Source: Chloroflexus aggregans DSM 9485 (GTDB lineage Bacteria; Chloroflexota; Chloroflexia; Chloroflexales; Chloroflexaceae). From it: a DNA stretch of 64,000 bases. Made by a program: the position numbers and the translations under genes. Location: assembly GCF_000021945.1 (NCBI RefSeq), contig NC_011831.1, forward strand, positions 3,361,353 to 3,425,352. Reading direction: 5' to 3'. Each line of letters starts with the position of its first letter. Within the stretch, counting starts at the first letter, position 1. This document shows positions 1-64,000 of this stretch, in pieces. The notes beneath the pieces were generated by a model. That model was not told the origin of the DNA. It saw nothing but the letters and a program-made list of their open reading frames with translations, and did no database searches.

Positions 1-545
1 AGTATCAGGAGTTTGCGCTGCCCTTCACTTATAAAGGTAATAGTCCATTCTTGATTTTTCAGTTTTGGCGTACCGGCACTACTGAGGTGTTTATCGATGC
101 CGTGACCATCTTTACCGCACCGCAACCGATCGCGGATACGGTGACGCTCACCATTCCCGGTGGGAACTATCGGGGGCAAGGGGTGTGGGTGCGTTATACT
201 GATGGCACCACCTTTACGCCATTTCGGGAAGTGATGACCGTACCGGTACAGCCTGCCAGTATCGTTGCATTGGCACAAGTGGCTGCTGGGCCACCGATGC
301 CGTTGATAGTCACTTCGCCTTGTGTTCGTGCTAATTGGCAGGTCGTACAGACTGAACCATGGCTGAATGGTGTTGCCGAAGATGGTATAATGAGATTGGG
401 TATCAATCATAATGGCCTTACCGCCGGCACCTACAACGGTGCAATCACGTTTGCCGCCCCAAATGAGATGCAGGTGACAATCCCGGTACAACTCCGCGTA
501 GTGGAGCAGTTATTTGTCACGTATACGCCGTTGGTATTGCGGTGA
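1..545 (+). CDS. C-terminal part of a secreted BACON-like beta-sandwich protein (5' end outside window)
   Basis: The frame is open from base 3, so the true start lies upstream; about 180 residues are visible. The sequence is rich in beta-strand and Thr/Val. The last 70 residues follow the pattern of a BACON-type Ig-like domain, with a W-L segment followed by LTAGTYNGAITF and a final hydrophobic strand. The protein ends in YTPLVLR immediately before the stop. Nearly the same tail occurs at the ends of the proteins finishing at 30976 and 48553, which suggests a shared surface-sorting signal (inference). BACON domains usually bind carbohydrate or mediate contacts in secreted proteins. The function of the missing N-terminal part cannot be told. 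Confidence 0.75.
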   Translation, partial: YQEFALPFTYKGNSPFLIFQFWRTGTTEVFIDAVTIFTAPQPIADTVTLTIPGGNYRGQGVWVRYTDGTTFTPFREVMTVPVQPASIVALAQVAAGPPMPLIVTSPCVRANWQVVQTEPWLNGVAEDGIMRLGINHNGLTAGTYNGAITFAAPNEMQVTIPVQLRVVEQLFVTYTPLVLR

Positions 546-689
546 AGGGTTCTTGCTATCGCTCGCAAAGCGCGAAAGTTCACGAATGGTTAAAAGCGCC
601 ACGGGGGATCAGGTCACGGAGCAGCGATCGGTTGTCTCTGGCGGGGCGCGGCGGGGCGCGGCGGGCCGAATAGAAGGTTAGACAAAGCT

Positions 690-1271
690 ATGTACCGTCT
701 CATCTTGCTTCTACTCGTGCTGCTCGGCGCCTGTGCCGTTACCGGCCCATCATCAACAACAACTCCAACCAAAATTGATCGACCTACAGTTCTGAGTGAC
801 TTTACCTTACCGGCTAGCACCGGTGGCGAGCTGAGCCTAAGCGATCTGCGTGGGCAGCCGGTGCTCCTCTACTTTGGCTACACCCGCTGTCCCGACTACT
901 GCCCGATCACACTGGGCGAATTCCGCCGTGTCCGTGACGAACTCGGCCCTAATGGTATGCGTGTGCATTTCGTTTTAATCAGCGTCGATCCCGCAAACGA
1001 TACGCCTGACGTACTGGCTGCCTACCTGCGCGGTTTCGGCGAAGGCTTCATCGGCCTGCAAGGCGACGATGCTACCCTGCGCCGAATTAGTAAGGAATAC
1101 GGACTGACATATCGTCATGGTGGTGGTCATCACGGCAATAGTGGCGTTGACCATAGCACAGCGAGTTATCTGATCGATCAGAAAGGGCGGTTGCGGGTCG
1201 TTTATCAATATGGGACCGCAGCCAGCGTGTATGTCAACGACATCCGCGCCCTTTTGAGCGAACAGCCATGA
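690..1271 (+). CDS. SCO1/SenC family copper chaperone lipoprotein
   Basis: 193 residues, a typical length for SCO1/SenC/PrrC proteins, which have a thioredoxin fold and deliver copper to the CuA site of cytochrome c oxidase or act as thiol reductases. The N-terminus is a lipoprotein signal with lipobox LGAC (Cys15), so the protein should be anchored on the outer face of the membrane. The copper-binding CPDYC pair (Cys67, Cys71) follows FGYTR, and the distal ligand His is visible in DHSTASYLID (about His155). A His/Gly-rich stretch (about 143-150) just before it could bind extra metal. The stop overlaps the next start by 4 bases (ATGA), suggesting co-translation. No oxidase genes are in the window. 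Confidence 0.92.
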   Translation: MYRLILLLLVLLGACAVTGPSSTTTPTKIDRPTVLSDFTLPASTGGELSLSDLRGQPVLLYFGYTRCPDYCPITLGEFRRVRDELGPNGMRVHFVLISVDPANDTPDVLAAYLRGFGEGFIGLQGDDATLRRISKEYGLTYRHGGGHHGNSGVDHSTASYLIDQKGRLRVVYQYGTAASVYVNDIRALLSEQP

Positions 1272-2206
1272 ACACGCGCCTCTCTCGTCGATCATTGCTC
1301 GCCTTAGGTTTAGCCGCGCTGAATAGCAGCGTGATCCGCGCCCACGAGCCGGCTACAACTTGTCATTTCGAGCGGAGCGAGAAATCTACCAATCCAGGTA
1401 GCAGCGTGATCCGCACCCAAGAGCCGGCTGCAACTTGTCATTTCGAGCGGAGCGAGAAATCTACCAATCCAGGTAGCAGCGTGATCCGCACCCAAGAGCC
1501 GGCTGCAACTTGTCATTTCGAGCGGAGCGAGAAATCTACCAATCCAGGTAGCAGCGTGATCCGCACCCAAGAGCCGGCTGCAACTACCATCTACCTCCCT
1601 TTCATCACTCGTTCACCGTTGCCGGGCACGCTGCTTGGCCCGCCGACCGGCACTGCCGAAGCGGCGATTGCATGGCTGGCGCCGCGCAGCACCGCTTATA
1701 CCCCCTACGATGTCGGTGTGATCATCAATGGCTACGCCGAGATCGGCGCCGCCGCCGAACTTGATTGGTTCCTTGCCATTGCTCAGTGCGCCCACGAGAC
1801 CGGCAACCTGACCTCATGGTGGTGCCAGCGTCCGCGTCGGAATCCGGCCGGGATTGGGGTGACCGGTGCTATCGTTGAAGCACCACCTGACCAACCTCCC
1901 GGTCCCGATTGGGCATGGGACGAAAGTATTCAGCGATGGCGGGCCGGGTTAAGTTTTGCATCGTGGCTCGATGAGTCCATCCCGGCTCACCTTGGTCGGT
2001 TACTTGCTTACGCCTTGCCGGCTGGTGCCGGTACACCGTACCAGCAACAACTGATTACCTATGCCCTTTTGCGTCGGCCCTTGCCTGACCACTTGCGTGG
2101 AGTGGCGGTAACCATTACCGATCTCAATGGACACTGGGCGTATCCCGGTACCGAGTACGGCCAACGCATTCTCGATCTCGCCGAGCGTATGCGCAATGCC
2201 GGTTAG
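1268..2206 (+). CDS. Tat-exported glucosaminidase-like protein with in-frame repeat insertion
   Basis: 312 residues. It begins with a twin-arginine signal (SRRSLLALGLAA, Arg7-Arg8). Residues about 19-106 are an in-frame run of a 25-residue repeat containing CHFERSEKS, encoded by 75-bp DNA repeats. Then comes a short linker with IYLPFITR (about 108-115), resembling the C-terminal tail seen in other secreted proteins here. The remainder resembles the mannosyl-glycoprotein endo-beta-N-acetylglucosaminidase family (GH73-like): AIAQCAHETGNLTSWW carries a plausible catalytic Glu (about 177), followed by GIGVTGA and a C-terminal GTEYGQRILD. The family cleaves peptidoglycan or glycans. The repeat insertion probably lengthens the linker between signal and domain. 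The start overlaps the SCO1 stop. Confidence 0.75.
   Translation: MNTRLSRRSLLALGLAALNSSVIRAHEPATTCHFERSEKSTNPGSSVIRTQEPAATCHFERSEKSTNPGSSVIRTQEPAATCHFERSEKSTNPGSSVIRTQEPAATTIYLPFITRSPLPGTLLGPPTGTAEAAIAWLAPRSTAYTPYDVGVIINGYAEIGAAAELDWFLAIAQCAHETGNLTSWWCQRPRRNPAGIGVTGAIVEAPPDQPPGPDWAWDESIQRWRAGLSFASWLDESIPAHLGRLLAYALPAGAGTPYQQQLITYALLRRPLPDHLRGVAVTITDLNGHWAYPGTEYGQRILDLAERMRNAG
1325..1584 (+). repeat. 75-bp tandem repeat, about 3.4 copies, inside a coding sequence
   Basis: Copies start at 1325 (slightly divergent), 1400, 1475 and 1550 (partial). The core word GTCATTTCGAGCGGAGCGAG is a dispersed intergenic element familiar from many bacterial genomes, where it yields CHFERSEKS-type translations. 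The unit length of 75 is a multiple of three, so the reading frame of the host gene is kept. Confidence 0.93.
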
Positions 2207-2295
2207 CGGATGCTAACAATTATCGATCACCGTAGAGAGCCGTTATATCGCATCAGGATGCGTATAAACGCGAAGATGGATTGCGTATTTCATGC

Positions 2296-2325
2296 TTGAC
2301 GGGAGATGATAGCGGGCCGTATAAT
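2296..2325 (+). promoter_or_regulatory. Sigma70-like promoter of the leader-ORF/SWIM gene unit
   Basis: TTGACG at 2296-2301 and TATAAT at 2320-2325 are separated by 18 bases, one of the best -35/-10 pairs in the window. Transcription would start near 2332, giving a leader of about 145 nt before the SWIM gene at 2479. Confidence 0.7.
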
Positions 2326-2371
2326 AAGACTGTGTTAAGAGCGGTGCAACTCCCGTTAAGGAGGCCCGGCG

Positions 2372-2410
2372 ATGAAAACATGTGTCACAATGTGGTTGAG
2401 GGTTGGATAG
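2372..2410 (+). CDS. 12-codon leader ORF ahead of a hairpin
   Basis: The ORF reads MKTCVTMWLRVG and then stops. Its ribosome site is TAAGGAGG (2357-2364), a perfect anti-16S match, 7 bases before the ATG. Its stop codon abuts the 5' arm of the hairpin at 2410-2440. This layout resembles a translated attenuator leader, but no run of one amino acid is present that would identify a signal. It may also be a stand-alone small protein. Translation is inferred only from the ribosome site. Confidence 0.4.
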   Translation: MKTCVTMWLRVG

Positions 2411-2451
2411 GGCGGTACAGACCGATGTCTGTAGCCGCCCTTGATGTTTTT
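2410..2451 (+). terminator. Terminator-like hairpin (possible attenuator) before SWIM gene
   Basis: The arms GGGCGGTACAGA and TCTGTAGCCGCCC pair over 12 bp with one bulged base and a 6-nt loop. They are followed by TTGATGTTTTT. It lies after the leader ORF and before the strong ribosome site of the SWIM gene, so it could make expression of that gene conditional. Confidence 0.55.
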
Positions 2452-2478
2452 CCGGGCAGAGACGAAGGAGGTCTCCCT

Positions 2479-2757
2479 ATGCACTCGGATATGATCGGTA
2501 AGATCGAGAAAGCCCGGCGCTATGCCGCCGAACCGGAGCGGATTAAGTTCAGCGATCTACGGGCAACTTTCCATGGCGGTAATAGTGATCACATTATTTC
2601 GCTTCATGATGGGCATTGGTCATGTGATTGCTCCTTCTTCAAGATGTGGTCTACCTGCGCGCATGTGATGGCAATGCAGCGTATCTTGCATCCGATGTTG
2701 ACTGAAGAGGCTCGGTATGCCGATATGGCTGTACCGCAGCCTGATCTTAGCTCGTAG
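2479..2757 (+). CDS. Small SWIM zinc-finger protein
   Basis: 92 residues. The SWIM zinc-binding pattern C-x-C-x8-C-x-H is plain: CDC at 49-51 and CAH at 60-62, within WSCDCSFFKMWSTCAHVM. SWIM domains bind DNA or protein partners. This one stands alone without a helicase or transposase domain, so its role is unknown. The ATG at 2479 is chosen because AAGGAGG (2465-2471) lies 7 bases upstream; the frame is open further 5' but runs through the leader hairpin. A perfect 14-bp terminator follows at 2808. Confidence 0.8.
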   Translation: MHSDMIGKIEKARRYAAEPERIKFSDLRATFHGGNSDHIISLHDGHWSCDCSFFKMWSTCAHVMAMQRILHPMLTEEARYADMAVPQPDLSS

Positions 2758-2807
2758 CAGAGGACGACACATGTTTTCGAGTTGACGCAGTCGTATGGCG
2801 CGGTGAT

Positions 2808-2848
2808 ACTAGTAGCGGAGCGAACGGTGCTCCGCTACTAGTGTTTTA
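2808..2848 (+). terminator. Rho-independent terminator after SWIM gene
   Basis: The arms at 2808-2821 (ACTAGTAGCGGAGC) and 2829-2842 are perfect 14-bp complements around a 7-nt loop, followed by GTTTTAG. It separates the SWIM unit from the phosphodiesterase gene. Confidence 0.75.
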
Positions 2849-2861
2849 GTGTGAGGAGAAG

Positions 2862-3593
2862 ATGGCGCCTCTGATCATTGCTCATCGTGGTGCATCGGCC
2901 GATGCACCTGAAAATACGCTCGCAGCCTTTGAGTTGGCGCGTCACCAACGGGCTGACATGATCGAACTTGATCTGCAACCAACCGTTGATGGTGAGATTG
3001 TGGTCTTTCACGATGACGATACGGCACGCTGGAATGGACGTGCTGATGTGGTCGCCCGTATGACACTGGTTGAGATGCGCCGACTCGATGTTGGTGGTGA
3101 ACATGTGCCAACGCTGGCCGAGACACTCGATTGGGCACGGAGTGTAGGCATGCCGCTCAATCTCGAATTGAAAAAACCCGGTATGGCCGTGCGCTGTGTC
3201 CAGTTGTTGCGTGAATTTAGAATGGTTGATCAGGTGATCGTTTCGTCATTCTTTCCACAGGCCTTGCACGAACTGCGCGCGGTCGATCCTGCGATTGCTC
3301 GCGGCTATCTGATGGGGATTCGCACCTACCGGCCCGATGTGCGCCTGCGTGAGTTTTGGCCCTTTGGTGCGCTGCGTCGGATTGGAGCCACCGCGTGGCA
3401 CCCCTATCATGGCTTGCCCGGTCTCGATTGGGTGCTGCCCAAAGTGCAGCGGGCCGGGTACCAGGTCAATGTGTGGACCGTTGACGATCCGGTACGTATC
3501 CGATCGTTGGCTACACTGGGGGCGAGCGGGATTATTACCAATACCCCCGCAGCAGCTCGGGCTGCGCTGGCGTTGGAAACGCAAGAGCGATAA
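2862..3593 (+). CDS. Glycerophosphodiester phosphodiesterase
   Basis: 243 residues, normal for the cytoplasmic GDPD (UgpQ-like) family that hydrolyses glycerophosphodiesters to glycerol 3-phosphate and an alcohol. Signature elements are visible: IIAHRGASADAPENT at the N-terminus (catalytic His and metal ligands), IELDLQPTVDGEIVVFHDD (metal-binding Glu/Asp and second catalytic His), LNLELK, and a C-terminal VNVWTVDDP followed by GIITNTP. No signal peptide is seen. The ribosome site GAGGAG precedes the ATG. The small membrane protein at 3634 follows closely and is probably co-transcribed. Confidence 0.93.
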   Translation: MAPLIIAHRGASADAPENTLAAFELARHQRADMIELDLQPTVDGEIVVFHDDDTARWNGRADVVARMTLVEMRRLDVGGEHVPTLAETLDWARSVGMPLNLELKKPGMAVRCVQLLREFRMVDQVIVSSFFPQALHELRAVDPAIARGYLMGIRTYRPDVRLREFWPFGALRRIGATAWHPYHGLPGLDWVLPKVQRAGYQVNVWTVDDPVRIRSLATLGASGIITNTPAAARAALALETQER

Positions 3594-3633
3594 ACGCCAG
3601 GACGCGATAAGCGCTGCGATAAAGGAATACCTT

Positions 3634-3852
3634 GTGAAGCGGCGAATCTGGCTGGTAGTGCGAGGGTGGGTACCACTGCTAGCAGTACTGGTGGCGCTGA
3701 TCGGCGGGCCGGCATTGCTAGCATGGCTGATTCTCGGCGGTCCCTTTGGTTGGCTGCATGTGCTGATCGGGGTTGGTGTGGCTGCCGGCCTTCTCCTCAT
3801 AGGCGGGTTGATCTTGGGGTGGGCCTTGGGTAAGCGTCTCAAAGGGGATTAG
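3634..3852 (+). CDS. Small two-helix membrane protein, hypothetical
   Basis: 72 residues starting at GTG with AAAGGAA upstream. A basic N-terminus (KRRIW) is followed by two hydrophobic helices (about 13-33 and 38-64) and a short basic tail (GKRLKGD). No family is recognised. It follows the phosphodiesterase by 40 bases. Its end overlaps the converging gene at 3839 by 14 bases. Confidence 0.6.
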   Translation: MKRRIWLVVRGWVPLLAVLVALIGGPALLAWLILGGPFGWLHVLIGVGVAAGLLLIGGLILGWALGKRLKGD

Positions 3853-4177
3853 GCCCGTCAAGGTGGCGTTCAAACGCGATCAGGTGCGGCACCACTGCCC
3901 GGCGTAGCTCGACGTATTGGTTGGAAAGCCATTGCCCCGCCCCGCGCACATGCGGCACCGGCGCTTTGCGCAGCCAGCGCAAGACAAGGCGAGCGATCAG
4001 GTGCAATCGGCGCAGCAGCCGGTCGCGCCGGCCCAAGAAGATGATAGCCATTAAAAAACCGGGCCAACCGGGAATGATCGGAAACAGTGAACCAATGATG
4101 CCGATGATAAGGAAGGTGAGACCAAGGATACGACGTACCGAAGGGTTGCTTCGTAAGAACCTGATGACAGCCAGCAT
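3839..4177 (-). CDS. PGPGW-type small transmembrane protein
   Basis: 112 residues. Residues about 17-48 form a hydrophobic hairpin containing GSLFPIIPGWPGFLMAIIFL. This resembles the proline/glycine-rich core of putative transmembrane protein families such as PGPGW, whose function is unknown. It is followed by an Arg-rich cytoplasmic stretch (GRRDRLLRRL) and an amphipathic tail. It converges on, and overlaps, the 3' end of the preceding plus-strand gene. Confidence 0.6.
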   Translation of the reverse strand: MLAVIRFLRSNPSVRRILGLTFLIIGIIGSLFPIIPGWPGFLMAIIFLGRRDRLLRRLHLIARLVLRWLRKAPVPHVRGAGQWLSNQYVELRRAVVPHLIAFERHLDGPNPL

Positions 4178-4285
4178 AGTGTGCTCTACTGCGAAAGATT
4201 ATGTAGAACGATCCGCTAATATGTATTGTAGCTGAGGTTAGGCATCGGAATGTAGCAAAAAAGTAACAATCGCCTGAATCTTTGC

Positions 4286-4294
4286 TGATATACT
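4286..4294 (+). promoter_or_regulatory. Extended -10 element before the gene at 4343
   Basis: TGATATACT is a TGn-type extended -10; no convincing -35 lies at the right distance. It would give a 5' leader of roughly 40 nt. Confidence 0.4.
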
Positions 4295-4342
4295 GTCATC
4301 TAAGATAGAGGAAAAATCCACCTTCTGCGGAGGTGAAGAGCG

Positions 4343-4558
4343 ATGAGCGAACAGTCGTGGTGGCAACGGTTCACTGCCTTGATCGAACGCGAGTATGAGC
4401 GACGCATCCGACGAGCAAGTCTCTTGGGCGAGTTTAAGCCGGCCGGCGATGACCATCACCACGGTCATCCTACCGAGCCGGCTCATACCGAACAGACTGC
4501 GGAAGACGAGGCGATCATCGTTAACGTACCGCGTGGGACGCGGATCAACCGTCCGTAA
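4343..4558 (+). CDS. Hypothetical 71-residue charged protein with His-rich patch
   Basis: A soluble, highly charged protein. It has an N-terminal amphipathic helix (WWQRFTALIEREYERRIRRA), a His-rich patch HHHGH near residue 39 that could bind metal, and an acidic segment ending in VPRGTRINRP. The ribosome site GGAGGTGAAG is excellent, which makes it a likely real gene. No family is recognised. It converges with hpd, with two palindromes between. Confidence 0.6.
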   Translation: MSEQSWWQRFTALIEREYERRIRRASLLGEFKPAGDDHHHGHPTEPAHTEQTAEDEAIIVNVPRGTRINRP

Positions 4559-4564
4559 TCGTAG

Positions 4565-4623
4565 GGACATAGCGATGCTATGTCCAAGACATAACATGCC
4601 TTGGGCATAGCGATGCTATGCCC
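4565..4623. repeat. Two perfect palindromes between converging genes
   Basis: GGACATAGC-gat-GCTATGTCC (4565-4585) and GGGCATAGC-gat-GCTATGCCC (4603-4623) are perfect 9-bp stems with the same 3-nt loop. They lie between the stops at 4558 and 4624, so they can serve as bidirectional terminators. They belong to a dispersed family also seen near 53411, 60750 and 62604. Confidence 0.85.
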
Positions 4624-5721
4624 CTACAAGTTTCCGCGTTTGGCCTGTTCGCGCTCAATCGCCTCAAATAATGCCTTGAAATTACCTTTGCCGAAACCGC
4701 GGCTCCCTTTACGCTGGATGATCTCAATAAAGAGAGTTGGCCGATCTTGCAACGGCTGGCTAAAGATTTGTAATAGGTATCCCTCTTCATCACGATCCAC
4801 CAAAATGCCCCGCTCTTGCAGTGCCTGTCGACTCTCGTCGATCTTGCCGACCCGTTGCTCAAGATCATCGTAGTACGTGTCGGGTACGTGGATAAACGGA
4901 ATCCCGGCAGCACGTAAGGCATCAACCGTCGCACAGATGTCACCGGTGGCGAGCGCAATGTGCTGTACACCCGGACCACCGTAGTACTCCAAAAACTCCT
5001 CGATTTGGCTCTTGCGCCGCCCTTCTGCCGGCTCGTTGATCGGGAACTTGATCCGACCACTGCCGTTCTGCATCACCTTTGACATCAAGGCACTATATTC
5101 GGTGCTGATGTCGTGATCGTCGAAGTGAACCAACTGGCTGAAGCCGAGTACGTCGCGGTAATACTTCACCCACCGATCCATTGCTCCCAGCTCAACATTG
5201 CCGACAATATGATCAATCGCCGCAATGCCGGTTTCTGGAACGGGAACGTGCTCGTTTATCGGCTGGAAGCCGGGCATAAACACACCTCGGTACTCTTCCC
5301 GTTCGATAAAGGAATGTACCGTATCACCATACGTGGCAATGGTGGCCTTCACCACTCGGCCATGCTCATCAACGTAATCGGTTGGTGGTTGTACCGGAAT
5401 ACCGCCACGGGCCACGGCGGTCTCGTAAGCGGCTGCGGCGTCACGTACCCGCAACGCAATGTCTTTGACCCCGTCACCGTGGTGGGCGATATGACGAGCA
5501 ATCGGGTGGTCGGGGAGCAACGGTGCCGTTAGTACAAACCGTACCTTGCGCCGTTCGAGCACATAACTGGCTCGATCCCGCACACCCGTTTCTAACCCGG
5601 CATACGCTACCGGACGTAGCCCAAGCGTCGTGCGGTAAAAATAGGCTGCTTGTCGAGCATTGCTGACATAAAACTCTACATAATCAATGCCAAGCAGATC
5701 AAGGGGGTCGTCCAAACTCAT
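4624..5721 (-). CDS. hpd: 4-Hydroxyphenylpyruvate dioxygenase
   Basis: 365 residues, the usual size. This non-haem Fe(II) enzyme converts 4-hydroxyphenylpyruvate to homogentisate, in tyrosine catabolism and on the route to tocopherol or plastoquinone-type quinones. Two vicinal-oxygen-chelate halves are visible: YVEFYVSNARQAAYFY begins the first, and AAIDHIVGNVELGAMDRW begins the second with the first iron-ligand His. GGPGVQHIALAT carries the second His and LFIEIIQR the Glu ligand. The family C-terminal helix (GKGNFKALFEAIEREQ) is present. The ribosome site GGAGGTGAGG is immediately upstream. No homogentisate gene is nearby. Confidence 0.96.
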   Translation of the reverse strand: MSLDDPLDLLGIDYVEFYVSNARQAAYFYRTTLGLRPVAYAGLETGVRDRASYVLERRKVRFVLTAPLLPDHPIARHIAHHGDGVKDIALRVRDAAAAYETAVARGGIPVQPPTDYVDEHGRVVKATIATYGDTVHSFIEREEYRGVFMPGFQPINEHVPVPETGIAAIDHIVGNVELGAMDRWVKYYRDVLGFSQLVHFDDHDISTEYSALMSKVMQNGSGRIKFPINEPAEGRRKSQIEEFLEYYGGPGVQHIALATGDICATVDALRAAGIPFIHVPDTYYDDLEQRVGKIDESRQALQERGILVDRDEEGYLLQIFSQPLQDRPTLFIEIIQRKGSRGFGKGNFKALFEAIEREQAKRGNL

Positions 5722-5819
5722 ACCTCACCTCCACGAGCCGGGTGATGCGTCCACCCGGTAGTTTGGGCTACGTAAACGCTTCGCCAGACACGGACGCATC
5801 GCGTCGGGCTGCTGTGAGC

Positions 5820-6632
5820 TTAGTCGAGCACCAACGGCTCGGCATCAGCCCATAATTGCTCAAATGCCCCTTGCAAGAAGGCACCGAAGTTGGGATGGGT
5901 AACACAAAGGGCCGTTAAACTGAGCGCACCGGTAACCGGATCTTGCAGCGAGAGGAGGGCCACGCGCCGGTCGTATAGATTGACTTTAAGCGGTAGGTTG
6001 GTGACAATGCGTGCCTGCTGACCCCACGCGACAAATTGCGTGACCCATGACCGTAATTCAGGATCGGTCAGCGCTGAGCGTTCGTAGATAGTGCGATAGC
6101 GCACACCGCGTCGCAGTGGTTCGGCGACCTCGGCAAAGTTCGCTGCTCGATCGCCAAGCAATGGCAGTTTGAAGCAGACACAAATCTCTCGTTCGGCTTG
6201 TTGGGCAAGGGTGATGGCTCGTTCCACCACCAATCTCCGGTCAAGTAACACATCTACGTAGTCAAGTGGATCGATCTGATCGTGGCCGGCAGCGAAGATG
6301 GGTGATAGCGTGGCGAGTAACGATTGCATACTATGGGTGAGAGCTGCCTGCTCTTGTTCGAAAGTGCGTTGACGTTCGGAAAGGAGTGCCGGTAAAGCCA
6401 CGGCCGGATCGACGGCAAAGTAGCGGCGTTGACCATCGCTGTGCCGCTCGATGGCTAATCCGCGCGCGCAAAGTGTCGCCAGGATGTCGTAGATGCGCTG
6501 GCGTGGAACGCTCGCCCGTACCGCTGCTTGGGCTGGGGTGAAACCTCGATGTTCGAGCAATGCCAGATAGGTGGCCGCTTCGTAACGGTTGAGGCCGAGC
6601 GCCATAAGTTGCTCTTGGAGACGATCGTTCAT
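5820..6632 (-). CDS. TrmB-family transcriptional regulator
   Basis: 270 residues. The N-terminal winged helix is of the TrmB type: LMALGLNRYEAATYLALLEHRGFTP, then PRQRIYDILATLCARGL and a wing SDGQRRYFAVDP. It is followed by a coiled linker and a C-terminal effector domain resembling the TrmB/PLD-like sensor, with YRTIYERSAL. In archaea and bacteria such proteins sense sugars or act as global repressors. The ATG at 6632 is preferred over in-frame GTG/ATG codons upstream because those fall at or inside the operator-like palindrome next to the promoter. It is divergent from the histidine kinase gene. Confidence 0.85.
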   Translation of the reverse strand: MNDRLQEQLMALGLNRYEAATYLALLEHRGFTPAQAAVRASVPRQRIYDILATLCARGLAIERHSDGQRRYFAVDPAVALPALLSERQRTFEQEQAALTHSMQSLLATLSPIFAAGHDQIDPLDYVDVLLDRRLVVERAITLAQQAEREICVCFKLPLLGDRAANFAEVAEPLRRGVRYRTIYERSALTDPELRSWVTQFVAWGQQARIVTNLPLKVNLYDRRVALLSLQDPVTGALSLTALCVTHPNFGAFLQGAFEQLWADAEPLVLD

Positions 6633-6651
6633 TGATCTGCTTCTTATCATT

Positions 6652-6700
6652 ACCACTTATCAGTGGTGACTATTATACTCGGTTTCATCGTGGTCATCAA
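6652..6700 (-). promoter_or_regulatory. Promoter and operator-like palindrome of the TrmB regulator gene
   Basis: Read on the minus strand: TTGATG (6695-6700), 17 bases, TATAAT (6672-6677). ACCACT-gata-AGTGGT, a perfect inverted repeat, sits at 6652-6667, over the expected transcription start. TrmB proteins bind palindromes of the type TACTnnnAGTA, so negative autoregulation is plausible. Confidence 0.65.
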
Positions 6701-6767
6701 GTCATGTTATGCTAAGTCAATGACTGTTGCCGTTTTTTATGGCGTAAGATAGCTCATCACACCGGCT

Positions 6768-8558
6768 ATGTGGTATGTCACCCCCTACATCCTTTTACCG
6801 CTGGCCGCCGCAGGTCTGGCAATTGCGGCGATTTGGCAAGCGTGGTCTTACCGGCAGTTGCCGGTTGCTCGTATTTTTATCGGCATGATGCTGGCTACGC
6901 TCTGGTGGTCATTGTGCAATGCGCTTGAATTGGCTAATGCCACGGTCGGTGGCAAGGTACTGTTAACCAGTATCCAGTACGTTAGTGTCGTGAGCGTACC
7001 GGTGTTATGGTTCCTGTTTGCGCTGTTCTACACCAACAAAGAGCAACTTGTGCATCGGTGGGTCGTAGTCGCGCTGGTGATTGTCCAAGGGAGCGTTTTG
7101 CTAGGCGCATGGACAAACCACTGGCACCGGCTGATGTGGCCTGCGGTTGAACTTGTGTATACCGCTCAAGGTTTGTGGGTGCTGACCGGTTCCAATGGAC
7201 CGTTGTGGTACGTTGGTGTGGTGAACGGGTATGGGATGGTCCTCGTTGGTACCCTTCTGATGATTAATCAAGCGCGTCGTAGTCGTGCGTTGTATCGCGC
7301 CCAAGCATTAAGTCTTCTCGTTGGTGCGCTCTTGCCATGGGTCACCAGTATCTTGTTTGTGACCGGTCGTAGTCCGATTCTCTATATTGACACGACCCCG
7401 GTCGCTTTTGCACTCAGTGGTCTGACATTTAATGTCGCAATGCGGCGTTTTCGTGTGCTTGATCTGCTTCCCGCAGCACGCGATGCGATTGTTGATCAGA
7501 TTTCCGATGCGATTATCGTGGTCGATCGGCACGATCGGGTACTTGATCTCAATCCGGCAGCACAGCTCTTTTTCGCCGACCAGACTGCGGTGATCGGTCA
7601 ACCGCTTACCGTTGTCGCGCCGACATGGTTGTACGAACAGGTGCGTGATCGCTATGAGGGTCAATTTGAACTGAACCAACCTACTTCTGAGGGGATGCTA
7701 ACCTACGATTTGCGTTGTACCACTCTGCGTGATCGACGTGGTATGGCAATGGGTCGGATCTTTGTATTGCGCGACATTACCCTCTTGAAACAAGCTGCAC
7801 TGGCGTTGCAAAAGGCGAAAGAGGCGGCTGAAGCGGCGAACCAGGCGAAGAGTACGTTTTTGGCGATGATGAGCCACGAATTACGGACACCGCTCACGGC
7901 CATCTTGGGTTATAGCGAGGTTATTCGTGATGATTTGCAGATTCGTGGGCAAAACGACTTGATTGCCGATCTCGATCGGGTGGTGCTGGCCGGACGTCAC
8001 CTGCTTAACCTGATCAACGATATTCTCGAATTGGCCCGGCTTGAGGCCAATTCGTTACAAGTCTATCCCGAACCGCTCCACCTGGCGGAGATTGTTACTG
8101 AGGTTGTGAGCACGTCACACGGGTTGGCCCAGCGGAACCAGAATACGTTGACGGTAACAGTGGAGCCGAATCTTCCGCCGGTAAAGGCCGATCCGACCCG
8201 CTTACGACAAGTGTTGCTCAACCTGATCGGGAATGCCTGTAAGTTTACCGAACAAGGCCAGATTCACGTCCGCTGCTACAGTCCGCAACCCGGTATCATC
8301 CAGATCGATGTCAGTGATACCGGGATCGGTATTCCTCCCGAACAACTGGCCTCTCTGTTTCAACCGTTCATGCAAGTTGATAATGGTACAACTCGGCGCT
8401 ATGGTGGTGCGGGGTTGGGGTTGGCGATTAGTCGCCGCTTGTGTCAAGCAATGGGTGGCGAGATCGTTGTGGAGAGTGAACCGCAACGTGGCTCGACATT
8501 TAGTGTTCGCTTACCGGTTGCCGATACCGTTATGTCGCCATTGTGTTCGGACAACTAG
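6768..8558 (+). CDS. 7TM sensor histidine kinase with PAS domain
   Basis: 596 residues. The N-terminus holds seven or so hydrophobic helices (about 1-220) of the HisKA_7TM type. A PAS domain follows (about 237-335, AIIVVDRHDRVLDLNPAAQ), then a HisKA dimerisation helix with the phosphoacceptor in MMSHELRTPLTAILGYSE (His370). The HATPase_c domain carries an N box (LLNLIGNACKFTEQG), G1 (DTGIGIPPEQ), F (LFQPFMQVD) and G2 (GGAGLGLAISRRL). There is no receiver domain and no response regulator next door, so the partner is unknown. The start is close to the divergent TrmB promoter. Confidence 0.93.
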   Translation: MWYVTPYILLPLAAAGLAIAAIWQAWSYRQLPVARIFIGMMLATLWWSLCNALELANATVGGKVLLTSIQYVSVVSVPVLWFLFALFYTNKEQLVHRWVVVALVIVQGSVLLGAWTNHWHRLMWPAVELVYTAQGLWVLTGSNGPLWYVGVVNGYGMVLVGTLLMINQARRSRALYRAQALSLLVGALLPWVTSILFVTGRSPILYIDTTPVAFALSGLTFNVAMRRFRVLDLLPAARDAIVDQISDAIIVVDRHDRVLDLNPAAQLFFADQTAVIGQPLTVVAPTWLYEQVRDRYEGQFELNQPTSEGMLTYDLRCTTLRDRRGMAMGRIFVLRDITLLKQAALALQKAKEAAEAANQAKSTFLAMMSHELRTPLTAILGYSEVIRDDLQIRGQNDLIADLDRVVLAGRHLLNLINDILELARLEANSLQVYPEPLHLAEIVTEVVSTSHGLAQRNQNTLTVTVEPNLPPVKADPTRLRQVLLNLIGNACKFTEQGQIHVRCYSPQPGIIQIDVSDTGIGIPPEQLASLFQPFMQVDNGTTRRYGGAGLGLAISRRLCQAMGGEIVVESEPQRGSTFSVRLPVADTVMSPLCSDN

Positions 8559-8564
8559 GGATTA

Positions 8565-8573
8565 TGGTACAAT
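8565..8573 (+). promoter_or_regulatory. Extended -10 promoter of the DUF512 gene
   Basis: TGGTACAAT lies 72 bases before the GTG start at 8645. It is flanked by the 7-bp inverted repeat GACAACT (8550-8556) and AGTTGTC (8576-8582), which could be an operator or a weak stem. No good -35 is seen. Confidence 0.5.
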
Positions 8574-8644
8574 GAAGTTGTCGTAAGGGGTGTGCGTAGG
8601 TCGATCGTATGGGGCCTACGCCTTATCTATTCGCAGGAGCGTGT

Positions 8645-10171
8645 GTGGAATATCAGCCTAACGTTAAGCGAATTACCGGTGAAGGCGGTGTGATCGCGCA
8701 TGTCGCCGACCAGAGTATCGCTGCGCAGATCGGTTTGCGGCCCGGTGATACGTTGGTTGCGATCGATGGTCAGCAGTTGCGTGATGTGATCGATTATCGG
8801 TTTGCGATGGCTGAAGCGCGGGTAACGCTCCTCGTGCGGACGGCTGATGGTCGTGAACGCACAGTGATCATCGACAAAGACCCTGATGAAGACCTCGGCG
8901 TTGAGTTTACCGAGCCGCTGTTCGATCGGCTGCGAACGTGCAATAATAAATGCCCCTTTTGTTTCTTGACCCAGATGCCAAAAGGTTTTCGCAAGACCCT
9001 ATATTTGAAAGATGATGATTACCGGCTGTCGTTCTTGTACGCCAACTTTGTTACCTTTACCAACCTGAGTGAAGCCGATTGGGTGCGGATCGAGCAGCAG
9101 CGCTTGTCGCCGTTGTACATCAGCGTCCATGCCACCGATCCCTTCTGGCGGGCCATTATGCTTGGGAAGCGTGATGTGCCCGATGTGCGAGAGCAGATTA
9201 AGCGGCTGGGTCGCGCCGGAATCCGTGTTCATACCCAAATTGTCGCTTGCCCACAGGTGAATGATGGCGAGGTGCTGCGTCAGAGTATCGAAGATTTGAT
9301 CGCACTACATCCGATAGTTGAATCGATTTCGGTTGTGCCGGTTGGCTTGACCAAGTTTCGGTTTGAGGGTAAAGCCCCAAAGACGATCCGGGCCGCTATT
9401 CAAGTGCATGAAACGCCGGAGTGGATCGATACAAACTGGGAACGACAACCGTTGTGGGAAGACCCAACGACCATCCCTCTGTCTAACGACAATCGGTCGC
9501 CGCACGATCCGGCGTTGGGGTTTTGTTCACGTCTTGGCATGGTGACGGATGTGCCACTGCGTTGCTATACGCCGGCTGAAGCAGCCGCTGTGATCGATTT
9601 GATCGAACCGTTCCAGGCCCGCTGTTACGCACAATTCGGCTTGCACCTCGTCTATGCTTCCGACGAGTTTTATCTGCTGGCCGGTCGTCCCATTCCACTG
9701 GCGGAACGTTACGACGATATGCCGCAGTACAGCAATGGTGTGGGCATGGTGCGTGATTTTCTTGATAATTGGGCGCGCGTCCGTCGCCGCTTGCCGGCGC
9801 GGATTGCCCGTCCCACTACGCTGGCCCTCGTCTGCGGGACGCTGGTGGCGCCGATGATGGAACAGGTCGCGGTACGCCTGAATCGGGTTGAAAACCTGTC
9901 GGTGCAGGTGGTGCCGGTGATCAATCAGTTCTTTGGTGAGACGGTGACGGTCAGTGGCTTGCTCACCGCACAAGACGTGATCCCGGCGTTGCGCGCTTCC
10001 GGGTGCGAGCGGGCGTTATTGCCACGGGTGATGTTCGACTATACCGGTGAACGCACGATCGATGATTACACACCGGGTCGAATCAGTGCTGAATCCGGGA
10101 TGCCGGTGGCATTGGCTGGTGAAGCTGACGAACTGGTGCGCTATGTGAGGGCATTAGCCCAGCATGAGTAG
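8645..10171 (+). CDS. DUF512 radical SAM protein with PDZ-like domain
   Basis: 508 residues. It starts with a PDZ-like domain (about 8-80, SIAAQIGLRPGDTLVAIDGQ). Then comes the radical-SAM cluster motif C-x3-C-x2-C (Cys99, 103, 106 in RTCNNKCPFCFL), an SAM/TIM-barrel segment (LSPLYISVHATDP, VHTQIVACPQVNDGEVL) and the DUF512 C-terminal half. This matches a widespread conserved family of Fe-S proteins whose substrate is not established. The GTG at 8645 is preferred because AGGAG lies 5 bases upstream; an in-frame ATG exists at 8609 without a good site. The HD-GYP gene follows within 12 bases, indicating an operon. Confidence 0.9.
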   Translation: MEYQPNVKRITGEGGVIAHVADQSIAAQIGLRPGDTLVAIDGQQLRDVIDYRFAMAEARVTLLVRTADGRERTVIIDKDPDEDLGVEFTEPLFDRLRTCNNKCPFCFLTQMPKGFRKTLYLKDDDYRLSFLYANFVTFTNLSEADWVRIEQQRLSPLYISVHATDPFWRAIMLGKRDVPDVREQIKRLGRAGIRVHTQIVACPQVNDGEVLRQSIEDLIALHPIVESISVVPVGLTKFRFEGKAPKTIRAAIQVHETPEWIDTNWERQPLWEDPTTIPLSNDNRSPHDPALGFCSRLGMVTDVPLRCYTPAEAAAVIDLIEPFQARCYAQFGLHLVYASDEFYLLAGRPIPLAERYDDMPQYSNGVGMVRDFLDNWARVRRRLPARIARPTTLALVCGTLVAPMMEQVAVRLNRVENLSVQVVPVINQFFGETVTVSGLLTAQDVIPALRASGCERALLPRVMFDYTGERTIDDYTPGRISAESGMPVALAGEADELVRYVRALAQHE

Positions 10172-10182
10172 TGGAGGGCGCA

Positions 10183-11907
10183 ATGGCTAGCCAAGAATCG
10201 CGCTTGCAGCGTTACCTTGAGGTGACTCAACGCGCCAATCAGATTGCCGATAGTACTCAGCTCGATCATCTGCTCGACCGTTTGCTCGACCTGATTATCG
10301 AGATTACCGAATCGGAAGCCGGCACGTTATACCTCTACGATGCGATAACCCACGAACTCATTTTTAAAGTGGTCAAAGGTAGTCCGGCCGGTCAGGCCTT
10401 GATCGGTCGTCGGCTATCGGCTGATACCGGTATCGCCGGCTATGCCTTGCAGCAGCGCCAGCCATTCTTTGTCCATGACGTAGCCAATGATCCGCGCTGG
10501 AATCGGTCGTTTGGCGAAATGGGTGTGTTGGCCCTGCGTACTATGTTCTGTATTCCCCTCCTGTTGCGCGGCGAACCGGTTGGGGTGGTACAGGTCTTTA
10601 ATCTATCGCCTGAGGTAGTGGATGACGACGAAGAGATGGCCCTGATCGAGTTATTGACCTCACGGTTGGTGACCGAGGTCGAAAAAGCGCGTCTGTTGGA
10701 AGAGTCGTGGCGACGTGAGCGCCGACAGCAAGCGTTGGTCGAGATTGTATCGCAGTTGACGGCTACCCTCGATCGCGATGAGCTGTTGCGCCGGATTATG
10801 AACTATGCGTGCGATTTACTTGAGGTTGAAGCGGCCTCGATCTGGCTGATCGACCGTGAACGTAACGATCTGGTCTTACATATTGCCGGCGGTAGGCATA
10901 GTGAGCGAGTGGAATCGTTACGGCTGCCGCGGGGGCAAGGGATTATCGGCCACGTTATCGAAACCGGTGAGACGGTTGTGGTGAACGATGTGCGTCACGA
11001 TCACCGGTTTTATCAAGGGCTGGATCAGCGTAGTGGGTTTCAAACTCGTGCAATTCTCTGTGTTCCGCTCCGTTCACCCCGGATTGTGCTCGGTGGCGAA
11101 CGTGGTGAAATAGAGGGAATGATTATCGGTGGCGCTCAAGCCCTCAATCCACGTGATAACCGGCCCTTCGTTGCTGAGGATATTAGCCTGTTTCAGATGT
11201 TGGCGTCGCAAGCAGCAACGGTGATCCGACTGGCCGAACTCTACTGTGAAACCGATAGCCTGTTTACCCGGATTATTGATGCAATTACCGGTGCTATCGA
11301 TCTGAAAGATCCGTATACTCGTGGCCATAGCCAGCGGGTGAGCGATTTTTCGGTGGCGATTGCCCAAGAGTTGGGTCTGCCACGCGATCAGATTTATCAA
11401 TTGCGGGTGGCGAGTAAACTTCACGATGTCGGTAAGATTCGGGTGCCCGATCATATTCTCAAAAAACCGGGTCGTCTCGAAGAAGCAGAATTTGCCGAGA
11501 TGCGCCGGCATCCGATGTATGGAATGGAGTTTCTGCGTGATAATGGCCTACTCGAACTAGAACTGCTGCGCAATTCTTGGTCGGCACTCGCCCATCACCA
11601 CGAGCGTCTCGATGGGCGCGGGTATCCACAGGGGTTGAGCGGTGAAGCGATCGGGTTGTTTGGCCGGATCGTGGCCGTCGCCGATGTGTTTGATGCGCTG
11701 ACCAGCAATCGCCCGTACCGCCCACCGATGGCGGTTGATGAGGTTTTGGCGCTGTTGCGCCGTGGGGCCGGGAGTGAGTTTGATCCTGCATGCGTGGAGG
11801 CGCTGATCCGGGCTCGTGAAAAAGGGCTTATTTTGACCCAGGATGAACGCGATCGAGCCTTGGCATCGGCAAAGGAGCATTACCATGAACGTGCTGTTAA
11901 TCGATAA
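10183..11907 (+). CDS. GAF-GAF-HD-GYP phosphodiesterase
   Basis: 574 residues. Two GAF sensor domains (about 15-165 and 185-365) precede an HD-GYP domain (about 370-560). That domain shows [18 protein letters not shown] and a downstream [15 protein letters not shown]; these are the metal and signature residues of c-di-GMP-degrading HD-GYP enzymes. The second GAF is interrupted by an insert around [14 protein letters not shown]. No membrane segment is seen, so it should sense a soluble ligand or redox state. The ATG at 10183 has GGAGGGC upstream. The gene overlaps trpG by 23 bases at its end. Confidence 0.93.
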
Positions 11908-12478
11908 CTACGATTCGTTTACCTATAATCTCTATCAGTATCTGTGTGAATTAGGTGCGACAGTTGATGTCGTTCGGAATGATCAAATCACAGTTGCCGA
12001 AGTGGCGGCGCGTCAGCCTGACCGGATCGTGATTAGTCCCGGACCATGTACGCCTGCCGAGGCGGGGATCAGTGTTGATGTGATCCGCGAATTGGGTAGC
12101 TCCATTCCGATCTTGGGCGTATGTCTGGGCCATCAAGCGATTGGCGCTGCGTATGGTGGTGCAGTCGTGCGCGCGCCACTCGTGATGCACGGGAAGCTGT
12201 CGCCCATTTATCATAATGGGCAAGGCGTCTTTGCCGGCTTGCCGTCGCCGTTTATGGCGACCCGCTATCACTCACTGATTGTACGTCGGGAGGATCTTCC
12301 CGCTGAACTGGAAATCACGGCCTGGACGGAGGATGGGCTGATTATGGGTATGCGCCATCGTTCGTTTCCGGTTGAAGGTGTGCAGTTCCATCCTGAATCG
12401 ATTATGACCGAGGGTGGTAAACAGATGCTGGCCAATTTCTTGGCCGGTGTGCCGGTGAGTGCAGGGAGTGGGGAGTAG
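11885..12478 (+). CDS. trpG: Anthranilate/aminodeoxychorismate synthase glutaminase subunit
   Basis: 197 residues, a full class I glutamine amidotransferase. It has [17 protein letters not shown] at the N-terminus, the oxyanion/ISPGPCTP loop, the nucleophile in [11 protein letters not shown], and the catalytic HPES near the end. It supplies ammonia to TrpE or PabB in tryptophan or folate synthesis; sequence alone does not separate the two roles. The ribosome site AAAGGAG lies inside the end of the HD-GYP gene. Neither trpE nor pabB is adjacent, and trpD is 27 kb away. Confidence 0.93.
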
Positions 12479-12490
12479 GGAACAGGGAGG

Positions 12491-13502
12491 ATCAGGACAC
12501 GGATTCACACGGATCTAACGGATTTGCACGGTGTGCGCGATCCGTGGTCATCTGGCAAACTCGTGTTTATCCGTGTGCTAATATCAGGACACGGGTTCAG
12601 ACGGATCTAACGGATTTGCACGGTGTGCGCGATCCGTGGTCATCTGGCAAACTCGTGTTTATCCGTGTGCTAATATCAGGACACGGGTTCAGACGGATCT
12701 AACGGATTTGCACGGTGTGCGCGATCCGTGGTCATCTGGCAAACTCGTGTTTATCCGTGTGCTAATATCAGGACACGGGTTCAGACGGATCTAACGGATT
12801 TGCACGGTGTGCGCGATCCGTGGTCACCTGGCAAACTCGTGTTTATCCGTGTGCTAATATCAGGACACGGGTTCAGACGGATCTAACGGATTTGCACGGT
12901 GTGCGCGATCCGTGGTCATCTGGCAAACTCGTGTTTATCCGCGTGCTAATATCAGGACACGGGTTCAGACGGATCTAACGGATTTGCACGGTGTGCGCGA
13001 TCCGTGGTCATCTGGCAAACTCGTGTTTATCCGCGTGCTAATATCAGGACACGGGTTCAGACGGATCTAACGGATTTGCACGGTGTGCGCGATCCGTGGT
13101 CATCTGGCAAACTCGTGTTTATCCGTGTGCTAATATCAGGACACGGGTTCAGACGGATCTAACGGATTTGCACGGTGTGCGCGATCCGTGGTCATCTGGC
13201 AAACTCGTGTTTATCCGTGTGCTAATATCAGGACACGGGTTCAGACGGATCTAACGGATTTGCACGGTGTGCGCGATCCGTGGTCATCTGGCAAACTCGT
13301 GTTTATCCGTGTGCTAATATCAGGACACGGGTTCAGACGGATCTAACGGATTTGCACGGTGTGCGCGATCCGTGGTCATCTGGCAAACTCGTGTTTATCC
13401 GTGTGCTAATATCAGGACACGGGTTCAGACGGATCTAACGGATTTGCACGGTGTGCGCGATCCGTGGTCATCTGGCAAACTCGTGTTTATCCGTGTGCTA
13501 AT
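12491..13502. repeat. Eleven tandem copies of a 92-bp repeat
   Basis: Units begin at 12491, 12583, 12675, 12767, 12859, 12951, 13043, 13135, 13227, 13319 and 13411, exactly 92 bases apart, with no spacers. The copies are almost identical. The first differs in its opening (GGATTCACACGG rather than GGGTTCAGACGG), the fourth has CACCTGG for CATCTGG, and copies five and six have CCGCGTG for CCGTGTG. The unit contains the word GATCCGTGG, also abundant in the array at 62.6-63.2 kb. It fills the whole gap between trpG and the converging gene at 13516. Confidence 0.97.
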
Positions 13503-13515
13503 CCTTTTAGGCAGG

Positions 13516-14193
13516 TTACGCCATCGGCGGATGGGCAGGTGGCGCAATGCGATCAAGCTCAGCGTACCCGGCCAACGCCTCGGCCCGCGATAGGCCGGCG
13601 GCGGCGAGCTCGGCATCGCTGCGGGCTAGCAGCCGTTGGTAGAATGCTCGTGCCGTTGCCAACCAGTACAGCGGCTCACGCGCCAACAATTCATGCACAA
13701 GGTCTTCGCTGTGCGCGAGATCACCTTGCCGCTCGCACAAAATGAGGAGTGCGGCCAGCGTGGGAGCGGGCACGACGTAATCGCGCAGCAATCCCAATAG
13801 GTCGGTATAGGTTGGAGCGTATTCCGGCAATGGCTCCGGCGCGGCCAGCGCGCATTCTATCACCACTTGCAACGCCAGCAAGGCACGCGCTGCGGCGGCA
13901 TCACTCTCCCCATCATCGCTGAGCAGGCGTGCTTCGATAGTGAGCAGCGCAGCGAGGTATGCACCCTCGCTCCACCAATCCTCACTCTGGTTGTGAAACC
14001 GCAGCAACGCCAGCAATTGCCGATCGCTTAACGAGGCTACGTGATCGCTCCCAATACCTAATCGATCACGGTAGGCGTTGTCAATTGCAATCCGCACGAG
14101 CGGCGATTTGCCGTTACGGTACAACCCGAGGATGTAGCGGATGATTGCGCCGAATTGGGCGATCATTCGCAAAATGTAATCATCACGGTACAT
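13516..14193 (-). CDS. DUF6483-like hypothetical protein
   Basis: 225 residues, soluble and alpha-helical with TPR-like Ala/Leu spacing. The N-terminus (MYRDDYILRMIAQFGAIIRYILG) resembles a small uncharacterised family annotated as DUF6483 (recognition from memory, moderate certainty). The start at 14193 is chosen because upstream in-frame codons run into the divergent promoter region. A candidate promoter at 14200-14228 would place the transcript start at the ATG. It ends right beside the 92-bp array. Function is unknown. Confidence 0.7.
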   Translation of the reverse strand: MYRDDYILRMIAQFGAIIRYILGLYRNGKSPLVRIAIDNAYRDRLGIGSDHVASLSDRQLLALLRFHNQSEDWWSEGAYLAALLTIEARLLSDDGESDAAAARALLALQVVIECALAAPEPLPEYAPTYTDLLGLLRDYVVPAPTLAALLILCERQGDLAHSEDLVHELLAREPLYWLATARAFYQRLLARSDAELAAAGLSRAEALAGYAELDRIAPPAHPPMA

Positions 14194-14199
14194 AAAGGT

Positions 14200-14228
14200 A
14201 ACGTACCTGAACAATAGTCGGTTGTCAA
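14200..14228 (-). promoter_or_regulatory. Candidate promoter giving a leaderless transcript
   Basis: On the minus strand TTGACA (14223-14228), 17 bases, TACGTT (14200-14205). The ATG at 14193 lies 6 bases downstream of the -10, so the message would be leaderless or nearly so. The -10 is weak. Confidence 0.45.
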
Positions 14229-14309
14229 ATGCGCTTGGCTGTGGGTGAGGTTGAGAGTTCGCAATGGGTTTGATCTGGTCGCACCGCATAACCGCGCTGT
14301 CGTAGCCTA

Positions 14310-14318
14310 TGGTATGAT
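14310..14318 (+). promoter_or_regulatory. Extended -10 promoter of the short-chain dehydrogenase gene
   Basis: TGGTATGAT precedes the ATG at 14352 by 33 bases, with AGAGGAGG as ribosome site in between. No clear -35. Confidence 0.5.
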
Positions 14319-14351
14319 ACATCGGGCAGAGATTGGCTAGAGGAGGATACG

Positions 14352-15110
14352 ATGGAGTTACCCTTCATTGGGAAAGTCGCGTTGGTGACGGGCGCGGCAA
14401 GTGGGATTGGGCGCGCTTCGGCGTTGGCCTTTGCGCGCGAGGGGGCAAAGGTGGTTGTAGCCGATGTGAATGTCGCCGGCGGCGAAGAGACGGTTGCGCT
14501 ATGCCGCGCTGCAAATACCGATGCCATCTTTGTACGCTGCGATGTCTCACAGAGTAATGAAGTTGAGCAGTTGATTGCACAGGCGGTTGATACCTTTGGC
14601 CGGATCGATTTCGCGCACAATAATGCCGGTATCGAAGGAGTACAGGCTACGTTGGTCGATTATCCCGAAGAGGTTTGGGATCGTGTGATCGATATTAACC
14701 TCAAGGGTGTCTGGCTCTGTATGAAATACGAGATCCGGCAGATGCTGCAACAAGGTGGCGGGGCAATCGTGAATACATCATCGGTTGCCGGCTTGTCCGG
14801 TTCACGCGGTGTATTGGCTTACGTTGCCAGTAAACACGGAATCGTCGGGATTACCAAAGCTGCGGCGCTTGAGTATGCCCGCAGTGGTATTCGGGTCAAC
14901 GCGATTTGCCCCGGTACCATTCATACCGCGATGATCGACCGCTTTACGCAAGGTGATCCCGAAGTGTTGGCTCAATTCGCCGAAAGTGAGCCGATTGGCC
15001 GGCTCGGTTCACCGGAAGAGGTGGCGAACTCGGTAGTCTGGCTCTGCTCTGAGAAGGCGTCATTTATTACCGGCGCGACGCTACCGGTTGACGGTGGCCG
15101 TTTAGCGTAA
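14352..15110 (+). CDS. Short-chain dehydrogenase/reductase
   Basis: 252 residues, classical SDR length. It has a Rossmann TGAASGIGRASA dinucleotide motif near residue 13, Asp in VVADVN (suggesting NAD preference), NNAGIEG, catalytic Ser in NTSSVAG, and YVASKHG with the Tyr-Lys pair. The C-terminus is the common SxxASFITGATLPVDGG. The fold and chemistry (NAD(P)-dependent alcohol/ketone oxidoreduction) are certain; the substrate is not. The ribosome site is strong. The next gene follows after 45 bases. Confidence 0.95.
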   Translation: MELPFIGKVALVTGAASGIGRASALAFAREGAKVVVADVNVAGGEETVALCRAANTDAIFVRCDVSQSNEVEQLIAQAVDTFGRIDFAHNNAGIEGVQATLVDYPEEVWDRVIDINLKGVWLCMKYEIRQMLQQGGGAIVNTSSVAGLSGSRGVLAYVASKHGIVGITKAAALEYARSGIRVNAICPGTIHTAMIDRFTQGDPEVLAQFAESEPIGRLGSPEEVANSVVWLCSEKASFITGATLPVDGGRLA

Positions 15111-15155
15111 GTGTCGTGGTGGGTAACCGTTTGGTACCCACCATCATCGTTGATC

Positions 15156-15476
15156 ATGACCGATCCTGAATCACCTTACGCTGCGATTTATGCTGTGGTA
15201 CAGCGCATTCCACCGGGGCGCGTTTGCACCTATGGCCGGGTTGCCGCACTGGCCGGTTTGCCCGGTCAGGCGCGTCTGGTTGGCTATGCCCTGCACGCCT
15301 TGCTTCGACAGAGTGTCGTGCCGTGGTGGCGTGTGATTAATCGCAGCGGCCGGATTAGCAATGTGTACGCTGCTGATGAGCAGCGGGCGCGTCTGTTGGC
15401 AGAGGGTGTTGATGTTGATGAAACGTATCTCATTGATCTCGACCGGTTTTTGTGGGCGGGCGACGATGTGGAGTAG
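15156..15476 (+). CDS. Alkyltransferase-like protein (ATL), MGMT family
   Basis: 106 residues, the length of stand-alone ATL proteins. It carries the helix-turn-helix of O6-alkylguanine transferases (IPPGRVCTYGRVAALAGLPGQARLVGYAL). The active-site PCHRV is replaced by PWWRV, so the acceptor Cys is Trp and the protein cannot transfer alkyl groups. Known ATLs flip and bind O6-alkylguanine and pass the lesion to nucleotide excision repair. The start at 15156 fits family length. The MFS gene follows after 6 bases. Confidence 0.9.
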   Translation: MTDPESPYAAIYAVVQRIPPGRVCTYGRVAALAGLPGQARLVGYALHALLRQSVVPWWRVINRSGRISNVYAADEQRARLLAEGVDVDETYLIDLDRFLWAGDDVE

Positions 15477-15482
15477 CAGGCG

Positions 15483-16676
15483 ATGACCATCGCAACCGCT
15501 GCGGCTACTCGCCGTTGGCTGATCCCGTTGTACATCGCCGGTGTGATCGTCTTCTCCGACATGTACCTGACGCAGCCTATCTTGCCCCAGTTGTCGGCTG
15601 AATACGGTATTGCACCGGCCACCGCCGGCCTCAGTGTATCGGTGGTGGTGTTGATGATTGCGCTTGGGTCGCTGGCCGTCGGTCCGCTGAGTGATCGCTG
15701 GGGACGCTGGCCGGTGATGGTCGGGAGTGTCCTCGTGCTTAGTCTCCCGACATTGCTCTGTGCATTAGCACCGTCGTTTGGGATGTTGCTGGTGGGGCGT
15801 GCCCTCCAAGGCTTATGCATCCCCGGTTTGACGGCAGTAGCAGTGGCCTATCTTGGCGATCGCTTACCTACCGCTGAGTTAGGTCGTGCGGTTGGGAGTT
15901 GGATTGCGGCGAACGTGGCCGGCGGATTGAGTGGTCGGGTTGTGGGCGGTCTGATCAGCGATAGTTGGGGGTGGCGGGCCAGTTTTATCGTCTTTGCCGG
16001 GCTAACGTTGGCGGCTGGGTTCGGTCTCTGGCTACGTTTACCGCGTGATCGTCCTGTGGCCGGTGGTGGGTGGGGGCAAGCCTATTGGGCAATGGTGATG
16101 CATCTCGCCGATCGTCATCTGCGCAGTGCGTATCTGATCGCCGGGTCACTATTTTTCGGCTTTCTCGGCATCTTCACCTATCTGCCGTACTACCTCAGCG
16201 CACCACCCTTTACCCTCCCATCGGCTATCGTCGCACTGGCCTACGTAAGTTATTTGGCCGGAGTGATCGTCTCCCCATGGGCGGGGGTACTCTCGGCTCG
16301 TTATGCCCGCTCGCGTCTAATCACCATCGGGTTGCTCATCGCTATGGGTGGCATTGGATTAACCCTTTTCCCGCACCTGCCGTTAATTGCGCTTGGCTTA
16401 TGGACGTTGTGTAGCGGGATGTTTATAGCCCAAGGTGTGGCCCCGGCCCTGGTGAATCAATTAGCCCAACACGCGAAAGGCGCGGCGAGTGCGCTGTACC
16501 TGGTTGCCTATTATCTCGGTGGAACCCTCGGTGGGGTAATTCCCGGCCTTGGCTGGCAGATCGCCGGTTGGCCGGGAGTTACGATTATCTGCCTGAGCGC
16601 CTTAGCACTCGCTTTGGTGGCGACACACCGGTTGGCGATGTTTGAATTGCACCGACATCATCGTTCAGCGGCATAA
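15483..16676 (+). CDS. MFS transporter, drug-efflux type
   Basis: 397 residues with about 12 hydrophobic helices. The A-motif between helices 2 and 3 is visible as VGPLSDRWGRWPVM, and SDMYLTQPILPQLSAEYGI at helix 1 is typical of the Bcr/CflA and YgaY-like drug-efflux branch. Substrate is not predictable. It follows the ATL gene by 6 bases and converges on a hydrolase. Confidence 0.9.
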   Translation: MTIATAAATRRWLIPLYIAGVIVFSDMYLTQPILPQLSAEYGIAPATAGLSVSVVVLMIALGSLAVGPLSDRWGRWPVMVGSVLVLSLPTLLCALAPSFGMLLVGRALQGLCIPGLTAVAVAYLGDRLPTAELGRAVGSWIAANVAGGLSGRVVGGLISDSWGWRASFIVFAGLTLAAGFGLWLRLPRDRPVAGGGWGQAYWAMVMHLADRHLRSAYLIAGSLFFGFLGIFTYLPYYLSAPPFTLPSAIVALAYVSYLAGVIVSPWAGVLSARYARSRLITIGLLIAMGGIGLTLFPHLPLIALGLWTLCSGMFIAQGVAPALVNQLAQHAKGAASALYLVAYYLGGTLGGVIPGLGWQIAGWPGVTIICLSALALALVATHRLAMFELHRHHRSAA

Positions 16677-16696
16677 TCGCCTTGTTGCCGACGATC

Positions 16697-17551
16697 TCAC
16701 TTCTCCGGGAGAAACGCTAGCACCAACTGATGGAAATGATCGGTGGCTTCAATCATTGGGAAATGACCACAGTTGGGAATTATCTCGAGCCGTGCATGCG
16801 GCAAGGCACGCTTTGCTTCATACGCACACTTAACCGGGAAGAGGCGATCTTCCTTGCCCCAAATGATGAGCGTCGGTTGACGAATCTCGGCAAGACGCGG
16901 CCACAATCCACTGCCATGCAGATCGTTCGCATCGTAGAAGCGACTCAACGAGATCATCGTATTGCGGATGGCCGGGTCGCTCAACGTTTTTTGCCCACGC
17001 ACCACCAATTCAGGAGTAATGTAGCGGTCGGGTTGGGCAAAAGCAGCACGCAACTGCATGTTAACCACGAATGGGAAGGAGGAAAGCGTTGCTATCGCTT
17101 CGCCAAGGAACGGCAACGAACCGCCTTTACGCATAAAGAGTGGTAATCGCATAAAGCCTTCACTATCGACAATCACCAGTCGCTCGACCCGGTGTGGGTG
17201 GAGGATCGTTGTCGCCAGCGCGTGTTTGCCACCCATCGAGTGTCCAATCACGGCTGCGTGTTCAACGCCAAAGGCCGTCAGCACGCCGGCATTCAGGTCG
17301 GCGTAGCGACGTAGCGTATAGACTGCTCCCCCCGGTTTATCCGATTTCCCGAAGCCGAGTGCATCGGGTGCGATAGCGCAATATCCAGCAGTTGCCAAGG
17401 TCTGTATCGTTGGCATCCAATCGTCGGCGCTGACAACAAAGCCGTGCAATAACAAAACCACCGGTCCCTGGCCGGCGGTCAAGACTCGTAAGCGAAAACC
17501 ATCAACCGTGACGAACCGCTCATCGATTGCCGCCGTTGCCGTTGTTTGCAT
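16697..17551 (-). CDS. Alpha/beta hydrolase
   Basis: 284 residues. Oxyanion segment LLLHGFVVSADDW, nucleophile elbow GHSMGGK, acid in IIWGKEDRLFP and catalytic His in IIPNCGHFPMIE are all present, as in haloperoxidase/meta-cleavage-product-hydrolase-like esterases. No signal peptide. The start at 17551 is supported by TGAGGAG upstream. A candidate promoter on the minus strand is TTGCTA (17616-17621), 16 bases, TACAAT (17594-17599). Substrate unknown. Confidence 0.9.
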   Translation of the reverse strand: MQTTATAAIDERFVTVDGFRLRVLTAGQGPVVLLLHGFVVSADDWMPTIQTLATAGYCAIAPDALGFGKSDKPGGAVYTLRRYADLNAGVLTAFGVEHAAVIGHSMGGKHALATTILHPHRVERLVIVDSEGFMRLPLFMRKGGSLPFLGEAIATLSSFPFVVNMQLRAAFAQPDRYITPELVVRGQKTLSDPAIRNTMISLSRFYDANDLHGSGLWPRLAEIRQPTLIIWGKEDRLFPVKCAYEAKRALPHARLEIIPNCGHFPMIEATDHFHQLVLAFLPEK

Positions 17552-17673
17552 ATGTTCACTCCTCAATGTCCATAGTAATGCGATGTGGGCTGCATTGTAT
17601 GTACTCTTGCCACTGTAGCAAAGATATGCCAATGTGTCACGGTGAAACCCGGCAACGATTGGTGAAGATATTA

Positions 17674-17682
17674 TGGTACAAT
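17674..17682 (+). promoter_or_regulatory. Extended -10 promoter of the polysaccharide locus
   Basis: TGGTACAAT, identical to the element at 8565. It is the first promoter-like signal ahead of the run of same-strand polysaccharide genes that begins at 17736. Confidence 0.5.
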
Positions 17683-17735
17683 GCAGCCGCGTGGTAGATG
17701 GCTACCGGCAACAATACCATACGACAGTTGATCGC

Positions 17736-19622
17736 ATGATTTCACGCCCGTTTGCATTCGGCGCCATCATCTTCTCGTTCATTATTGGTGCAGTTGGTGT
17801 CTTCCTCTTCATCAGTCAGCGGCTCGACCGTTGTACTGCACTACCATTGTTCGATCCCAATCTGTTACCAAATGCGCAGTTTGCCATTCCCGGCGAGGTA
17901 AGTGGCCTCCCTGCCGGCTGGAGTCGTGGCGCCGGCGGGGTTGAAGTGCATGGTCCGGCGGTTGATGGACAGGGCTTTGATCTTGATGGCGATGGGCGTG
18001 GTCTGCAATTGATCGGTATCGCCAACTATGCGCAAACACCACCGATAACGGTAGAACCGGGTGTAACCTACTGTTTCACCGTCGCTGCGCTCACCGATTC
18101 GGTGTTGCGTTCGGCTACACGTGCGCGGCTCGTATTTGAGTGGTATGACCAGCGCGGGGAGCTGTTCCAGCAGGCAGTGACCGCGTGGCAACCCGTTGTT
18201 CTGTGGACACCCGACCGACCACCGGCGAGTTGGTCGACGATCGGGGGGGCTGTCCGGGCACCGGAACCGGCACGTGTCCTGCGAGTGCGGATCGAGCCGT
18301 CGTCCGACGATCGCATCTACCTCGATATGCCACGACTGCAACGTGGTGGGGCGTCATTGCCAATCGCCGAATCGTCCGAATCGACATCACCGCTCAAGAT
18401 TGCGCCCTGGCCGGAAGGGTATCAGGCTGCCGTGGCCTTCACCTTCGATTGGGAGACGGCAATGGGTGGGCTGGTCCATTCGCGGTCGGTTGATGATCCG
18501 CGCGCCGATGAAGACCCGGTGATGCGGGGGATGCGCATGCGTACCGGCGTAGAAACGAGCATGGCCATCTTTGCCCGTCATAACGTGCGCGCAACGTACT
18601 ATGCAACCGGGTACAATTTTCTGATGGGGAACCGGGAGCAACGTCGGTTTATGGGCGATCCGGTTTTTACGTGGGCGTCGGCGGCCAACGGTTGGCGGAG
18701 CGATCGATGGGTGACGCATCGGTGGTTTGGTGATGATCCTTACGGCACCGTTGCTACCGACCCGGCGTGGTATTTTGGCGATCAGATTGAGCCGTTGTTG
18801 GCTGCCGGGCACGAAATCCAGAGTCATACGTTCAGCCATTTATACGGTGGTTATGCGGACGCCGCCACGTGGCGGGCCGATCTCGAAGCATGGAATACGG
18901 TTGCTGCCGAACGCGGTGTTGGCAATGCGCGCTCGTTGGCCTTCCCGTGGAGTAGTAGTGCCGGGATGAGCGATGCCAATTGGGATGTTATCGAGCAACT
19001 CGGGATTCGCTCGGTCACCCGCCTCAGCGACTATGGCCCCTACAACCTCTTTCCTACCGATGAACAGGGTCTGATTCGCAATCCGCAGTGCCGTTGGCTG
19101 CCCGGACGGGAAGGCCGTATTCTGGCCTGCCCCGACTTTTATCTCACGCCGAACCGGGCCGATTTGGCAATTGCCCAGATCGAGTGGGCCGTCGCTGTCG
19201 GTGGCATGATCGATATCTGGGCGCATACCGAGGAAGTGACGAGTGTCGCTCAACAAACCGCGTGGGAAGATGTGGTATCCTATACCGTCAGGCGTGGCGA
19301 TGTCTGGGTCGCACCGCTGAGTGAGATCGCTCATTGGCAGATTGCGCGAATGTCGCTGGCGATCACTCCGGTCGCCACATCCTCAGATACCTTCAGGTCT
19401 GGTAATAGTGATCCGGCACAGCGGTATCGCCTATCAAATCCATCGCCTTACGAATTGGTAGGACTGATGATCGATCTGCCTTCAGATACTGCTGCTGTAG
19501 CCATCGATCACAATATCATACCGCGTACACAGTGGCAAGCGCGAGGTTGGTTACGGATCGATCTGGTAGCCGGTCAGACAGTTGAGGTGACAATGTGGCC
19601 AACACGATCAAACAGCCGCTAA
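17736..19622 (+). CDS. Membrane-anchored polysaccharide deacetylase
   Basis: 628 residues. An N-terminal signal anchor (about 8-30) is followed by a beta-rich domain (about 35-215) resembling carbohydrate-binding modules, then a NodB-type deacetylase domain. That domain has AVAFTFDWETAMGG (catalytic and metal Asp), YYATGYNFL, and EIQSHTFSHLYGG (metal His pair). The C-terminal tail is beta-rich. Such enzymes remove N- or O-acetyl groups from exopolysaccharide or peptidoglycan outside the cell. The ATG at 17736 lies 54 bases after the extended -10 but has a weak ribosome site; a GTG at 17691 would be an alternative, almost leaderless start. The end overlaps the exporter gene by 28 bases. Confidence 0.85.
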   Translation: MISRPFAFGAIIFSFIIGAVGVFLFISQRLDRCTALPLFDPNLLPNAQFAIPGEVSGLPAGWSRGAGGVEVHGPAVDGQGFDLDGDGRGLQLIGIANYAQTPPITVEPGVTYCFTVAALTDSVLRSATRARLVFEWYDQRGELFQQAVTAWQPVVLWTPDRPPASWSTIGGAVRAPEPARVLRVRIEPSSDDRIYLDMPRLQRGGASLPIAESSESTSPLKIAPWPEGYQAAVAFTFDWETAMGGLVHSRSVDDPRADEDPVMRGMRMRTGVETSMAIFARHNVRATYYATGYNFLMGNREQRRFMGDPVFTWASAANGWRSDRWVTHRWFGDDPYGTVATDPAWYFGDQIEPLLAAGHEIQSHTFSHLYGGYADAATWRADLEAWNTVAAERGVGNARSLAFPWSSSAGMSDANWDVIEQLGIRSVTRLSDYGPYNLFPTDEQGLIRNPQCRWLPGREGRILACPDFYLTPNRADLAIAQIEWAVAVGGMIDIWAHTEEVTSVAQQTAWEDVVSYTVRRGDVWVAPLSEIAHWQIARMSLAITPVATSSDTFRSGNSDPAQRYRLSNPSPYELVGLMIDLPSDTAAVAIDHNIIPRTQWQARGWLRIDLVAGQTVEVTMWPTRSNSR

Positions 19623-21496
19623 AGCAGGCGACGGGCTGGAGTGCCGTCGGTGCGGCATTAACGGCGCGGCGTGGTGCATTGGCGTTATATCAGTGGCTAT
19701 GGCTCATCCTTTGTATCGCCGGTGCGTTAAGTGTAGCCGTTCCACCGATTTTAGCCCGCCCGATTCTATACTATGCCGATGCTACTGTACAGTTCGATCT
19801 GAAACGCTATGGCCCCATCTACCAGCCGGTTGCCCCTAATCTGACAGGGATTGATATTGCGATGACCGATGCTACCGAAGCGCTACGCCTCGATGCGTTG
19901 GCCCGCGCTGATGTGCGTCTTGGCCGACCCGATTTTCGGGTAGCGTATCTACCCCAAACTCCCGGTGAGGTGATAGTGCGCGGTATCGCCGGTAATGCCG
20001 TTGAAGCAAAGGCACTGGCCGATGCCGGTGCGGCCGAGCTGGTGCGCCAAATCCGGGCTGCCGGTGGCCGTGAAATCTTGCGCAATATGTTGGGCTGGCA
20101 ATTGTGGCAAGCGCTCAACGGCCAAACACCGGCCCCCAATGATCGCTTTGCATGGTTGTTGCGCGATATTTTGCGTCTTGAGGCTTTGCCGCTCTCTCGC
20201 CCGATTGAACCGTTCAGTACGCCGCGCACCTTGGCCGAACTCTCCGGTGAAGAAATTAGTGATGTGACCCGGGCGCTTGAGTCGCGTTACGATCTCTGGC
20301 GGTTTGCGATTAATACCCGTGACGCAACGCTCGATGCGCTCTGCGCAAGTACGGGTTTGACCGATACAGCGACTCGTGAAGCAGTACTACAGACATGCGC
20401 CGCTAATAATCCTGCGGCGGCTGCTGAACTTGCAGCACGTGATCGGACGATTGCTCAGCTCCGCGCGATTGAGGCGGCAATTCAATTCCTGATTCGTGAT
20501 GCCGGCGCCCGCTTTGATGCCGATCAGGTGAGTGCGGCCTTCCGAGTGTCGGCAGCGTTGCCCACTGCGCCCGAACCACGCTATGAGTTGCCGCTGATCG
20601 CACTGGCCGCGCTTGTCGGTACGATGTTAGGTGTCGGGGGAATTGCTTTCGACCGGAGCGTCGGGGTGTTGCCGAAGTTGCAAGAGCTGTGGCAATACCG
20701 CGAATTGATCCGTAATCTGGTGCTTCGTGACCTGCGCGCTCGTTACAAAGGTAGTACTCTCGGCTATCTGTGGACGCAGATTGCGCCGTTGGGCATGATG
20801 ATGGTGTATGTTATCGTCTTCAGTTTTCTGCTGCCTAACGGCATTGCGATGTTTCCGGTGTTTGTGATTGTCGGTCTGCTGCCGTGGAATTATACTGCTG
20901 AAGCAGTCCTCAGCGGTACCCGCAGCATTATCGACAACGCGGCATTGGTCAAGAAGGTCTATTTCCCGCGCGAGGTGCTGCCACTGGTTGCAGTTGGTTC
21001 AAGTTTGCTGAACTTTGTACTCTCACTTCCGATGATGTTTCTGGTGATCGTGATTGTTCAGCTTACCACGCTTGGCCGGCTCAACCTGAGTTGGAGTATT
21101 GTCTATCTGCCGGTTATCATGGCGTTGCAGACAATTTTTCTCACCGGATTAGCCCTTTTGCTCGGCGCTGGTGCCGTCTTTTTCCGCGATGTGGTGCATC
21201 TCATCGGTATTGTGATCAACATCTGGTTCTTCCTTACCCCGATCATTTACCCGCTCAGTACCATTAGCGACGGGGTCGCGGCGCGGGTGATTCGCTGGCT
21301 CAACCCGTTAGCCTCGATTATCGAGTTCTACCGCGAAATCATTTACGGTAATACCGTGCCGGTCGGCCTGATCCCGACGCCGGGAGTGCCGGCGCTTGGT
21401 GCTCTGCTGCGCGTTGGCGTCACTGCGCTGATTGTATTGGCAGTGGGGTATTGGGTTTTCCAGCGCACCAGTCGCCATTTTGGTGAAGAGCTATGA
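19595..21496 (+). CDS. ABC-2 polysaccharide export permease with N-terminal chain-length-regulator-like module
   Basis: 633 residues, more than twice the usual Wzm length of about 260. The C-terminal part (about 365-633) is a standard O-antigen/capsule export permease: ELIRNLVLRDLRARYKGSTLGYLW, then six hydrophobic helices. The N-terminal part has one helix (about 34-54), a soluble region of about 280 residues with Ala/Arg-rich helices (55-335), and a second helix (about 336-355). That topology is the one of Wzz-type polysaccharide co-polymerases. The GTG start has TTGAGGTGA upstream. It overlaps the deacetylase by 28 bases and the ATPase by 4. The Wzz relation is from topology only. Confidence 0.85.
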   Translation: MANTIKQPLKQATGWSAVGAALTARRGALALYQWLWLILCIAGALSVAVPPILARPILYYADATVQFDLKRYGPIYQPVAPNLTGIDIAMTDATEALRLDALARADVRLGRPDFRVAYLPQTPGEVIVRGIAGNAVEAKALADAGAAELVRQIRAAGGREILRNMLGWQLWQALNGQTPAPNDRFAWLLRDILRLEALPLSRPIEPFSTPRTLAELSGEEISDVTRALESRYDLWRFAINTRDATLDALCASTGLTDTATREAVLQTCAANNPAAAAELAARDRTIAQLRAIEAAIQFLIRDAGARFDADQVSAAFRVSAALPTAPEPRYELPLIALAALVGTMLGVGGIAFDRSVGVLPKLQELWQYRELIRNLVLRDLRARYKGSTLGYLWTQIAPLGMMMVYVIVFSFLLPNGIAMFPVFVIVGLLPWNYTAEAVLSGTRSIIDNAALVKKVYFPREVLPLVAVGSSLLNFVLSLPMMFLVIVIVQLTTLGRLNLSWSIVYLPVIMALQTIFLTGLALLLGAGAVFFRDVVHLIGIVINIWFFLTPIIYPLSTISDGVAARVIRWLNPLASIIEFYREIIYGNTVPVGLIPTPGVPALGALLRVGVTALIVLAVGYWVFQRTSRHFGEEL

Positions 21497-22719
21497 GTAT
21501 CGTGATCGAGTTTGATAAGGTCTCGCGTCAGTTTGTGCGGCGCCAACGGGCTTCGACCATTCAAGAGCGGTTCGTGGGACTGATCCGTGGTCTTCCGCCG
21601 GCAGAGGTGTTTTGGGCAGTGCGTGATGTGAGCTTTGCCGTCGAGGAAGGCCAAAGTATTGGTTTGGTTGGTCACAATGGTGCCGGCAAAAGCACGATCC
21701 TCAAATTGATGACCCGTGTGCTTGAACCGACGAGTGGCCGCGTGACAACCAGTGGACGCATCGCAGCATTACTTGAGCTTGGGAGCGGTTTTCACCCTGA
21801 ACTGAGTGGGCGGGAAAACGTCTTTCTCTACGGCTCCTTGATGGGCTTCAGCCGTAAGGAAATGATGCGCAAGCTCCCGGAAATAATCGAGTTCTCGGAA
21901 ATCGGCCCCTTTCTCGATACGGAAGTCAAACACTACTCGTCGGGTATGTATACCCGGCTCGCGTTTGCCGTGGCGACGGCGGTCGATCCCGACATCCTGA
22001 TCACCGATGAAGTATTGGCCGTTGGTGATGAGGCATTCCAGCGCAAGTGTATCGACCGCATTTACGGTTTTCGCCGCGCCGGGAAGACGATTGTCTTCGT
22101 ATCGCATGCCCTCGATGTCGTTCGCTCACTCTGCGATGTCGCCGTTTGGCTCGATCACGGCGAGATGAAAGCCTATGGTTCGGCACACGAGGTGGTTGAT
22201 GCATATCTCGCCAGTGTGAACGAGCGGGAGCGGGCTGAGTTTGAGCAGCAAGAACGCGAACTCGCCGAGGATGTACGCGAACGGATGCGGCGTGGCACAC
22301 GCGAAGTAGAGATTACGCGTGTGCAGTTACTCGACCGGAACGGTCAAGAGCGGATTACGTTTCGTACTCACGAACCGCTGACGATACGTATTCACTACGT
22401 TGCCCACGAACGGATTGAGCATCCGGTGTTCGGGGTCGGGATTAATCATGAGAGTGGCCCATGGTTAACCGGACCCAACACCGGTTTCGATCGCTACCAT
22501 ATACCGTTCATTGATGGACCTGGTCAGATCGATTACCATATTCCACGTTTGCCATTGTTGGGCGGTAGATATTTGGTGAGTGCTTCGGCTACCGACTGCA
22601 CGCAGTTACACGAGTTTGATGTTCACGACCGTATGTACCCGCTCGTTGTACACAGTGATGGGGTTAGCCAGCGTTACGGCATGCTCTTCATCGATGGAAG
22701 TTGGAGCTGGCATGGATGA
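21493..22719 (+). CDS. ABC transporter ATPase with C-terminal carbohydrate-binding domain (Wzt-like)
   Basis: 408 residues. The nucleotide-binding domain (about 1-245) shows Walker A GHNGAGKST, signature YSSGMYTRLAFA, Walker B DILITDEVLAVGDEAF and the H-loop FVSHALDV. A charged linker (about 240-268) leads into a beta-sandwich of about 140 residues. That matches the Wzt C-terminal domain, which recognises the modified non-reducing end of the polysaccharide before export. It pairs with the permease just upstream (ATGA overlap). The next glycosyltransferase also overlaps by 4 bases. Confidence 0.95.
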   Translation: MSIVIEFDKVSRQFVRRQRASTIQERFVGLIRGLPPAEVFWAVRDVSFAVEEGQSIGLVGHNGAGKSTILKLMTRVLEPTSGRVTTSGRIAALLELGSGFHPELSGRENVFLYGSLMGFSRKEMMRKLPEIIEFSEIGPFLDTEVKHYSSGMYTRLAFAVATAVDPDILITDEVLAVGDEAFQRKCIDRIYGFRRAGKTIVFVSHALDVVRSLCDVAVWLDHGEMKAYGSAHEVVDAYLASVNERERAEFEQQERELAEDVRERMRRGTREVEITRVQLLDRNGQERITFRTHEPLTIRIHYVAHERIEHPVFGVGINHESGPWLTGPNTGFDRYHIPFIDGPGQIDYHIPRLPLLGGRYLVSASATDCTQLHEFDVHDRMYPLVVHSDGVSQRYGMLFIDGSWSWHG

Positions 22720-24599
22720 GCACACTGTTGATCATCGCTCATGATGTGATCGGTCGGCGGATGGCCGGGCCGGGGATTCGGATGTGGGAACTGGCGCGAG
22801 TCCTGGCTCATACGCTACCGGTGACCTTGATCGCACCACGTCCGATTGATTTACCACCAACCGCGGGTGTAACGTATGGTCATTATCGGTGGGGAGAAGC
22901 CGCGAGTCTTGCCCCCTACCTCGCGACTGCTTCCATAGCACTCATCAACGGCTTTGTAGCTGCCGCTCACCCGGAAGTATTGACGTATGCGGGACGGCTA
23001 ATCATCGATCTCTATGATCCGGTAGCGTTTGAGAATCTCGAGTTGTTTCGCCGCCATCCCATGACTGAGCGCCGGCACATAGCCGAACGCGATGTCGCAC
23101 TCTTGCGCGACCTGTTACGTCGTGGCGATCACTTTCTCTGTGCCACCGAGCGTCAGCGAGATTTGTATATCGGTGGCTTGTTGGCATTGGGCCGCTTGAC
23201 GCCGGACCTCATTGATACCGATCCACTGCTGCGCCGTCTGATCGACGTTGTGCCCTTCGGCGTGAGTGATGATCCCCCGCAGGCGAGTGGTCAACCGGCG
23301 TTACGCGGTGTCCTCGACGATCTTGGCCCCGACCACGAGATTATTCTGTGGAGTAGTGGGTTGTGGGACTGGCTCGATCCACAAACGGTGGTGCGGGCGA
23401 TGCCACACGTGCTGACGGTAGTGCCTAACGCGCGGCTGGTGTTTCTCGCCGGGCGGCACCCCGGTTTGGGCTATGAGATGATCACCCCTCAGCAGACACG
23501 TCAGCTCGCCGCTGAACTCGGTTTGCTGGGCAAAGGCGTCCACTTCTATGAGGAATGGATACCTTACGAGCGACGGGCGGATTTTCTGCTCGAAGCGACG
23601 GTTATGGTATCATTGCACTGCGAGCATCTAGAGACGTGCTACGCTGCCGTGCGGTCGCGGGTGCTCGATCATTTATGGGTGGGCAAACCAACGGTGCTGA
23701 GTGCTGGGGATGCAGCGGCTGATCTCATTGTCTCCCATGACGCCGGGGAAGCAGTGCCAATTGGCGATGTCGATGCAGTGGCTGCCGCTCTGATCCGTTT
23801 GTTGGCAGATCCACAACGCCAAGCCGTGCAGAGTGTGAACGCAGCTAAGCTGGGCCAACAATTGCGTTGGTCACACGTGATGCAACCATTGATTTGCATG
23901 CTTACTGTACCGCTTCCAGTTTCTCCGAAGGCAGCGCAATCGCAGAGCGACCATGAAATAGCGTTGGTGGATGCGGATTTACCATCTCAAGAGGAAACAA
24001 TATCTATGGTTACACCTGATATTGACCAGACGGCTGCAATACTGCACAAAGTGCGTAATGATGCTATCAGAGCGCAAGAACAGATCTGGAAAATGGAACA
24101 ACCGGCTTCAGGTGGCTTGTCGTGGCGTTGGTTGCAACAAAAGATTTGGGTGCTGATCATGAAACTCCAACGCGATTACAATGCTGCAGTGTTGCGATCA
24201 ACCTACGCGCTGGCCGAACAAATTGATCACACGACTAGATTGCTCTTTGATGTCTCGGCGCGGTTGGAACAACGGGCGCAGACGCTCGAACAACGGGCGC
24301 AGACGCTCGAACAACGGGCGCAGACGCTCGAACAACGGGCGCAGACGCTCGAACAACGGGCGCAGACGCTCGAACAACGGGCGCAGACGTTTGAACAGCT
24401 CGTGCAGGAACTAAGACTACGGGTGGCAAATCTCGAAGATGGGATGCAAGATCATAACCATCGTCAAGTGGCCGAAATTCATCAAATTGGTCAACAGATC
24501 CGTGATTTTGCCGACCAACTAGCCGGTTTGGAAGAGACCACTGCCCAAGTGTTGGCCCATCTCGGTGGGGTTCCAACGCTGCCGCCTCAGCAAGAATAG
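22716..24599 (+). CDS. GT4-like glycosyltransferase with C-terminal repeat-encoded coiled coil
   Basis: 627 residues. Residues 1-400 look like a GT-B glycosyltransferase: HDVIGRRMAGPGIRMWELA at the donor-side N-terminus, IILWSSGLWDWLDP and a C-terminal VGKPTVLSAGDAAADLI. Residues about 430-627 are helical. Six perfect or near-perfect heptads EQRAQTL, plus a diverged seventh, occupy about 518-566 and form a coiled coil, followed by more helix (ANLEDGMQDHN, QLAGLEE). The ATG at 22716 is chosen for GGAG upstream and its 4-base overlap with the ATPase gene. The coiled coil might act as a scaffold or a length ruler (inference). Confidence 0.8.
   Translation: MSTLLIIAHDVIGRRMAGPGIRMWELARVLAHTLPVTLIAPRPIDLPPTAGVTYGHYRWGEAASLAPYLATASIALINGFVAAAHPEVLTYAGRLIIDLYDPVAFENLELFRRHPMTERRHIAERDVALLRDLLRRGDHFLCATERQRDLYIGGLLALGRLTPDLIDTDPLLRRLIDVVPFGVSDDPPQASGQPALRGVLDDLGPDHEIILWSSGLWDWLDPQTVVRAMPHVLTVVPNARLVFLAGRHPGLGYEMITPQQTRQLAAELGLLGKGVHFYEEWIPYERRADFLLEATVMVSLHCEHLETCYAAVRSRVLDHLWVGKPTVLSAGDAAADLIVSHDAGEAVPIGDVDAVAAALIRLLADPQRQAVQSVNAAKLGQQLRWSHVMQPLICMLTVPLPVSPKAAQSQSDHEIALVDADLPSQEETISMVTPDIDQTAAILHKVRNDAIRAQEQIWKMEQPASGGLSWRWLQQKIWVLIMKLQRDYNAAVLRSTYALAEQIDHTTRLLFDVSARLEQRAQTLEQRAQTLEQRAQTLEQRAQTLEQRAQTLEQRAQTFEQLVQELRLRVANLEDGMQDHNHRQVAEIHQIGQQIRDFADQLAGLEETTAQVLAHLGGVPTLPPQQE
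24267..24413 (+). repeat. 21-bp minisatellite coding for heptads
   Basis: Six consecutive units of GAACAACGGGCGCAGACGCTC start at 24267 and repeat every 21 bases to 24392 (the last has TTT for CTC). A diverged seventh runs to 24413. Near-perfect identity at DNA level suggests recent expansion; unit loss or gain keeps frame and heptad register. Confidence 0.95.
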
Positions 24600-24606
24600 C
24601 AATGAT

Positions 24607-25620
24607 ATGAGAGTTGTTGCCATTGTTTTGAGTTGGAATGCAGCAGCAGCTACCTTAGCTTGCCTTGAGTCGTTACATCACCAATCAATGCCGCTGGAGA
24701 TTGTCGTTGTTGACAACGCCTCACGAGATGATACGATAGCCCAAATTACTCAGCGCTATCCCGATGTGCGGCTTATTCGCAATGAACGTAATCTCGGTTT
24801 TGCGGGTGGGATGAATATCGGGATCCGCACCGTGCTCGCTGAGTCGTCGCCGCCTGATGCTGTCATTTTGCTCAATCAGGATACTGTCCTCGATCTGGCA
24901 TGCGTCGAACAGTTGGTCACGCCATTGGCGGCTGACAAACAGGTGGCAGCAGTTGGCGCCAAGATTCGCTATCCGGATGGAACGATCCAACATGCTGGCG
25001 TGAGGCTGGAATGGCCGCGGGCGATTGTGCAGCATATCGGATGGCACGAGCCCGATATTGGCCAGTACAATAGTGTACAGGAGTGCGATTTTGTCACCGG
25101 CGCGGCTATCGCGTTACGCACCGCAGCGCTTGATCCGGAACACACGCTGGATGAAGGTTTCGTTCCGGCGTATTTTGAAGATCTTGATCTCTGTTGGCGC
25201 TTACGCCGGGCAGGATGGAAAATTGTATACAACCCAATGGCTACGTTAGTCCATCACGAGTCGCTCTCGCTGCGTGATGAGTTGCAACGTAGCAGCTACT
25301 ATAATCGCGGTCGCTTACGCTTTGTCCTGAAGCATTATACCCTGTCTGATCTCTTCGAGTCGTTCTTTCCCGCCGAGTGCGCCCATGCTGAGCGCCACGC
25401 GTTGTGTCCAGTAGAGGGGCGCGCATTACGGTGGGCCTATGCAGAGACGTTATTGCATCTACGTGAGATCTTGGCGGCGCGACGGCAGCTTGATCCTACA
25501 TTCCAACCAGCAGATGAAGATCAGTTGATTTGGTTCATGCAATGCCTACAGCGGGCGCAAGCCCGTGCGTTTTGGCAGAATGCGCACCAGCGCGCTGATT
25601 GGATGTTTAACCATTCATAG
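24607..25620 (+). CDS. Family 2 glycosyltransferase (rhamnosyltransferase-like)
   Basis: 337 residues. GT-A fold with VVAIVLSWNAAAATLACLES, IVVVDNASRDDT, NLGFAGGMNIGI and the DxD-like NQDTVLD. The acceptor side shows DFVTGAAIALRTAAL and YFEDLDLCWRLRRAGW, the hallmark of dTDP-rhamnosyl- and related transferases. The C-terminal helices (about 225-337) lie on the membrane side in relatives. The ATG at 24607 is the first sensible start; its ribosome site is weak. Separated by 7 bases from the previous gene and 7 from the next. Confidence 0.92.
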   Translation: MRVVAIVLSWNAAAATLACLESLHHQSMPLEIVVVDNASRDDTIAQITQRYPDVRLIRNERNLGFAGGMNIGIRTVLAESSPPDAVILLNQDTVLDLACVEQLVTPLAADKQVAAVGAKIRYPDGTIQHAGVRLEWPRAIVQHIGWHEPDIGQYNSVQECDFVTGAAIALRTAALDPEHTLDEGFVPAYFEDLDLCWRLRRAGWKIVYNPMATLVHHESLSLRDELQRSSYYNRGRLRFVLKHYTLSDLFESFFPAECAHAERHALCPVEGRALRWAYAETLLHLREILAARRQLDPTFQPADEDQLIWFMQCLQRAQARAFWQNAHQRADWMFNHS

Positions 25621-25627
25621 ACATCTT

Positions 25628-28600
25628 ATGAAATCACAAGCACTCTACGGGGTTGAATACACCTTATTCGATCCATTGCCGACACGGTTGGTCGAAAATG
25701 AACCGCTCTTGATCGCGTTGCAGTTGCGCAACACCGGCCTGACTCCGTGGTTGACGACTGGCTACCCGGTCATGCTGGTCGTGCGTTGGAAAACCCTTGA
25801 TGGGATCGTTGTGCAAGAGCTGCCGTGGCAATCACTACCACGACCGGTACCGTGCGGTGATGCTATCACCATCGAGTTTCGGGTGACAGCTCCAGTCGTG
25901 GCGGGTGAGTATGTGTTCACCATAGAGCTGGTTGAACACATGATCGCTTGGTTTCACGAGCGAGGCGTTGCACCATTTTGTTCACCAATTACGGTTGAGC
26001 CGCCGCGCAATCCACGGATTACCATTATCAACGGCAATTGTTTAGCAAATGATGCGGTAGGAACCCATGTAGCGGCGCAGGTGCAGGCATTAGCGGAAGC
26101 TGGGTTTCAGCCGTTGTTATTGACGAGCTTTGTTGATGAACGATTGCCACGTGCGTTGCGCCGGTTTATGGTGGTTGTGCGGCCTGATGAGATTATCAAT
26201 CCTACTGACTGGAGCCGGCCATTCGCTGAGCATTTTCGTCGCTCGGCTGCTATTATTGTAAACTATTCGACCTATTACGATCTTGTCGAACTGATCCGGA
26301 TTGCACCGGCGCCAGTGCTGTTTGATTATCACGGTGTCACTCCGCCACAGATTTGGGGGGTTGGGCAGCCGGGGTACGAAGATGTCGCGCGTGGTTTAGC
26401 CAATATGCATCTCGTTCAGTTCGCCGATTATGCTGTGGCTCACAGCCAATACATGGTCGACGAGCTGGTGGCGACCGGTCTGATCGCACCAAGCCGTACT
26501 AGTGTCTTACCATATCCGGTCACTCGCGCTGCAGCGTACGCTGGGCCGCCCGATCCTCAGTTGCAACAGCAATACGCTTTGGCCGGGAAACGGGTGTTGT
26601 TGTATGTGGGTCGTATGGCGCGCAATAAGCGAATTAATATCCTTGTGGAAGCGCTGCCATTGATCCGCGCGCAGTACCCTAACACGGTATTGTTGCTAGT
26701 GGGTGAAACCGGTCACGCTTACGCGGAGTATGTCGCGGAAACAAAGGCGCGCGCGGAAGAGTTAGGGGTGGCCGATGCCGTGATCTTTACCGGCGCTCAA
26801 AATCGTGATCAGATCGGCGCTTTCTACCAGTTGTGCGATGTCTTTGTGATGGCGAGCATCCATGAGGGCTTTTGTATGCCAGTCATTGAGGCGATGGCGC
26901 TAGGCAAACCGGTGGTGGCGGCGGCGGCTACCGCATTGCCTAGCACCGTCGGTGATGCCGGCCTCCTCTTTACCCCGGATGATCACGAGGAGTTGGCGCG
27001 GCAGGTGCTGCGTGTGCTCGCTGCGTATGAAGAGCCGTCGCCTGATCCACTCGATAGCGCCCAAGCCCAACACCTCCTGCGCAACTGTCCGATAGCCTTC
27101 GTGACACCACGGTATGGACGCGATGTGTTAGGCGGCGCCGAGCGCGGTGCGCAAGCATGGGCCGAACAATTGGCGACCCGCGGGTTTGCCGTCGAGGTTT
27201 TAACAACCAATGCCATTGATTTGGTCGGCTGGCGCACGGCCCCGTTGTCCGAAATCGAAGTGATTAATGGCGTTACGGTACGTCGGTTTGCAGTTGATCC
27301 GGTCGATCCGAGCGGCTTTCACGACGTACAGATGAAAGCCGCTCGGGGTGAGGTTATTACCCGGCGGGACGAAGAGCGATTTATGCAGCATAACTTGCGC
27401 AGCCGGGCGCTCGAGGAGTATATTGCCCGTCACCGCGACGAGTATGCCGCCTTTATCTTCACCCCGTATCTGTTTGGTACTACGTATTACGCCGCGAAGC
27501 AGGCCGGCGATCGCGCTTTTCATATCCCATGTCTACACGATGAGTCGGCAGCGCAATTTGCCATCTTCCGCGAGATGTTAGAAGAAGCGCGAGGCATCTT
27601 CTTTAATACTTCCGCCGAAGAGCAACTAGCGCGACAGAAGCTGCACGTAGCTAATCCATTTTCAACCGTGCTTGGTTATGGCTTCCCTGATGAGCCATTA
27701 CGAGGGGATCCAGTGCGTTTTCGAGAACGTACCGGTGTGAAATCTCCGTTCTTGCTTTACAGCGGGCGTCTAGAAGAAGCCAAGAATGTGCCATTACTTA
27801 TCGAATGGTTTATAACCTACAAGACAGCTCATCCTGAAAGCGATTTGAAGTTGGTGTTGGCAGGAAAAGGTGAGATACCAATACCTGCTCGGTCAGATAT
27901 TGTGCATATAGGCATGATAGTCGATCGACAAGAACTGGCTGATGCGTATGCAGCAGCGCTTGCCCTCTGCCAGCTTTCGCGCAACGAGAGTTTCTCGATT
28001 GTGATGATGGAATCATGGCAGCAAGGTCGTCCGGTTATCGTGCATGCTGACTGTGCCGTAACTCGTGAGCATGTTAAACGAAGTGGCGGTGGTTATAGTT
28101 GTGATAGCGTGGCTAGTTTTAGTGCTGCTATCGATGATCTACTCGCCGATCCTCAACGTGGCGCAGTGCTTGGAGAACAGGGCCGCACGTATGTGCAAGC
28201 TCATTTTGGCTGGAATACGCTCGTTGATAAAATGATAGCAGCACTCGCTTCCTTCTTACAGCCGAGACCACTCATAAGCGAGTTTGCCCAGCGTGGTATT
28301 CGGCGCGCACTCGATTTTACCTATGCGCGCTTTGAAGCGCATCTCATCGGGTTGATCCAGCATCTCTGCCATCAGAGCGCTGGTTGGCAACTGTTCGAGC
28401 AGGTGCAGGGCCGGTTGGCTGCACTGGCGAATAGTCATGGTGGGTTAGCCAACAAACCCGAACCGGTGCCGGTTATGGCCCGTGCCCGCCGATGGGTGGA
28501 TCGGTTGCGTCAGCAGCCGCATCCTTCTGCAGGGCTCCCGCCGGTTAACGGCCATCAGCACGAGCAGCACGCAGTGATGCAACTCGTCGCTGAATTACTC

Positions 28601-28699
28601 GATCTGCTCGCCTATACTCGCCACGAGCAGCGCCGGCTTGAGCGCGAATTGGCCTTGTTGCGCGATCAAATGGCCATTCAGAAACAGAATGCATCGTAA
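25628..28699 (+). CDS. Bifunctional glycosyltransferase: Ig-like domain plus two GT4 domains
   Basis: 1023 residues. Residues about 5-125 form a beta-sandwich similar to the Ig-like modules of Wzt-type and glycosyltransferase-associated proteins (ending FTIELVEHMIAWFHERG). A first GT4 domain spans about 130-480 (RVLLYVGRMARNKRINIL, SIHEGFCMPVIEAMALGKPVV). A second spans about 490-880 (YGRDVLGGAERGAQAWAEQL, LLYSGRLEEAKNVPLLIEW, ESWQQGRPVIVH). The C-terminal 130 residues are helical and probably coiled (RHEQRRLERELALLRDQM). Two active sites suggest that it adds two different sugars or linkages. Probably translated with the preceding gene. Confidence 0.88.
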   Translation: MKSQALYGVEYTLFDPLPTRLVENEPLLIALQLRNTGLTPWLTTGYPVMLVVRWKTLDGIVVQELPWQSLPRPVPCGDAITIEFRVTAPVVAGEYVFTIELVEHMIAWFHERGVAPFCSPITVEPPRNPRITIINGNCLANDAVGTHVAAQVQALAEAGFQPLLLTSFVDERLPRALRRFMVVVRPDEIINPTDWSRPFAEHFRRSAAIIVNYSTYYDLVELIRIAPAPVLFDYHGVTPPQIWGVGQPGYEDVARGLANMHLVQFADYAVAHSQYMVDELVATGLIAPSRTSVLPYPVTRAAAYAGPPDPQLQQQYALAGKRVLLYVGRMARNKRINILVEALPLIRAQYPNTVLLLVGETGHAYAEYVAETKARAEELGVADAVIFTGAQNRDQIGAFYQLCDVFVMASIHEGFCMPVIEAMALGKPVVAAAATALPSTVGDAGLLFTPDDHEELARQVLRVLAAYEEPSPDPLDSAQAQHLLRNCPIAFVTPRYGRDVLGGAERGAQAWAEQLATRGFAVEVLTTNAIDLVGWRTAPLSEIEVINGVTVRRFAVDPVDPSGFHDVQMKAARGEVITRRDEERFMQHNLRSRALEEYIARHRDEYAAFIFTPYLFGTTYYAAKQAGDRAFHIPCLHDESAAQFAIFREMLEEARGIFFNTSAEEQLARQKLHVANPFSTVLGYGFPDEPLRGDPVRFRERTGVKSPFLLYSGRLEEAKNVPLLIEWFITYKTAHPESDLKLVLAGKGEIPIPARSDIVHIGMIVDRQELADAYAAALALCQLSRNESFSIVMMESWQQGRPVIVHADCAVTREHVKRSGGGYSCDSVASFSAAIDDLLADPQRGAVLGEQGRTYVQAHFGWNTLVDKMIAALASFLQPRPLISEFAQRGIRRALDFTYARFEAHLIGLIQHLCHQSAGWQLFEQVQGRLAALANSHGGLANKPEPVPVMARARRWVDRLRQQPHPSAGLPPVNGHQHEQHAVMQLVAELLDLLAYTRHEQRRLERELALLRDQMAIQKQNAS

Positions 28700-28891
28700 A
28701 CGGGTCTTGTTCCTATTGCATTTGTGATAAACGAGCCGTTGCTGGTTGCACTAATTGCACCGGCAACGGCGTTGATTATTCTAGCGGGAGGGATTGAGTC
28801 GCTCCTAGTACCCTTGTCTAGTTACGTGGTTGTTCGATCCATCTGCTATGCTGGTGGCAGTGAATGTATCGTGACAGCCGGGAGTTGTTCT

Positions 28892-30976
28892 ATGAAGCGC
28901 TCTACTATCCTGTCCATTCTACTCATAGGGACGCTGTTGATACTTGCCACCGTGATCCCATCTCCAACTGCACAAGCTGGCTATGCCGATCAACCGCCAC
29001 CGCTGCCGGGTTGGACGCACCCCGTCTCCTATGGCCTTGGTGTAGACACGACTGCCCGCCATGGGATCAATCTTGGCAATGCGCCAATTATTCGCAGTTC
29101 GCCGGTGATTGCCGATATTGATGGGAATGCGGCCAATCACAAAGAGGTGGCGGTTGTGACCAGTGATGGTTTCTTACACGTGCGTCGAGCGAATGGAACG
29201 CAACTCTGGTCGCCGGTGCAGTTATTACCGGCGCCGTGTTCGCCGCAAAGCAGCGATCATGTGGGGAATAGTAATCCGGTGGTTGGTGAGTTGCTCAGCG
29301 ATGGAGTGCCGTATATTGTCGTTGGCTATGGAACGATTTTGCCGTCGAACTGTGATGGCGGGATTGTTGCTGTAAATGGCCAGACCGGCCAGATTGCTTG
29401 GCGGTTTAGCCTCCGCCAATGGCAACAGCAGCAGGGATATCCAGCCGAAGATCTGTATGGCGTAGTCGCCTCGATTGCATTAGCCGATACTGATGGCGAT
29501 GGTAAGCTGGAGATAGCCTTCGGCGGCTTTGATCGCAACCTCTACCTGCTCAGTGCCGTTACCAGTACCACCTATACGGTACGCTGGTATTACCATGCCG
29601 CTGATACCATCTGGTCAACGCCGATTTTCTACAATATTGATAACGATCCTGAGCTTGAGCTGTTAGCGGCCACCGATATTACTGCCAACCCTCTGCTCGT
29701 GCCACCAACTCAAGACGGCGGTTTTCTGCACGCCTTTGACACTGCCCCGCGCACCCCCAAACGGATCGAATTCCAAACCGGTTTTATATGGCGCACCTAC
29801 GTCGATCAGGTGCTCTATTCGTCGCCGGCAATTGGTGATGTGTTAGCCAGCAATCTCGGCAGCGAATTGGTGATCGGTTCGAGTTGTTGGTTGCCGATTA
29901 GCGATAGAAACACTCCGGTTACGAAGCAGGGGCGTTGGGTTAAAATCCTTCGCTTGAGCGATGGCGCAGTGTTACAAACGCTCAATGCTCCCGAATGCGT
30001 CGAGTCATCGCCAGCGCTCGGTGATATTGATGGTGATGGGAAGCTGGAGATCGTCGTGAATGTGGGGTGGGAAGGCGATAATGGCATTCCTCATAGCGAG
30101 ACCATCGCATGGGATCCTGACAACCCCACGCCGAAATGGCGCACGATTCCGTACAGCGCCAATTGGGATCCTGATCCGAATAAGCGCTTCAATGATCCCA
30201 ATGGCGGTCATTTGCAGTCACCAGTGATCGCTGATATCAATGGTGATGGGATTGTTGAGGTGTTGACGGCGAATTTCTGGAGTGTGGTCATCTTACGCGG
30301 TTACGACGGCCAGCAGATGACTTGTTATCTCTCTCCAGCCTGCGGCTCTCAGCCATCGCTCTATGCGTGGTACACCGTAAAAGCGACACCGGCGGTAGGT
30401 GATATCAATGGTGATGGGGTGCTGGATGTCGTGATCGGCGGCGGTCATCAATTTGTCAATGGCCCTAGCGCGGTGCCGCCGGTTACGGCCCATCTCTATG
30501 CGTGGACGAATCTTGCTACGGTCTTTCCGTCCCAAACTTCGCCATCCGGCTACCAGACGGCTCTGGCTTACAGTGCGCCATGGCCGCAATTCCGCCGGTC
30601 GGCTACCAATGATGGCGTCCTCAACGTTCCCGGTTTACAGGCGGCAATAACTGAGCTGTTTGTGTTTACCGATGGTTCGATGCCGGAAACATATGAAATC
30701 GCGTTGAGCTCGCGCGATGGTTCGTCGCTCAATCTTAGTTTGAGCGAAAGTGGCGATAGCCAGAATATTATCTCGGCCACGTTGAGCAGCCCAACGGTGA
30801 GCGGCACCACGCCAAGCCGGGTTGTGATTACGGTGAATGCGGCTAGCGTTGCGAATGGTGTTTACCCTGTTACGTTGACTGTCAGTGCGCCTAGTTTGCC
30901 GGCAGTCACAATGAACGTTACGGTACGAAAAGTTACGGTGGTGTATCGTACACTGATGCCGTACGTTGCCCGTTAG
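28892..30976 (+). CDS. Secreted FG-GAP/VCBS propeller protein with BACON-like C-terminus
   Basis: 694 residues. A signal peptide (about 1-28, ending TAQA) precedes a beta-propeller with several Ca-binding blades of the form D-x-DGDGK or DINGDG (for example DTDGDGKLEIAFGG, DIDGDGKLEIVVNV, DINGDGIVEVL, DINGDGVLDVVIGG). The last 110 residues form an Ig/BACON-like domain ending in MPYVAR. FG-GAP proteins are usually extracellular adhesins or carbohydrate-binding proteins. The start at 28892 is chosen because it begins the signal peptide; upstream codons lack one. It lies inside the polysaccharide locus and may be a surface-display partner. Confidence 0.85.
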   Translation: MKRSTILSILLIGTLLILATVIPSPTAQAGYADQPPPLPGWTHPVSYGLGVDTTARHGINLGNAPIIRSSPVIADIDGNAANHKEVAVVTSDGFLHVRRANGTQLWSPVQLLPAPCSPQSSDHVGNSNPVVGELLSDGVPYIVVGYGTILPSNCDGGIVAVNGQTGQIAWRFSLRQWQQQQGYPAEDLYGVVASIALADTDGDGKLEIAFGGFDRNLYLLSAVTSTTYTVRWYYHAADTIWSTPIFYNIDNDPELELLAATDITANPLLVPPTQDGGFLHAFDTAPRTPKRIEFQTGFIWRTYVDQVLYSSPAIGDVLASNLGSELVIGSSCWLPISDRNTPVTKQGRWVKILRLSDGAVLQTLNAPECVESSPALGDIDGDGKLEIVVNVGWEGDNGIPHSETIAWDPDNPTPKWRTIPYSANWDPDPNKRFNDPNGGHLQSPVIADINGDGIVEVLTANFWSVVILRGYDGQQMTCYLSPACGSQPSLYAWYTVKATPAVGDINGDGVLDVVIGGGHQFVNGPSAVPPVTAHLYAWTNLATVFPSQTSPSGYQTALAYSAPWPQFRRSATNDGVLNVPGLQAAITELFVFTDGSMPETYEIALSSRDGSSLNLSLSESGDSQNIISATLSSPTVSGTTPSRVVITVNAASVANGVYPVTLTVSAPSLPAVTMNVTVRKVTVVYRTLMPYVAR

Positions 30977-30996
30977 TTGCGTGCTCCTGTCGTCAA

Positions 30997-31043
30997 GCGA
31001 ACACCGGTGCGCCGATTCAGGGCCTCCGGCGTTCGCTGTTTTG
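30997..31043 (+). terminator. Rho-independent terminator after FG-GAP gene
   Basis: GCGAACACCGG (30997-31007) pairs with CCGGCGTTCGC (31026-31036) with one mismatch, followed by TGTTTTG. Confidence 0.6.
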
Positions 31044-31050
31044 TTCACTA

Positions 31051-31059
31051 TGCTATAAT
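31051..31059 (+). promoter_or_regulatory. Extended -10 promoter of the epimerase gene
   Basis: TGCTATAAT, 43 bases ahead of the ATG at 31102 and directly after the preceding terminator. No strong -35. Confidence 0.55.
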
Positions 31060-31101
31060 TGGCCGGAAGAGCTTTTGATTGATGCAAGAGGTAGAGGATC
31101 C

Positions 31102-32121
31102 ATGACCCATCTTATCACTGGAGGCGCCGGGTTTATCGGTTGCAATCTGGCCGATTACTTGCTTCGCCATGGCGAACAGGTGACAATTGTTGATAATCTG
31201 AGCCGGCCCCGTACTCCGCTGAACCTGGCGTGGTTGCAAGAGCGGTATGGTGACCAGTTGCGTTTTGTGCAGGCCGATATCCGTGACGCCGCTGCGATGC
31301 AGGCGGTGATTCCCGGACACCGCGTGGTGTATCATCTTGCCGGCCAGGTCGCAGTGACGACCTCAGTGCAAGATCCGCGTAGCGATTTCGAGATCAATGC
31401 GCTCGGTACGCTGAATATTCTCGAAGCGGCCCGCCTTGCCCCTGAACCGCCGATCGTTTTCTTCTCTTCGACCAATAAGGTCTACGGTGGTATGGAGACA
31501 GTTGCGGTGGTGGAAGAGGAGACGCGCTATCGCTATCGTGATCTGCCAAACGGTGTACCTGAGCATCAGTTGCTCGATTTCCATTCGCCGTATGGCTGTA
31601 GCAAAGGCGCTGCCGATCAGTATGTGCGTGATTATGCCCGCATCTACGGCCTCAAAACGGTGGTCTTCCGCCAGTCGTGCATCTATGGTCCGCGCCAGTT
31701 TGGGGTTGAGGATCAAGGCTGGGCGGCGCACTTTGCGATTGCGGCCCTGCTCGAACGTCCAATTACGATCTATGGTGACGGCAAACAGGTGCGCGATATG
31801 CTGTACGTTGATGATCTGATCGCGGCGTATATGGCGGCTCTCGAACGGATCGATCGCGTGAGTGGGCGGATTTACAATATTGGTGGTGGGCCACAGAATG
31901 CCCTGTCGATTTGGGCCGAGTTTGGGCCGGTACTGAGCCGGTTGGTTGGTCGTGCGATTGAGGTGCGCTACGGCGATTGGCGGCCCGGTGATCAGCCGGT
32001 CTACATCAGTGATATTGCACTGGCTAAACAGGAGTTGGGTTGGGAGCCACGCATTTCGGTCTATGAAGGGATCGAGCGGATGGTGAGTTGGATCCGCGAT
32101 AATCTGCACCTATTCCGCTGA
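31102..32121 (+). CDS. NAD-dependent nucleotide-sugar epimerase/dehydratase
   Basis: 339 residues, extended SDR. It has LITGGAGFIGCNLADYLL, VDNLSRP, YHLAGQVAVTTS, SSTNKVYGG, catalytic SPYGCSKGAADQY, and RQSCIYGPRQFGVEDQGW. The last stretch is characteristic of the CDP-tyvelose/paratose 2-epimerase-like branch rather than of GalE. It should make a rare deoxy- or epimerised sugar for the polysaccharide. The start at 31102 is supported by the downstream position relative to the promoter and by AGAGG upstream. Confidence 0.92.
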   Translation: MTHLITGGAGFIGCNLADYLLRHGEQVTIVDNLSRPRTPLNLAWLQERYGDQLRFVQADIRDAAAMQAVIPGHRVVYHLAGQVAVTTSVQDPRSDFEINALGTLNILEAARLAPEPPIVFFSSTNKVYGGMETVAVVEEETRYRYRDLPNGVPEHQLLDFHSPYGCSKGAADQYVRDYARIYGLKTVVFRQSCIYGPRQFGVEDQGWAAHFAIAALLERPITIYGDGKQVRDMLYVDDLIAAYMAALERIDRVSGRIYNIGGGPQNALSIWAEFGPVLSRLVGRAIEVRYGDWRPGDQPVYISDIALAKQELGWEPRISVYEGIERMVSWIRDNLHLFR

Positions 32122-32179
32122 TGCGCGCGTGGTATCCATGGAGTATGCGGCACTCGAACTGTTGCATGCCGGAGATCAT

Positions 32180-32587
32180 ATGACTGCTCAAGTCCCACGC
32201 CTTGTTCATCCGCATGATGATGAACCGCTCGCGGCGGCGATTGCACGCGCTTTGCATAGCTCTGCGGTTGATTATCGTCAGTTTACCGACCTGAGTGAGT
32301 TGTTGGCGCGTGACGCTTATCTTGCCGAACAGGTACAGGAATTACGGCAGGCATGGGCGATTACGCCACCACCGGCAACATCGGTGATGGCTCGCTTTCG
32401 CCGTCGATTGGCGTGGTGGTTGTTTGGCCCGGAACTTGCTCAGATCAATGCGACTCACGCGACTCTCACTCGGATTGTCGAGAGCTTGATTGCCCATCTC
32501 GATACCGAACGGGCACTCCGGCAGGCCCTGAGCGAACGCTTGGCCGCTCTCGAACAGGGTCACGCTTCGTCTCAACACCACCCATGA
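32180..32587 (+). CDS. Hypothetical glycosyltransferase-associated helical protein
   Basis: 135 residues, soluble, helical, with a central Trp/Arg patch (FRRRLAWWLFG, about 78-88) that may sit at a membrane surface, and a C-terminal coiled-coil-like segment (about 95-128). No family recognised. The ATG at 32180 has GGAGA upstream; an earlier in-frame ATG at 32138 is possible. It overlaps the next glycosyltransferase by 4 bases (ATGA), so the two are translationally coupled and may act together. Confidence 0.65.
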   Translation: MTAQVPRLVHPHDDEPLAAAIARALHSSAVDYRQFTDLSELLARDAYLAEQVQELRQAWAITPPPATSVMARFRRRLAWWLFGPELAQINATHATLTRIVESLIAHLDTERALRQALSERLAALEQGHASSQHHP

Positions 32588-33657
32588 CACACCTTGTCTG
32601 GCATTCGACCTTCGCTTCTCCAACCGGCTATAGCAGCTCGTCACGGGCGATTGTGGCGGCCCTCAACGAGGCCGGCTTGGCGGTACGCCCGTTGTATCTG
32701 TTCGATGCAGATCATGCCGAGCAGGTGTACGGCTCGATCCCGCCGTTGATCCGCTCGCTCCAACAATTGCCGATCCGGCTCGACGTACCACAAGTGGTGT
32801 ATGGGCGCGGTGAATTGTTTTGTAAAAATAGTGGTGCTTACCGGATCGGCTTCACGATGCTTGAGACTGATCGGTTGCCGACCCATTGGGTTGAGCAGGC
32901 CAACCTGATGGACGAGGTCTGGACACCAACCGCATGGGGGCGAGAGGTATTTATCGCCAGCGGCATCACACGACCGGTCTACGTTGTGCCATTAGGTGTA
33001 GATTCGGCAGTCTTTGCACCCGGCCCGCCACGTCGCGATTTAGGTGATCGCACCGTCTTTCTCTCGGTTTTCGAGTGGAGTAAGCGTAAGGGGTGGGATG
33101 TGCTGCTGGCGGCCTATCGGGCTGCATTCAGGCCAAGCGATCCGGTTGTGTTGGTGTTGAAGATCGATCATCGCGCCCCCGGCAACCCGCTGCGCGAGCT
33201 GGCGGCGGCGCTCGGCGATCAGGCCCCGCCAGTGGCAGTGTTCTACAACCAGACTTTCAGCCCGGTGCGTATGGCCGAACTCTACCGCAGTGCGGATTGT
33301 TTTGTCTTACCGAGCCGTGGTGAAGGGTGGGGGATGCCGGTGCTCGAGGCGATGGCGTGTGGCGTGCCGGTGATTGCTACTGCGTGGAGTGGTCCGACCG
33401 CATTTCTCGATGAGACATGCGGTTATCCCTTGCCGATCCGCGGCTTGACGCCGACCGGCGCCACTAGCATCCCTTACGCCGGTGCGCAGTGGGCTGAGCC
33501 AGACGTTGATGCGCTGATTGAGCTGTTGCGCCGCGTGCATCATCATCGTGACGAAGCCCATGTGCGTGGTGCGCAAGCGGTGATCCGTGCGCGTGAGTGG
33601 CCGTGGACGCGCAGTGCGCAGGCGATTCTCGAGCGGTTGCAGGTGATTGGGTGCTAA
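32584..33657 (+). CDS. GT4-family glycosyltransferase
   Basis: 357 residues. The N-terminal WHSTFASPTGYSSSSRAIVAAL and IGFTMLETDRLPTHWVEQAN match a group of GT4 enzymes. The donor half has VPLGVDSAVF, FLSVFEWSKRKGWDVLL and the E-x7-E motif in SRGEGWGMPVLEAMACGVPVIAT. Nucleotide-sugar binding is expected; the sugar is unknown. It is the last gene of the polysaccharide cluster, and dispersed GCAAAGACGC repeats follow its stop. Confidence 0.92.
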   Translation: MTHLVWHSTFASPTGYSSSSRAIVAALNEAGLAVRPLYLFDADHAEQVYGSIPPLIRSLQQLPIRLDVPQVVYGRGELFCKNSGAYRIGFTMLETDRLPTHWVEQANLMDEVWTPTAWGREVFIASGITRPVYVVPLGVDSAVFAPGPPRRDLGDRTVFLSVFEWSKRKGWDVLLAAYRAAFRPSDPVVLVLKIDHRAPGNPLRELAAALGDQAPPVAVFYNQTFSPVRMAELYRSADCFVLPSRGEGWGMPVLEAMACGVPVIATAWSGPTAFLDETCGYPLPIRGLTPTGATSIPYAGAQWAEPDVDALIELLRRVHHHRDEAHVRGAQAVIRAREWPWTRSAQAILERLQVIGC

Positions 33658-33738
33658 AGTACACGCAAAGACGCTAAGCACGCAAAGACGCAAGAGCTAA
33701 AAGATAACGTTGCGAACTTCGCGAACTTTGCGCCTTTG
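33658..33738. repeat. Dispersed ACGCAAAGACGC-type repeat
   Basis: CACGCAAAGACGC occurs twice, then an inverted pair GATAACG (33703-33709) ... CGTTATC enclosing GCGAACTTCGCGAACTTTGCGCCTTTG. The same words recur at 58331-58432. It lies between converging genes. Confidence 0.75.
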
Positions 33739-33743
33739 CGTTA

Positions 33744-34883
33744 TCACCTGACCGCGTCGAGCGCTTCTCCCACCCGCAGTACTTCGTCGAGGGTATTGTA
33801 GAAGTGGGGCGCAATGCGCACACCGGCTCCACGTGGTGTCACCACAATTCCCGTCTCGGTCAAGCGATGCGCCACCGCGGTCGGGTTCTCGACCAGCGCT
33901 ACCACGATCCCACTACGATGTTCGGGTGCGGTATCCGCAGCGAGTCGATAGCCACGCTCTTGCAGATCGTCGATCAGCGCCGCTACCAGCGTGTTAATCT
34001 GGCGCTCAATCTGATCGATCCCTACCTCTTGCAACATCGTCACTGCGGCCAACAGCGCCAGATTATTCGCAACATTCGGCGTTCCCAGGGTGAATCGTTC
34101 GGCAGTTTCGGGTAGCGTAAGATTGTAATCAAGATAATTCTGCCCGCTCACACTACTGGCCGCGCCAACGTAAGCCCCCGGCACAAGGTCGCGGATCAGC
34201 TCGCGTCGCACGTAGAGAAACCCACTGCCCGGCGTTGAAAGTAGCCACTTCTGCGAGCCGCAGGCCAACATATCGACGTGCCATGCCTGCACATCAACCG
34301 GAAATGCGCCGAGGGTTTGGATCGCATCAACGACGAAGGAGATTCCACGCTCGCGGCAGATTTGACCAACAGCCGCCAAATCGTTACGGAAGCCGGTAGC
34401 AAACATCGCCGTGCTGAGGGCAATCACGCGGGTGCGGTGATCGATCCGGCGCACGAGCAATTCAAGATCAAGCCCACCATTATGTTGCGGCACGACTTTG
34501 GTCAATACGCCGCGATACGCCAACTGCTGCCACGGATAGACGTTGGCCGGATAATCACCATCGAGCACCAGCACATTATCGCCGGGGCGTAATGGCAAAC
34601 TAACTGCAGCGGTATTAATACCGGCGGCAGTGTTTGGCATCAGCACAATCTCGTCTGGTGAGGTAGCATTGATCAGGCGCGCAAGCCGCTGTTTTAATTC
34701 AGCGAATTGTGCGATCACCTTAGGGAAAACGGCGGTAAACGGTTCGTGGGCAGCCTGGTCGAGGTACGCTTGAATGGCAGCCTGTACTCGGCGACTGAGC
34801 GGAGAAACCGCTGCGTGGCTCAGAAAAATGTAGCGTTCGGTGATCGGAAACTCGGCTCGATAAGCGGAAAAGTCGGTTGTCAT
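33744..34883 (-). CDS. Class V aminotransferase (cysteine desulfurase-like)
   Basis: 379 residues. PLP fold type I. YIFLSHAAVSPLS begins the substrate site, NTAAGINTAAVSL binds the phosphate, SFVVDAIQTLGAFPVD carries the PLP Asp, and GSQKWLLSTPG the Schiff-base Lys. The family covers cysteine desulfurases, isopenicillin-N-epimerase-like and related enzymes; no SufS/IscS active-site Cys loop is evident in the expected place. It overlaps the upstream hydrolase gene by 4 bases, so the two are one operon. Confidence 0.9.
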   Translation of the reverse strand: MTTDFSAYRAEFPITERYIFLSHAAVSPLSRRVQAAIQAYLDQAAHEPFTAVFPKVIAQFAELKQRLARLINATSPDEIVLMPNTAAGINTAAVSLPLRPGDNVLVLDGDYPANVYPWQQLAYRGVLTKVVPQHNGGLDLELLVRRIDHRTRVIALSTAMFATGFRNDLAAVGQICRERGISFVVDAIQTLGAFPVDVQAWHVDMLACGSQKWLLSTPGSGFLYVRRELIRDLVPGAYVGAASSVSGQNYLDYNLTLPETAERFTLGTPNVANNLALLAAVTMLQEVGIDQIERQINTLVAALIDDLQERGYRLAADTAPEHRSGIVVALVENPTAVAHRLTETGIVVTPRGAGVRIAPHFYNTLDEVLRVGEALDAVR

Positions 34884-35713
34884 GCGGTTGTTTCCTCGAG
34901 AAAACTAGACAAAATCGCGTGATACTCTTGTGGTCGTTCCAGCATGGGTAAATGACCGCACTGCTCGATCCAGACCAACCGGCAGTGGGGGATACGGGCG
35001 GCAGCAACCGGAGCGCCCGGTGGGGGCATAATCTGGTCGTGGCGGCAAGCAATAATCAAGCTCGGCGCACGGACGGCGGCCATTGCCGCCGTGATCGTCG
35101 GGCTACCGGCGCCGCGCGCAGTCTCTAAGGCAGTGCGTTGCTCCATCGCGAGAAAATCGGCGAACGTCTCACGGAGGATGGCATGATCGGCGGGCAGCCG
35201 GTAGAAGAAACGGCTTCCGATCAGCCGCATAATCGGTTGCACATCAAGCATCCATGGGCGGCGCAGCGCCAGCCACAGTGCCATCAGATGATGGATTGAG
35301 GCGACAATGCGCCGTTCGCGTTCATCGCGGAAGGTGCTGAAACTGGTCAGCACAAGCCTCGTTACCCGTTCGGGGTAGCGTGCGGCGACATGGACGGCGA
35401 CAGCGGCACAGAGCGAATGACCGTTAATCGCAAAGCGCTCAACGCCGAGCGCATCGGCAAACGCGATCACCCAATCGGCCAGCCGTTCGAGTGAAAGCCG
35501 GCCACCAAGTGGTGGTGACGAACCAAAGCCGGGGAGATCGGGCGCGATCAGGGTATACCGGTCGGCTAGATCGCGCAGCGTATAGTGCCAGAGCCGCGAC
35601 GATCCACCCCACCCGTGGAGGAGGAGGAGAGGTGGGCCATGACCGGCACGGCGAAAGGTTGTGCGCAGACCGGTAACGGCAGTTTCGGCAGCAGATACGG
35701 CGAGCGTAGCCAT
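34880..35713 (-). CDS. Alpha/beta hydrolase
   Basis: 277 residues with LLLHGWGGSSRLWHYTL (oxyanion), NGHSLCAAVAVHVA (nucleophile elbow with Cys after Ser-Leu rather than Gly-Gly), a lid of about 65 residues (140-205), ACRHDQIMP (acid) and WIEQCGHLPMLE (His). The GHSLCA elbow is less usual. No signal peptide. Coupled to the aminotransferase downstream. Substrate unknown. Confidence 0.9.
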   Translation of the reverse strand: MATLAVSAAETAVTGLRTTFRRAGHGPPLLLLHGWGGSSRLWHYTLRDLADRYTLIAPDLPGFGSSPPLGGRLSLERLADWVIAFADALGVERFAINGHSLCAAVAVHVAARYPERVTRLVLTSFSTFRDERERRIVASIHHLMALWLALRRPWMLDVQPIMRLIGSRFFYRLPADHAILRETFADFLAMEQRTALETARGAGSPTITAAMAAVRAPSLIIACRHDQIMPPPGAPVAAARIPHCRLVWIEQCGHLPMLERPQEYHAILSSFLEETTA

Positions 35714-35987
35714 ACAATTGCCTCGTTTCGGGGTAGTGTCTCGGCAGTGATGGTACTCTTGTGCAATGTTGGCCCACGCGGAGGTGTCGTTTGCGGTACG
35801 AAGTAGTCACAAGGCCATCTACCGCACCTCGGCCACACGACACCGGATGTCGGTTGGATGCATTGCAAAGAACATTGCACAGTATTGCTTGGCTTGCTAT
35901 CAAGTATCATACCAGATTTGGTGCTGGATATGGTAATGATAGTTATTATCGTCAACTTGTAAAACGTTTTAGTGAACGAGTAGACGC
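35714..35987. other. Intergenic region between divergent genes
   Basis: No ORF of merit. It contains several ATTGC words (ATGCATTGCAAAGAACATTGCACAG near 35858-35882) and an AT-richer stretch just before the nrdJ promoter. I see no clear promoter for the minus-strand hydrolase. Confidence 0.5.
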
Positions 35988-36016
35988 TTGACCAATTCTA
36001 ATCGCTATGCTACACT
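35988..36016 (+). promoter_or_regulatory. Strong promoter of nrdJ
   Basis: TTGACC (35988-35993), 17 bases, TACACT (36011-36016), the latter preceded by TGC as an extended -10. It gives a leader of about 180 nt before the ATG at 36203. Confidence 0.7.
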
Positions 36017-36065
36017 AACAAAGCGTGCGAGAATACCAAGATATGCACCCTATAACCTGTCGTAC

Positions 36066-36081
36066 ACACTAGATGTAGTAC
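36066..36081 (+). promoter_or_regulatory. Possible NrdR-box-like site in nrdJ leader
   Basis: ACACTAGATGTAGTAC matches 12 of 16 positions of the NrdR box consensus (ACACwATATATwGwGT). It lies about 45 bases downstream of the predicted start. NrdR boxes usually come in pairs and no clear second copy is seen. Confidence 0.3.
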
Positions 36082-36202
36082 TGCTCTCTAGTGCGAGCTT
36101 CTCTGCGTTCTACTCAGTTACGAAAAACTCTTTACACTTTTGGTGTGCAATCACGGGTTCTCCGCATATCAGCGGTCTGTCCAGCAGAGGAGAATGCTAC
36201 CA

Positions 36203-38665
36203 ATGAAGAAGCACGATCTTGCACCCGCCCAGTTAACCGATATTGCCCGCACGGTGTTGAAAAAACGCTACCTTCTGAAAAACGAGCATGGCGATGTGAT
36301 CGAGACCCCGGAGACGATGTTTTGGCGGGTGGCCGAGACGATTGCCGCCGTCGATGCACGGTACGGTGCGTCGTCAGAACAGGTTGAAGAGCGGGCCGAG
36401 CGCTTTTACCACCTGATGACACAGGGGTATTTCGAGCCAAACAGCCCAACCCTGATGAACGCAGGTCGCCCACTTGGTCAATTGAGTGCCTGTTTCGTCT
36501 TGCCGATTGACGATAACCTTACCAGCATTTACGAGACACTCAAGCATCAGGCGCTCATCCACCAGAGCGGCGGCGGCACCGGCTTTAGCTTCTCGCGCTT
36601 ACGTCCACGCAACGACGTGGTGCGCAGTACTATGGGCGTGGCGAGCGGGCCGGTCAGCTTTATGGATGTCTATAACCATTCGACCGAGGCGATTAAGCAG
36701 GGTGGCACCCGCCGCGGCGCGAATATGGGTATTTTGCGCTGCGATCACCCCGATATTTTGGAGTTTATTACCTGCAAGCTCGATACGACCAAGATCACGA
36801 ACTTTAACATTTCGGTCGCGGTCACCGATGCCTTTATGCGCGCGGTCGATCGCGATGAGGAGTATGATCTGATCAATCCACGCACCGGCCAAGTCCATAT
36901 CGCCTCACGCGATGGGCTAAAGCATCCGCTGACCGGTGATGTACTGGTGCCACCCGGACAACCGATGCGGTTACGGGCGCGTATGGTCTTTGATCTGATC
37001 GTGCAGTGTGCCCACGCGACCGGTGAACCCGGCCTGTTCTTCATCGACCGTGCGAATGAGTACAATCCGGTCCCCCATCTCGGAGCGTATGAAGCGACCA
37101 ATCCGTGCGGTGAGCAGCCGTTGCTGGCCTACGATGTGTGTAACCTCGGCTCGATCAACTTGGGCAAATTTGTCACTGCCGATAAGACCATCGATTGGGA
37201 CTATTTGCGTGAGGTCGTCCACGAGAGTACCCGCTTCCTCGATAATGTGATCGACGCCAATCATTATCCACTCGAGCAAATCACACACCTGAGCCAGCGT
37301 ATCCGCCGCATCGGTCTCGGGGTGATGGGCTGGGCCGATATGCTGGTGCGGCTCGGTATTCCCTACAATTCACACGATGCGATTGAGCTGGCCCGTAAGG
37401 TGATGCATTTTATCGATGAAGAGAGCAAAGTGGCCTCCGAGCAGTTGGCCCGTGAGCGCGGCCCCTTCCCCGAATGGGAGTACAGCATTTGGGGGCCAGA
37501 CGCTACCTGTGCTCGTCGGTCCGATGGGTCGCGGATTCGTCCGCAGCGCCTGCTCCGTAACTGTAACGTGACGACGGTCGCTCCGACCGGTACGATCAGT
37601 ATTATCGCCGGTTGCTCGTCGGGTATCGAACCGCTGTTTGCGATTGCGTTCTGGCGGTATCAGGCCGATTCGCGTATGCTCGATATTAACCAGGATTTTG
37701 TGGCTCAGGCGAAACGTGAGGGATGGTATAGCCCTGAGCTGATGGAGCGCATTGCTGATACCGGTCATATTCATCACCCCGACGTGCCTGCTGAAGTGCA
37801 GCGCGTGTGGGTGACGGCCCACGACATCGCGCCTGAGTGGCATGTGCGGATGCAAGCGGCGTTTCAGGAATACACAGATAGCGCTATCTCCAAGACGATC
37901 AATTTTCCCCACGAAGCCACACCTGATCAGGTCCGTGAGGCTTATGAGTTGGCCTTCCGGCTTGGGTGTAAGGGGATTACCGTCTACCGTGATGGATCAC
38001 GCGAGAATCAGGTGTTGTCGACCGGTTCGACCGGTAAGAGTGAGAGTAAGCCGGCAGCACAATCGGCGACCACCACGCCGGTTGAACTTACGCCGCGTCC
38101 GGTACCGGCAGAGGGTTTACCCAGCCATTCCTTCCCGGTAGTTACCCCTCTTGGCAAGTTGCGTTTGTTCGTCACCGAGCTTGATGGTAAGCCGTTTGAG
38201 GTCTTTGCCATCATTGGACGGGCCGGTAGTGATGTCACCGCTTTCACCGAGGCGATCGGGCGGCTGATCTCGCTGGCCCTCCGCTGTGGTGTACCGGTGA
38301 AACTGATCGCCGAACAATTGCGTGGGATCGGCGGTTCGCGCTCGGCCGGCTTTGGCCCGGATCGGGTGCGCTCGGTGCCCGATGCGATCGGTAAGGTGCT
38401 GCTCGATCATTACGTGAAGGGGAATGGTAACGGGAATGGTAACGGTAACGGCTACTATAACGGCGACTACGCTGTTGGCAGTGAATACAGCAACGGTGTC
38501 GCCGAGCCACCCGCGCCGAAGCCGGAACCGGTCACACACCTGCACGTTACGCCGAGCCACGGCGCGATCGAGGCGGGTGAAATCTGCCCTGAATGCCAAA
38601 ATGCGACCCTCTTGAACGAAGAGGGGTGCCGTAAATGCCATTCGTGTGGCTATAGCGAATGCTAA
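36203..38665 (+). CDS. nrdJ: Adenosylcobalamin-dependent ribonucleotide reductase (class II)
   Basis: 820 residues. It reduces ribonucleotides to deoxyribonucleotides using adenosylcobalamin, so needs no oxygen. Visible are the N-terminal ERFYHLMTQGYFEPNSPTLMN, LSACFVLPIDDN (redox Cys), HQSGGGTGFSFSRLRP, NPCGEQPLLAYDVCNLGSIN (radical Cys and Glu), and VAPTGTISIIAGCSSGIEP. A TSCPD-type domain (about 660-735) follows. The tail has a GNGNGNGNGYYNG linker and ends in a zinc ribbon (CPECQ ... CRKCHSCGYSEC). No separate small subunit is needed. The ATG at 36203 has GAGGAG 11 bases upstream. Terminator at 38685. Confidence 0.97.
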   Translation: MKKHDLAPAQLTDIARTVLKKRYLLKNEHGDVIETPETMFWRVAETIAAVDARYGASSEQVEERAERFYHLMTQGYFEPNSPTLMNAGRPLGQLSACFVLPIDDNLTSIYETLKHQALIHQSGGGTGFSFSRLRPRNDVVRSTMGVASGPVSFMDVYNHSTEAIKQGGTRRGANMGILRCDHPDILEFITCKLDTTKITNFNISVAVTDAFMRAVDRDEEYDLINPRTGQVHIASRDGLKHPLTGDVLVPPGQPMRLRARMVFDLIVQCAHATGEPGLFFIDRANEYNPVPHLGAYEATNPCGEQPLLAYDVCNLGSINLGKFVTADKTIDWDYLREVVHESTRFLDNVIDANHYPLEQITHLSQRIRRIGLGVMGWADMLVRLGIPYNSHDAIELARKVMHFIDEESKVASEQLARERGPFPEWEYSIWGPDATCARRSDGSRIRPQRLLRNCNVTTVAPTGTISIIAGCSSGIEPLFAIAFWRYQADSRMLDINQDFVAQAKREGWYSPELMERIADTGHIHHPDVPAEVQRVWVTAHDIAPEWHVRMQAAFQEYTDSAISKTINFPHEATPDQVREAYELAFRLGCKGITVYRDGSRENQVLSTGSTGKSESKPAAQSATTTPVELTPRPVPAEGLPSHSFPVVTPLGKLRLFVTELDGKPFEVFAIIGRAGSDVTAFTEAIGRLISLALRCGVPVKLIAEQLRGIGGSRSAGFGPDRVRSVPDAIGKVLLDHYVKGNGNGNGNGNGYYNGDYAVGSEYSNGVAEPPAPKPEPVTHLHVTPSHGAIEAGEICPECQNATLLNEEGCRKCHSCGYSEC

Positions 38666-38684
38666 TGAGCGGATAAGCCTCGGC

Positions 38685-38713
38685 AGGGCCGCACACTCGT
38701 GCGGCCCTTTGCC
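38685..38713 (+). terminator. Rho-independent terminator after nrdJ
   Basis: AGGGCCGCAC (38685-38694), ACTC loop, GTGCGGCCCT (38699-38708), then TTTGCC. Perfect 10-bp stem. Confidence 0.85.
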
Positions 38714-38714
38714 A

Positions 38715-38743
38715 TTGACCGTAACGCGCCGCCTCGTTACAAT
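38715..38743 (+). promoter_or_regulatory. Promoter upstream of the 18-bp array and trpD
   Basis: TTGACC (38715-38720), 17 bases, TACAAT (38738-38743). It starts immediately after the nrdJ terminator and reads into the repeat array, so the array should form the 5' leader of the trpD message. Confidence 0.65.
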
Positions 38744-38808
38744 ACAAGCGGTGTCGTAGGTTTGCTCGGCAGTGCAATCCTGCCGATGCACTGCCGGGTG
38801 TGGAGGGC

Positions 38809-39204
38809 AGACGCGGTGCCGTGCGGAGACGCACTGCCGTGCGGAGACGCGGTGCCGTGCGGAGACGCACTGCCGTGCGGAGACGCACTGCCGTGCGGAG
38901 ACGCACTGCCGTGCGGAGACGCACTGCCGTGCGGAGACGCACTGCCGTGCGGAGACGCACTGCCGTGCGGAGACGCACTGCCGTGCGGAGACGCGGTGCC
39001 GTGCGGAGACGCACTGCCGTGCGGAGACGCGCTGCCGTGCGGAGACGCGGTGCCGTGCGGAGACGCGCTGTCGTGCGGAGACGCGGTGCCGTGCGGAGAC
39101 GCACTGCCGTGCGGAGACGCACTGCCGTGCGGAGACGCACTGCCGTGCGGAGACGCACTGCCGTGCGGAGACGCGCTGCCGTGCGGAGACGCACTGCCGT
39201 GCGT
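38809..39204 (+). repeat. 22 tandem copies of an 18-bp repeat in the trpD leader
   Basis: Units start every 18 bases from 38809 to 39187. Fourteen are AGACGCACTGCCGTGCGG, each able to fold as CGCAC-TGCC-GTGCG. Units 1, 3, 11, 14 and 16 have GCGGTG, and units 13, 15 and 21 GCGCTG, instead of GCACTG. Unit 15 also has TC for CC. All frames stay open because 18 is divisible by three. The frame of trpD continues through the array as a PCGDAL hexapeptide repeat. Confidence 0.97.
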
Positions 39205-39232
39205 CTGTACGGGGGGAGCGGGGAGTGAGCAG

Positions 39233-40255
39233 ATGAATATTCGCGAGGCGATTGCCGCGGTGGTGGCGCGGCGCGATCTCACGCAGGCCGAAGCGGCGAG
39301 CGTGATGGAAGAGATTATGAATGGGACGGCAACGCCTGCTCAGATCGCGGCTTTTCTTACGGCGTTGCATATCAAGGGTGAGACCGACGCTGAAATCGCC
39401 GGTATGGCGGCGGTGATGCGTGAGAAGGCGACCCATGTCTATTTCGACGGGCCGGTTATCGATACCTGCGGTACCGGTGGTGATGGTGCGCATACGTTTA
39501 ACATCAGCACTACCGCTGCATTTGTCGCTGCCGGTGCCGGTTTGACGGTGGCGAAGCACGGGAATCGGGCGATGTCGAGTGTGTGTGGGAGTGCCGATGT
39601 CCTGGAAGGCCTGGGCGTTCAGATTGAACTTGACGCTGAAGGTGTTGCCCGTTGTTTACGTGATGCCGGCATCGGCTTTATGTTCGCACCCAAGTTTCAT
39701 CCGGCGATGCGTTTTGCCGGGCCGGTGCGGCGCGAGATTGGTATTCGCACCGTGTTTAACATTCTCGGCCCGCTGACCAACCCGGCACGAGCACGTTATC
39801 AGGTATTGGGAGTGGCGAGCGCGGCGCTGGCCGAAAAGCTGGCTAACGCCCTCAGCCGGCTCGACACCGTCCATGCGCTGGTCGTGCATGGCGACGGCGG
39901 GGTTGATGAATTGACCCTCTCCGGTCCAAACCTGATCTTCGAGGTACGGGCCGGGCATGCGCTGCGTCAAATGATAGTTGCTCCTGAAGATGTTGGCCTG
40001 GAACGGGCTCCACGTGAAGCATTGCGGGGGGGTGATGTTGCCTACAATGTGGCATTGGTACGCGCCATCCTTAGTGGTGAAGATCGTGGGCCGCGGCGCG
40101 ATGTCGTCTTGTTGAATGCGGCTGCTGCTCTCGTTGCCGGTGATGTGGCGCCGGATCTGGCGACCGGGGTTAAGATGGCGCGTGCGAGTATTGATAGTGG
40201 ACGTGCGCTCGAACGGCTGCATCGGATGATCGCGGTGAGTCGGGGTGAGGCGTAA
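39233..40255 (+). CDS. trpD: Anthranilate phosphoribosyltransferase
   Basis: 340 residues, normal length, transferring phosphoribose to anthranilate in tryptophan synthesis. Key motifs are DTCGTGGDGAHTFNIST (PRPP loop), KHGNRAMSSVCGSADVLE (Mg/anthranilate), and FAPKFHPAMR (substrate). The ATG at 39233 is preferred because it matches family N-termini (MNIREAIAAVV) and has GGGGAG upstream. The same frame is open 5' through the 18-bp repeats, so an extended product cannot be excluded. The channel-like gene follows after 6 bases. Confidence 0.95.
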   Translation: MNIREAIAAVVARRDLTQAEAASVMEEIMNGTATPAQIAAFLTALHIKGETDAEIAGMAAVMREKATHVYFDGPVIDTCGTGGDGAHTFNISTTAAFVAAGAGLTVAKHGNRAMSSVCGSADVLEGLGVQIELDAEGVARCLRDAGIGFMFAPKFHPAMRFAGPVRREIGIRTVFNILGPLTNPARARYQVLGVASAALAEKLANALSRLDTVHALVVHGDGGVDELTLSGPNLIFEVRAGHALRQMIVAPEDVGLERAPREALRGGDVAYNVALVRAILSGEDRGPRRDVVLLNAAAALVAGDVAPDLATGVKMARASIDSGRALERLHRMIAVSRGEA

Positions 40256-40261
40256 TCTGCT

Positions 40262-41959
40262 ATGGCTCAAGATATACGCCTTACCCGGCTGAAACGGCGA
40301 CGTTTCGCTCTTTGGCGCTTAATCATAGCTAACATCATCGATGACGTGCGCATTGTGCGCGAAGCCTGGTTCCCGGTGAGCGCATTAGTGCTGGTGCTCG
40401 GTAGTTGTACGCTCTACCTGCGCTGGTTTTATTTACCTGACTACTGTGATTGTCAGCCGGATACTGCGTTTGCTCTGTTTGAAACGCTCAAGTTGTTGTT
40501 GTTTCAGACCGATCTCTCACTGCCGGACGAGATTATTGGACGGACACTCTTCTTTCTGACCCCGCTGCTTGGTCTCTTCTTTCTATTGCAAAGTGCGGTT
40601 GATGTAGGTCGGTTGCTGGTCGATAAGCGGACCCGGCCAGAGCATTGGCAAGCAGCTCTGGCGGCTACGTATCGCGGACACATGATCGTCTGTGGTCTAG
40701 GACGGGTTGGCTACCGTGCCGTGTTGCAACTGCTCGATTGTCGACGCGAGGTGGTGGCGATTGAGGCTAATCCGGCCTGCGAGTTTATTCCGACACTGAT
40801 CAGCTTGGGTGTGCCGGTGATCTACGGTGATGCCCGCGATCCGGCAGTGTTGACCCGAGCTGGTTTGCGGCGGGCACAAGGACTGATTGCCACAATTGAC
40901 GATGACCTCAAGAATGTGGAGATTGCTTTATCCGCTCGTCGGATCCGCCCTGAATTGCCAACAGTCCAACGGATCTTCAGCCGTGCCCTCGATGCCCGGA
41001 TCGAGCGCACGTTTGGCCGCAATTCGGCCTTCAGCCCGGCAGCACTGGCTGCACCAACCTTCGCTGCCGCGCTGATGAGCACGACGGTGCGTTACGTGCT
41101 TGATCTGCCGGCTGGGTTGCTTGGGGTAGCGTATCTTACCGTGAGCGATGATAGTCCGCTGATCGGGCCGGTGGCCGCGATGGAGCAACGGTTTGGAGTA
41201 CGGCGCTTGCCCGGTCCTAATGCGCAGTTCGACATTGTGCCCAGTGAAGAAGTGGTGTTAGTGGGTTCGTTGCCGGCACTCGAAGCTGTGCATTTGGCGA
41301 ATCGCCCGCAACCGGTGTGGCGTAATGGTGGCTTGATTGTGTGTGGGTTGGGTAAAGTGGGAACGCAAGTGGTCCGATTGTTGATCCGGCGCGAGCCATG
41401 TCCATCGCTCACCGTCATTTGCACGGTGGAGACGCCCCAACGCTATATCGAAGTCTTGACCGCGCAGGGTGTGCGTGTCTTGCGCGGTGATGCGCGTGAC
41501 CCAGAATTGTTGCGGGAAGCCGGTATCGAGCATGCATCGGCCCTGGCCGCTCTCTATAGCGATGACCTGCTGAACCTACAGATTGGGTTGGCTGTGCGGA
41601 GTATGTACCCCGATGTACACCTTGTCTTGCGCGTCTTTAGCGATGTGTTGGCCGACCGCTTAGCCGATCTGTTTGGGATTCACACGGCCTTCAGTACTTC
41701 GGCACTGGCTGCACCGAGCCTGGTTGCCGCAGCGCTGTTGCCGGATGTCGAAGCGGCTTTCGATGTCGGCGATCAACTGTTGGTGGTGCGTCGCCAGGTT
41801 ATTATCGATCGGCGGGTTGGTCAGACGGTCGCCGAACTACGAGCCGCCGGTCAGTTGCCGCTGAGCGTCCGCCGCAATGGCGATTTGCAATGGCTACCAC
41901 CCGATCAATTCGTGATCGAGTGTGGTGATGAGTTAGAGGTACTTACGTATTTGACGTAA
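40262..41959 (+). CDS. Double-RCK (TrkA-N) membrane protein with atypical pore region
   Basis: 565 residues. Two or three hydrophobic helices (about 37-56, 96-116) bracket a short loop LLLFQTDLSLPDE where a K+ channel would have TVGYG. Two Rossmann RCK domains follow, HMIVCGLGRVGYRAVLQLL (about 140 on) and GLIVCGLGKVGTQVVRLLI (about 358 on), each with a GxGxxG and a following RCK_C-like part. It resembles Kch/MthK-type channels in layout but lacks the selectivity filter. Transcribed with trpD. Confidence 0.85.
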   Translation: MAQDIRLTRLKRRRFALWRLIIANIIDDVRIVREAWFPVSALVLVLGSCTLYLRWFYLPDYCDCQPDTAFALFETLKLLLFQTDLSLPDEIIGRTLFFLTPLLGLFFLLQSAVDVGRLLVDKRTRPEHWQAALAATYRGHMIVCGLGRVGYRAVLQLLDCRREVVAIEANPACEFIPTLISLGVPVIYGDARDPAVLTRAGLRRAQGLIATIDDDLKNVEIALSARRIRPELPTVQRIFSRALDARIERTFGRNSAFSPAALAAPTFAAALMSTTVRYVLDLPAGLLGVAYLTVSDDSPLIGPVAAMEQRFGVRRLPGPNAQFDIVPSEEVVLVGSLPALEAVHLANRPQPVWRNGGLIVCGLGKVGTQVVRLLIRREPCPSLTVICTVETPQRYIEVLTAQGVRVLRGDARDPELLREAGIEHASALAALYSDDLLNLQIGLAVRSMYPDVHLVLRVFSDVLADRLADLFGIHTAFSTSALAAPSLVAAALLPDVEAAFDVGDQLLVVRRQVIIDRRVGQTVAELRAAGQLPLSVRRNGDLQWLPPDQFVIECGDELEVLTYLT

Positions 41960-41961
41960 GA

Positions 41962-43572
41962 TTAGCGTGTAAAGACTACCTTACCCCCGACCATCGTCAG
42001 CATCACCTGCGCTGTTGCTATTTGATCGGGCGGACCGACCGTGATGTCACGATCGAGCAAAATCACGTCGGCCAGGTAGCCGGCATCGAGATGACCCAAT
42101 TCGTGCTCGCGGAAGCCGGCGTAAGCGGCCCATGTGGTGTATCCGGCCAACGCCTCGGCCATCGTCAACCGCTGATCGGGAAAATCGCTCTCCGGCGAAC
42201 TAAAATCGAGTTTCCCGCGTGTGCAAGCTACCTGCATCCCCCGTAGTGGATTGGGATCGGCTACCGGCCAGTCGCTACCCAAAGCCATTCGTGCTCCGGC
42301 CCGCAACAGGTCTCGCCATGGGAAGCCATACCGCAAGCGTTGCCTTCCTACCAACCGCCACCACGGGTTTGCTTGATCTATCCCGAAATCGACATGCACC
42401 GGCTGGACCGAAGCGATAACACCGAGGGCAGCAAAGCGCGGGAGATCGGCCGGATCGACGATTTCGGCATGTTCGACCAGATGGCGCGCATCGCGTCGAC
42501 CGTTGGTACGTTGGGCAGCGGCGAACGCATCGAGGGTCTGGCGCACGCCGCCATCACCGATAGCGTGGACACAGACTTGCAGTCCGGCAGCGTCGGCGCG
42601 GGTGATCAGATCGACAAACTCAACCGGATCGTAATTTGCTACGCCACACTCGCCGCTGCCATCGGCGTAGGGCGCGAGCATCAACGCTGTCTTCGCTTCG
42701 ACTACGCCGTCAACGAACAGTTTAACCGCATCGGTTTGGATAAAGGGGTGGGGATGCCGGCGGGCATCGGCAGCCCACATCGTAATCCGGTGTGGGTCGG
42801 TCCCCGGTGATACCGAGAGCGGTAAACGGATACGGAGGGTTAATTCACCCGCAGCCGCCAATTCACGGTAGCGAGCGCGCTGCGCTTCGTCGCCGTCCAT
42901 GTTGTGGACGCAGGTCAACCCCAGCGCTGCCAGCTCGCGCAGCGCGCGGCGCAGCAAGTCACGCAGCTCGGCTTCGGTTGGCGGCGGGATGCAACGCCGC
43001 ACCAGATCCATCGCCGGCGCTTCACGCAACTCGCCGCTAGCCAACCCATCTGCACCTAGCACCACAGTGCTCAACGGATTACCCGTTTCAGCGCCGTTTA
43101 AAATACCCGCGATCTGCAAAGCAGCGGTATTGGCCCACGCTGTATGCCCGTCGAACGCAGTCAACAACACAGGCCGGTCGGGAACGACAGCATCGAGGAG
43201 ACGCCGATCGGGCAGTTGATCGGGGCTAAACAGACGATAACGCCAGCCCCGCCCGATCAGCCATGGTAGATGTGGATTGGCAGCAGCATAGGCAGCCAGC
43301 CGGGCTTGCAGATCGGCGACGCTCTGGGCATCTTCGAGCCGCAGCACCCCCAATGCGCGCGCGCCATTGTGCAAATGGAAGTGGCAGTCGGTCAAGCCGG
43401 GCAGGGCCAGCATCCCGCTGCCATCGATCACCCGCGTCGCCGTCGATTGCCACGACGACGCATCGCGGTCGGGGCCAACCCAAACGATGCGCTCGCCGCT
43501 GATGGCGATTGCATACCGCCCGATTTGCCCGGCCAAGCTAACATTTCGCAGCAGCACATTGATTGGCGGCAT
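41962..43572 (-). CDS. Amidohydrolase, YtcJ-like
   Basis: 536 residues. N-terminal beta-sandwich segment (VLLRNVSLAGQ, RVIDGSGMLALPGLTDCHFHLH with the HxH metal motif), central TIM barrel with TAVKLFVDGVVEAKTALM, VCVHAIGDGGVRQTLDAF and VEHAEIV, SDWPVADPNPL (metal Asp), and a C-terminal GYLADVILLDRD. Members of this family hydrolyse N-acyl or cyclic amides; the natural substrate is mostly unknown. The start at 43572 is chosen from family alignment (MPPINVLLRNV). Converges with the RCK gene two bases away. Confidence 0.9.
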   Translation of the reverse strand: MPPINVLLRNVSLAGQIGRYAIAISGERIVWVGPDRDASSWQSTATRVIDGSGMLALPGLTDCHFHLHNGARALGVLRLEDAQSVADLQARLAAYAAANPHLPWLIGRGWRYRLFSPDQLPDRRLLDAVVPDRPVLLTAFDGHTAWANTAALQIAGILNGAETGNPLSTVVLGADGLASGELREAPAMDLVRRCIPPPTEAELRDLLRRALRELAALGLTCVHNMDGDEAQRARYRELAAAGELTLRIRLPLSVSPGTDPHRITMWAADARRHPHPFIQTDAVKLFVDGVVEAKTALMLAPYADGSGECGVANYDPVEFVDLITRADAAGLQVCVHAIGDGGVRQTLDAFAAAQRTNGRRDARHLVEHAEIVDPADLPRFAALGVIASVQPVHVDFGIDQANPWWRLVGRQRLRYGFPWRDLLRAGARMALGSDWPVADPNPLRGMQVACTRGKLDFSSPESDFPDQRLTMAEALAGYTTWAAYAGFREHELGHLDAGYLADVILLDRDITVGPPDQIATAQVMLTMVGGKVVFTR

Positions 43573-43680
43573 ACGATTAAGCAGGACGGGTGCAGCGCGC
43601 TGCGCCCCTCGCTCTCTCCTCATCAATCACCGGTACGGGCAGAGCCGTGCTCTGCCCCGCAGGGGGCTGCGCCCCGGCTA

Positions 43681-44613
43681 TTACCGCACCAAACTCAACA
43701 ACACACTCAACGTCACCAAACTGGCAAACGACGACACCACCACCGTGCTCACCACCAACTGCGGGCGCGTATCAAACTCAATCGCCAAAATGGTCGTATT
43801 CACCGCAGTCGGCATCCCGGCCATCATCACCCCCACCCCTAACGCAATGCCGTCCATACCGAGCAAACGGGCGAGGCCAAAAGCAAGGATCGGCGACACA
43901 ATCAGCCGGATTGCAGTAGCAAACGCGACCATTGCCGGCTGTACAATCGGCGCGCCGGCCCCCAATTGCACGCCGAGGATGAGCAGCATCACCGGCAGCG
44001 CCGCCTCGCTGAGTAGCGCCACCCCCTCAAATAAGCTGCGCGCAATGCCAGTAGCTTCAGCCGGATGAAACCCGATCCCACGCAACGCCAATGCGCCGGC
44101 TACGGCGTAAATCTGCGGCATATGAGTGAGACGGTCGAACACCTGCCGCCATGCCTGTTTACCGCCGCCAGCCGCGCCGGCAGCCGCCACCCCAACCCCT
44201 AGTGTCTGCGCCATAATGGACTGCATGATAAAGTAAAACACCCCTAACGTAAAGCCAGCCTCGCCAAAGGCAAACCGCGACGCCGGCAAGCCGTAGTTGC
44301 CCGAATTCATAAACATACTGGTCAGCAACAGTGCCGTCACCTCTTTGCCGCGCAGCCGCAACGCCAATGCACCCAGCCAGACCGTCAGCGCCATCAGCGC
44401 CAGCACTCCTACCGAAAAAAAGAGCATGCGCCCTGCGTCTGGTCCGCTTAAGTCGGCCCGCACCAACGCGACAAAGATCAGCGCCGGGCTTAGGCCGTAA
44501 ATCATCAGCCGGTTGAGCGTCACCAGATCAAGCGGCAAAGCCCGGCGTAACGCAAACCCCGCTGCCGCCACCACCGCAATCGGCAAGAGCACTTCAATCA
44601 GAACCGCAATCAT
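43681..44613 (-). CDS. AEC-family transporter
   Basis: 310 residues with about ten hydrophobic helices in two halves, as in auxin-efflux-carrier-type proteins (YfdV/MleP-like). NRLMIYGLSPALIFVALV and SMFMNSGNYGLPASRFAFG are typical crossover segments. Substrates in relatives are small organic anions. The ATG at 44613 has GAGG upstream, and a minus-strand extended -10 (TGCTATGAT, 44648-44656) fits. Tandem with the amidohydrolase, 108 bases apart. Confidence 0.9.
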   Translation of the reverse strand: MIAVLIEVLLPIAVVAAAGFALRRALPLDLVTLNRLMIYGLSPALIFVALVRADLSGPDAGRMLFFSVGVLALMALTVWLGALALRLRGKEVTALLLTSMFMNSGNYGLPASRFAFGEAGFTLGVFYFIMQSIMAQTLGVGVAAAGAAGGGKQAWRQVFDRLTHMPQIYAVAGALALRGIGFHPAEATGIARSLFEGVALLSEAALPVMLLILGVQLGAGAPIVQPAMVAFATAIRLIVSPILAFGLARLLGMDGIALGVGVMMAGMPTAVNTTILAIEFDTRPQLVVSTVVVSSFASLVTLSVLLSLVR

Positions 44614-44647
44614 CACAACCTCGGCGCCAATACTTTACAAGTCAACT

Positions 44648-44656
44648 ATCATAGCA
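44648..44656 (-). promoter_or_regulatory. Extended -10 promoter of the AEC transporter gene
   Basis: TGCTATGAT on the minus strand, 34 bases upstream of the ATG at 44613. No clear -35. Confidence 0.4.
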
Positions 44657-44806
44657 CAGGTCATTACTCATGTTTCAACCCCTGTAACTGAAGGGGATAT
44701 CACATTAGGACTAATTTCTCTGTGGTAATACTAGGGGTGTATGATAGAGTTCAGTACAGAACAGGTAGCGATAAAGTAAGCCACTTTTTTGTAGAGGGGT
44801 GAAGTT

Positions 44807-47800
44807 ATGCATCGGTTGAATCGATGGTTGTTGTTATGCGTTATTGTGCTCTCGCTAGGAAACTTTCCGCTCGTACAGGCAAAAGAGGTATTGACCAATA
44901 CCTTAGCTGACTCGGCAGTCCAGCCTGATCGCTCGCCAACCGGCCCCTCAGAAGAACCTGATCCAATCGGGCTAAGTCAAGCTGGGATCAGTGTCTCGGT
45001 CATCCCTTCTCCCAACCGCATTCGTCCCGGCCAAGATTTGATCTACACCGTTTCGTATGCGAACAACAGTGGTGGGCCACTAAATAATGTGCGCATTAAG
45101 GTGACGTGGAACTTCTGGAGTGTTGCACGTCCAACCACCCTCAATGCCGATCAATTTCAACAACATTGCCGTGATAGCGGACAGAATGCGTGTGGACCGT
45201 TGTCAGTGAACGGTCCAAGTGTTACCCGTAGCGCTAATTCCGAATATAACTCTACAACAAGGGTTGGTGGCTTTACCTATACCATTAATGACGGGAATGC
45301 GCTTCCCAATGGCGTGAGTGGCAGCTTTCAAATTGCATTACGGGTGCCAGAATTCGTTTTTCCCGTCTTTGGTAAAGACCTGCGCCGGCCGTCAGCATCA
45401 GCTGAGTTGTTTGTCGGCAACGAAAGCTCTGCTCGGGCAATCGCCAACGGTTCGGCACTGGTTGAAGGACCACTCTTCAAATTGGAGAAAGAACGCACCG
45501 CTACCGGGCTGAATCCGCGAATCTTTCCCACCCAAACCGGTGAGTATCGTTTGCGATTGACCAATGTAGATCGAGAAGATTCTATCGTAGCCACCAATGT
45601 CCAACTGACCGACATTGTGCCGGCTGGTGCCGAATTTGTGAGTAGTGTACGTGGACCAGACCGTACACCGTTTCCTCCGACCCAAACGATAATTGATGGT
45701 CGTCCAGCTCTCGTGTGGACGATTCCTCAGCTCACCATCGGGCAGTCGGTAGATATTTTTGTCACCTTCCGAAAACTCGATCTGAGCCCGTGTGATCGCA
45801 TGACCAATCGCAAGACCGATTACTATGTCACCAGCGATGAGATGCCTTTCAAGCTCAACACGACCGAGCGCTATACCAGTGCGCCTCAAACCGGTGATGT
45901 AACGTATAACGTGCGGCCGCCGATTGAGGTGGTGTTTGGTTCAACGCAGACGGTGATTTTTGGAGAACGTAGTAGTTTCACGTTTAAGGTGCGTAACTAT
46001 TGGCCGCAAGCCCTCAATAACTTGCAAGTCAGGATCGAGTTGCAGCCAAATGTGCGTTACGTAGCGGGGAGTGCCAGTAATGTTGGTTTGTTCGCCGCGC
46101 AGCCGCCGAGTGCGGGTAATGGCGGTATTCTACTTTGGACATTCAATATGCCGGCAGGGAATATCAACACGCCGGTGGAACAAAGCTTCTCGTTTGAAGT
46201 GATTGCGCGCTACTCGACGGTTGGCAATGGGACCGGTTCCGGGACAACGGTTGGCAGTGTTACCGTACCGCCCGGTGTGCCGTCGAATTGTAACGTAGGT
46301 GATATGGGTGGCTTCAAAGTCATGCCGCGGCTCGTGGTTGCCAAATATTCGGAGGCTGAAAAGAGTGGTACGACCTACGTTGCACGCAATAATCAGCCGT
46401 TCGAGTATGTCATCTCGCTTACCAATAACGGATCGAGCCCGATGACCAATATCGAGGTGCATGATTTGTTACCGGCCGGTAATGGGGCTGACTTTAGTTA
46501 CGTTCTGAATAGTGCAACCATTGATGATGGAAATCGGACAACTGCCAGTCCCTTTGAACCGGCGCAAGGTACAACAGTTGTTGGTTCCACCGAGCGTCAA
46601 ACGTTAAGTTGGAGCGGAATCGTGCTTAACCCTGGCGAAACACGCTACATCCGCTACAATGTGATCACGCGCGGTCAGCTCCAGACCCGCACCTATTGTA
46701 ACGATCTTGATCAACAGCGCATGATAAACGCGTTGATCAATCCGGATACCAATCAGCCTCCTGAAGAAATCACCTTTGCGAGTGCGCGGGCCTGTGTGCG
46801 GATCATTCCAAACATTCAGGTGAGCAAGTTCTTCAGCGACGCCAACGGTGCTAATCTGGGCACAACCAAAGTTATCACCGGGCCGGTGCCGGCAGGTGGG
46901 CAAGAGCTGTATTTCACACTTACCATTACCAATGCCGAAACGACGGCTACTTATACAACCGGTCTTGTGGATTTTGCGCCACCCGAGTTAGCATTCCGGT
47001 CAGTGGTTGCAACGAACTTGCCTGCCGACAAACGACAACCGGATATTGTCGGCAATAACCCGTGGGCATGGCCCACGCTTAGTATTCCCCCTGGTCAGAC
47101 CTACACGGTACGCATCCAGACGCTTTTTAATCCGGCCTGTGTCACCACCCAATACAAGAATCAAGTCGGTTATGACTTCTTCGATCCAACAGCCGGTAGC
47201 AATGTCAGGATTTCCCCTCGACCTCCGGTTGAAGTCGTGATCGACTATCGTTGTGGTACGAACCGGCTTGATTACGAAATCAAGGTCGACCGGACAACGT
47301 TAGGTCTCCGTGATCGTGGTATCTTTACCTTGACCGTTCGTAATCTGAACACGAATGCTTCATTAAGCGGGGTTCGTGCCTTTGCAATTTTGCCGCCACG
47401 CTACGTCTATAGTGAAACCAACAACAGTAACCAGTATATGTTTACCGGTCAGCGTGCGTTGTCCGATGGTCGCACCGAATTGAGTTGGAATGTAGCACCT
47501 ATTCCGGCTAGCGGTGTCGTTAATATTATTTTCCGGGCAGCGGCGGCTGATATTATTGCTACGTCAGATGTGTACGCCTACGCGACTGCCGACAATTTGC
47601 TCTCGGCTACATGTAGATCGTCTAATCGCTGTACGACCTACACGTATGATGGTCAGCAGCATACAGTGGCCTGGGAGCGTGTAACGACGCAGCCGCTCCA
47701 TACGTATACGCCGCGGATTAGTGGGCTAACCGAGTGTGCTGTATCAGGTGAGGAGCGTCTTTACACATTGACCATGCTCAACTCCAATGTGGTACCGTAC

Positions 47801-48553
47801 CGCAACACGACGGTGACGCTGACCTTGCCGATTGGATTGACCTATATACGTCCCGATACCGGTATGCAGGCGCCGAATCGTGTCATTCCGATTACCGAAG
47901 GTCCACAGGCGGGCAGTACTCAGCTTATCTGGGAAGGTTTGACCGTCCCGGCCAAACCGACATCTGGGAATGTGAGTGAGCTGCCCTTGGCCGTCTGGCT
48001 GCGTGTCGGTCAGGTGTGGAGTGATCAGGCAACGAGGGCGGAAGTGTCTAGCCCTGATGGGGTCATTCCGATTACCGACGGTGAAGTTGATCCAACCGTG
48101 CGGATCTGCATTAATGGGCCGGCCATCGCGAAGACGGCTAGTGTGGCAACAGTACCGCTCACCGGTAGTGGGAGTGCGGAACCTACCTTCTTGTACCAAA
48201 TTGAGGTCGTCAACCCAACCGCGACGAGTATGACCGTCACGCTACGTGATGTATTGCCGGTCGGTGTGACGTATCGGGCGATGCTCACCGGACCGGCACC
48301 GGCAATTAGTAATAGTAACGGTCGAACTGTTCTGACGTGGACAAACCGCACGGTACCGGCTCAGAGTGGAGATACACCCGGTCGGTTGACCTTACTCTTC
48401 CGGGTCACGGTGAACCCAGCGCAGGTGAGTGGTAATGTGGTGAATACGGTCGAGATTGTCAGTAGTTCGGTAGCGATTACCAACCAGTTCCTTGAGGCGC
48501 CGGTTGAGTTGGTGACGACTCGCTCGGTGTTTGTACCGGTGGTGATGCGTTAG
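44807..48553 (+). CDS. Large secreted DUF11-repeat protein
   Basis: 1248 residues. Signal peptide (about 1-25, ending VQAKE). The rest is a chain of beta-sandwich units of about 120-170 residues that resemble DUF11/conserved-repeat domains. Each has a motif such as LTDIVPAGAEFVSS, VHDLLPAGNGADFSY, TLPIGLTYIRPD or LRDVLPVGVTYRA and a following LVWTIPQL or LSWSGIVLNPGE type strand. It ends in FVPVVMR, the same kind of tail as at 545 and 30976. Likely a surface or filament-sheath component; no enzymatic motif seen. RBS GAGGGGTGAAG. Strong hairpin terminator follows at 48564. Confidence 0.85.
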   Translation: MHRLNRWLLLCVIVLSLGNFPLVQAKEVLTNTLADSAVQPDRSPTGPSEEPDPIGLSQAGISVSVIPSPNRIRPGQDLIYTVSYANNSGGPLNNVRIKVTWNFWSVARPTTLNADQFQQHCRDSGQNACGPLSVNGPSVTRSANSEYNSTTRVGGFTYTINDGNALPNGVSGSFQIALRVPEFVFPVFGKDLRRPSASAELFVGNESSARAIANGSALVEGPLFKLEKERTATGLNPRIFPTQTGEYRLRLTNVDREDSIVATNVQLTDIVPAGAEFVSSVRGPDRTPFPPTQTIIDGRPALVWTIPQLTIGQSVDIFVTFRKLDLSPCDRMTNRKTDYYVTSDEMPFKLNTTERYTSAPQTGDVTYNVRPPIEVVFGSTQTVIFGERSSFTFKVRNYWPQALNNLQVRIELQPNVRYVAGSASNVGLFAAQPPSAGNGGILLWTFNMPAGNINTPVEQSFSFEVIARYSTVGNGTGSGTTVGSVTVPPGVPSNCNVGDMGGFKVMPRLVVAKYSEAEKSGTTYVARNNQPFEYVISLTNNGSSPMTNIEVHDLLPAGNGADFSYVLNSATIDDGNRTTASPFEPAQGTTVVGSTERQTLSWSGIVLNPGETRYIRYNVITRGQLQTRTYCNDLDQQRMINALINPDTNQPPEEITFASARACVRIIPNIQVSKFFSDANGANLGTTKVITGPVPAGGQELYFTLTITNAETTATYTTGLVDFAPPELAFRSVVATNLPADKRQPDIVGNNPWAWPTLSIPPGQTYTVRIQTLFNPACVTTQYKNQVGYDFFDPTAGSNVRISPRPPVEVVIDYRCGTNRLDYEIKVDRTTLGLRDRGIFTLTVRNLNTNASLSGVRAFAILPPRYVYSETNNSNQYMFTGQRALSDGRTELSWNVAPIPASGVVNIIFRAAAADIIATSDVYAYATADNLLSATCRSSNRCTTYTYDGQQHTVAWERVTTQPLHTYTPRISGLTECAVSGEERLYTLTMLNSNVVPYRNTTVTLTLPIGLTYIRPDTGMQAPNRVIPITEGPQAGSTQLIWEGLTVPAKPTSGNVSELPLAVWLRVGQVWSDQATRAEVSSPDGVIPITDGEVDPTVRICINGPAIAKTASVATVPLTGSGSAEPTFLYQIEVVNPTATSMTVTLRDVLPVGVTYRAMLTGPAPAISNSNGRTVLTWTNRTVPAQSGDTPGRLTLLFRVTVNPAQVSGNVVNTVEIVSSSVAITNQFLEAPVELVTTRSVFVPVVMR

Positions 48554-48563
48554 GCAGCGGGTG

Positions 48564-48591
48564 AGAGGGGCGTGTAACACGCCCCTCTTTC
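48564..48591 (+). terminator. Rho-independent terminator after DUF11 gene
   Basis: AGAGGGGCGTG (48564-48574), 3-nt loop, CACGCCCCTCT (48578-48588), then TTT. The ribosome site for the next small gene follows directly. Confidence 0.75.
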
Positions 48592-48606
48592 GCTTGGAGG
48601 ATGTTG

Positions 48607-48819
48607 ATGAATTGCTGGCATTGTAACCGGCCGGCCCACGGCGTCTGTATCTTCTGCGGTCGGGCAGTTTGTCGCGATCACGCGCAAGAGATGCCTCATA
48701 TCGTAGCCCTGTTTGCCGATCGGAAAGGGAAGCACAAAGCGATTGTGACGGCACGCGCGTTATTCTGTGGCCTGTGTGAACCACGTGAAGATCCGATCGA
48801 ACTGCCCGAATTGCGCTAG
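48607..48819 (+). CDS. Small B-box/zinc-ribbon-like protein
   Basis: 70 residues with Cys/His spacing typical of a zinc-binding module: C3-x2-C6, C14-x2-C17, C22-x2-H25 and a C-terminal CGLC. GGAGG lies six bases before the second of two close ATGs; this one is chosen. It resembles the zinc-finger headers of B-box-like bacterial proteins. Function unknown. Confidence 0.7.
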   Translation: MNCWHCNRPAHGVCIFCGRAVCRDHAQEMPHIVALFADRKGKHKAIVTARALFCGLCEPREDPIELPELR

Positions 48820-48921
48820 GGTGAAGTGATGATGATGACCTGTCGACGTTGTCTTGTCGTTATCTTTACCCAATGTTATCGTGAAGATAAGTAAACCGTT
48901 ATCCTATTGCCCAAATCGCCA

Positions 48922-48930
48922 TGGTATAAT
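48922..48930 (+). promoter_or_regulatory. Extended -10 promoter of the FmdB/nucleotidyltransferase unit
   Basis: TGGTATAAT, 55 bases ahead of the ATG at 48985. An inverted repeat TTATCTTTAC/GTGAAGATAA (48860-48890) lies just upstream. Confidence 0.55.
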
Positions 48931-48984
48931 GCGGTTGGGCCACGTCTGCCCCTACTTTTCCCCTGATGTTGACGAGGTGAGCGT

Positions 48985-49221
48985 ATGCCGATGTACGAAT
49001 ATAGCTGTTTGGACTGTGCGCGTCAGTTCGAACGGCTGTTGCCCATGTCTGCTACCGATCAGCTTGTTGTCTGTCCTTTCTGCCAAAGCACGCACGTTCA
49101 ACGCCGGTTGTCGTTGTTTGCTGCCCATAGTCGTGGAGGAACAACGGTAGAAACCGCACCGACCGCAGTCACCGGTGGCGGATGCAGTTGCAGCGGGTGT
49201 CATTGTGGGTCAGGGAGTTGA
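48985..49221 (+). CDS. FmdB-type zinc ribbon protein
   Basis: 78 residues. MPMYEYSCLDCARQFE, then CPFCQS gives the CxxC...CxxC zinc ribbon of the FmdB/regulatory family. The C-terminus is Gly/Cys-rich (GGGCSCSGCHCGSGS), as often in this family. RBS GAGGTGAG. The nucleotidyltransferase starts two bases after its stop, so they are coupled. Function of the family is uncertain. Confidence 0.85.
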   Translation: MPMYEYSCLDCARQFERLLPMSATDQLVVCPFCQSTHVQRRLSLFAAHSRGGTTVETAPTAVTGGGCSCSGCHCGSGS

Positions 49222-49223
49222 TT

Positions 49224-50198
49224 ATGCATGTCATGATTCTTACCGCTGGCCTTGGCACCCGTCTGCGCCCCCATACCTTTGTTCGCCCCAAGCCGCTGGT
49301 CAGTGTGGCCGGGAAGACGGTGTTGGCCCATATTATCGATTATCTGGCCCCGTTGCAGATCGACGAGCTGATCTGTGTGGTTGGCTATCTCGGCAATCAA
49401 ATCGAAGAGTTTATGCGGGCCAACTATTCGTACCCTATGCGCTTTCTTGAGCAGAAGGTGATGCGTGGCCAGGCCGATGCGATTGCGTTGGCCCGCGAAT
49501 TGACCGGCCCCCTGCTCGTGGTGTTTGGCGATGGGTTGTTGGAGTTTGACATTGAACGGCTTAACCAGCAGCCTGATTACGGCATCATTTACTGCAAAGA
49601 AGTTGAAGACCCGCGCCGTTTTGGAGTGGTTGTGGTCGAACACGGGCGGATCGTGCGTCTGGTTGAGAAGCCGAGTGAGCCGATCTCGAATCTGGCCGTG
49701 GCTGGAATCTATTATGTGCCAGAAGCGAGCCGGTTGATGTCGGCGATCGACTACATTATGGAGCACAACATCCAGACCAAGGGCGAGTTCTATTTGGCCG
49801 ATGCGTTGCAGGTGATGATCGACCGCGGCGAAGAATTACGGGCCGAGAAGGTGCGGGTCTGGTACGATTGTGGCACCATTGAGGCATTGCTCGATACCAA
49901 CCGGTATTTGCTCGAAAATGGTCATAATCGGGCCGCTGAATATTCTAACGCGGTAATCATTCCACCCGTGAATATCGCACCAACGGCAGTTATTGAGGAA
50001 GCGGTGATCGGTCCGTATGTGTCGATTGCCGATGGGGCGGTGGTTCGGCAAGCTATTGTGCGCGACTCGATCATCAATGCCGGCGCACAAATCCAATCGG
50101 TCATTCTCAGCCGTAGCCTGATCGGTGATCGGGCAAATGTGAGTGGCGTGAGTCAAGAGTTGAATGTCGGTGATTTATCTGATATTCGGTTTGGGTGA
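49224..50198 (+). CDS. Sugar-phosphate nucleotidyltransferase
   Basis: 324 residues. The N-terminal catalytic domain has HVMILTAGLGTRLRPHTF, RPKPLVSVAG, VVFGDGLLEFD, VVVVEHGRIVRLVEKP and YDCGTIEALLDTN. A C-terminal left-handed beta-helix follows (NIAPTAVIEEAVIGPYVSIADGAVV). This is the pattern of glucose-1-phosphate thymidylyl- or mannose-1-phosphate guanylyltransferases; the base and sugar cannot be fixed from the sequence. It would supply NDP-sugars to the transferases of the polysaccharide locus. It overlaps the next gene by 4 bases (GTGA). Confidence 0.92.
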   Translation: MHVMILTAGLGTRLRPHTFVRPKPLVSVAGKTVLAHIIDYLAPLQIDELICVVGYLGNQIEEFMRANYSYPMRFLEQKVMRGQADAIALARELTGPLLVVFGDGLLEFDIERLNQQPDYGIIYCKEVEDPRRFGVVVVEHGRIVRLVEKPSEPISNLAVAGIYYVPEASRLMSAIDYIMEHNIQTKGEFYLADALQVMIDRGEELRAEKVRVWYDCGTIEALLDTNRYLLENGHNRAAEYSNAVIIPPVNIAPTAVIEEAVIGPYVSIADGAVVRQAIVRDSIINAGAQIQSVILSRSLIGDRANVSGVSQELNVGDLSDIRFG

Positions 50199-51253
50199 AG
50201 CCTATGATCGCTTACAACTTCCATACCGTAAGCAATGGCGCTCGCGGCGAGGCCAAGGGTGGCCGCTGGGAGTTGGCCTTGCCCACGATCGGGCAGGCGC
50301 CAGCATCGGTCGGGGTAGGACAGGATGCTATGCTGAGTGCGGAGCGTGAGACGATCCGACGATTGCATAGTGATGCTGATCCAACTGAAGCTCGTTTACT
50401 GACGGCAGTGTACGTTTCGCTCAAGACTCATCCGTGCGTGGTCCTTAGTGGCCGGGCCGGAGCCGGCAAAGCAGCGCTGGTGCAACATCTGACTACAGCG
50501 CTGGTTGGCTCTGACTCCGGTCAGTTTATTCGGATCGGTTCGGCCCAATGGGCAGCGCAGAGTGGACAGCGGGAGTATTACCGCGATCTCCATACGCGCT
50601 TTGGCGATAGCCAGTTGAGTGAGGTGTTGAGCGAGGCCCAAGCACCCCAAGGCGCTGGTAAGCTCTACTTCGTCTTGTTTGATGGTTTGGCCCCCGATGA
50701 GTTGTTCCACTACTTGCACGAACGGCTGCACCTATTGCCGGTTGACTCAAAGCCGTTGGCTGTTCCTGGAAATGTGCTGTTTATCGCCACGGTTCATCAG
50801 ACGAGTGGTCTCTCGGATCGTGACGCAGTCCTGTTATCACAGGCTCATCAGATCAATGTCACGGCGTACCGGCGCTTATCACCACAATTGCCACCGCCAC
50901 CGGTTGGTTTGCAGCGGGCAATGATCCGCGATGCCGTTCGTGATGTCGTTGTGGCCCGTGACCGACTCCGCATGATCTTCGGTGGTGTGCAGCTACCGCA
51001 CCTGAGACCGTCGTCGCATATTGCCGGTTTTCTGCGCTGGTATGGGCTTTCGCCCGATACTACGCTCGATAGCGATATGTGGCTGTTCTTGGCTAATAGC
51101 TTTGATCGTTACGGTAATGGTCTGTTCATAGCCGATCCGGTGCGTAATCTTCAGGTGGCCTACGATATACGGATGGTGCAACGGGTGATGGCCCGGCTTG
51201 ATCCGGCCAATGCTGCGCTTAGGCCAGAGTTGGCACGGGCCGTTGGTTGTTAA
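50195..51253 (+). CDS. Degenerate P-loop ATPase, AAA/McrB-like
   Basis: 352 residues. A P-loop reading VVLSGRAGAGKAALVQHL lies near residue 90, with Ala where Ser/Thr normally follows the Lys. A FVLFDGLAPDELFHYL segment stands at the Walker B place, with Gly instead of Glu. VLFIATVHQTSGLSDRDAVLL resembles the sensor-1 and arginine-finger stretch of McrB-type AAA proteins. It probably binds nucleotide weakly or not at all. Starts at GTG overlapping the previous stop, or at ATG 50204. Function unknown. Confidence 0.65.
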   Translation: MKPMIAYNFHTVSNGARGEAKGGRWELALPTIGQAPASVGVGQDAMLSAERETIRRLHSDADPTEARLLTAVYVSLKTHPCVVLSGRAGAGKAALVQHLTTALVGSDSGQFIRIGSAQWAAQSGQREYYRDLHTRFGDSQLSEVLSEAQAPQGAGKLYFVLFDGLAPDELFHYLHERLHLLPVDSKPLAVPGNVLFIATVHQTSGLSDRDAVLLSQAHQINVTAYRRLSPQLPPPPVGLQRAMIRDAVRDVVVARDRLRMIFGGVQLPHLRPSSHIAGFLRWYGLSPDTTLDSDMWLFLANSFDRYGNGLFIADPVRNLQVAYDIRMVQRVMARLDPANAALRPELARAVGC

Positions 51254-51279
51254 AGCGGTTGCTGCTTGTTTCTGGCCCT

Positions 51280-51312
51280 ACCGCTCCCGGTATAGCGGGA
51301 GCGGTTCTGTTT
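51280..51312 (+). terminator. Rho-independent terminator after the ATPase gene
   Basis: ACCGCTCCCG (51280-51289), 6-nt loop, CGGGAGCGGT (51296-51305), then TCTGTTT. Perfect 10-bp stem. Confidence 0.8.
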
Positions 51313-51343
51313 GCTGACGGTGTTGTTTGATGATCACCCGTCC

Positions 51344-51397
51344 TTAATCTCTCGTTCAAATCTACATCAACTTTTCTTCATGCACGTTCCATATAAT
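51344..51397 (+). promoter_or_regulatory. Pho-box-like direct repeats and -10 of phoX
   Basis: Four 7-mers, TTAATCT (51344), TTCAAAT (51355), ATCAACT (51366) and TTCATGC (51377), are spaced exactly 11 bases apart. They end 8 bases before TATAAT (51392-51397), and no -35 hexamer is present. PhoB/PhoP activators bind 11-bp-spaced direct repeats in just this position. Confidence 0.55.
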
Positions 51398-51479
51398 CAC
51401 GACTGCCCAGAACAGCTCTGTCTCACGATACGTTGCTCGGTTCGCAACGACATGTTTCTGCTGAGGAGGTAATCATACT

Positions 51480-53405
51480 ATGGGTGGTCGTGACGAAAAG
51501 GACAAATGGATTGTCCGCTCGCAGGCTGGGATCGGTCAGACGCTGGAAGAGGTGTTGGCGCTGCGGATTTCGCGCCGTGGCATGCTCAAGACGATGGCGA
51601 TCGGTGGTTCGCTCGTCTTGATCGGTTCGAGTCTGTCGGCTGTCGAAGAGGCACTGGCCGCGAATCCCGGTTTGAAGTTCAAGGTGGTGAAGCCTACCGA
51701 TCCGGACTTTGATGACGTGGTTGTACCGGAGGGGTACTATGCGCGTACCCTTATCCGTTGGGGCGAGCCGTTATATGCTGATGCACCCGATTTCGATGTC
51801 TGGTTACAGACACCGGAAGCGCAGGTGAAACAGTTTGGTTACAACTGCGATTTTGTTGGTTTCTTGTCGTTGCCCTACGGTTCCAATAACTCGAACCGTG
51901 GTCTGCTCGTGGTCAATCACGAGTACACCAACGAAGAGTTGATGTTCCCGAAGTACGATGTTGAGAACCCGACACGTAATCAGGTTGATGTTGGGATTGC
52001 AGCCCACGGAATGTCGGTGGTTGAAGTGGTGCGCGCGCCTGATGGTACGTGGAGCTATGTACGGAATTCACGTTACAACCGGCGGGTAAGCGGGTTTAGT
52101 GCGACCCGCCTGAGCGGCCCTGCCGCCGATCATCCGTGGATGCGCACCAGCACCGACCCCGGCGCCGATGCGATTCTTGGTACGCTCAACAACTGCGCCG
52201 GTGGCAAGACCCCGTGGGGTACGGTGGTGAGCGGCGAAGAGAACTTCCACCAGTACTTCGCCAACCTTAACGGTCTCGACCGCAACGACGCTCGCTATGC
52301 GGTGCATCGCCGCTATGGTATGCCGACGGCTGAATCGGAGCGCAAGTGGGAGCGCTTCCATAGCCGATTCGATATCTCGAAAGAGCCGAATGAGGGTTTC
52401 CGCTTCGGCTGGTGCGTGGAAATCGATCCGTATGACCCGTTACGACCGGTGGTAAAGCGTACAGCGCTGGGACGCTTCCGCCACGAGGGAGCTACCTTTG
52501 TGATTGCGCGCGATGGTCGTGTGGTTGGGTATCAGGGTGATGATGCTCAGTTTGAGTACGTCTACAAGTTCGTCACCAATGGCAAATTCAACCCGCGCAA
52601 TCGCGAAGCAAATATGAATTTGCTTGATGATGGTGTCTTGTACGTAGCGAAGTTTAACGCTGATGGTACCGGCGAGTGGTTGCCGTTGGTGTACGGTCAA
52701 GGCCCGCTTACACCGGAAAATGGCTTCCGCTCGCAGGGTGATGTGCTGATCAACACCCGCTTGGCTGCCGATCTCGTCGGTGCAACCAAGATGGATCGAC
52801 CGGAGGACGTAGAAGTCAATCCGGTCAACAAGAAGGTGTACATTGCGTTGACCAACAACACTCGTCGCGGCGCGAGTGGTCAACCGGGCGTTGATGCCGC
52901 TAACCCGCGTCCCAACAATGCGTGGGGACACATCATCGAGCTAACCGAGCGTAACGACGATCACGCTGCAACCACGTTCCGTTGGGAAATCTTCATTCTT
53001 GCCGGTTTGCCGACACAAGAACATACCTACTTCGTCGGCTTCGACAAGAGCAAGGTCTCGCCGATTGGTGCTCCCGACAATGTAGCCTTCGACAATCAGG
53101 GCAATTTGTGGATTGCAACCGACGGCGCACCGCGTGCCATCAAGTTCAACGATGGTCTGTTCGCTGTGCCGGTGAGCGGTTCACAGCGTGGCAACCTGCA
53201 ACAGTTCTTCTCGTCGGTGGCCGGGAGTGAAGTGTGCGGGCCAGAGTTTACCCCCGACAACCGCACGCTCTTCCTCGCTATCCAACATCCCGGCGAGGGC
53301 AGTACCTTCGAGAATCCAAGCAGCACGTGGCCCGACCGGCAAGGTCTGCCGCGTCCAAGCGTGATCACGGTGCAGCGCTTCGATAGCGGTGTGATCGGGA
53401 CGTAG
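51480..53405 (+). CDS. PhoX-family (DUF839) phosphatase, Tat-exported
   Basis: 641 residues. Tat signal SRRGMLKTMAIGGSLVLIGSSLSA. The body matches the calcium/iron-dependent PhoX alkaline phosphatase family: YYARTLIRWGEPLY, VNHEYTNEELMFP, GTLNNCAGGKTPWGTVVSGEENFHQYF, FRHEGATFV, TKMDRPEDVEVNP and IWIATDG-type C-terminal elements (NLWIATDGAPRAI). It releases phosphate from organic esters outside the membrane. RBS GAGGAGG. The promoter carries Pho-box-like repeats, consistent with phosphate-starvation control (inference). Confidence 0.92.
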   Translation: MGGRDEKDKWIVRSQAGIGQTLEEVLALRISRRGMLKTMAIGGSLVLIGSSLSAVEEALAANPGLKFKVVKPTDPDFDDVVVPEGYYARTLIRWGEPLYADAPDFDVWLQTPEAQVKQFGYNCDFVGFLSLPYGSNNSNRGLLVVNHEYTNEELMFPKYDVENPTRNQVDVGIAAHGMSVVEVVRAPDGTWSYVRNSRYNRRVSGFSATRLSGPAADHPWMRTSTDPGADAILGTLNNCAGGKTPWGTVVSGEENFHQYFANLNGLDRNDARYAVHRRYGMPTAESERKWERFHSRFDISKEPNEGFRFGWCVEIDPYDPLRPVVKRTALGRFRHEGATFVIARDGRVVGYQGDDAQFEYVYKFVTNGKFNPRNREANMNLLDDGVLYVAKFNADGTGEWLPLVYGQGPLTPENGFRSQGDVLINTRLAADLVGATKMDRPEDVEVNPVNKKVYIALTNNTRRGASGQPGVDAANPRPNNAWGHIIELTERNDDHAATTFRWEIFILAGLPTQEHTYFVGFDKSKVSPIGAPDNVAFDNQGNLWIATDGAPRAIKFNDGLFAVPVSGSQRGNLQQFFSSVAGSEVCGPEFTPDNRTLFLAIQHPGEGSTFENPSSTWPDRQGLPRPSVITVQRFDSGVIGT

Positions 53406-53407
53406 GA

Positions 53408-53470
53408 GGGGCATTGCGCCGCAATGCTCCCACGGGCGGCGCAAAGTTGGGGTATTGCGCTGCAATGGCC
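53408..53470. repeat. Two palindromes of the dispersed family
   Basis: GCATTGC-gcc-GCAATGC (53411-53427), flanked by GGGG...CTCCC, and ATTGC-gct-GCAAT (53454-53466) inside GGGGTATTGC...GCAATGGCCC. They stand between phoX and the cytochrome gene and may act as terminators. Confidence 0.7.
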
Positions 53471-53498
53471 CTATCGGGCGGGATCCGGGAGTACTTCT

Positions 53499-54506
53499 AT
53501 GGCAGGGGTACCGGCGTGGATCACTCCATTGCTCGCCGGTGTGATGCTGATTGGCATAGTGGCCGGTTGCGTTTCACAGCAACCGGCCTTGCCATCGCCA
53601 ACCCCATCGCCGGTGGCGCACGTGAGTGGCGCTGACCTCTTCTTTGGCCGCGCACCGTTGGCCGGCGGCGTACCGTGCATAACCTGCCATACCCTCGATG
53701 CGAGCGAGAGGGAGGGAGTAGGCCCAAATTTGGCCGGGGTTGGCCGGCGGGCCGGCGAACGCATGCCCGGCGTGAGTGCGCGGGAATACCTCGAACGGTC
53801 GATCCGCGCGCATGACGAATTTATCGTACCCGGCCATCAAGGGGGAATCGTGCGTGCGGTGGTTGGCGACGATTACGGCAATCTCTTGCCGGACGAGCAG
53901 ATTGCAGCGCTGGTTGATTTTCTGTTGCAACAACAAGCGGTAGCAGGCGCCGGTGGCGCTGTTACCCTATCGTCCACTGCAACGCCAACCACATCGCCTA
54001 CTTTGTTCCCCACCGCAACCGCAACGCCAACGCGCTCGCCCACGACAGCAGCAACATCCACTGTGTCGCCATTGCCCAGCTCCACGGCCACGCCTTCCCC
54101 GCAGGTGACGGCCACGGCTTCGGCGACCGTCGCACCGGCGCCGACGTTCACGAGCGCTCCGACCAGTGTGCCACCGACGGCAGCGCCACTAGCGCTGCTC
54201 ACCGATACCTCGCTGCCGGCGCCAACCCCTACGCCGCCTCTCACCCCGACGACCGTACCAGAACCAACGCCGGTGCCGCCAGTGGCAAGCGAAGCCGGGT
54301 TGGAACAGTACCTCGGTTGCGTCAATTGCCACAACCTGCATCCGCAACAGGTAAGCATGCCGCACCCGCTTAACCCGACCTGCAACGACTGCCACCGCGG
54401 TTCACCAAGCCGGGTTGGCTGCCCGACTTGCCACAGTATGCATCAGATCGACAACCGCCACGAGCCGGTGCCGGATTTGCCGTGTAATGCGTGCCACACA
54501 TCGTAG
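53499..54506 (+). CDS. Five-haem lipoprotein cytochrome c with Thr/Pro-rich linker
   Basis: 335 residues. Lipoprotein signal with IVAGC (Cys24). An N-terminal cytochrome c domain has CITCH (about 66-70). A Thr/Pro/Ala-rich linker of about 110 residues follows. The C-terminal domain has four CxxCH sites (CVNCH, CNDCH, CPTCH, CNACH), the last two residues before the end being Thr-Ser. It looks like an outer-face electron carrier: a mono-haem head on a flexible stalk with a tetrahaem terminus. RBS GGGAG. It lies downstream of phoX. Partner enzymes are not evident. Confidence 0.88.
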   Translation: MAGVPAWITPLLAGVMLIGIVAGCVSQQPALPSPTPSPVAHVSGADLFFGRAPLAGGVPCITCHTLDASEREGVGPNLAGVGRRAGERMPGVSAREYLERSIRAHDEFIVPGHQGGIVRAVVGDDYGNLLPDEQIAALVDFLLQQQAVAGAGGAVTLSSTATPTTSPTLFPTATATPTRSPTTAATSTVSPLPSSTATPSPQVTATASATVAPAPTFTSAPTSVPPTAAPLALLTDTSLPAPTPTPPLTPTTVPEPTPVPPVASEAGLEQYLGCVNCHNLHPQQVSMPHPLNPTCNDCHRGSPSRVGCPTCHSMHQIDNRHEPVPDLPCNACHTS

Positions 54507-54516
54507 AACTGCTGCC

Positions 54517-55590
<1,074 letters not shown>

Positions 55591-55620
55591 TCAGTAGTTG
55601 AATGACTACACACTGTTGCC

Positions 55621-55650
55621 AGTATACCTGTATTTGGCGTATACGGGCAA
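55621..55650 (-). promoter_or_regulatory. Promoter of the old yellow enzyme gene
   Basis: On the minus strand TTGCCC (55645-55650), 18 bases, TATACT (55621-55626). Two GTATAC self-palindromes lie inside and beside it and could bind a regulator. Confidence 0.55.
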
Positions 55651-55672
55651 ATAAGTACGTGGTACAGATCGG

Positions 55673-56938
55673 CTAAGGTGTGGTATTGCGCTGAGGAGAT
55701 GGTGCGTGCCAGACAAAGAGGGTTGCATTGACTATTACAGCCACCGTATAGCACAGTGCCGCGATAAGCAAGATTGGGGTAAAGCCGGCGCTGCTTTGGA
55801 GTTCGGCGCTGATGGTGGGGCCGGCAATGTAGCCGACCGAAGCCGCCGCTCGGATAAGACCGATGACGGTAGGGTGATGTTCTGGTGGGGTTTGGCTCAG
55901 GGCGTGGGCCTCGAAGAGGGGCGTTGCCATATTCATAAGTGCGCTGCGTAGCATTGCGATCAACGCTGCTATCGGGAGGGCGGGGGCAAATGCTAACGCG
56001 ATCAGACAGGGGATGGCAAGGGCTTGGGTGAGGACAACCCCCTGCATGCGACCAATCCGTGCCGAGAGTCTTGGTCCGACTAGTGTGGCCAGACCGGTGG
56101 CGAGGCTGATGAGCGCGAACAATAGCCCAATGATGGCGTCGGTGGCGGTGAATCGTTGACGAAAGAAGAGGCTAAGGTACGGGATGAAGAGAGCAGCACC
56201 GAACGAAATGAGGAGTGGTCCGGGTACGAAGATGATGGCCTTGGCGAGGGTAGGCCAGAGTTCTCTCAGCTCACGACGTATAGTTGTAGTCGGAGGCAGT
56301 GGCTGTGATCCGGTGAGGTGGAGTCCTAGCAGAGGTAGCCCGGCAAGCGCAACGATCACTGCGCTGAACGTAGCGTTGAACCGGTACGGCGCGATGGCAT
56401 CGCTCTCGACGATCACTATGCGCCATACCATTGCTAAACTGCCGGCGACCAGATTAGCGATACCGCCGGTGATCAAGCTCAAGGCGGCGCTGCGGGAAAA
56501 AAGTCGGTCAGGGCCGGACGTGCTGCTTAATTGCATCATGAGCGATGGTCCGGCCAGATTAACCAGCACGCTGGCCGGCCCACTAAGGGCAATCCCACCG
56601 ACCAACGTCCATGCGGTCAGCGGGGTGAGGTCTTCGCTGTGAGGAGACAACGCCAGAGTCAGCAGGGCCGCACCGTGTGCTAAGCATCCGAGGATCAACG
56701 TCTGACGTGCTCCCCACCGTCGCACGGATTGCCATACCACCGGCCCGCAGATACCACCGGCCAATATCGGCGCGCTGTTGAGGAGACCGATCAGCGTCAA
56801 GTCACCGAATAGTGGTACTCTTAGTCGGTAAGTGCCATACCCAAGTTCGGCATAGGCAATAGTCGCAAACAACCAGCCCACCGTCAGACCGGTGGTTAAC
56901 AGGCCAATGGTCAATAAATAACGATGATCGTTGCGCAT
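55673..56938 (-). CDS. MFS transporter
   Basis: 421 residues, about 12 hydrophobic helices. SVRRWGARQTLILG and GPRLSARIGRMQGVVL are the A-motif-like inter-helix loops of the two halves. A helix contains ALMNMATPLFEAHALSQTPPEHHPTVIGLIRAAA, as in sugar- or drug-type MFS proteins. Start at 56938 fits the first helix; upstream in-frame codons overlap the GH1 gene. It lies 17 bases after a beta-glucosidase and may carry its sugar product or substrate (inference). Confidence 0.88.
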   Translation of the reverse strand: MRNDHRYLLTIGLLTTGLTVGWLFATIAYAELGYGTYRLRVPLFGDLTLIGLLNSAPILAGGICGPVVWQSVRRWGARQTLILGCLAHGAALLTLALSPHSEDLTPLTAWTLVGGIALSGPASVLVNLAGPSLMMQLSSTSGPDRLFSRSAALSLITGGIANLVAGSLAMVWRIVIVESDAIAPYRFNATFSAVIVALAGLPLLGLHLTGSQPLPPTTTIRRELRELWPTLAKAIIFVPGPLLISFGAALFIPYLSLFFRQRFTATDAIIGLLFALISLATGLATLVGPRLSARIGRMQGVVLTQALAIPCLIALAFAPALPIAALIAMLRSALMNMATPLFEAHALSQTPPEHHPTVIGLIRAAASVGYIAGPTISAELQSSAGFTPILLIAALCYTVAVIVNATLFVWHAPSPQRNTTP

Positions 56939-56955
56939 GATGACGCACCGACGCT

Positions 56956-58421
<1,466 letters not shown>

Positions 58422-58432
<11 letters not shown>

Positions 58433-60263
58433 GCGGCCACAATGCCCATAAGATCGCTGCGGCGGCTGCCCACCACGCCCGGTTTGCTTCGCGTTCAAGT
58501 CCCCGAGTGCGCAGTTGCACTCCACCGAGGAACAGACCGGTCGCTAGCATGCCACCCATCAACCGGTCAGTTGCTCGCTCGACACGTTTCATACTGCGTT
58601 CGAGTCGGCTCAAATCCGAGCGGGTTTGCAATTCGCCGCGGTTGGCTGCACGGTAGTAGGCATCCATCTCGCGGGGGAGCGCCAGCAAAATTCGGCCTAG
58701 TTCACTCAGCTCTTGTTGCAACTTCTCCATCCAATTTCCGTTACGTTGTTCTTGGGCGAGCATCGCCCGCGCGAACGGTCGCAGTTCTTGGAAGAGGTTA
58801 ATATCGGGGTAAATTTCGGTTGCTAATCCGGCTACCATGCTCAATGCGCGCCCCAGATACAACAAGTCTTGCGGAATCTGAAACGGCAGATCGTAAATCA
58901 AGTCTTTCGTTTCGGCCATAATGGCCTCAACATCGAGATTGGTCAACTCGCGCACCGTGCGGTTAAACGAGTAGCGCAACATCGTCTCGATAGCCGCCTT
59001 AATCTGACGACGGTCGGCGCCGGGTAAAATCATGTTCAGTTGTTCGAGACAATTGAGAATGCGGTCGGCGTCATTGGTTGCTAACCCAAGCACCCCTTGC
59101 CGCATTATCTCCATCGTCTCCGGCGGCAGTCGTCCGACCATGCCGAAATCGACAAAGATCAATGTGAACGGAGTGCCGGAGGGTGTCTCATCCGGCGCAT
59201 GATCAATCGGCAACTGCTGTTCGAGCACGGCGGCAGGCAGATGACCGTTGTTGCCGGCCGGTGTGGGAGGTGTGACAGGCCGGCTCGGGGTAAGCGCGGT
59301 ATCTGTTTCTACCCGAACAAATAAATTGCCGGGATGCGGATCGGCGTGGAAGAAGCCGTCGATAAAAAATTGTTTGAGGTAGCAGTTGTTGAGACGCGAC
59401 GCCAGTTCGAGTCGACTAACCCCTAACTGATCAAGGGTATGCAAGTCGGTAATCTTAATCCCGCTAATCCGCTCCATGACCAACACCCGGCGGGAGGTCA
59501 GCTCGAAGATTGGTTCAGGAATATAAATGCCGGGATGATGAGCGAAGTTCTGGCGAAAGATCGCTGCTGAGCGTGCTTCTTGGATATAATCAAGCTCTTG
59601 CACCAAGACTCGTGCAAACTCGGCTAACAGCGCTTCAAGATCGGCACGACGGCGGATGGGTGGATAGTTCTTGATCAAACGCACTACCCATGTCACGGCA
59701 CTGAGATCGACTTCAATAATCTTATCGATCCATGGCCGTTGCACCTTCACTGCCACCTCGCGCCCATCGTGGAGTACTGCGTAATGCACTTGCCCCAACG
59801 AAGCCGCCGCGACGCATTCCGTCTCGAAGCTACGAAAGATCTCGCTTGGCGGTGCGCCTAACTCTTCCAGAATCACTTCGAGCACGTGACCAGCAGGGGC
59901 CGGTGGTACCTCATCTTGCAGACCGGTCAATTCGCGGCGCACCACATCAGGAATAATGTCGGCACGTGATGAGAGAAATTGTCCGAGCTTGATTTGCATC
60001 CCGCCGAGTTCAACTGCCAGCATCCGAAAGCGACGGGCGATATTCACCCAGCGGCGCAGCATCGTGCGCTGCACGTACCAACGGAAGATGGCAAAGCGGG
60101 CAAGAAAGATGTCCCAAATGTAGATATGAATGACAACGCCAAGGAAGAACGATGACACCCGCAAGAAACGCTGACGCGGGCGAAAACGTGGTGGTTCGGT
60201 TGGACGAGGAACGGCGCCGGTATTGGCGGTTTCGGTTGCTTGGAGAGAGATTGGTTCACGCAT
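58422..60263 (-). CDS. AarF/UbiB atypical kinase
   Basis: 613 residues. ABC1/ADCK-type kinase-like fold: LGGMQIKLGQFLSSRADIIP (KxGQ motif), ECVAAASLGQVHYAVL, GREVAVKVQRPWIDK (Ala-rich nucleotide loop and Lys), GFFHADPHPGNLFVR (catalytic) and IFVDFGMVGRLPP (DFG). An insert of about 60 residues rich in Pro/Thr lies between these two. C-terminal hydrophobic helices follow. Relatives act in quinone synthesis or lipid homeostasis. Minus-strand extended -10 promoter at 60290. Confidence 0.93.
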
Positions 60264-60289
60264 AGGTTCCTACCAGTATTCCTATTTCG

Positions 60290-60298
60290 ATTATACCA
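60290..60298 (-). promoter_or_regulatory. Extended -10 promoter of the UbiB-like gene
   Basis: TGGTATAAT on the minus strand, 26 bases upstream of the ATG at 60263. No good -35. Confidence 0.5.
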
Positions 60299-60461
60299 GA
60301 GGCGAAACTCAATCTCGCGACCGATCCGCACTGAATTACTAACCTTCTACTATACAGAGGGTACGTGCTATCACTTGATGTGCTACCGACGGGGTAGTCG
60401 CCAAGCTTGGTGATAGACGACATATGGGAATGGGTGCATAGTTTATGGTATCACCGGTATT

Positions 60462-60746
60462 ATGACCATTGACAGTGTGCGACTGTTGACCGATAGCGCT
60501 GCAATGCTGTGGCGTCGGCTTAGCCAGTTTGGTTCGCTCGATCTGCTCGCTCGTCGAGTTTCGTGTGATGAATGGCTTGCGACCATGCAATCCAGCCTCT
60601 CGACTGCTGATGAGCAAGCTCTTCGGCGTGATTATCGGCGACTGACGCGGCTCCTCACTGAACTTGAAATGCTGACCCGCTCACGCGAACAGGCAATCGC
60701 ATTGATTATGGATGCAATCCGCCAATCGGATGTTACCGGCCAGTAG
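60462..60746 (+). CDS. Hypothetical 94-residue helical protein
   Basis: Soluble, strongly helical and charged, with Leu/Ala heptad-like spacing (LTRLLTELEMLTRSREQAIALIMDAIRQ). Starts at ATG 60462. An extended -10-like TGGTATCAC lies close upstream, which would make the leader very short. No family recognised. It lies alone between minus-strand genes. Confidence 0.55.
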   Translation: MTIDSVRLLTDSAAMLWRRLSQFGSLDLLARRVSCDEWLATMQSSLSTADEQALRRDYRRLTRLLTELEMLTRSREQAIALIMDAIRQSDVTGQ

Positions 60747-60770
60747 AAGCGACATTGCGACGCGATGCCC

Positions 60771-61538
60771 CTACGGGGATGGGGTTACTTGAATCGGGCG
60801 AACAGTCGGTGTCGGGGTAGGTGACGGAGGTGTTTCGCACGTATACGTTGCGACAATTGTCTCACGCTCTCGTTCACGTACCACAATTTCGTGTGTGCCG
60901 ACACGCTCTTCCCCGATCCGCAATTCGAGACGGAATGCACCATTACGATCACTGAACCCACCGCCTACCGGACGATCATCAAACAACACGAGTAAGGCAA
61001 TTTGTGGACGAGTTGTACCGGTCAGTTCGAGCCGATCGTGAGGAGCACAGCGGAGTAACGATGCCACCGTTGGAGTTGAGGAAGCAGTGGCTAGTGTGGT
61101 CGGGGTAAATGTTGAACGTGGGACTGCTGTCGGCGATGGCGTGCTTGTGCGTGTCGCGGTTGGGCTAGGCGTGGAGATTGGGGGTGTGGTACCGGAGGGT
61201 GGTGTTATTGTTGCGGTGGGCGTCACCGTTACAGAGGAGGTTGGTTCTGCCGTTGGTGATGTTGGCTGCAAACCACCGGCTTGGGCAGTTTGAGTATATA
61301 TTGTGGCAACCGTCGCGGTACGTCGTTCGATCACGGCCGTTTGGGTTACTTGGCAGATATTTTCTGGATACGGGCCACAGTTGATTGGAATCTCAATACA
61401 TCCCGGATACGTCGGTTGTACGTCACAGCTTACCTGAGCCCATGATGGACTGGGACTACTTGCCAGTGATAGCCACCCGAACAGAATAATCCCAACAGCA
61501 ATAATACTCAGCGGCCAGACATAATGTGAACGAGCCAT
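60771..61538 (-). CDS. Secreted Thr/Pro-rich linker protein
   Basis: 255 residues. Signal or anchor helix (about 8-33). Cys-containing N-terminal segment (CDVQPTYPGCIEIPINCGPYPENIC), then a Thr/Pro/Ser-rich linker (about 90-160). A small beta-rich domain with HDRLELTGTTRPQIAL and DDRPVGGGFSDRNGAFRLEL resembles the Ig-like fold of secreted binding proteins. It ends in another Pro/Thr run. No enzymatic motif. Confidence 0.65.
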   Translation of the reverse strand: MARSHYVWPLSIIAVGIILFGWLSLASSPSPSWAQVSCDVQPTYPGCIEIPINCGPYPENICQVTQTAVIERRTATVATIYTQTAQAGGLQPTSPTAEPTSSVTVTPTATITPPSGTTPPISTPSPTATRTSTPSPTAVPRSTFTPTTLATASSTPTVASLLRCAPHDRLELTGTTRPQIALLVLFDDRPVGGGFSDRNGAFRLELRIGEERVGTHEIVVRERERETIVATYTCETPPSPTPTPTVRPIQVTPSP

Positions 61539-61804
61539 AGTGTCTCTCAGGTAAATTAACGTGCATCTGTGTTAACGGATGCCAAAGGCTCAGCCTATCA
61601 TCCTACAGTAATTTTAAGTACTCTGCGAGCGGTTTTATCCCGCGCATATCCGCTTCGCACAACCTGCTTGCATCAAACCCGGTAGGGTGTAGTTATACTC
61701 AGAGTCAGTTCATCACACCCGTAATCCTCAGCGGAGTATATTTAGTGAGGGCTTCATGGTGCTGTTGCTTGCACCTGCTGTTCTTTCTTCGCTTCCTGTG
61801 CTGC

Positions 61805-62503
61805 CTACCGCTGTGCCGCCCGCTCAATGACTTGGGCTAGCGCTTCAAAGCGCGGCATACCAACTAACGTCTCATTACCGATCCGAAACACCGGTCGGGC
61901 AAACACACCTTCAGCCGTTGCGGCTGAGTAATCTGCTTCAACTTGGGCGCGGTACGTGTGCGCATCCAGACATGCGCTAAACGCATCAGCGGGTATTCCT
62001 AAGCCCTGGGCAAGATCGATCGTCGTCTCTCGAGTATTGAAGTAAAGTTGATTATACCGCGCATACAACTCGTGGCGCATCTCCCAGAATTTACCGTGAT
62101 CGGCGGCGCATTCGCTGGCTTCGGCGAGCAATTGCGAGCGCTCACCCAATTGGAGAAGATGTCGGTAGACGAGACGAGCCTTACCGGTGACGACAAAGGC
62201 CTCGATGACCTGCGGCTCAAGATCGAGAGTGTAGATCGCACAGGTAGTACAGAGAAAGTCAGAATAGACCATAATCGTGACCGGTGCGTCAGGGTTTCCG
62301 AGATAGTGGTAGCCTTCCGGTGTCCGACCACGCGGGAGGTCGGGGTAATATGCGGTGACGATCGGATCACTCTGTGCGGTCACCGGAGTCGATGTTGGGG
62401 CGCCGGGCGGTGGTAAGGTAGGAGTAGCCGGCACAGTAGCCGTTTGCCCAGTACAGGCGGTGAGAATGAGGAGTGAGAGCCATAAGAAACGGTGTATTCC
62501 CAT
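61805..62503 (-). CDS. DsbA-like thioredoxin-fold lipoprotein
   Basis: 232 residues. Lipoprotein signal LTAC (Cys17), a Thr/Pro linker, then a DsbA/Thioredoxin_4 domain: PVTIMVYSDFLCTTCAIYTL with the CxxC as CTTC, then RHLLQLGERSQLLAEASECAADHG, FSACLDA and RPVFRIGNETLVGMPRFE. It should oxidise or isomerise disulfides in exported proteins. Start at 62503 is chosen for the lipobox; an ATG 12 bases upstream is also in frame. Confidence 0.88.
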   Translation of the reverse strand: MGIHRFLWLSLLILTACTGQTATVPATPTLPPPGAPTSTPVTAQSDPIVTAYYPDLPRGRTPEGYHYLGNPDAPVTIMVYSDFLCTTCAIYTLDLEPQVIEAFVVTGKARLVYRHLLQLGERSQLLAEASECAADHGKFWEMRHELYARYNQLYFNTRETTIDLAQGLGIPADAFSACLDAHTYRAQVEADYSAATAEGVFARPVFRIGNETLVGMPRFEALAQVIERAAQR

Positions 62504-62603
62504 AGTTATATCCAAATCGTTGTGTTTATCGGTAATGGCCGGACCGTATGTATGTCTACTGACGAAGTCAATCTACCACAAGTTACTGCTGACCGGCAAG
62601 CAA

Positions 62604-63190
62604 GTAGGGGCGAGGCAGCGCCTCGCCCCTACCCCCATCACCATCCCCGATCCGTGGCAATCCGTCGCATCCGTGGGCCAGGACGGGCGAGGCAGCGCCT
62701 CGCCCCTACCCCCATCGCCGTCCCGATCCGTGGCAATCCGTGGCATCCGTGGGCCAGGACGGGCGAGGCAGCGCCTCGCCCCTACCCCCATCGCCATCCC
62801 CGATCCGTGGCATCCGTGGCATCCGTGGGCCAGGACGGGCGAGGCAGCGCCTCGCCCCTACCCCCATCGCCGTCCCGATCCGTGGCAATCCGTCGCATCC
62901 GTGGGCCAGGACGGGCGAGGCAGACGGGCGAGGCAGCGCCTCGCCCCTACCCCCATCGCCATCCCCGATCCGTGGCATCCGTGGCATCCGTGGGCCAGGA
63001 CGGGCGAGGCAGCGCCTCGCCCCTACCCCCATCGCCATCCTCGATCCGTGGCATCCGTGGCATCCGTGGGCCAATCCCACCCTCACATCCGTCGCATCCG
63101 TGGGCCAATCCGACCACCGCATCCGTGGGCCGATCCGACCGTCGTATCCGTGGCCGATCCCACCGTCGTATCCGTGGGCCTAAAATCGGG
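62604..63190. repeat. About 76-bp tandem array with hairpin cores
   Basis: A perfect palindrome of 13-bp arms, GTAGGGGCGAGGC-agc-GCCTCGCCCCTAC, lies at 62604-62632. The same core recurs at about 62685, 62761, 62837, 62935 and 63001, separated by runs of ATCCGTGG-type words. A 13-base duplication of the core occurs near 62923. The end (63060-63180) decays into ATCCGTGGGCC words only. It fills the gap between the DsbA-like and LysE genes. Confidence 0.92.
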
Positions 63191-63234
63191 TATCATATCC
63201 CTCAACCGCTGTTCCTACAGTTTCGGATCAACTT

Positions 63235-63855
63235 ATGCTCACCGAAAACCTCGCCGCCTATACCGTTGCCGTCGCTATTCTCACGCTCATCCCCGGCGCA
63301 GATACGATGCTGGTGCTGCGTAATGCTCTGACCCGCGGTCGCCTGGCCGGCGTTGCAACCGCTTTTGGTATTGGTTGTGGCCTGTTTGTCCAGGCTACCC
63401 TCTCTGGATTGGGGTTGGCTACAATTGTTGTGCGGGCGGCTGAACTGTACCATACCGTGAAATTGGCCGGCGCTCTGTATTTGATTGGGTTAGGTGTATG
63501 GACAATCATGACTACGTGGCGGCAACGTGCTGCGCCTGAGTTCCATCTGCCCACCGGTCAAGAGCGTCATGCGTTTATTGAGGGCGTGTTGAGTAACGTC
63601 CTCAATCCAAAAGTAGCAGTGTTTTATTTGGCGTTTTTACCACAGTTTATCGATCCTCGTGATCCGATCCTCACGACTGCCTTAGCTCTGACGACCATCC
63701 ATTTCGCGTTGAGTGTACTTTGGTTTTCGACCCTCACCGTTGTTGTGGCCGGCGTGAGTGGGTGGTTGCGGCAAGCAGCCGTGCGCCGACGGCTCAATTA
63801 CGCGACCGGTGCAGTGTTGGCGGTGTTGGGGATGCGTATGGCGGTTGAAAGTTAG
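63235..63855 (+). CDS. LysE/RhtB-family amino-acid exporter
   Basis: 206 residues with six hydrophobic helices. The N-terminal ILTLIPGADTMLVLRNALTRG and GVLSNVLNPKVAVFYLAFLPQFI are typical of RhtB-type homoserine/threonine/amino-acid exporters. Substrate unknown. It follows the repeat array and overlaps the last, minus-strand gene by 4 bases at its stop. Confidence 0.92.
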   Translation: MLTENLAAYTVAVAILTLIPGADTMLVLRNALTRGRLAGVATAFGIGCGLFVQATLSGLGLATIVVRAAELYHTVKLAGALYLIGLGVWTIMTTWRQRAAPEFHLPTGQERHAFIEGVLSNVLNPKVAVFYLAFLPQFIDPRDPILTTALALTTIHFALSVLWFSTLTVVVAGVSGWLRQAAVRRRLNYATGAVLAVLGMRMAVES

Positions 63856-64000
63856 GTGTCGCGTGTGATTTCGTACATGAGAATACCCGCTGCAACTGCT
63901 AGATTGAGCGAGTCGCTACGCCCACGCATCGGAATGCGTACTACAGTATCGCATGCGGCGAGTTGCTCGTCGCTGAGACCTTGCCGTTCGCTCCCAAGTA
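63852..64000 (-). CDS. C-terminal end of a SpoU/TrmH-type RNA methyltransferase (rest outside window)
   Basis: 48 residues are visible in the frame ending at 63852. They read GSERQGLSDEQLAACD, then VRIPMRGRSDSLNLAVAAGIL, followed by MYEITRD. This is the SAM-binding knot end of SPOUT 2'-O-ribose methyltransferases. The start is beyond base 64000. It converges with the LysE gene. Confidence 0.88.
   Translation of the reverse strand, partial: LGSERQGLSDEQLAACDTVVRIPMRGRSDSLNLAVAAGILMYEITRDT

Follow-up and report, generated by a model that had tools for sequence, protein, structure and literature searches.

Between its promoter and its start codon, the trpD gene of this Chloroflexus genome carries 22 tandem copies of an 18-bp repeat. 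What are these repeats, how did they come to occupy the leader of a biosynthetic gene, and do they influence its expression? We addressed these questions in a window of 64,000 nucleotides (the whole stretch of DNA analysed, positions 3361353–3425352 in a genome that consists of one contig of 4,684,931 bp, or 4.68 Mb) and in Chloroflexus genomes, which sequence comparison identifies as the closest relatives. The comparison set comprises eight Chloroflexus genomes, the present one (G000) and seven congeners, with one genome per species; these are not independent observations. Four sister species (G007, G005, G001 and G002) carry the palindrome described below, and G003, G004 and G006 make up the other clade. 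The features of the trpD region, in window coordinates, are as follows.

38715–38720, plus strand: −35 hexamer (TTGACC) of the trpD promoter, read from the sequence and kept ahead of trpD in each of the eight Chloroflexus genomes.
38738–38743, plus strand: −10 hexamer (TACAAT), read from the sequence, with TACAATAC kept in all eight species.
38767–38796, plus strand: inverted repeat CGGCAGTGCA-10 nt-TGCACTGCCG, read from the sequence, with a predicted fold of −18.2 kcal/mol.
38809–39204, plus strand: REP-derived array of 22 units of 18 bp (consensus AGACGCACTGCCGTGCGG), read unit by unit, with a core common to the dispersed palindrome.
39187–39206, plus strand: last array unit, an intact 20-bp palindrome AGACGCAC-TGCC-GTGCGTCT, followed by GTAC as at a REP cluster at genome position 3950192.
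39220–39225, plus strand: Shine–Dalgarno-like GGGGAG, 7 nt 5′ of the trpD ATG, read from the sequence.
39233–40255, plus strand: trpD, anthranilate phosphoribosyltransferase of 340 residues (PF00591, E = 3.2e-91; PF02885, E = 2.3e-24).

The initial annotation had proposed that a TTGACC-17-TACAAT promoter reads into the repeats. The 17-bp spacing is as described, and TTGACC-17-TACAATAC lies directly 5′ of trpD in all eight Chloroflexus genomes, with DNA farther upstream diverging, suggesting that the promoter is very probably real and conserved in its own right. Because it is kept in every genome and the DNA beyond it differs, the array should be transcribed as the trpD leader, with transcription expected to start near 38750. 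At the other end of the leader, TrpD orthologues within the genus are 93–96% identical, and their similarity starts at the canonical ATG, with MNIREAI... as the conserved N terminus and the Pfam N domain from residue 5 onward.

The array itself is much as first annotated. TRF places it at 38809–39203 (21.9 copies, 94% matches), the unit count gives 22 repeats, and 28 bases separate its 3′ end from the trpD ATG. Exactly 14 of the 22 units contain CGCACTGCCGTGCG, the number originally credited with forming hairpins, and the others carry GCGGTGCC (five units), GCGCTGCC (two) or GCGCTGTC (one). The array consists of 21 units shortened in the 3′ arm and a final unit completed to the 20-bp palindrome, and its units carry GGAG rather than GTAG at the foot. 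No second locus for the 18-mer exists anywhere in the 4.68-Mb genome. The right edge of the array (GGAGACGCACTGCCGTGCGTCTGTAC), on the other hand, recurs in a four-copy REP cluster at genome position 3950192. The inverted repeat at 38767–38796 has a GGCAGTGC/GCACTGCC core in common with the array and is possibly a decayed REP; its similarity to the REP-bearing sister leaders is weak (2–4% of shuffles score equally well), making homology of the pre-array leader with these leaders suggestive only.

A dispersed palindrome, GTAGAGACGCAC-GGCC-GTGCGTCTCTAC, has the array hairpin as its core. The longest recurrent form, GTAGAGACGCACGGCCGTGCGTCTCTAC, is found at several sites and has a GT[AG]G 5′ foot and a CTAC 3′ end. 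Allowing at most one mismatch, GACGCACNNNNGTGCGTC has 17 sites in this genome, 53 in G007, 33 in G005, 23 in G001 and 7 in G002; the 1–2 sites in each of G003, G004 and G006 are at the level of the reversed-pattern control (0–2 sites). When a longer pattern was required to match exactly, 158 genomes of the class yielded it in the same five palindrome-carrying Chloroflexus genomes and in one isolated match with another loop, so that the palindrome is effectively absent from the 150 genomes of the class outside the genus. Where neighbouring genes were read, the sites are mostly intergenic, except for those within RAYT genes.

Such a distribution is that of a REP family, and a candidate for the cognate gene lies beside another array built from this palindrome. 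That array (genome 1752737–1754212) has 26 units of 57 bp with the intact palindrome last, and sits at the 3′ end of the first of two RAYT-like genes, listed here in genome coordinates.

1754223–1754810, minus strand: RAYT-like gene of 196 residues (NF047646; PDB 4er8).
4026094–4026639: second RAYT-like gene (L206), with REPs of the GTAGGGGCGACGC...GCGTCGCCC type inside and beside it.

The first protein contains NHIHAI and YIRNNP motifs and matches NF047646, the REP-associated tyrosine transposase model, with E = 1.5e-18 and 67 bits, under the curated 80-bit cut-off; its match to PDB chain 4er8 (TnpArep) is weak (E = 0.0043). It also falls below the Pfam Y1_Tnp cut-off and was found by reading the sequence beside the 57-bp array. 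Genes that do match Pfam Y1_Tnp were considered as cognate RAYTs and rejected, as they have no matching palindromes within ~1 kb; the one exception is a G007 Y1 gene that lies ~1.7 kb from a palindrome cluster.

Close relatives of the first gene are present, complete or in pieces, in G007, G002 and G005. In all five palindrome-carrying genomes a REP lies 3′ of the RAYT-like gene or its remnant: at 5 bp in G000, 30 bp in G007 and 22 bp in G002, ~28 bp from an 84% RAYT fragment in G005, and, as a diverged copy, 50 bp from a remnant in G001. No second flanking REP was found within 1.5 kb 5′ of the gene where the flank was available. The palindrome also occurs in frame inside the gene, between the HuH and Y motifs, in G000 (at nt 320) and G007, the two species with a full-length copy, and the second RAYT-like gene likewise has an in-frame REP between HuH and Y. 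In G003, G004 and G006 the best matches to the RAYT-like protein are only 37–41% identical; the exception is a G004 fragment of 79 residues (49%).

The initial annotation had treated the repeat as a feature of the trpD leader, overlooking both the REP family with its related RAYT gene and the occurrence of similar arrays away from trp genes. A further such array lies within the window.

62604–63073, plus strand: the window's other REP-derived array, built from a different REP family, outside the trpD leader and alike in architecture.

It begins with one intact GTAGGGGCGAGGC-AGC-GCCTCGCCCCTAC; the ~76-bp units that follow carry copies devoid of a 5′ foot. A REP type related to this family has its own RAYT at 4026094–4026639 and a run of copies at 570132–573045, where ~16 REPs of the GTAGGGGCGACGC...GCGTCGCCC type occur, many ~120 bp apart. 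Truncated units together with one intact REP are thus the layout of three arrays (trpD, 1752737–1754212 and window 62604–63073), indicating that the seeding of tandem arrays by REPs is general in this genome and not specific to trpD.

The window holds other tandem arrays as well, at 1324–1585 (75 bp × 3.5), 24267–24423 (21 bp × 6) and 12491–13502 (92 bp × 11, 99% matches). The last of these starts 13 bp past the stop codon of the gene at 11843–12478, which we take, by eye from its sequence, to be trpG-like. The trpG-like gene and trpD thus each adjoin a tandem array within one window.

We consider it very likely that the trpD array arose by tandem expansion of a REP inside the transcribed trpD leader. 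A REP would have been placed in a short (~40-nt) ancestral leader, and local duplication, by slippage or by stalling at the hairpin, would have copied its 5′ arm and loop many times over. Transcription from the promoter would then run through the array to give a structured leader of ~480 nt, which may fold into local stems or longer hairpins between units, and translation of trpD would begin at the conserved ATG (39233). As to its present role, the array is most likely tolerated mobile-element debris, although it may plausibly dampen or stabilize trpD mRNA in proportion to copy number.

The trpD leaders of the other species fit this course of events. In four sister species, the palindrome or a diverged form of it lies between the trpD promoter and the start codon. 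Between the −10 hexamer and the ATG there are 38–39 nt in the three palindrome-free species, 59, 60, 90 and 195 nt in the four sisters, and 489 nt here. Repeat number, which the initial annotation suggested comparing in related strains, does vary between species, each represented by one genome, with 22 units here, ~6, 2, 1 and 1 REPs in the four sisters and none in the other three. The trpD array is oriented opposite to the REPs in the sister leaders, which makes it uncertain that all of them descend from a single ancestral insertion.

Persistence of a REP in the trpD leader of five species could mean function, but taken alone it speaks for this weakly. Comparable behaviour is seen elsewhere: 5′ of a methyltransferase gene there are 4 REPs here, 2 in G007, 1 in G005 and none in G002, and four species (G000, G007, G005 and G001) have in common a REP-like palindrome 5′ of a permease gene (L121). 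Cross-species retention and copy-number change are therefore both normal for REPs, and retention at trpD is in itself no proof of function. One REP-like hairpin (L121, L199, L200 and L202) lies between ABC transporter genes in four Chloroflexus species, with changes in loop and stem.

The alternative that fares best, possible though on balance doubtful, is a leader tuned by copy number, in which the hairpins would set transcript stability, leader transcription or ribosome access, and slippage would shift trpD expression between strains. The conserved promoter upstream of the array and the variation in leader REP number among species are in keeping with it, as is the strong structure predicted for the leader even at 55 °C. 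Furthermore, REPs of E. coli reportedly influence mRNA stability, and those near stop codons influence translation (PMC12306157), although that position is unlike the one in the trpD leader. The predicted structure is not quite the one first envisaged. A string of small stems is one possible fold, with predicted energies of −236 kcal/mol at 37 °C and −144 kcal/mol at 55 °C, but the unrestricted fold (−307 and −211 kcal/mol, respectively) is the more stable and joins adjacent units into long hairpins. For GCGG units the predicted hairpin reaches −2.9 kcal/mol, against −5.9 kcal/mol, which shows that stem stability is not strictly maintained; the persistence of these weakened units counts against tuning. 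So do the similarly laid-out REP arrays at loci with no connection to trp, and the position of the Shine–Dalgarno sequence and ATG outside the array. The fuller version, in which a REP was kept in five Chloroflexus trpD leaders and expanded here to a 22-unit leader whose copy number would set trpD expression, we regard as improbable; if true, a mobile palindrome would have been turned into a tunable expression dial.

We find no evidence for the array as a dedicated regulator or as coding sequence. Tandem palindromes between the promoter and the start codon of a biosynthetic gene might serve as a series of binding sites for a protein or as an attenuator that responds to tryptophan, but this is very improbable given that many sites unrelated to trp carry the core palindrome, that three congeners have the same promoter without the palindrome, and that reading the trpD leader sequence revealed neither a U-tract terminator nor a Trp-rich leader peptide.

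Equally implausible is the coding extension proposed by the initial annotation, in which translation would begin within the array and add a Cys-containing PCGDAL repeat to TrpD. The trpD frame is indeed open through the array, from 38669 to 40255, and units 3, 11, 14 and 16 offer an in-frame GTG 5 nt after GGAG, from which a minor extended form of TrpD could in principle start, an extension that we consider unlikely. The other five frames are open across the array too, which makes the openness of the trpD frame uninformative; when the repeat unit is divisible by three in length, a frame that stays open across the array should not be taken as a sign of coding. The proposal also runs against the homology of TrpD, which begins only at the canonical ATG with its own Shine–Dalgarno sequence, and against the stop codon that lies in frame within the leader of one sister species, 45 nt ahead of its ATG. 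Finally, the related array of 57-bp units includes 56-bp units, indicating that coding is not what maintains such arrays.

Among known systems, the REP family that we consider the source of the array most resembles TnpA-REP subclass 2.4, which is characterized by GTAG...CTAC double-foot REPs and by a REP in frame inside the gene (PMC6006769). Shared with this subclass are a dispersed palindrome with 5′ GTAG and 3′ CTAC beside a RAYT-like HuH-Y1 gene, a palindrome in frame within that gene between the HuH and Y motifs, and more than one RAYT per genome, each with its own REP type (PMC6006769). Unlike subclass 2.4, this genome has just ~17 palindrome sites, and its trpD units are truncated, with GGAG for GTAG and an 18-bp period.

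The array also resembles bacterial minisatellite or VNTR loci in its head-to-tail units with few variants, and its copy number differs between species (one genome per species compared), but it differs from them in being REP-seeded and in ending in one intact palindrome. Thermomicrobium roseum is, on our own reading, the Chloroflexi case in the account of GTAG-tagged REPs cited next. GTAG-tagged REPs can be reiterated in tandem with flanking DNA, with Chloroflexi already known as carriers, and those of T. roseum are clustered in large blocks (PMC3733652). The present arrays are like those clusters in that REPs are repeated together with flanking DNA, and the trpD array is unlike them in lying in a promoter-proximal leader.

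A literature search for REP or RAYT in Chloroflexus by name returned unrelated papers only, and the words Chloroflexus and Roseiflexus are absent from the main text of PMC3733652, so the family seems undescribed there. What is apparently new, then, is a Chloroflexus REP family expanded in tandem, with Chloroflexi GTAG REPs and tandem REP clusters already known (PMC3733652). The trpD leader array is thereby tied to a REP family with a candidate RAYT in Chloroflexus that has apparently gone undescribed until now, and the presence of three arrays of the same layout in one genome suggests how REPs seed minisatellites.
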